Shown piece after piece: positions 1-22,372 of a DNA stretch of 22,372 bases (position 1 is its first letter; the number at the start of each line of letters is the position of its first letter). A program made the position numbers and the translations under genes. The notes below the pieces were generated by a model. It was not told the DNA's origin. It did no database searches and worked only from the letters and a program-made list of their open reading frames with translations. Source of the stretch: a virus; IMG/VR virus record IMGVR_UViG_3300020204_000412, positions 1 to 22,372 of that record, one strand, 5' to 3'.

Positions 1-63
1 AACATGACAGGCGCGGCAGAGCATTAGAAATTCACCGTTGAGAGAGATAGTGTAGAGTGACAT
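1..63 (-). CDS. Start of a leftward hypothetical gene (partial)
   Basis: Reading the minus strand from 63 gives ATG and 21 open codons, MSLYTISLNGEFLMLCRACHV, up to the window edge. A strong ribosome site (AGGAGG, minus strand of 68-73) sits four bases before the start, which makes a real gene likely although only its first codons are seen. The CRAC motif (Cys-x-x-Cys) near residues 16-19 could be half of a zinc-binding site; that is inference. It is the only gene I support on the minus strand, so 64-638 is a divergent promoter region between leftward and rightward transcription. Function is unknown. Confidence 0.65.
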   Translation of the reverse strand, partial: MSLYTISLNGEFLMLCRACHV

Positions 64-104
64 GTTTCCTCCTATTTTGTGTTTCGCTCTTTTGAGCTCA
101 TCAG

Positions 105-122
105 GCGGGACACACATCCCGC
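105..122 (-). promoter_or_regulatory. Hairpin in the leader of the leftward gene
   Basis: GCGGGA and TCCCGC form a perfect 6-bp inverted repeat around a 6-base CACACA loop. On the minus strand it lies about 42 bases before the leftward start codon. No T-run follows on either strand, so it looks like a leader stem or protein-binding dyad, not a terminator. Confidence 0.4.
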
Positions 123-228
123 GACACGTTCGAGCGGTTTCATCCTGACTCTGGTGCATTTTTTAGCCTCGCCTGCATCCCCGAGGTGGCTGGTGGAGTT
201 CCCTAACCATGAATTGCGTATCGGTCAA

Positions 229-255
229 TCCTAATTTTTCTTTAGGAATTTTTTT
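229..255 (+). terminator. Possible weak rho-independent terminator
   Basis: TCCTAA (229-234) pairs with TTAGGA (242-247) around a 7-base loop, and a run of seven T follows after one A (249-255). The layout is that of an intrinsic terminator, but the stem has only two G-C pairs, and no plus-strand gene is seen upstream in the window. Confidence 0.3.
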
Positions 256-327
256 CTTCCCTGAGTTGCTCGGCCGAGAGCTCCATTCCCGACCTTCACA
301 AGACGTATCGGCACGTCCCAGAAAAAC

Positions 328-361
328 TTTAGCCCGTCAAGCAATTTTTTTTGAGGCTAAA
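328..361. other. Long imperfect hairpin
   Basis: TTTAGCC (328-334) pairs with GGCTAAA (355-361); after a 2-base bulge (CG) the inner TCAA (337-340) pairs with TTGA (351-354) around a T-rich loop. That makes 11 pairs with one bulge. It lies in the non-coding region and could be a structured RNA or a terminator element; no function can be assigned. Confidence 0.45.
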
Positions 362-375
362 TGCATTGTTTGTAC

Positions 376-411
376 CGTGTGCGTGTGCGCGTGTGTGCAC
401 GCGTGCGCGTG
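376..411. repeat. 36-nt alternating purine-pyrimidine (GT/GC) tract
   Basis: From C376 to G411 every step alternates pyrimidine and purine, nearly all GT and GC dinucleotides, and the tract contains the perfect palindrome GCACGCGTGC. Such tracts are known to favour left-handed Z-DNA under negative supercoiling. It sits between the divergent genes. Confidence 0.6.
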
Positions 412-521
412 ATAGAGATGTCTCATGCACAGCGGAGATGTTCAAGCGTAGCAAGGAGAAGTCCCGTGTCACCCGATTCTCTAACCTGTAACGTCCTGAA
501 ATCATTGGGGGTGTAGGCAGA

Positions 522-548
522 GGGGTAAGTGGGTTGGGGGCAGACGGG
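522..548 (+). promoter_or_regulatory. G-quadruplex motif
   Basis: Four G-runs of 4, 3, 5 and 3 with spacers of 5, 2 and 5 bases fit the canonical intramolecular quadruplex pattern (G3+ with loops of 1-7). A further GGGGG lies just upstream near 507-511. It lies about 90 bases before the start of the HNH-like gene. The fold itself is inferred from the pattern only. Confidence 0.5.
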
Positions 549-565
549 CACACGAAAGCTCCCCC

Positions 566-594
566 TTTACACTCGGGCACTTTTCTGGTAGGCT
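566..594 (+). promoter_or_regulatory. Weak sigma70-like promoter before the HNH-like gene
   Basis: TTTACA (566-571), a 17-base spacer, and TAGGCT (589-594). The -35 is close to consensus and the -10 is poor. It is placed sensibly for the gene starting at 639, but could be chance. Confidence 0.3.
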
Positions 595-638
595 ACCCCC
601 TGAACCAAGTGTGCGAAATGTAAGGAGGTTTACTTTAT

Positions 639-1100
639 ATGCCTAAGTATGCAGAATTAACCGGGAAAAGATATGGGCATCTGGTGGTGTTGGGACCCAT
701 CCGCCGGGGCCTGAGAATTGGGTGGCAAGTTCAGTGCGATTGTGGACGAGTTGTAGAGACAACTACGCGCAGCCTCAATGTGTACAAGAAGCGAACCTGC
801 AGTCATACCTACTGTTTTTACTACAAGGCGCTACTCTCGGGGTACGTCTATACAGGAGATGTGCCGCTGAGTCACCTCCACACGGCAGAGGAGCTGCGGG
901 ACCTTGTCAATCAGCCCTGCACATATTGTGGAAAAATTAAGCATAACGGGTTGATGCCTAGCAACAACAAGCACCGGCTGCTGCCAGTCTGTGTAACATG
1001 TAGAGAAATGCGCAATAAGCAATCGCACCTAGAATTTATGAGTCAGATTAAATTGATAGCTGCTGTTCAGATGTGGACCAAGCGTACCGGCGATGAGTGA
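639..1100 (+). CDS. HNH-endonuclease-like zinc protein, catalytic core apparently missing
   Basis: A 153-residue protein with a good ribosome site (AAGGAGG, 622-628). Residues 6-35 (LTGKRYGHLVVLGP and the following WQVQCDCG) match the N-terminal module found before HNH or AP2 domains in phage mobile endonucleases, which often read LTGxRFGxLxVL...CDCG. Cys33, Cys35, Cys54 and His56 or Cys59 could bind one zinc. The C-terminal part has CTYC (Cys94, Cys97) and CVTC (Cys118, Cys121), then a K-x-SH-x-EF segment, the frame of an HNH zinc finger. The stretch between the Cys pairs is only about 20 residues and lacks the usual G-x-DR-x-D segment with the catalytic His and Asn. It is therefore either a decayed homing endonuclease or a DNA-binding protein built from one. 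It stands alone between two non-coding regions. Confidence 0.7.
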   Translation: MPKYAELTGKRYGHLVVLGPIRRGLRIGWQVQCDCGRVVETTTRSLNVYKKRTCSHTYCFYYKALLSGYVYTGDVPLSHLHTAEELRDLVNQPCTYCGKIKHNGLMPSNNKHRLLPVCVTCREMRNKQSHLEFMSQIKLIAAVQMWTKRTGDE

Positions 1101-1109
1101 CTCTCGGCT

Positions 1110-1132
1110 GAGTGGCAATCTCGTTGTCACTC
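1110..1132 (+). other. Strong hairpin just after the HNH-like gene
   Basis: GAGTGGCAA (1110-1118) pairs with TTGTCACTC (1124-1132) through 9 pairs, one of them G-U, with a 5-base loop TCTCG. The same right arm could instead pair with GAGTGAC (1095-1101), which overlaps the stop codon of the HNH-like gene. No T-run follows, so a factor-independent terminator is unlikely. Confidence 0.45.
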
Positions 1133-1213
1133 GGTTGAATGAGTGGTCAAGGGGAAACTTGGAATCGGAGCGCCCTCTTTCGACTCTCCCCTCACAGGTT
1201 CGGTACGGGTCTC

Positions 1214-1290
1214 AATCGGGCCTTGGACCGTGTCAAGCCACGAATCGGGCCGGAGGACCGCAGCTAAAGCTACGAATCGGGCCGGGACCG
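1214..1290. repeat. Three direct copies of a GC-rich near-dyad
   Basis: Each copy starts AATCGGGCC and ends GGACCG: 1214-1230, 1243-1260 and 1275-1290, with starts 29 and 32 bases apart. The arms CGGGCC and GGACCG are inverted repeats with one mismatch, and the centre differs in each copy (TT, GGA, G). AATCGGAGC at 1173 may be a decayed fourth copy. Iterated dyads of this size are typical of operators or iterons; no binding protein can be named. Confidence 0.55.
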
Positions 1291-1321
1291 AAGTATGAGG
1301 TCTTTTATGATACGCTAAGAG

Positions 1322-1350
1322 CCTAAAATAAGGATACGGGTTATTTTAGG
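1322..1350. repeat. Perfect 10-bp inverted repeat with GATACG copies
   Basis: CCTAAAATAA (1322-1331) and TTATTTTAGG (1341-1350) are exact inverted repeats around a 9-base loop. GATACGCT occurs at 1309-1316 and again at 1350-1357, with GATACGGG at 1333-1340 in the loop. No T-run follows. It could be a protein-binding site or recombination-type site. Confidence 0.5.
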
Positions 1351-1473
1351 ATACGCTCATATACTAGGAACCCAACGTGTGAGGAATCGACAGACACGAA
1401 AAGACCCAGCATTGCTACTGGGCCTAGAGGGGGGGGGATATACATTGCGGCCAGCTATTGAGGAAACTAGCCA

Positions 1474-1515
1474 CTTGCCGAAGCAAGGAAGGCATTGCAC
1501 CTTCAGTCCGAAGGT
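1474..1515 (+). promoter_or_regulatory. Stem-loops with competing pairings
   Basis: CTTGC (1474-1478) and GCAAG (1483-1487) form a tetraloop hairpin. Next, GAAGG (1488-1492) can pair with CCTTC (1500-1504), or ACCTTC (1499-1504) can pair with GAAGGT (1510-1515); the two exclude each other. This is an attenuator-like layout, but the promoter found lies downstream, so it matters only in read-through RNA from upstream. Confidence 0.35.
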
Positions 1516-1554
1516 AACTCATCCAAAAAGTTTTGTCAACACCAGGCCAGGCAC

Positions 1555-1584
1555 TTGACAGGCAAAGTCTGTTTGTGCTAGAAC
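1555..1584 (+). promoter_or_regulatory. Sigma70 promoter for the 1637-8572 block
   Basis: Consensus TTGACA (1555-1560), an 18-base spacer and TAGAAC (1579-1584) preceded by TG at 1576-1577, an extended -10. It lies about 50 bases before the ribosome site (GAGG, 1626-1629) of the gene at 1637. TGTCAA at 1534-1539 forms an inverted repeat with the -35, so a repressor could bind there. Confidence 0.6.
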
Positions 1585-1636
1585 TGCTAGTGGGGGAAAT
1601 AGCGTTGCATCAATTTGTTTTTATTGAGGTTAATAG

Positions 1637-2797
1637 ATGCGATTTACTACAGCAAATAACCTAAACATCAAGCTAAGACTCATCCGTGCCCGTCGTTTTG
1701 CGGGCGTATCCGATGCTGCCCTTCGTAATGCGGAGCTCAGCGAGGCGGAAGTACGCGCAGCATTCGCGGCCGGTGAGAAGCTTCAACTTCCATTGCTTGT
1801 GACGGACCAGTTGATGGATGCCTCGGGAAGCCTTGCAAACGCCTCTCTGGTGATTGCGGACTTCGACCGGAAGGACATGCCGGAAGGCATGACGGAAAGT
1901 GAACTGCGAACCTGTCTGGCGGGACTTCAGGACGTAGTATTGCTTGAGTCAGTTTCGGGTATGCCCAAGGCTGCCTGGTTGACAGACCGGGCCGTGACAC
2001 GTGAGGAAGGTATCGAGGTACTTAAGGCACAGTTGCCTGAGAAGCTGCACTGGTTCGACAAGGCAGGTCTATTCAAATGCTTCATTCCAAGCAATACTTC
2101 GGCCGAAGCTCTGCAATATCAACTGGTTACTGTACGGGCCGTCAAGGTTATCTCAAAGCAAGCTGTACAGGTAGTAACTACTGCCCTCCCCGCTACGCAG
2201 GAGCTAGCTAAGCTAAGTAGGAGTATATGTAACATTCCCAGTATTCCAAGTACTTACCTCTTCTGTACAGCCTTTGCAGAGGACATCCCAACCCAACTTC
2301 AACACCTTGCCAAGACCGAGGCTCAGCGTTCCATGCTCCGCCTCGTCCTTTCTTGCTGGAACCTACTCAACCCACTAGGCTACGGCCTGTCCCAGCACCG
2401 CATCGCCAAACAACTCTCTATTGACGTGATGCAGGTCAACCGTTTCCTCAAACAACTTCAAAGGCTTGGACTCCTCTTCAAGACCTCTAAAACCTACTGC
2501 CAGGGCTCCAAGGCACAGTGCTACCGAGCACAGGGTATCCTCGCTAAGGCTATCCGTAAACTGAAAGCTAAACCACGGAAAAAGCTCGAACTTCCTACAG
2601 TCTGGCAAAAGGGCAACACCTACCGCCCCATGCTTAGCCTCCTTTGGGTCAACCAATCTTTAGACTTGCCAAGCTGGCTCCATCTGGTACAGTCGATTCC
2701 TGGAGCTACCCCAGCTCGACTCAACGACGCGACGAGGTACTGGCAGTGTCAACAGAAAAAACTCGCAAGCAAAGCAGTGCAGCAAAACCGAGCGTAG
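1637..2797 (+). CDS. Winged-helix protein with possible primase-like N-terminus
   Basis: A 386-residue protein I do not recognise as a whole. Residues about 233-300 look like a winged helix-turn-helix: a helical LSQHRIAKQLSIDVMQVN segment, then an LQRLGLL wing. That predicts DNA binding. In the N-terminal third, VIADFDRKD (72-80) has the hydrophobic-DxD pattern of the first motif of archaeo-eukaryotic primases, and SVSGMPKAAWL (105-115) resembles their SxSGxxK segment. The third motif is not evident, so this is a weak lead only. Start is ATG 1637 with GAGG seven bases before it. Its end overlaps the small-terminase gene by about 50 bases, so the two are probably translationally coupled. It could be a replication initiator or a regulator. 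Confidence 0.6.
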   Translation: MRFTTANNLNIKLRLIRARRFAGVSDAALRNAELSEAEVRAAFAAGEKLQLPLLVTDQLMDASGSLANASLVIADFDRKDMPEGMTESELRTCLAGLQDVVLLESVSGMPKAAWLTDRAVTREEGIEVLKAQLPEKLHWFDKAGLFKCFIPSNTSAEALQYQLVTVRAVKVISKQAVQVVTTALPATQELAKLSRSICNIPSIPSTYLFCTAFAEDIPTQLQHLAKTEAQRSMLRLVLSCWNLLNPLGYGLSQHRIAKQLSIDVMQVNRFLKQLQRLGLLFKTSKTYCQGSKAQCYRAQGILAKAIRKLKAKPRKKLELPTVWQKGNTYRPMLSLLWVNQSLDLPSWLHLVQSIPGATPARLNDATRYWQCQQKKLASKAVQQNRA

Positions 2798-3267
2798 ACG
2801 AGACAGCTAAGATTCTCGGCCAAGCGTTTCGTCCGTTGCCCATGCAACGTCAAGCCAAGACGCGCTACTGGGCCTTAGTCTCCGAGCAAGCACTGCTCGA
2901 AGACCTGGACATGCATGACCCATACGAATTGGCCAGGACATTGCAATGCCCAGCACTGCCAGCCTGGCTGCAGAACCCTCAATTCAAAATCTGGTTTGGT
3001 AATAAACACGAGCACCTCCAGCGCATCGAGTATCTGTTTGACCTAGCCCTGGACGCCGCAGAACAAATCTTGCAGAACGAGGACCCCAAAGCCCAGTCTG
3101 CCCGTGTAGCCATGATTAAGGTTCTCTCTGACCTGACGAACAAGCGACGCACAGAGAAGATTGCCGACACTCAAATCAACCAAATGACACCCGAGCAGCT
3201 TCGCTCCTACATCGAGAAGCAGGCTCCAATCCTTCTTAGCCCCACCAAGTCGGAGGAAGACAAGTGA
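2746..3267 (+). CDS. terS: Probable terminase small subunit
   Basis: I choose the GTG start at 2746 (GAGG eight bases upstream, 173 residues). An ATG at 2644 in the same frame would lengthen the overlap with the previous gene to over 150 bases and add a low-quality N-terminus. The protein is helical and charged: a short recognition region (about residues 15-60), then WLQNPQFKIWFGN and a long helical segment with RIEYLFDLALDAAEQIL and DPKAQSARVAMIKVL. That helix, with an ELL/DPKAQSAR-type sequence, is typical of phage small terminases or of proteins annotated as such. In the usual role it binds the packaging site and loads the large subunit. TerL lies about 7.4 kb downstream, an unusual separation. 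Assignment is by resemblance. Confidence 0.55.
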   Translation: MSTEKTRKQSSAAKPSVDETAKILGQAFRPLPMQRQAKTRYWALVSEQALLEDLDMHDPYELARTLQCPALPAWLQNPQFKIWFGNKHEHLQRIEYLFDLALDAAEQILQNEDPKAQSARVAMIKVLSDLTNKRRTEKIADTQINQMTPEQLRSYIEKQAPILLSPTKSEEDK

Positions 3268-3530
3268 CCCTCAAAACCTTACCCCTACCTCAGACCACGT
3301 CCAAGAAGACGACCACCTGGCGTATCACCAATAGCAAGGGGGATATTTACATCGTGGAAGGTACCGACATCGTGACCGAAGAAGACAATACAGCTTTGCA
3401 TGTCTACGACAAGAGTACCTGCATTCTCGTCATATTTGATGCGAAGGAAGTCATTGCCTTAGATGACCGCGTATCCCTGACACCAAAAGTAAAATCCAGA
3501 AAGCGCAAGGTGACCAATGGCAAGGCGTAA
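3264..3530 (+). CDS. Hypothetical small protein
   Basis: An 88-residue protein starting with GTG at 3264, overlapping the previous stop in GTGA, with GGAGG at 3252-3256. The middle (WRITNSKGDIYIVEGTDIV, then HVYDKSTCILVIFDAKEVIAL) alternates polar and hydrophobic residues and probably forms a small beta domain. The ends are basic (KVKSRKRK near the C-terminus). No family is recognised. Its position between the small terminase and short virion proteins suggests a structural or packaging accessory role, which is inference only. Confidence 0.65.
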   Translation: MTLKTLPLPQTTSKKTTTWRITNSKGDIYIVEGTDIVTEEDNTALHVYDKSTCILVIFDAKEVIALDDRVSLTPKVKSRKRKVTNGKA

Positions 3531-4170
3531 TACGGTCAATCAGCACGCCTCGGTAGAAGCAGGACGTACGCTGACAGCCATTAAGGAAGCCCCGGCTGCG
3601 GCAGGCGTCACCAGTAAGCTAGTCTCCATCTCCTCCGAGGGAGCACTCATCTCCCTGTTCGTAAACTCAATCATGGGTTCACTCAACATCGCAGTGTACA
3701 CTCTCACCGAGGACGGCAAAAAACAGAAACTATTCGACTTTCCACAAATCAATACAAGCACACCAGAACTGGTCATTAAGACTGTTTCGCCTACACTTCA
3801 GCTCATCGAGCTTGAGTGCACCTACAACGGCCCATGCGACTATGAGATTCATGTACGAGGGATTAGTTCCGGACAAGTATCCACCAAGATTCTTGCACCG
3901 GGTACTCTGTCGGCCAAGCGTGTACTGCACGGCACCATCCCTGGAGTGCTCATTCCAGCCACCACAGAGAACCGCTCGTCGGTCCTAATCAAGAACTTAT
4001 CCAACGGAACTCTATTCATTGGCGGCACACTTGCCGAAGCAAATACAGCCACAGGATTCCCCGTCGCATCCGGCGAATCAATAGTTATTGACATCGCAGG
4101 TGGACAAGCTGTATATGCTATAGGAACGAACGTCGGTATGGATATTCGCTACATGGAGGCAGGGGAATGA
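3517..4170 (+). CDS. Beta-rich virion protein (head or tail accessory)
   Basis: A 217-residue protein starting at ATG 3517, 14 bases inside the previous gene. The first 30 residues (NQHASVEAGRTLTAIKEAP) are polar; the rest is strongly beta, with two repeated-looking sandwich halves. The second half has VLIKNLSNGTLFIGG, then TGFPVASGES and VYAIG, a signature seen in many small phage virion proteins. The same N-x-G-x-LxIG...TGxP pattern recurs in the 4528 gene, so the two are likely paralogues. The likely place is the capsid surface or the head-tail region. The exact role is not determined. Confidence 0.6.
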   Translation: MARRNTVNQHASVEAGRTLTAIKEAPAAAGVTSKLVSISSEGALISLFVNSIMGSLNIAVYTLTEDGKKQKLFDFPQINTSTPELVIKTVSPTLQLIELECTYNGPCDYEIHVRGISSGQVSTKILAPGTLSAKRVLHGTIPGVLIPATTENRSSVLIKNLSNGTLFIGGTLAEANTATGFPVASGESIVIDIAGGQAVYAIGTNVGMDIRYMEAGE

Positions 4171-4520
4171 GTTTCAGTACAAGCGGAACAAGTGGCTCTC
4201 TTTCTCTGGCACTCACGTCAGACAACATCAATTTGACGCTTGAGACAGTCAGTCAGCCAGCCATCCTAAATTTCCCAATTGAAGTAGCCAATCAGGAATA
4301 CACGCTCAGCTTCCCTGCAAACACCAAGCGATTCATTCTAAAGCCTAGAGACTGCAATCTCAAGATTGCCTTTGCTCAGGGAACCTCTGGTACAACCTAC
4401 TTCACTCTTCCAAAGGGCAGCTATTGGAGCGAGAGTTCTATTGCGAACGGCGTAACAGTTACCATTTACATGCAGTCTACTAAGGCTAACAGTCTAGTAG
4501 AAGCCATCTTGTGGTCGTGA
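4167..4520 (+). CDS. Small beta-rich virion protein
   Basis: A 117-residue protein whose ATG overlaps the previous stop (ATGA, 4167-4170). It is rich in Ser and Thr, with beta strands throughout. The C-terminal half (KRFILKPRDCNLKIAF, YFTLPKGSYWSE, TIYMQS, VEAILW) matches the general style of short phage structural proteins in which a strand with basic residues is followed by a Gly-Ser turn and an acidic-hydrophobic end. It has neither signal peptide nor membrane segment. It is probably a particle component made together with its neighbours. Confidence 0.55.
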   Translation: MSFSTSGTSGSLSLALTSDNINLTLETVSQPAILNFPIEVANQEYTLSFPANTKRFILKPRDCNLKIAFAQGTSGTTYFTLPKGSYWSESSIANGVTVTIYMQSTKANSLVEAILWS

Positions 4521-4527
4521 GGAGCCT

Positions 4528-4833
4528 ATGCCAATTGTAGACAATGCCGACCGCGCAGACATCCTAGAGTCCGGTTACATTACCGGCACCCGCGTTATCG
4601 GTACAGTACAGGTCGAAGCCAAGGTAGGGGATAGCAGATTGTCCTTCCGCCAACACCTGACCATTCACAATAATGGACCAGGTATCCTTTACATTGGTCC
4701 TCAAGGTGTAACAACACAGACAGGAAGACCCCTCTATCCAGGCGCAACTATGGACATGGCAGTCGGAGACCTGGGAATCTTCCTTATCTCAAACACTTCC
4801 AATAACACAGCTGTCATTCAGGAGCTCGCATGA
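4528..4833 (+). CDS. Small beta-rich virion protein, paralogue of the 3517 product
   Basis: A 101-residue protein starting at ATG 4528, seven bases after the previous stop with AGGAG just ahead. Residues about 44-90 (LTIHNNGPGILYIGPQGVT, TGRPLYPGATM, GIFLIS) repeat the layout of the C-terminal domain of the 3517 product: hydrophobic strand, N-x-G turn, LYIG strand, TGxP turn. That makes tandem duplication or shared descent likely. It probably contacts the capsid or tail surface. No enzyme motif is visible. Confidence 0.6.
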   Translation: MPIVDNADRADILESGYITGTRVIGTVQVEAKVGDSRLSFRQHLTIHNNGPGILYIGPQGVTTQTGRPLYPGATMDMAVGDLGIFLISNTSNNTAVIQELA

Positions 4834-5207
4834 TTCGTCATATTACGATTACGCAGCCCGCTACCGCTGTCCCTTTTGACCCAACGGGTACCAATCTTAC
4901 CGCCACAAATATGCAGGATGCGCTCCTGCAAATCCTCTCCACGCTTACCGTAACCGTCCAAGAGTTTACACTGGTTCAGCAGGACCTAGACAATGGCTAC
5001 GTTGAGCTCAACACCACAAACGTAGTCAATAACTCGGTCAATCTCTTCATTGGCCGCTTGGCTTTCTTTCAGAATGTAGACTTCATTCTTACGAGCGCCC
5101 CAGGCACCGGCAAACTGCGTATCACCTTTTCCGGCAACTTAGCCAGTAACCAGCCCGAAGCCCCTTCCGTAGGCGACTATCTGCGCGTCACGTACTGGAC
5201 TATCTAA
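4830..5207 (+). CDS. Fibre-like virion protein sharing a C-terminal domain with the 810-residue fibre
   Basis: A 125-residue protein, ATG overlapping the previous stop (4830-4833). The N-terminal VPFDPTGTNLTATNMQDAL is a phrase common in phage fibres, where it precedes a trimerising region. The C-terminal 80 residues (DLDNGYVELN, IGRLAF, DFILTS, LRITFSGNL, EAPSVGDYLRVTYW) align with the last 80 residues of the 5263-7695 product (DISNGYIALD, VGRLMI, DFTVST, RMTFLNSL, EALSAGDVVYVQY). The shared tip domain suggests both are exposed on the particle, possibly as short and long versions of one spike. No catalytic motif is visible. Confidence 0.6.
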   Translation: MIRHITITQPATAVPFDPTGTNLTATNMQDALLQILSTLTVTVQEFTLVQQDLDNGYVELNTTNVVNNSVNLFIGRLAFFQNVDFILTSAPGTGKLRITFSGNLASNQPEAPSVGDYLRVTYWTI

Positions 5208-5246
5208 TCGCGCCTGTGTATAGTCGAGTAGCCAGGCTTCACTGGC
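5195..5246 (+). promoter_or_regulatory. Weak promoter and 5' hairpin before the Ala-rich fibre
   Basis: TATAGT (5219-5224) with a poor CTGGAC (5195-5200) 18 bases upstream. Starting about 7 bases after the -10, GCCAG (5231-5235) pairs with CTGGC (5242-5246) around a 6-base loop, so a transcript from here would begin with a stem. The -35 is weak and the call is tentative. Confidence 0.3.
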
Positions 5247-5262
5247 CTATAGGAGAACATGC

Positions 5263-7695
5263 ATGTCATTACAAATTAAAGGTAAATTTATCTCGAATGA
5301 AGCCGTTGACGGCTCCAAGATTAAGCTCCGTCAAGGCGAAGCTCTTCGCGCCATTGACGAAAATGGCATAGAAATTGAGTTGCTCAAGATTGGCCCCAAC
5401 GGCGAAGTACTTGCCAATGGCGACGAATTGGCACTTGCTGCAGACTTGGACGCAGAAGTAGTACGCGCCCAGGCCGCAGAAGCTGTTCTCCAAGCCGAGA
5501 TTGACGCAGAAGAAGCGGCCCGTGCTGCCGCTGTTTCAGCCGAAGCGAGTGCACGTCAATCTGCAGATACCACCCTCCAGGCCAACATTGACGCCGAGGC
5601 AGCCGCCCGCGCAGCTGCAGTCGCAGCCGAAGCAGCAGCACGCACAGCCGCAGTTGCCGCTGAGCAAGCAGCCCGCGAAGCCGCAGACCTCGCACTCCAG
5701 GCTAACATTGATGCCGAAGCTGCAGCCCGCGCCGCAGCTGTTTCTAGCGAAGCAGCATCCAGAGCAGCGGCCGACTCGGCTCTCTCCGCTCGTTTGGACA
5801 TCGTTGAAGGTTCAGGCGAAGGCTCGGTAGCCAAAGCCGAATCCGACGCTAAGGCCTACGCCGACCAGAAAATCGCTGACTTGGTCAACTCTGCCCCTGC
5901 AGTCCTCGACACCCTTAAAGAGTTGTCCGACGCGATTGGCGGAGACCAGAACTTCGCAGCTACCATCGCAGGCCAAATCGGCGACGTTCAAGACAATGTA
6001 GACGCCGAAGAAGCCCGCGCTCTTGCAGCTGAGCAGGCCCTCCAGTCGGACATTGATGCCGAAGAAGCAGCTCGCATTGCAGCCGTCTCTGCAGAAGAAG
6101 CTAGAGCACTTGCAGCCGAGGCAGCCCTCTCTGCATCCATCGCATCTGAAGCTTCCTCACGCGCTTCTGCCATCTCTGCTGAAGCCAGCGCACGCCAAGC
6201 AGCTGACACCTCCTTGCAAGCAAACATTGACGCTGAGTCCGCAGCTCGCGTAGCCGCAGTCTCCGCTGAAGCTACTGCTCGCCAGGCAGCCGACGCCGCA
6301 CTGCAAGCCTCCATCACCGCCTTGGAAGAGTCCATTGGACAATCCCTGGCTGACCAAGTCAATGCTCTCGAAGTTGCATTGGCAGCAGAAGAGGCAGCTC
6401 GCGCTGCAGCAGATTCTACGCTGACCTCTAACCTTGCAGCTGAAGTTTCCCGTGCTCAGGCCGCTGAAGCAGCTCTTCAGTCAGAGCTCGACGCCGAAGA
6501 AGCTCGTGCAGCAGCCGCAGAAGCAGCCCTCGCTCAAGACATTGCCGACGAAGAGTCTGCACGCATCGCTGCAGTCGCAGGCGAAGCTGCCGCTCGTGCC
6601 GCTGCAGACTCCGCACTGCAAGGTTCTATCGACGCAGAAGTTGCCGCACGCGCTGCTGCAGTATCCAGCGAAGCTTCGGCACGCGCCGCAGCTGACTCAA
6701 CTCTCCAGAGCAATATCGACGCCGAAGCTGCATCCAGAATCGCAGGCGACGCAGCAACCCTTGCTTCCGCAAACAGCTATACCGATAGCCAAGTTGCAGC
6801 CTTGGTTGACGCTGCTCCTGCCCTGCTCAACACCCTGAAAGAACTCAGCGACGCACTGGGCGGAGATGAGAACTTTGCTACGACAATTGCAGGCAACATC
6901 GCAGCAGTACAGGCAGAAGTTGACGCAGAAGAAGTTCGCGCAGCCGCAGCCGAAGCTACACTCCAGTCCAACATTGATGCAGAAGCTGCAGCAAGAGTAG
7001 CCGCAGTCTCGGCTGAGCAGGCTCGTGCAGAAGCTGCAGAAGCCCTGAAGTTGAACAAAGCTGGCGGAGAAATGTCCGGCGAGTTGGTAATGAACAACGC
7101 CGACCTCAAGGTGAAAAATCCTTCCGGCCAGGTCGTTGCTCATTTCGACGCTTCCGAGTCCAGCGCAGTCTTTGGTGTTGTCTCAGCTAACACTCTCTCG
7201 ACAGAGATGGCAGGCGGAGCAATCAAGGTCGAAGCAGGCGTAAACCTCGGCGGAGCTCAGACCTTCATCGGTGCAGGCTTCATTAACTTGCAGGAAAGCA
7301 ACGGCTCTGCCGCAATGCCTACCCTGGCTAAGCATGCAGCTCCCAAGGCATACGTTGACCAGGAAGTCGCAGCTGAAGCCGCAGCCCGTGCATCTGCAGA
7401 CTCAGGCCATAACAGCCGAATCTCTGCCCTCGAAGCACGCGAATTCCGCCACGTCAAACGTACCCTCACAAGCACAGACATCAGCAACGGTTACATCGCA
7501 CTCGACCACGTAGTTGTATCCAAGTCAATCGTAGCTTCGGTTGGCCGTCTGATGATTCACGAGGGAGCAACGGAAGACTTCACTGTCTCGACAGTTGGAG
7601 GCGTCAGCCGCATGACCTTCCTCAACTCGCTGGTTCACCCAGGAAATGAGGCACTCAGCGCAGGCGATGTGGTTTACGTGCAATACCTCGCTTAA
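5263..7695 (+). CDS. Ala-rich coiled-coil tail fibre
   Basis: An 810-residue protein with AGGAG upstream of ATG 5263. After a 60-residue N-terminal domain (probably the particle attachment end) comes a shaft, about residues 65-590, made of Ala-rich repeats such as LQANIDAEAAARAAAVSAE. Units of 29 residues, sometimes 40, recur; the 11-residue sub-step suggests hendecad coiled coil, as in trimeric fibre shafts. The shaft is broken twice, about residues 197-240 and 505-550, by a common fibre motif (SAPAVLDTLKEL, GGDQNF), so the halves are about 308 residues apart. Residues 595-700 are a globular region opening with LNKAGGEMSGEL, and residues about 715-810 are the tip domain shared with the 4830 product. 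It probably binds the host surface or spaces a receptor-binding tip. It contains no peptidase or chaperone motif. Confidence 0.85.
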   Translation: MSLQIKGKFISNEAVDGSKIKLRQGEALRAIDENGIEIELLKIGPNGEVLANGDELALAADLDAEVVRAQAAEAVLQAEIDAEEAARAAAVSAEASARQSADTTLQANIDAEAAARAAAVAAEAAARTAAVAAEQAAREAADLALQANIDAEAAARAAAVSSEAASRAAADSALSARLDIVEGSGEGSVAKAESDAKAYADQKIADLVNSAPAVLDTLKELSDAIGGDQNFAATIAGQIGDVQDNVDAEEARALAAEQALQSDIDAEEAARIAAVSAEEARALAAEAALSASIASEASSRASAISAEASARQAADTSLQANIDAESAARVAAVSAEATARQAADAALQASITALEESIGQSLADQVNALEVALAAEEAARAAADSTLTSNLAAEVSRAQAAEAALQSELDAEEARAAAAEAALAQDIADEESARIAAVAGEAAARAAADSALQGSIDAEVAARAAAVSSEASARAAADSTLQSNIDAEAASRIAGDAATLASANSYTDSQVAALVDAAPALLNTLKELSDALGGDENFATTIAGNIAAVQAEVDAEEVRAAAAEATLQSNIDAEAAARVAAVSAEQARAEAAEALKLNKAGGEMSGELVMNNADLKVKNPSGQVVAHFDASESSAVFGVVSANTLSTEMAGGAIKVEAGVNLGGAQTFIGAGFINLQESNGSAAMPTLAKHAAPKAYVDQEVAAEAAARASADSGHNSRISALEAREFRHVKRTLTSTDISNGYIALDHVVVSKSIVASVGRLMIHEGATEDFTVSTVGGVSRMTFLNSLVHPGNEALSAGDVVYVQYLA
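5455..7050 (+). repeat. Coding repeats of the fibre shaft
   Basis: DNA encoding the Ala-rich shaft: degenerate 87-nt (29-residue) units with many GCA/GCC/GCT runs and recurring CTCCAG...AACATTGACGC phrases. Copies differ mainly at silent positions, so they are maintained as protein, and may recombine. Confidence 0.7.
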
Positions 7696-7711
7696 TAGAT
7701 AGGAGAGTTCC

Positions 7712-8572
7712 ATGGCCTTTCTGGACGGATTCGCAAGAAAGCTAGGAGTGCTTGAATACAAGGGCACATGGAACGCCTCCACTAATACGCCTACCCTCTC
7801 AAACGCTACAGGCAAAAAGGGCCAATACTACGTCTGCTCCACTTCCGGGAAAGCCTTCCTGGAGGCGGATGCAGGCGATTGGCTTATTCACAATGGTACC
7901 GAATGGCAGCGTTTGGACCTCATGGACAAGAGTTCCATAGCGCCAGCCAACACAGTCTACGAGTCGAACTCGCAGGTCTACGCCGACGGCGCAGTCCCGA
8001 TTGCCGACCCGAAAGGCCGCGAAGGCTGGTACTTCAAAAACGCTAGCCAGGGACAGAAAATCAATTGGTACTTCTTTAGTTATACACAACAAACCGTGCA
8101 GTTCGGACAGGTAAGTTCGTTCTGGGCTGTCGTGACAGTCTACAAGACCCGGTTACCCTTTCTATCGCTCTACACTCTTCCGCAGGCCGACGCGCTGAAT
8201 GCAGCCTCCTGGTACCGCTCCCGCGTGTCCTACACCGGAATGGACCCGGCGGTGCCAGGAACCTATCTCCTGCACGTCGGAGCAGACCCGGGAGTATTCC
8301 CTGGCCTGCAGCGCATCCCTCTGACCCGCGAGCCTTCTTCGACGCGGGGCCCGGAAGGCGCTACCGAAGTCGTGATGACTGTGGCTTTTTCGACAGACTC
8401 AGGTGCCTCGGCGAACACCGTAGAGCTGGTCTGTCCTCACGTCAGTTTCCAGAACAACGGAGTTAATTTCCGAATCCAATCCAGTATGACCATCGAGCAG
8501 GCTAAGACTAATGTCGAAAAGCTTGAGGCCAAAGTACTAGAATTAGAGAGAAGACTAGCAGCTCTCGAGTAG
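7712..8572 (+). CDS. Fibre-associated virion protein
   Basis: A 286-residue protein, AGGAG upstream of ATG 7712, 16 bases after the fibre gene. Residues about 14-70 match a module widespread in phage fibres: YKGTWNASTNTPTL, then GQYYVCSTSG, GDWLIHNGTEWQRLD. The middle (about 85-255) is a beta-rich domain with many aromatics and no recognised motif. The last 25 residues (VEKLEAKVLELERRLAALE) are a classic heptad coiled coil, which would let it trimerise or bind a coiled-coil partner such as the upstream fibre. It may be a receptor-binding tip or fibre connector. No chaperone or endosialidase motif is seen. Confidence 0.65.
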   Translation: MAFLDGFARKLGVLEYKGTWNASTNTPTLSNATGKKGQYYVCSTSGKAFLEADAGDWLIHNGTEWQRLDLMDKSSIAPANTVYESNSQVYADGAVPIADPKGREGWYFKNASQGQKINWYFFSYTQQTVQFGQVSSFWAVVTVYKTRLPFLSLYTLPQADALNAASWYRSRVSYTGMDPAVPGTYLLHVGADPGVFPGLQRIPLTREPSSTRGPEGATEVVMTVAFSTDSGASANTVELVCPHVSFQNNGVNFRIQSSMTIEQAKTNVEKLEAKVLELERRLAALE

Positions 8573-8575
8573 GAC

Positions 8576-8604
8576 TTGACCTGCTGGCCAGCCTTTGCTA
8601 TACT
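8576..8604 (+). promoter_or_regulatory. Strong sigma70 promoter for the reductase-terminase-portal block
   Basis: TTGACC (8576-8581), exactly 17 bases, then TATACT (8599-8604). It begins four bases after the previous stop. Predicted start is near 8611, giving a leader of about 40 bases before the ribosome site AAAGGAG (8638-8644) of the reductase. Confidence 0.75.
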
Positions 8605-8614
8605 CCAAAAACCA

Positions 8615-8630
8615 CTCTGATTTCGCAGAG
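8615..8630 (+). promoter_or_regulatory. 5' leader hairpin of the reductase mRNA
   Basis: CTCTG (8615-8619) pairs with CAGAG (8626-8630) around ATTTCG, just inside the predicted transcript start. A 5'-terminal stem of this type can protect mRNA from decay. It is far too short to be a cobalamin riboswitch. Confidence 0.45.
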
Positions 8631-8649
8631 ATGGACCAAAGGAGTAAAT

Positions 8650-10503
8650 ATGCAACGGACCGCACAACTTCTTTCTGACCTCGCCTTCTACAGAACCTAC
8701 AGCCAAGTCAAACCAACCAACGGAATCAAGGAAAGCTGGCGAGAAGTAGTCGAACGCTATGAGCAATTTCTTGTCGACAGTCTACACTGGAAACACCACA
8801 ACCTGATTCAAAAAGCGTGCAAGGCAGTAGCAAGTAAACAGATTGTACCATCCATGCGCATGCTACAGTTTGCAGGACCTGGACTTGCCAAGGAAAACAT
8901 AAAGGCATACAATTGTTCTTTCACTGCCATCGAAAGTTTTCAGTCCATTGCAGAAGTTTTTTATGTACTCATGTGTGGAACTGGCGCAGGCTTCTCTGTA
9001 CAGCGCCACCACACATCCCAGCTTCCCAAGATTGAAACTAGTGAATCAACACACATCTTTGTCATTCCTGACTCAAAGGAAGGCTGGTGCGACTCTGTCC
9101 TGGCACTCCTCAACAACCCAAACGTCATCTTCAACTATGACAAGATTCGCCCAAGTGGAGCACGTCTTTCTACAGGAGGTACAGCCTCTGGTCCAGAAGC
9201 ACTTCGGGAAATGCATCACCGTGTCAGGCCAATCCTCAATCAAGCACTGGGACGCCAACTCCGTCCACTGGAAGTCCACGACATCATCTGCCACATCGCA
9301 AACTGCGTCGTCGTAGGCGGTGTCCGCAGAGCTGCACTTATCTCCCTCTTCGACCGTACAGACAAGGAAATGCTTTACGCCAAGGTCGGTTCCTGGTGGG
9401 AACGCAATCCGCAGCGTGCACGTGCCAACAACTCAGCTGTCCTCATTCACGGCGAGACAACCCGTGAGGAGTTTGACCATGTACTCAACATGTGCCTCGA
9501 GTCCAAGTCCGGCGAACCAGGAATCTTCTGGACACACGACAAGGACTATGGAGTGAATCCATGCGCCGAGATTAGTCTGCAATCTCAAGGACTTTGCAAT
9601 CTGACTGAAATCAATGCAGCCGTCTGTACAAACGAGTTCGACTTTGTTCAAGCTGCCTACTACGCTACTGTACTCGGAACCTTCCAGGCATCGCTGACCA
9701 ACTTCACCTACGTCAATCCACGCTGGAAAAAGGTCGCAGAAGAAGATGCACTGCTTGGTGTATCCATCACAGGCCAGGCCCAGAATTGGCAAGGCATGCA
9801 GAGTTGGGACATTGCAGAAGTGGCAGATATGACTAGGCTTTGGAACTTTGAACTAGCCAAAGACCTGGGAATCAATCCTGCAGCCCGAATAACGACCACC
9901 AAGCCCTCTGGTACAACCTCGACAGTGTTGTGTACTACGGCAGGCATACACGGTGCCTATGCGCCCCATTACCTGCGTAGAGTGCGTATCGCCAAGGACG
10001 ACCCCATGGCAATCTATCTTCAGCAGAAATTGCCCCCAGAATTAGTAGAGGAAGACCAATTTCAGCCGTCTCTTTTGTGCATCGGTTTACCAATCAAGAT
10101 GTCGGGCATCGTAGCCAGCGAAGAATCCTGCATTGACCAGCTCGAGCGTTCCAAGTTTGTACACCAGAATTGGATTAAGCCAGGACACAACCGAGGACCC
10201 AATACACACAATGTCTCCCTGACCTGCTACTACAAGGACGGCGAGGACAACGAGAGGCTCAAGGATTGGATGTGGGAAAACCGCAATTCCTATTCAGGAA
10301 TCTCCCTGCTTCCACAGGATACGCACACCTACATTCAAGCCCCATACGAAGCAATCTCTGAGGACCGCTTCAAGGAACTCGAGTCAAAAGTCCTTGCAAT
10401 TGACCTGGACTTAGGAGAGATTCGCTACTGGACAGACTACGATTCACGCCAAGAAGTATCCGGTTGTGAGGGAACCCTTTGCAGTCTGCCTGAGAAAGGT
10501 TGA
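8650..10503 (+). CDS. nrdJ: Adenosylcobalamin-dependent (class II) ribonucleotide reductase
   Basis: A 617-residue single-chain reductase that makes deoxynucleotides for phage DNA. It aligns by eye with the monomeric class II enzyme of Lactobacillus leichmannii (about 739 residues). The key residues are present: Cys89 in YNCSF and Cys316 in GLCNL (the redox pair), NPCAEIS (303-309) with the thiyl Cys305 and Glu307, and Cys606/Cys611 in the C-terminal tail (CEGTLC), which re-reduces the active site. Other family stretches are GTGAGFSVQ (110-118), GGTASGP (176-182) and VVGGVRR (221-227). The protein is shorter than the bacterial model and lacks an insertion just before NPCAE. No class I or class III subunit is seen. 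It has its own promoter and its stop abuts the next start. B12 must come from the host or environment. Confidence 0.93.
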   Translation: MQRTAQLLSDLAFYRTYSQVKPTNGIKESWREVVERYEQFLVDSLHWKHHNLIQKACKAVASKQIVPSMRMLQFAGPGLAKENIKAYNCSFTAIESFQSIAEVFYVLMCGTGAGFSVQRHHTSQLPKIETSESTHIFVIPDSKEGWCDSVLALLNNPNVIFNYDKIRPSGARLSTGGTASGPEALREMHHRVRPILNQALGRQLRPLEVHDIICHIANCVVVGGVRRAALISLFDRTDKEMLYAKVGSWWERNPQRARANNSAVLIHGETTREEFDHVLNMCLESKSGEPGIFWTHDKDYGVNPCAEISLQSQGLCNLTEINAAVCTNEFDFVQAAYYATVLGTFQASLTNFTYVNPRWKKVAEEDALLGVSITGQAQNWQGMQSWDIAEVADMTRLWNFELAKDLGINPAARITTTKPSGTTSTVLCTTAGIHGAYAPHYLRRVRIAKDDPMAIYLQQKLPPELVEEDQFQPSLLCIGLPIKMSGIVASEESCIDQLERSKFVHQNWIKPGHNRGPNTHNVSLTCYYKDGEDNERLKDWMWENRNSYSGISLLPQDTHTYIQAPYEAISEDRFKELESKVLAIDLDLGEIRYWTDYDSRQEVSGCEGTLCSLPEKG

Positions 10504-10704
10504 ATGAGCGAACAGCCAAAACAAGTTCTTCTTATTTACATCAACTCCTTCATTCATTGGGTCGGGTACTACGCAGTACTCGGCCTCATCCATTCCTACA
10601 GCGTGGTTCCAGGTTGGATTATATTTCTGCTTGGCATCTTCGGCATCCTCATTTTGCCTCCCATTTTTCGTATAGCCAACAAAGGAGAAGAAGACGATGA
10701 GTGA
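10504..10704 (+). CDS. Small two-helix membrane protein (holin candidate)
   Basis: A 66-residue protein whose ATG follows the reductase stop directly. Two hydrophobic segments (about 8-30 and 33-55, the second with IIFLLGIFGILIL) are joined by a short Ser/Pro turn, and the end is acidic and basic (NKGEEDDE). Small proteins with two membrane spans and a charged tail are typical class II holins, and T7-type phages keep their holin near the terminase genes. No endolysin or spanin is certain nearby, so holin remains an inference; a membrane-associated accessory is possible. The stop overlaps the TerL start (ATGAGTGA). Confidence 0.5.
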   Translation: MSEQPKQVLLIYINSFIHWVGYYAVLGLIHSYSVVPGWIIFLLGIFGILILPPIFRIANKGEEDDE

Positions 10705-12169
10705 CAAGAACCTCAAGAAGATGGCCTTGGCATTGCGCAGGCTTGACAAGCTTGAGCGTAGTGCAGCCATTGACCCACATAATCTTGAAGCTAAGCCCAG
10801 CCACAAACAACAACAAATCCTTGAGTCACTTGGCCAACATAAGATTACGATTGTTCGCGGCGGTAACCAAAGCTCGAAGACCACGCTCGGCGCACGTACA
10901 TTCAGCTGGATGCTCAGCGAGACTCACCCAAACTGGCAACGTCCCGCAGAGTGGGGACAGGAGCGCCTCCAGATTCTAGTCCTCGGCAAGAGCGGTAAGA
11001 TTATTGAGGAATCACTCTACTACCGTATCAAGAGTTACATCGACCCATCAGAGCTGCACGAATTCCGAGCAGGAAACATCCTTCAGAAAGTCATCCACAA
11101 ACCTACTGGTAACACAATCCTTTTCCAGTCCTATGAGAACGTCAACCAGGCCCGCGAGCGTATCCAGTCCTATACCGCCCATGCAGTTTGGATTGACGAA
11201 ATGCCCAACTCGCTTGAACTTTTCAGTGAAGCCTTGCGTCGTATCCAGGCACGCGATGGCTATTTCTGGGCCACCTTTACACCCCTAATCGTAAACAATG
11301 AGATACGAAGCTTCTGTGACCATTTACCCGAAACGCAGGGCAAGATGTTCAAAATTCACATGTTCGACAACCCACTCTACACTGTAGAAAAGCAAGCCAA
11401 GATTCTCGAGGAAATGGCTCTGTACCCAGAACATGTACGCAGATGCCGTCTCGAGGGCGAATGGATGAGCGTGGAGAACGCCGTCTACTTCTTTGACTCA
11501 GACTCCATGGTACGTGACTTGCCGCCTCACTACAGCCCGGCCTGGCGTCACGTCGAGTCCTCTGACCCTGCCGCACGCAGCGCCCACGGCCTAACCATCT
11601 GGGCCGAAGACCCAAACTCCGGCATCTGGTATTGTGTTCGTGCAGAGTATCTATCCGGCCTTAGAGATACAGACGAGTATGTCATAGCTGTCAAGCAACG
11701 TACGCAAAACCTAAATATCACCAGGCGTATCTATGACTCTGCCTGTCCCTGGTATGCCGACATCGCAGTCAAGCACGGATTGACCTACACGCCCGTAACC
11801 AACAAGGCTCACCGTAAGCTAGAAATGATTAAGGCTATGCAGATGGCCCTTGGGCAGCAACTCTTCTTAACCCCCTGGTGCCAGGACCTCGTGGCCGAGT
11901 TTACCAACATGCATTGGTCAGACACATCAGACAACAAGATTGCCAAGAGCCACAAGTATCACCTTCACGATTCAGCCGTATACTTCTTAGATTGCAAGCC
12001 AAAGTTTGACGGAGTCGTATTCCAGACGGACTACTGGCACGACATGAGGCAGGCTAATCACCAGCGTAAAGTGGCAGAATACAAGAGTAAAAAGGAAGGC
12101 CCATTACCTCAACGTCAACGCCAAGGCATCCGACATAGGGGCAGAGTCTGGGGTAAACCATGGCGGTAG
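10697..12169 (+). CDS. terL: Terminase large subunit
   Basis: A 490-residue packaging motor and nuclease, with AAAGGAG nine bases ahead of ATG 10697. The ATPase half has a deviant Walker A RGGNQSSKTT (54-63; Lys61), a Walker B VWIDE (164-168; Glu168 catalytic), and the coupling motif WATFTP (191-196). The nuclease half carries the three acidic positions expected for the RNase H-like fold: Asp290 (SSDPA), Asp347 (IYDSA) and Asp425 (HDSAVY). Length fits the family. It acts at the portal to cut and pump DNA, powered by ATP. Upstream it shares a transcript with the reductase and the membrane protein; downstream it overlaps a small frame at 12160 that leads to the portal gene. Confidence 0.93.
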   Translation: MSDKNLKKMALALRRLDKLERSAAIDPHNLEAKPSHKQQQILESLGQHKITIVRGGNQSSKTTLGARTFSWMLSETHPNWQRPAEWGQERLQILVLGKSGKIIEESLYYRIKSYIDPSELHEFRAGNILQKVIHKPTGNTILFQSYENVNQARERIQSYTAHAVWIDEMPNSLELFSEALRRIQARDGYFWATFTPLIVNNEIRSFCDHLPETQGKMFKIHMFDNPLYTVEKQAKILEEMALYPEHVRRCRLEGEWMSVENAVYFFDSDSMVRDLPPHYSPAWRHVESSDPAARSAHGLTIWAEDPNSGIWYCVRAEYLSGLRDTDEYVIAVKQRTQNLNITRRIYDSACPWYADIAVKHGLTYTPVTNKAHRKLEMIKAMQMALGQQLFLTPWCQDLVAEFTNMHWSDTSDNKIAKSHKYHLHDSAVYFLDCKPKFDGVVFQTDYWHDMRQANHQRKVAEYKSKKEGPLPQRQRQGIRHRGRVWGKPWR

Positions 12170-12471
12170 GTTGCTTACTTTTTTCGCTTGTGTTATTCTT
12201 AGTTGCAGGTTTCTATTGGCTTGCAGCTCGACGCATGGTAAGACAGTCCCAGCGACGTCTGCGCCGAGTACGAGAAATACTTCAGTTCAGTCGAGGTAAT
12301 CGAAATGCGCGAGAAAGAATGCGGCTGCGAAAAGTGCAAGGGGAAAGCAAAGAAGTCGGGCAAAGGAATGGCCCTTTCCATCGTTACCGTCCGGCGGCTC
12401 CCAATGCCCGCCCGCAAGGGAACCAAAGGCAAAGAAAAGCCTTAACTAAGATTTACGGAGGCCGAAGATGA
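12160..12471 (+). CDS. Uncertain small membrane-protein frame
   Basis: An open frame of 103 codons starting inside the end of TerL and ending in ATGA with the portal start. The first 22 residues are hydrophobic (CLLFSLVLFLVAGFYWLAA), a plausible membrane anchor or signal. After residue about 24 the sequence becomes Arg-heavy with CGA, AGA, CGG and AGG codons that the neighbours avoid, so this frame is probably not the coding one past about 12240. The phase one base later is open from 12242 to 12445 and has neighbour-like codons. Either a frameshift joins them or two genes overlap. The third phase, starting near TTG 12171, begins as a lipoprotein signal (FLLAC), which also leaves room for an overlapping spanin-like pair. 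Treat this frame as a gene start only. Confidence 0.35.
   Translation: MAVGCLLFSLVLFLVAGFYWLAARRMVRQSQRRLRRVREILQFSRGNRNARERMRLRKVQGESKEVGQRNGPFHRYRPAAPNARPQGNQRQRKALTKIYGGRR
12305..12445 (+). CDS. Small Cys-Lys-rich protein
   Basis: A 46-residue frame, ATG 12305 with GAGG (12293-12296) eight bases ahead. It begins MREKECGCEKCKGKAKK and ends in a basic tail (ARKGTKGKEKP). CGCEKC resembles part of a zinc-binding knuckle. Codons fit the neighbours (GAG, TGC, AAG, ATC, GCC), and the same frame stays coding-like back to 12242 (DVCAEYEKYF, then SSVEVIE), which suggests that the true start lies upstream or in another frame. It lies wholly inside the overlapping frame 12160-12471. Function is unknown. 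Confidence 0.4.
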   Translation: MREKECGCEKCKGKAKKSGKGMALSIVTVRRLPMPARKGTKGKEKP

Positions 12472-14429
12472 GTAAAGTACGCCTGCAATGGTGGAACAAC
12501 CCGGAGCAAGTCAAACAAGAATTGCAACGTAGGCTCCAGTTTGCCAAGCAGGCCCGGGCTCGTCAGGAGCGTCAATGGGAAGAAAATGAGCGTATCGTAT
12601 ATGCAACCCGTGCATCCGGCATCGCTAACTCCGACGTGTCCGTAAGCTTTGATACGGACGGCGAAGCTGCGGCATACCAGAATGACCAGACTTCTGCAGA
12701 CATCTCCATCAATCGTATCATGAAGAATCTGCGGTTCATCCATAGCCAGATGTCAGCCAATCCACCTACAGTCATTGCCCGTCCAGCCACGCCAGACCCA
12801 GGCGACCGCGCCGCAGCAGATGCTGCAGACAGACTTGTACGCTATGGGATTCGTCAATACAAATTGCAGGAACGCAAGGACCAACTCAACCTACAGACGC
12901 TTGTCTACGGCTCAGGCTTCATCAAGTGTATCTATGACCCCAACCAAGGGGACATCGTATCCTACAACGAGGAAACAGAAGAAGTAGAGATGGGCGGCGA
13001 CATATCCATCACCAACCCATCTGTCTGGAATATCTATCCAGAGCCTTCGGCAAGCTGGGATGAAGTGACGCACATCTTTGAGCAATTCGATATGCGCTAT
13101 GAGGAAGCTTGCTTTCTATTTTCGGACAAACTTGAGGAGCTCGAGAAGTTCCGTCAGAAGAGTTCAGAGGAAGACTACACGAACGAATATGCAGGAACCA
13201 AGTCAGCTGTAGCCAACAAGTTCCGCTATGACTCAGTCAAAGTATTCCAGTACTGGGAAAAGGGCACCCCCATGAATGGCATGCAGGGACGCTACGTGTG
13301 GTGCCTCGAGGACGGCACTCCCCTGACTCAACCATCCGTAAGCCCGCAACGCTTTAGCCAAAAACTCAAAGATGGAAGTTCGGGCCCAAAACGCGCACAA
13401 CTTCCCTACCAAATCCTCACGGACATTGATGTGCCCGGCAGTTATTGGGGCATGAGCATCGTAGCTTACGCAGGACCTATGCAGGATGCCAAGAACCGCG
13501 TCGACTCAGTCATGCTGGACATCCTCCAAGCCCACGGTGTATCACGCCTTGTCATTCCAGAATCAGCAGAAATAGCAGATGACTCCATCACAAACTCAAC
13601 CTGGGATGTAATTAAGTATACAGGTTCAGTTCCGCCCAGCTTCATGGAACCCCTGCCCATGCCCGCTGCATTACCTAACATCGCAGACCGCATGGACAAA
13701 GGCATTGACGATGTGTGCGGAATCAACGAAGCAGTCATGGGCGACGTCAAGCGTGAGACTTCGGGCTTCAGCTTGCAATACGCTACGCAGCAATCCAACA
13801 TGATTCGCAAGCGTCTATTCAATAAGGACATTGCCGTAGTCGAGTGGATGTACAAGACCTATCTAGCCCTAATCGTAGAGAATTGGAAAGAGACACGTAC
13901 AATCAACGTACTAGGTAAAGAGAAAGCCTTTGAGTCGCTTAATCTGTCTGGTTCCGACATTGCCTCCGGCTTTGATATTGTGGCAGAATACGGCGCATCA
14001 CTCTCGCTTGACCCAATCACTCGCCGCGAGGAAATACTCCAAATGATGCCCCTCTTCCAGCAAGCAGGCGTAGCTCCCCGTAAGATGCTCCAGCTCGTCA
14101 AGCTGGCAGAACTTGAGAATGCCTACGACCACATAGAACTTGCAGATACTCGCCAGCGTGAAATCTTTGAACAAATCCGTATTACAGGCACTTACATTGC
14201 ACCCGAGGAACTCGAAGACCACGTCAATATGCTTGCGTATGCATACACCTATCGTATGACTGCGGAATTCAAATACCTCAAGGATACGACCCGCAAACTT
14301 ATCGAACAGCACATCAAGGAGCGCGAGGAAATGGCAGCCTCCAAGGTGGCAGGCGAAACTCCAGCCGCACCTCCAGGTATGCCTCCACCTCCAGGCGGCA
14401 TGCCTCCATTGCCAGGCGGGCCAATCTAA
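12468..14429 (+). CDS. Portal protein
   Basis: A 653-residue protein with GGAGG ahead of ATG 12468, directly after TerL in the classic terminase-portal order. The N-terminal quarter is charged and helical (QRRLQFAKQARARQERQW), followed by a mixed core with SINRIMKNLRFIHSQMSANPP and NLQTLVYGSGFIKCIYDP, phrases typical of portals of short-tailed phages that thread DNA. Later segments YWGMSIVAYAGPMQDAKNR and the GFSLQYATQQSNMIRKRLF helix fit the wing and stem. Residues about 629-653 are a Pro-Gly-Met-rich tail (PPGMPPPPGGMPPLPGG), perhaps flexible inside the head. It forms the dodecameric DNA channel at one capsid vertex. Length lies between T7 and P22 portals. Confidence 0.8.
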   Translation: MSKVRLQWWNNPEQVKQELQRRLQFAKQARARQERQWEENERIVYATRASGIANSDVSVSFDTDGEAAAYQNDQTSADISINRIMKNLRFIHSQMSANPPTVIARPATPDPGDRAAADAADRLVRYGIRQYKLQERKDQLNLQTLVYGSGFIKCIYDPNQGDIVSYNEETEEVEMGGDISITNPSVWNIYPEPSASWDEVTHIFEQFDMRYEEACFLFSDKLEELEKFRQKSSEEDYTNEYAGTKSAVANKFRYDSVKVFQYWEKGTPMNGMQGRYVWCLEDGTPLTQPSVSPQRFSQKLKDGSSGPKRAQLPYQILTDIDVPGSYWGMSIVAYAGPMQDAKNRVDSVMLDILQAHGVSRLVIPESAEIADDSITNSTWDVIKYTGSVPPSFMEPLPMPAALPNIADRMDKGIDDVCGINEAVMGDVKRETSGFSLQYATQQSNMIRKRLFNKDIAVVEWMYKTYLALIVENWKETRTINVLGKEKAFESLNLSGSDIASGFDIVAEYGASLSLDPITRREEILQMMPLFQQAGVAPRKMLQLVKLAELENAYDHIELADTRQREIFEQIRITGTYIAPEELEDHVNMLAYAYTYRMTAEFKYLKDTTRKLIEQHIKEREEMAASKVAGETPAAPPGMPPPPGGMPPLPGGPI

Positions 14430-14433
14430 TTGC

Positions 14434-14462
14434 TTGACACCGCTCCCCTAATTATATATTCT
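14434..14462 (+). promoter_or_regulatory. Strong sigma70 promoter for scaffold and capsid
   Basis: Perfect TTGACA (14434-14439), exactly 17 bases, then TATTCT (14457-14462); the AT-rich TATATAT just ahead may help melting. It starts in the gap after the portal stop and should drive the scaffold-capsid pair, which ends at the terminator near 17129. CCC-GCAA-GGG (14503-14512), a GNRA tetraloop, lies in the leader. Confidence 0.75.
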
Positions 14463-14525
14463 ACTTTCGTGCTATCCGAGATGGTCTTGGACGCACGCTA
14501 AACCCGCAAGGGACAAGTTCTACTA

Positions 14526-14551
14526 TCCTTCCAATGGGACGTAGAAAGGAG
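14526..14551 (+). promoter_or_regulatory. Ribosome site that can be masked, scaffold gene
   Basis: AAAGGAG (14545-14551) six bases before ATG 14558 decides the start against an in-frame ATG at 14534 that has no such site. TCCTT (14526-14530) can pair with AAGGA (14546-14550), so a short stem could hide the ribosome site. Confidence 0.4.
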
Positions 14552-14557
14552 TACAGA

Positions 14558-15640
14558 ATGTCTGGTCAACCAGAAGCAGCAGCTTTCCCAAACATCTGGG
14601 GCGGAGCTGGAGAAGATATTCCGACGGTCGGAGCCACCTCGAGTGTAGACGCCGCAGGAGTAGAGACCTCCAACGAAGCACCACCACCCGTCGACATCGA
14701 GTCCTCTCCAGTGGACATCGAGGCCGAAGCACAGGCCGGTTCAGAACAAACCGCCAAGGCTAACGCACCTGAAGGCGAAGTCGAGTATCTCGACCTCACC
14801 GACGAGACCGGACGCAAACGTCTCAAGATTGATTGGAACAATCGAGAGGCAATCAAGAAGGCCATCTCCATGGCAGCCGGCGCACGCAAGTGGCAGGCAG
14901 AACGTGACCAACTCAGGGCAAAACTGGAAGCCCAGGAGACTTCGTCCAAGGATGTCAAGGAAGCATGGGATGCAGTCTCAAATGCCTACGAGTCTCAAGG
15001 AATTGAGGGCTTGGTCGACCTCCTTGCCGCAGAGCAGGGTGCATATCAGAAATGGCTAAGTAGTCAGCTTCAGAAGGAATTGGCAAAGCGCGATGCCTCC
15101 CCGGATGAGCTGGAACGTATTCAATTGAAAGAAAGACTGGATAAGATGGAGCGGGAGCGTGCTGTCGAAAGCAAGCGCCTCAAGGAACGCGAGGAAGCCG
15201 TTGCCAAGGAAAGAGCGACAGCCGAGGAAGCACAGCTCCAGTCCATCGTTAACCCAGCATTTGACAAGGTACGCTTCGCTGGAACTCTCGGAAATGAGCA
15301 ACTCGAGGACCGACTCGACCGTACGGTCTGGTCTGAAGCCATCGACATTCTCTCTGACATTGAGGACCAACAAGGCAAACAGGCAGTCACACCCGCAGTA
15401 ACTCGTAAGGTATTTCAGGAAGTTGCAGAATCTCTTCGTGGCGCACTCCAGGTGAAGGCCAAGGAAGAGGCAGCTGCAGCAGCCGAAGTACGGAAGACCC
15501 AGGCAGCTACGAAGGTTGCAGCTAAGGCTCAGACAGTACAAGGGAGTAGACAAACAGAAGCAGAATCATTTAAGAAGAACATAGCTGACGGCAATTGGTC
15601 TGCAGCTTTGGCCAGCATGTTGTCTGGCAAAGTAAAGTAA
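14558..15640 (+). CDS. Capsid scaffold protein
   Basis: A 360-residue protein from the ATG at 14558. Residues 1-75 are low in order (Ala, Pro, Glu, Ser rich). A conserved-looking block VEYLDLTDETGRKRLKIDW follows, then a long acidic-basic helical region (about 95-245; KERLDKMERERAVESKRLK) that looks like extended coiled coil. The C-terminal part (SFKKNIADGNWSAALASML) is likely the capsid-binding end. Position between portal and capsid, helical content and charge fit an internal scaffold that shapes the procapsid and leaves. No protease motif is seen in it, so exit without cleavage is the simplest reading. It shares its promoter with the capsid gene. Confidence 0.75.
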   Translation: MSGQPEAAAFPNIWGGAGEDIPTVGATSSVDAAGVETSNEAPPPVDIESSPVDIEAEAQAGSEQTAKANAPEGEVEYLDLTDETGRKRLKIDWNNREAIKKAISMAAGARKWQAERDQLRAKLEAQETSSKDVKEAWDAVSNAYESQGIEGLVDLLAAEQGAYQKWLSSQLQKELAKRDASPDELERIQLKERLDKMERERAVESKRLKEREEAVAKERATAEEAQLQSIVNPAFDKVRFAGTLGNEQLEDRLDRTVWSEAIDILSDIEDQQGKQAVTPAVTRKVFQEVAESLRGALQVKAKEEAAAAAEVRKTQAATKVAAKAQTVQGSRQTEAESFKKNIADGNWSAALASMLSGKVK

Positions 15641-15647
15641 AACATTC

Positions 15648-15671
15648 CACAGCCTCCCTAGAGTCGCTGTG
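15648..15671 (+). promoter_or_regulatory. Leader hairpin between scaffold and capsid genes
   Basis: CACAGC (15648-15653) pairs exactly with GCTGTG (15666-15671) around a 12-base loop, immediately upstream of AAAAGGAG and the capsid start. It could be a processing or stabilising stem that lets the capsid message outlast the scaffold part. No T-run follows. Confidence 0.4.
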
Positions 15672-15685
15672 AAAAGGAGTAAAAC

Positions 15686-17071
15686 ATGGCATTTAGTGCA
15701 ATCGGGAATCTCCCACTGGGACAGTTCCTACAAATCGCTTTCACCCAAGGTGTGTTCAATCAGTTGAACCAAACCTTCCCTGACTTTGAAATGGTCAAGA
15801 AGTTCCGCGTCGGCGACCCTAACTGGCGTCAACAGAACTTCCTCCTGCAGACAAGCCTCGGGCCAGCTGCAGTTCAGTACCGCAATCCTAGCTTCAGCAC
15901 TGCTTTCCCTGCCGCTCAACGTATCGGCGTCGGCGAGAAGGTTGCTGTAGCTAAGGAAATCGACGCTACTGTGGAAATCGAGTACAACTTGTACAAGAAG
16001 GCCCTCAATAGCCCACTCAAGTACGCTGAGCCTTTGGCACTCGAAATGCAATCCAAAGCAATCGCAGCTAAGCGCCGCATCGCAGCTGACCTCTACGGAG
16101 ACGGCTCGGGCTGCATTGGTACTGTTTCTTCTGTCGAACTAAAAACAAACGTAGTTCCGGGAGAATCACCCGCTAAAGGTCGTTTAGAAGTCACCTTGAG
16201 TGCACTCTCCGCCGCACGTGGCCACATCGGCTTCTTTGAGTACGATGACCTCGTCCGTTTCCATACGCCAGCTGGTGCTGCCCAGGCAGTGACTGTCTCG
16301 GCAGGAACAGTTGCAGCATTCCGCGTAGTCAGCCGCAGCCGCAAGACCGACAAGGTTGTTGTTGAAGCAATTGATGCAAATGGAAATATACTCAACATCA
16401 CTGCAGCAAACGACGTCGGCGCAAACGACCTCATTTACCGCGCAGGACAAGAGACAATTCCAAACCTTACGGCTGCAATCTCGGACTGGGGAACACTCAC
16501 CGAAGTATTCGCCGGCTTGGAAACCCTCCTCGCTGATGACGGTCGCGTAGTGCACGGAATCAGCATGAGCGGAGCTACTGCAGGAACAGTCGTCGACGGC
16601 GGCGGTTCGGGTGGACTCAGCCTCGCCTTGGTTCAGGAAGGCATGAGCAACGCTAAGGTTGCAGTAGGCCAAGGTCTCTACAAGTGGTCAATGCTTGTCG
16701 CTTCTCCTGAGCGTCGTGACGACCTCATCGAGAGCGCAGAAACTGACCGCCGATTCATGGTTGCAGACAATCCTAAACGTGGTGGTAAGTCCTTTGTGTT
16801 CCAGCACGAGAACGACACACTCGAAGTTATCGCTTCTGAGTACTGCCCTAAACAACGCGCATACGCTCTGCCTAACCAGTCCGCTGGCAAGCAAGCTATG
16901 ATGCAGCTGTACTTCACCGAAATGGCTCCAGTGGACGTCGGCTCCGGCAAACTCCACCTCAAGCCTGCTTCGGGCGGCGGACACGAGCGCAAGATTGCTT
17001 CCTACATGGAAGGCTATCTGTCACTCCTCTGCACTCACCCTGCAGCTGGTGTGGTCATCAAGAACTTCTGA
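15686..17071 (+). CDS. Major capsid protein
   Basis: A 461-residue protein starting at ATG 15686 after AAAAGGAG. It lies downstream of the scaffold and closes a short transcription unit, the usual place for the most abundant head protein. The N-terminus begins MAFSAIGNLPLGQFLQ; RVGDPNWRQQNFLLQTSLG and an E-loop-like block follow, then a long helix (LKYAEPLALEMQSKAIAAK) that could be the spine helix of the HK97 fold. The middle (about 150-280) is beta-rich. The end HERKIASYMEGYLSLLC and GVVIKNF is hydrophobic. No protease cleavage site or decoration domain is clear. The fold assignment rests on context and length; no catalytic residues are expected. Confidence 0.8.
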   Translation: MAFSAIGNLPLGQFLQIAFTQGVFNQLNQTFPDFEMVKKFRVGDPNWRQQNFLLQTSLGPAAVQYRNPSFSTAFPAAQRIGVGEKVAVAKEIDATVEIEYNLYKKALNSPLKYAEPLALEMQSKAIAAKRRIAADLYGDGSGCIGTVSSVELKTNVVPGESPAKGRLEVTLSALSAARGHIGFFEYDDLVRFHTPAGAAQAVTVSAGTVAAFRVVSRSRKTDKVVVEAIDANGNILNITAANDVGANDLIYRAGQETIPNLTAAISDWGTLTEVFAGLETLLADDGRVVHGISMSGATAGTVVDGGGSGGLSLALVQEGMSNAKVAVGQGLYKWSMLVASPERRDDLIESAETDRRFMVADNPKRGGKSFVFQHENDTLEVIASEYCPKQRAYALPNQSAGKQAMMQLYFTEMAPVDVGSGKLHLKPASGGGHERKIASYMEGYLSLLCTHPAAGVVIKNF

Positions 17072-17095
17072 TTCCCAGGTGGAGTCAAAGTAAGG

Positions 17096-17129
17096 AAGGG
17101 TCCGGGCTCAGTCCCGGGCCTTTTCTTTT
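17096..17129 (+). terminator. Rho-independent terminator after the capsid gene
   Basis: GGTCCGGG (17099-17106) pairs with CCCGGGCC (17113-17120) with one G-U, a 6-base loop CTCAGT, and TTTTCTTTT (17121-17129) after it; the preceding AA can extend the stem with the U-tract. It is the best terminator in the window and ends the scaffold-capsid unit. Confidence 0.88.
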
Positions 17130-17132
17130 ACA

Positions 17133-17161
17133 TAGACAACCACTTCCCACTACGTTATATT
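17133..17161 (+). promoter_or_regulatory. Sigma70 promoter for the fibre block
   Basis: TAGACA (17133-17138), exactly 17 bases, then TATATT (17156-17161), just after the terminator. It restarts transcription for the fibre genes, whose first ribosome site GGAGG is at 17182-17186. Confidence 0.65.
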
Positions 17162-17194
17162 GACAGAGCACTGCCGCTGACGGAGGCTAATTAA

Positions 17195-19648
17195 ATGGCT
17201 ACCCAACGTACCAGAAACTTACGGCTTTTCCTTAGTTCCGGCCTCAGTGCCGAGGCCAAAGCTAATCTGGAAATCATTGACCGACTCGGTGACGTCTCCT
17301 ATGTGGACAGCACAGACTCAGTCCGCATCAGAAGTAAGACCAATATCTATCTCAGTCCTGCAGACCGCAACGTAGGAGGCTCAGGCAATGCCGACCTCTA
17401 TGTAGGTTCCGAGGCCGTACCGCTCGACAAGTTCCGCGTGTACGCCAACGACTTCGTGATGAACGGCACACTCCGCATCCTGGACATTGCACCCGGCGGA
17501 ACCAAGCACCTCATCCTACGCTACAATTCAACTCTGCCCACAGCTGTAGGCGGAGGTCTGACTCCGGTAGACAATGCAGCAGACCGCACGCTCAGCGTCG
17601 ACATGCAAGGCAAAGACCGCAACCTCTCGCTGGGCGCAAGTCTGGTACTTGGACAAGACCCGGCCGATACAGTCAATGAACGCACCATCACTATCCGCAG
17701 CTCTAAGGATGCCCATTCCGATGTAACACTGCCCCCAAGCGGTACCTTAGTTACCATTGACGGCACGGAAGAACTACGCAATAAAGTAATCGACGCAACC
17801 TACAATACACTAAGTAACATCACCAACGCCAGCATCAAGTCAAGTGCAGCCATCAGCTACACTAAACTCAATCTCGCAAACTCAGTCCGGAATGCAGACA
17901 TAGCTCCAGACGCAGCAATCGCGGCCAGCAAGATTGCCGTAGAGACCAGTGCAACACTTCTTTCCAACAATGTGCAGGCGGCCCTAGTCGAACTACAGGG
18001 TGAGATTGTACTGAAGGCAAGCCAGGATGACTTCCAGGCTCACTACTCCGCAACTACAGGCGTACACGGCGTAGTAGGCTCAGTCGTAGGCACCGAGAAT
18101 GCACAGACGTTGACCCACAAGACTCTGCACAATGCCGCCTTCACAGGAACACCGACGGGCATCGAAAAGCAACACGTCGGCCTGGGAGAAGTCAACAATA
18201 CGTCCGACGCACAGAAGTGGGTAGCCTCGGCTGAGCTCGAGAACAAACTCATCGACGGCACCAAGAATACGCTGCAGAACGTCCAGTACGAATCCCTCTT
18301 CCTACAGAACCGCATTACCAATAACGATGTCAAGGCAGATGCGGCCATCATGTACAGCAAACTGAATTTGGCCGACTCCATCAAGGGCTCGGACATCAGT
18401 GATGCAGAAGCAGACCGAATTGAAGGCTTCAAGATTGATGCAGACTTTGAAGGACAGCCAATCAGTACATACGTGGGAGTTAGGATTGGAGGGCTAGATT
18501 CTCTGACTGGACTGCCCAAGCAGATTGAACTGGCTCCTCCATCGGGGGGCTTTGATGCAAGCTATACCCTCAAACTTCCTCCAGCGCAAGCGACTGCAGC
18601 AGACCAGACACTGGCATATGACGGCAATGGCGGACTAAAGTGGTTCGCCGCCGCAGGCTCAGGTACTGTCACAAGCGTGGCAATGACTGTCCCATCCAAT
18701 CTGCTGACCTTGACTGGAAGCCCAATCAATACAGCCGGCACCTTCGCCGTAGCACTCGCCAATCAGGCACCCAACACAGTCCTCGCTGGCCCTGCGACAG
18801 GACTCAGCAATGAGCCCTCATTCAGAGCCCTGGTGCCCTCGGACCTGCCTGCCCATACTCACACAGCCTCCGACATCACGGACTTCCAGGAAGCCGTGGA
18901 TGACGCCGTAGACAGCCTCCTCATCGACTCGGCCTCAGTCAGCTGGGCCTACAACGATGTAGCCGGCTCAATGGCCGCCAACGTATCGCTGGCAAGCTTC
19001 AATACAGGAAACCTGACCGAAGGTAGCAATCTCTACTACACAAACTCCCGCGTCTACCAGAAGAGCAAACTCACCCTGCAAGGCGGCTCTACCATCGCAG
19101 TCACGGCGGCAGACGGAGCAGAGACCCTTACCTTGTCCGTCGTACAAGCGGGCATCAACACAGACAACGTGACGGAAGGCACGACCAACCTCTTCTTCAC
19201 GGACGAGCGTGCACAGGACGCCGTAGCAAACCTGATTGTAAACTCTAATGACATCTCAAAGACATACGATGATGTAGGAAACAGCTTTACCCTGAACCTA
19301 CGTCCGGATGCCATCACGTCAAAGGCACAGGTCAGCCCGGCACCTTCTGACCAGCTCCTGGTTGCCGATGCTTCAGACAGCAATGCGCTCAAGAAGGTTA
19401 CCATCCAGGACATAGTCAACCTCTCCGGCGGAAGCTTTGCACAAGATTGGGTCACGGCAGATGGAGCTATCCTATCGGTACAACACAACCTTGGCAGCAA
19501 GGATATTCTTATCCAGATATACGACAAGACTGACGGGGAGACGGTATGGATTTCCTCAATGGCACGTGATACGCTCAACACGGCCCTGCTTACAGCGTCA
19601 CAAGCGCCGCCCGCAGGTGGATGGAGAGTACTCATAAAACGCATCTGA
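17195..19648 (+). CDS. Tail fibre protein
   Basis: An 817-residue protein. The first 180 residues are beta-rich and probably attach to the particle. Then come typical fibre phrases: LRNKVIDATYNTLSNI (near 200) and a related KNTLQNVQ (near 352); the paired YTKLNLANSVRNADI and YSKLNLADSIKGSDI; GLGEVNNTSDAQKW (about 328-341); LTEGSNLYYTNSRV (near 607) and VTEGTTNLFFTDERA (near 660). The last 70 residues (VQHNLGSKDILIQIYDKTDGE, GWRVLIKRI) form a compact tip domain found at the end of several phage fibres. It should form a trimer. No enzyme domain is visible, so adhesion is the likely job. It lies first in a run of fibre genes under the 17133 promoter. Confidence 0.82.
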   Translation: MATQRTRNLRLFLSSGLSAEAKANLEIIDRLGDVSYVDSTDSVRIRSKTNIYLSPADRNVGGSGNADLYVGSEAVPLDKFRVYANDFVMNGTLRILDIAPGGTKHLILRYNSTLPTAVGGGLTPVDNAADRTLSVDMQGKDRNLSLGASLVLGQDPADTVNERTITIRSSKDAHSDVTLPPSGTLVTIDGTEELRNKVIDATYNTLSNITNASIKSSAAISYTKLNLANSVRNADIAPDAAIAASKIAVETSATLLSNNVQAALVELQGEIVLKASQDDFQAHYSATTGVHGVVGSVVGTENAQTLTHKTLHNAAFTGTPTGIEKQHVGLGEVNNTSDAQKWVASAELENKLIDGTKNTLQNVQYESLFLQNRITNNDVKADAAIMYSKLNLADSIKGSDISDAEADRIEGFKIDADFEGQPISTYVGVRIGGLDSLTGLPKQIELAPPSGGFDASYTLKLPPAQATAADQTLAYDGNGGLKWFAAAGSGTVTSVAMTVPSNLLTLTGSPINTAGTFAVALANQAPNTVLAGPATGLSNEPSFRALVPSDLPAHTHTASDITDFQEAVDDAVDSLLIDSASVSWAYNDVAGSMAANVSLASFNTGNLTEGSNLYYTNSRVYQKSKLTLQGGSTIAVTAADGAETLTLSVVQAGINTDNVTEGTTNLFFTDERAQDAVANLIVNSNDISKTYDDVGNSFTLNLRPDAITSKAQVSPAPSDQLLVADASDSNALKKVTIQDIVNLSGGSFAQDWVTADGAILSVQHNLGSKDILIQIYDKTDGETVWISSMARDTLNTALLTASQAPPAGGWRVLIKRI

Positions 19649-19661
19649 AGGAGCCTAAAAC

Positions 19662-22088
19662 ATGAGACTTTATGGTCTACTTGAACAACTTACCAAGATT
19701 ATCCTTGTCAATGGCAAGAATATTGAAATTACTCCGAGTTCACAGCCCGGCAGCTCAGACAAGATTCTACGCATCCCTGCCATTGCAGACGGTGATGCCG
19801 ACCAGGAAATAGTGCTAAGCAAACAACTCCAAGTACTTGAAAAGAAGACAATCAGTTCTCCCATCGTAGACGGTACAGCTCAAACCCCAAATGCAGGGAA
19901 AGTAAACCTTGCCTCGGCCGCCAATGGACTACTTGTAACTGGACAAAACGGAAGTACAGCTACAATCTCGACAGCTTCACTGACAGGAGCTAAGACATTC
20001 ACATTTCCAGACGTAAGCGGTATACTCATCACCTCGAGCGATTCTGGCTCAATCACTTCCGCAATGATTGCCGATGGCACCATTGTGAACGCGGACATCA
20101 ATGCCAGCGCAGCCATCGCTGGAACCAAGATTAGCCCTGCCTTTGGAAACCAGGCAGTAAGTACCTCCAGTACGCTTACACTATCCGCACTCAGCTCGGC
20201 AGGTGTTCTACACAACGACGCAAATGGTCTCGTTTCGTCTTCCAAGATTGTGGACGCAGATGTGGATAATGCTGCAGCCATCCAGGGAAGCAAAGTTATC
20301 CCAAGCTTTGGCGCACAGAATGTCTCGACCACAGGCTCCGTTACTGCAGGCTCACTTACACTCAACGGAAACGTAAGCCTTGGCGTAGGTGCATCGAATG
20401 CCCTGACTGTCGGTGACTCGGACGACACAATTACCATTCCCGGCAACCTGGTTGTCCAGGGAACCACAACCACAATTGACACAACCAATCTGGAAGTCAA
20501 GGACAAGAACATCCTCCTGAACAACGGCGGTACGACAGCTTCGGCAGCCGGAGCAGGTATCTCCGTTGAAGGTGACTCAAACGCGGTTATCGCTTCGATT
20601 CAGTACGATGCAGCCCTGGCATCCAAGTTCAAGCTTGGCGCAGCCGGCTCGGAAGTCCAAGTCGCAGACGTAAGTTCCAGCCAGACTCTACTTAGCAAAA
20701 AGATTAGCTCCACAGCTGCACTGACCGGCGCACTCGAACTACCCAGCGGCACCCTTGGCGAGCGTCCTGGAACTCCAGTCGAAGGCATGATTCGCTACAA
20801 CTCCGACTCGGACAGCTTCGAGGGCTACGCAGCCGGAGCATGGGCAGGCATCGGCGGAAGCGGGACTGTTGACAAGATTACACAGCCATATGTAGCGCCA
20901 GAGACTGCATTTGCAGTCGGTGAAGTACTTTACCTGGATGGCGCAGTCTACAAACGTGCCAAAGCAGATGCAGCAAATACAGCCGAAGTCGTGGGCGTAG
21001 TCTCGCGCATCGTCGATGCTACCGCTGCAAGCTTCACATTTGAAATGACTCTCTCCGGCGAAGTCGCAGGCCTTGCAGGTCTAACCCCGGGCGAAGTCTA
21101 CTTCCTCTCGGCAGCCACGGCCGGCGCACTGACGGCAGTTGAGCCAAGCGTAGTCGGACAGGTCTCTCTGCCTGTCGGTGTCGCGAGCTCGGCAACCAGC
21201 CTGTACGTCGCACCGAAGCGCGGCGTCGTCATCGGCGCGGCTAACGTGCGCACAAACATCAATCTCTCCAACAATGCTTCCACACCGGTCCAGAACGTCT
21301 CGGCGTACGACGCGGGCGAGCTGTCCGGCTGGGTCTACATCGACGCGACAGCCGACCGGCGCTTCTACGTCACGGCACAGTTTGCGAAGAAGGGCGACGG
21401 CACGGGCTACTGGTGCAGCTTCCAGACGACCGGCGACACTCCCCCGGCAGGCTTCTCGATGGACGTGACAACGGCCGGAGCGGTGCATACGCTGGTGGCC
21501 ACAATGCCGAGCGTCGCAGGTTTCAGCAGCGCCAATATCAATTTTGCATTGAACGCCCCGGCTGTCGGAGCGACGCTTCCGCTGCAAATCGACGGCGGGT
21601 TGGTCAACGGCCCAGTGCTGGGAAGTACGACTGGCGTTGCTCCAGCTGCAGGTCGGGTTGGGGAAAAAATCACCTGGACAACAGCGCCGGGTGCTTTTTC
21701 AGTAACAACCAGTATGAGTGATTGGTCAAACGCCTTCATAACACTTAATCCTGGTGTATGGCTTATTCAGGCAAGCATAAACGCAAACATTAGTACCGAA
21801 CCTTATGCTGGTTATGATGTAGCTGGTGTGATTCGGATTACTGACTCGAGCGGCAACTTAGTTGATACTCAACAAAAAAGTTTGAATGTACGCGCCGGTG
21901 GAAATCAAGAACAACGGACGCGTGTTGTGGTTTCTTTTATGTCAGTAGTTAATGTTACTGCAACAAATACCGTATATAAAATACGAGCGCAAAGGTTTGA
22001 TAATATTGGTTCTGGTTCATTTTCATTAATTAATAGCTCCGGAGTAGATTCGGGTTATTCACATTTTTTTGCAGTACGCATCGCCTGA
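19662..22088 (+). CDS. Mosaic tail fibre with C-terminal adhesion domains
   Basis: An 808-residue protein, AAGGAG ahead of ATG 19662, 13 bases after the previous stop. Two related segments, ADINASAAIAGTKISPAFG (near 144) and ADVDNAAAIQGSKVIPSFG (near 199), are fibre repeats. GNLVVQGTTTTIDTT with VKDKNILLN (near 261) and LPSGTLGERPGTPVEG with MIRYN (near 360) are also common in phage fibres. Residues about 415-650 are a domain with GEVLYLDG and GLTPGEVYFLS, and the last 140 residues resemble a jelly-roll adhesion tip (PGVWLIQASIN, SHFFAVRIA). Base composition changes sharply within the gene: 43 of 60 bases are G or C at 21181-21240, but only 20 of 60 at 21961-22020. The tip was probably acquired or swapped separately. 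Confidence 0.82.
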   Translation: MRLYGLLEQLTKIILVNGKNIEITPSSQPGSSDKILRIPAIADGDADQEIVLSKQLQVLEKKTISSPIVDGTAQTPNAGKVNLASAANGLLVTGQNGSTATISTASLTGAKTFTFPDVSGILITSSDSGSITSAMIADGTIVNADINASAAIAGTKISPAFGNQAVSTSSTLTLSALSSAGVLHNDANGLVSSSKIVDADVDNAAAIQGSKVIPSFGAQNVSTTGSVTAGSLTLNGNVSLGVGASNALTVGDSDDTITIPGNLVVQGTTTTIDTTNLEVKDKNILLNNGGTTASAAGAGISVEGDSNAVIASIQYDAALASKFKLGAAGSEVQVADVSSSQTLLSKKISSTAALTGALELPSGTLGERPGTPVEGMIRYNSDSDSFEGYAAGAWAGIGGSGTVDKITQPYVAPETAFAVGEVLYLDGAVYKRAKADAANTAEVVGVVSRIVDATAASFTFEMTLSGEVAGLAGLTPGEVYFLSAATAGALTAVEPSVVGQVSLPVGVASSATSLYVAPKRGVVIGAANVRTNINLSNNASTPVQNVSAYDAGELSGWVYIDATADRRFYVTAQFAKKGDGTGYWCSFQTTGDTPPAGFSMDVTTAGAVHTLVATMPSVAGFSSANINFALNAPAVGATLPLQIDGGLVNGPVLGSTTGVAPAAGRVGEKITWTTAPGAFSVTTSMSDWSNAFITLNPGVWLIQASINANISTEPYAGYDVAGVIRITDSSGNLVDTQQKSLNVRAGGNQEQRTRVVVSFMSVVNVTATNTVYKIRAQRFDNIGSGSFSLINSSGVDSGYSHFFAVRIA

Positions 22089-22141
22089 CCCGACCGCAGG
22101 GAAGGGTCCTAGCGAAAGCGACGCCGAGAAGAGTGACACAC

Positions 22142-22165
22142 GGGACGGAGAGCGTCCCTGATTTT
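22142..22165 (+). terminator. Hairpin with short T-run after the mosaic fibre gene
   Basis: GGGACG (22142-22147) pairs exactly with CGTCCC (22153-22158) around GAGAG; TGATTTT follows. The stem is good and the T-run short, so it may be a weak terminator or a leader stem for the next gene. Confidence 0.45.
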
Positions 22166-22194
22166 GGAAGAGTATATAACAAAGGAGAGAACGA

Positions 22195-22372
22195 ATGAGC
22201 AATACAGCATTACTAGGGTCCTACGGCGACAATAGCGGCGCGGGGTTGATGTTCCGCAATCGGATTATCAACGGCGATATGAGAATTGACCAGAGAAATA
22301 GCGGTGCAGCGGTTACAGTACCCACTGCAGGGTCTGTTTTTCCTGTGGATAGATTCAAGGTAGAGCGGGCTA
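22195..22372 (+). CDS. Fibre or receptor-binding protein, partial
   Basis: The first 59 codons of a gene cut by the right edge, with AAAGGAG (22181-22187) seven bases before ATG 22195. The segment FRNRIINGDMRIDQRNSG (residues 20-37) followed by a short variable stretch and PVDRFKVER is a well-known opening in phage tail-fibre and carbohydrate-binding proteins. It continues the fibre block. The particular ligand and the C-terminal domains cannot be seen. Confidence 0.75.
   Translation, partial: MSNTALLGSYGDNSGAGLMFRNRIINGDMRIDQRNSGAAVTVPTAGSVFPVDRFKVERA

Follow-up and report, generated by a model that had tools for sequence, protein, structure and literature searches.

The window, by which we mean the whole stretch of DNA analysed here, covers 22,372 nucleotides (positions 1 to 22,372 of virus record IMGVR_UViG_3300020204_000412) and is a tailed-phage fragment with genes for TerL, a portal protein, which is P22-like, and a class II-type ribonucleotide reductase. 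Positions 1101-1636 are non-coding and are bordered on one side by an HNH-like ORF (639-1100) and on the other by the ORF at 1637-2797, here called gene 1637. The gene that comes after it, at about 2746-3267, is probably small-terminase-like (TerS-like), judging from position and appearance, and a family search with it gave no match. The HNH-like protein retains its zinc-binding cysteines and, as judged by eye, has seemingly lost the catalytic D/H-N-H residues in all six phages considered below; a fold search with it returned nothing significant, and it is perhaps a former endonuclease turned DNA-binding regulator. Upstream of its gene lies a nearly invariant promoter-like block at 561-605, CCCCCTTTACACTCGGGCACTTTTCTGGTAGGCTACCCCCT, which is seen in 6/6 phages and reads TTTACA-N17-TAGGCT in the window. 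Further observations in the same DNA are an alternating GT/GC tract at 380-415, gtgcgtgtgcgcgtgtgtgcacgcgtgcgcgtg, which is present in an altered version in the relative L001 and is possibly Z-DNA-forming or slippage-prone, and an 810-aa protein (5263-7695) with many Ala/Glu-rich repeats (AEAAARAAAV...) matching each other within and between relatives, which is probably a fibre or coiled-coil tail protein.

Five relatives with the upstream region were found by protein-guided scans. Two of them, L001 and L002, carry gene 1637 (84% and 66% in that gene, respectively). The other three, L018, L019 and L020, were reached through the TerS-like protein and have the HNH-like and TerS-like genes with gene 1637 absent between them; the absence is clean (L018 5652-6000, L019 5672-6000, L020 2146-2400) and coincides with a short form of the small RNA described below. 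One more contig, L013, has the gene order HNH-like, gene 1637-like, TerS-like as in the window, with only about 63 nt separating the first two. No other phages with this layout were found in further scans of the phage collection (by DNA and protein) and of bacterial genomes.

The original prediction had described 1101-1636 as a crowd of hairpins and dyads with more structure than a simple promoter needs, and had suggested a structured RNA, or a control or replication site. The repeats and hairpins it listed could be located, with the pair of exclusive stems as the exception, and they belong to several separate elements rather than to one structure. The features that we distinguish are as follows.

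1151-1222, no strand assigned: block A, a stretch of conserved non-coding DNA that follows the HNH-like gene, from a six-phage alignment and a sequence pattern.
1214-1291, plus strand: three AATCGGGCC repeats with GGACCG-like halves, at spacings of 29 and 32.
1301-1394, no strand assigned: a cassette with an AT-rich palindrome (1322-1350), 87% identical to L018 and replaced in L001.
1398-1508, minus strand: the putative small RNA gene, with its start placed at about 1504-1508 and its end at the U-tract; it is recognised by its minus-strand fold, likewise in L001 and L002.
1398-1425, minus strand: intrinsic terminator, stem 1425-1402 followed by TTTT, from a terminator scan and covariation.
1429-1445, minus strand: single-stranded linker that includes a C-run and is complementary to the gene 1637 message at its 5' end.
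1446-1473, minus strand: hairpin 3 of the small RNA; the loop at 1456-1463 contains CCUCAAU, a complement of the gene 1637 ribosome-binding region.
1474-1504, minus strand: hairpins 1 and 2 of the small RNA; the loop of hairpin 2 is UUCG, and UCCG in L001.
1511-1539, minus strand: small RNA promoter, TTGACA-N17-TACCTT, with the same spacing in six phages.
1555-1583, plus strand: gene 1637 promoter, TTGACA-N17-CTAGAA, with aligned promoters in six phages.
1590-1636, plus strand: leader of the gene 1637 message, from a putative start, with the Shine-Dalgarno sequence (SD) GAGG within 1623-1629; target of the co-evolving pairing.
1637-2797, plus strand: gene 1637, the predicted target, encoding a 386-aa protein with a weak winged-helix match and primase-like motifs seen by eye only.

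In these terms, the predicted 9-pair hairpin is part of a longer stem at about 1104-1138, which immediately follows the stop codon of the HNH-like ORF, has no U-tract and is apparently replaced by a different stem in L001. The GC-rich near-dyads turned out to be three exact copies of AATCGGGCC at 1214, 1243 and 1275, and a GGACCG-like half follows each of them. The exact 10-bp inverted repeat lies at 1322-1331/1341-1350 with GATACGCT copies at 1309 and 1350, and the tetraloop hairpin is found at 1474-1487, where the loop is UUCG on the minus strand.

The folding analysis separates one of these elements from the rest. The minus strand of 1398-1504 folds well beyond dinucleotide shuffles (z -4.29, with 0/200 shuffles as stable), and the plus strand of the same segment does no better than shuffles (z +1.57). 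The corresponding RNA of L001 and L002 gave z values of -4.53 and -5.37, so that a stable fold on the transcribed strand, as looked for in a base-pairing regulatory small RNA, is present in three phages. A structured RNA on the plus strand of 1101-1397 was considered and rejected (z -1.11 for 1101-1300 and -0.68 for 1301-1397). The suspicion of excess structure is therefore borne out by the minus strand of 1398-1504 as RNA, and fails for the plus strand there and for 1101-1300 and 1301-1397; likewise, the structured RNA is confined to the minus strand of about 1398-1508, and the remaining hairpins and dyads are no stabler than shuffled sequence and look like DNA elements. That 1101-1397 is no stabler than shuffles would suit the view that all of 1101-1636 owes its structure to chance in GC-rich promoter DNA and encodes no RNA at all, but the strand-specific fold, the covariation and the co-evolving complementarity at 1398-1636 oppose it, and we consider it highly improbable. 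Searches for known RNAs gave no match to covariance models of Rfam families at the gathering score or at E<=1, and no tRNA or tmRNA was found.

The putative RNA is about 110 nt long in the window, L001 and L002, where it consists of hairpins, a C7-C9 run and a terminator. In the phages without gene 1637 (L018-L020) it is 53-73 nt long, and these short RNAs keep the promoter, the terminator and a CCCUCCU stretch.

The terminator is present in all six phages with this layout. Nine pairs of its stem are standard in all five distinct sequences (100% paired), four of them changed on both sides, compared with 50% or less for slid controls, the arms having been aligned by hand for this count. The G-U pairs of the stem, which would become A-C mismatches on the plus strand, fit the minus strand only. 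The minus-strand promoter has TTGACA or TTGACG followed after exactly 17 nt by a hexamer starting with T in 6/6 phages; the -10 hexamer is the weak TACCTT in the window, TAATAC in L001 and TATAAA in L002. In each of the six phages it occupies an equivalent position, back to back with the rightward promoter of the following gene. A consensus promoter scan of the window reported neither promoter (the -10 hexamers, TACCTT and CTAGAA, are both poor). The small RNA gene can be assigned its own intrinsic terminator together with its own promoter, the latter by conservation rather than by the window scan. The two -35 boxes form a dyad at 1534-1560 (TGTCAA...TTGACA), which is longer in L018 and L019 (TGTCAAGTCC...GGGCTTG.CA) and is possibly a shared operator.

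The candidate target, gene 1637, is not easily named. The likeness to primase motifs was seen by eye only, with no Pfam, PDB or fold support (model pLDDT 48), so a primase identity was not accepted, and the 386-aa protein gave no match to a toxin family.

Two helices can be read from the sequences and duplex models of the RNA with its leader, and they occur in identical order in the three phages with gene 1637 (3/3). At the 5' end of the message, the pairing with the linker reads UCCCCC:GGGGGA, then UAU:AUA, then GCAAUG:CGUUGC in the window, CCCC:GGGG, UUAU:AUAA, UCC:GGA and UA:UA in L001, and CCCC:GGGG, UA:UA and UACUUUU:AAAAGUA in L002. At the ribosome-binding region the partner is the loop region of hairpin 3, with CCUCAAUA:UAUUGAGG in the window, AUAAGCCUCA:UGAGGUUUAU with one G-U in L001, and CCUUUAUUUAC:GUAAAUAAAAGG with one bulge in L002. 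The letters of the helices differ between the phages, and their positions (near the 5' end and at the SD) are constant. Complementarity to the translation start region of the target is therefore found in all three phages with gene 1637 (3/3), and a fit to an own leader was not detected in L018-L020 (0/3).

The pairing is also specific to each phage. By a strict complementarity score, the own RNA-leader pairs reach 48.1, 51.3 and 52.2 compared with 28.3-39.2 for the six mismatched combinations, and RNAduplex gives the same diagonal (-40.4, -35.5 and -36.2 for own pairs versus -22.6 to -28.7 for mismatched ones). Against dinucleotide shuffles the own-pair scores have p values of 0.0007, 0.001 and 0.0017 (Fisher combined 2.6e-7, and 1.9e-6 without the C-run and G-run), which are indicative rather than exact, since the phages are related and only three in number and independence is overstated. 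When the full RNA segment was scored against the 20 gene starts of the window, the gene 1637 leader ranked first, and second without the C-run; a few sites in the window equal it. RNAduplex over whole-genome windows did not single out the leader; this energy is not discriminating because loops add up, and the stricter local score was therefore used instead. Tested by itself against the SD region, the loop reaches significance in the window only (p 0.003, with the window loop set one base off the model's loop; 0.32 in L001 and 0.095 in L002). With respect to the original prediction, which had proposed conservation and covariation in relatives as its check, both appear at the small RNA: five distinct sequences show covariation in the terminator stem, and in three phages the paired segments of RNA and leader have changed in concert.

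On the plus strand of the DNA, the RNA gene and the leader form direct repeats in colinear order, and gene conversion could help to keep them alike. Such similarity as exists upstream of the message start is weak and shows no preference for own pairs, and a simple duplicated promoter-leader unit as the source of the complementarity is not supported there. The direct repeats nevertheless leave room for another reading, in which a real minus-strand small RNA has its main job elsewhere (on host messages, RNA polymerase or another phage gene) and the leader complementarity is incidental or a product of gene conversion. The short forms in phages without gene 1637, with promoter, terminator and CCCUCCU stretch retained, speak in its favour; the fit, however, is own-pair specific in 3/3 phages, ends at the message start and coincides with the message 5' end and the SD, the expected sites of repression. 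We hold this reading to be unlikely. The short RNA of L018-L020 may have another job, may act through CCCUCCU, or may be a simpler ancestral or reduced form.

Our preferred reading is that 1398-1508 probably is the gene of a minus-strand small RNA of about 110 nt, likely repressing translation of gene 1637 by pairing; the proposal of a structured RNA or a control site was right in outline. The RNA would be transcribed leftward from the promoter that is back to back with the gene 1637 promoter, and ended by the intrinsic terminator. Once folded, it would have three hairpins, then a C-rich linker left single-stranded, then the terminator hairpin. The hairpin 3 loop is predicted to make the first contact with the gene 1637 message, at its Shine-Dalgarno region, after which the linker would zip onto the 5' end of the message, and loading of ribosomes on gene 1637 would be blocked, perhaps with RNase III cutting of the duplex. 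The RNA would act in trans though it is encoded next door, because RNA and message come from non-overlapping divergent units. No plus-strand terminator was picked up by a scan of the window in the interval from the HNH-like gene to gene 1637. Transcripts reading through rightward from the HNH-like gene would be fully antisense to the small RNA and could therefore titrate it.

Between the HNH-like gene and the small RNA gene, block A is conserved as DNA in the six phages, although the HNH-like proteins are just 41-45% identical between two groups, and it is unlikely to be coding because of a one-base length difference in L002. The block A pattern had three matches in bacterial genomes (L055-L057), which are probably due to chance. 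The TCGGGC count exceeds that of shuffled sequence (p about 3e-4) and varies between phages: the window and L001 each have three copies, L019 and L020 have two, and L002 and L018 have a single one. The cassette at 1301-1394 matches the distant L018 (5725-5818) at 87% and is missing from closer relatives, L001 having another palindrome at that place, which therefore is a sign of mosaic exchange in the control region; a pattern search with the cassette matched the contig of L018 only.

Beside the small RNA, and not instead of it, 1151-1291 might be a packaging (cos or pac) site in which block A is cut and the TCGGGCC repeats are bound by the small terminase. The order HNH-like gene, conserved DNA, TerS-like gene (the last label resting on position and appearance) in six phages and the repeats next to block A would fit such a site, but no contig terminates at block A, the repeat count varies from 1 to 3, and the HNH-like protein has no recognisable catalytic residues when inspected by eye. 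The P22-like portal also opposes a cos reading, a portal of this type going with headful packaging in P22. A parallel exists in phage HK97, whose TerS binds at a distance of 15-29 bp downstream from the cos cut and whose HNH protein, gp74, stimulates cleavage at cos (PMC11331095). The likeness is limited to block A, where an HNH-type gene, a conserved DNA site and terminase genes adjoin as at the HK97 cos, and the repeats and the degenerate HNH motif set the window phage apart; taken together, we find a packaging site rather doubtful. A tentative possibility is that a repressor, or else the HNH-like or gene 1637 protein, uses the repeats and the palindromic cassette as operators and thereby controls the divergent promoters. 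The repeats are indeed close to the point from which leftward and rightward genes diverge, and the cassette has been exchanged between phages as in immunity-type control regions, but the spacing of the half-sites varies and the repeats are 200-300 bp away from the promoters. For block A and the repeats, an operator region appears as likely as a cos-like site.

Regulatory RNAs with an identifiable target are available for few phages and for hardly any uncultured ones, and at the present locus the RNA, its promoter, its terminator and its target can all be read from the sequence. The pairing, present in the relatives with the target gene (3/3) and undetected in those without it (0/3), is rewritten from phage to phage with its position kept, and so provides a natural series of co-evolved pairs. 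One could speculate that each phage has a private RNA-leader pair, functional with itself and poorly with the partners of its relatives, and that this amounts to RNA-based incompatibility or superinfection immunity. An RNA from the phage that is resident or infects first would then silence closely matched phages alone, and an immunity system would sit beside the terminase block of otherwise lytic-looking phages; we give this idea very little probability.

Comparison with known systems suggests that the small RNA is a new example of a known mode of gene control, here in an uncultured phage lineage. By layout, the nearest is IstR-1/tisB of E. coli, in which IstR-1 is encoded divergently from tisB and pairs with the tisB 5' UTR, the complementarity being 21 nt long and lying far upstream from the ribosome-binding site in a toxic-peptide message (PMC4147584). 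A divergent RNA pairing with the 5' UTR of its neighbour is what layout and complementarity indicate here as well: a divergent small RNA, partial complementarity to the target 5' UTR and an expected block of translation. Unlike IstR-1, the phage RNA would pair at the message 5' end and the SD, and its target is a 386-aa phage protein rather than a small hydrophobic toxic peptide, which argues against membership in the type I toxin-antitoxin systems. Among phage RNAs, OOP and sar overlap their targets, cII and ant. An overlapping cis-antisense RNA such as OOP was rejected for the window, since the small RNA and gene 1637 units are divergent and non-overlapping and their complementarity is partial and imperfect. 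The likeness lies in a phage-encoded small RNA having a neighbouring phage gene as its predicted base-pairing target, as with lambda OOP RNA and P22 sar RNA, antisense RNAs that act through base pairing to down-regulate an adjacent phage gene (PMC12197685).
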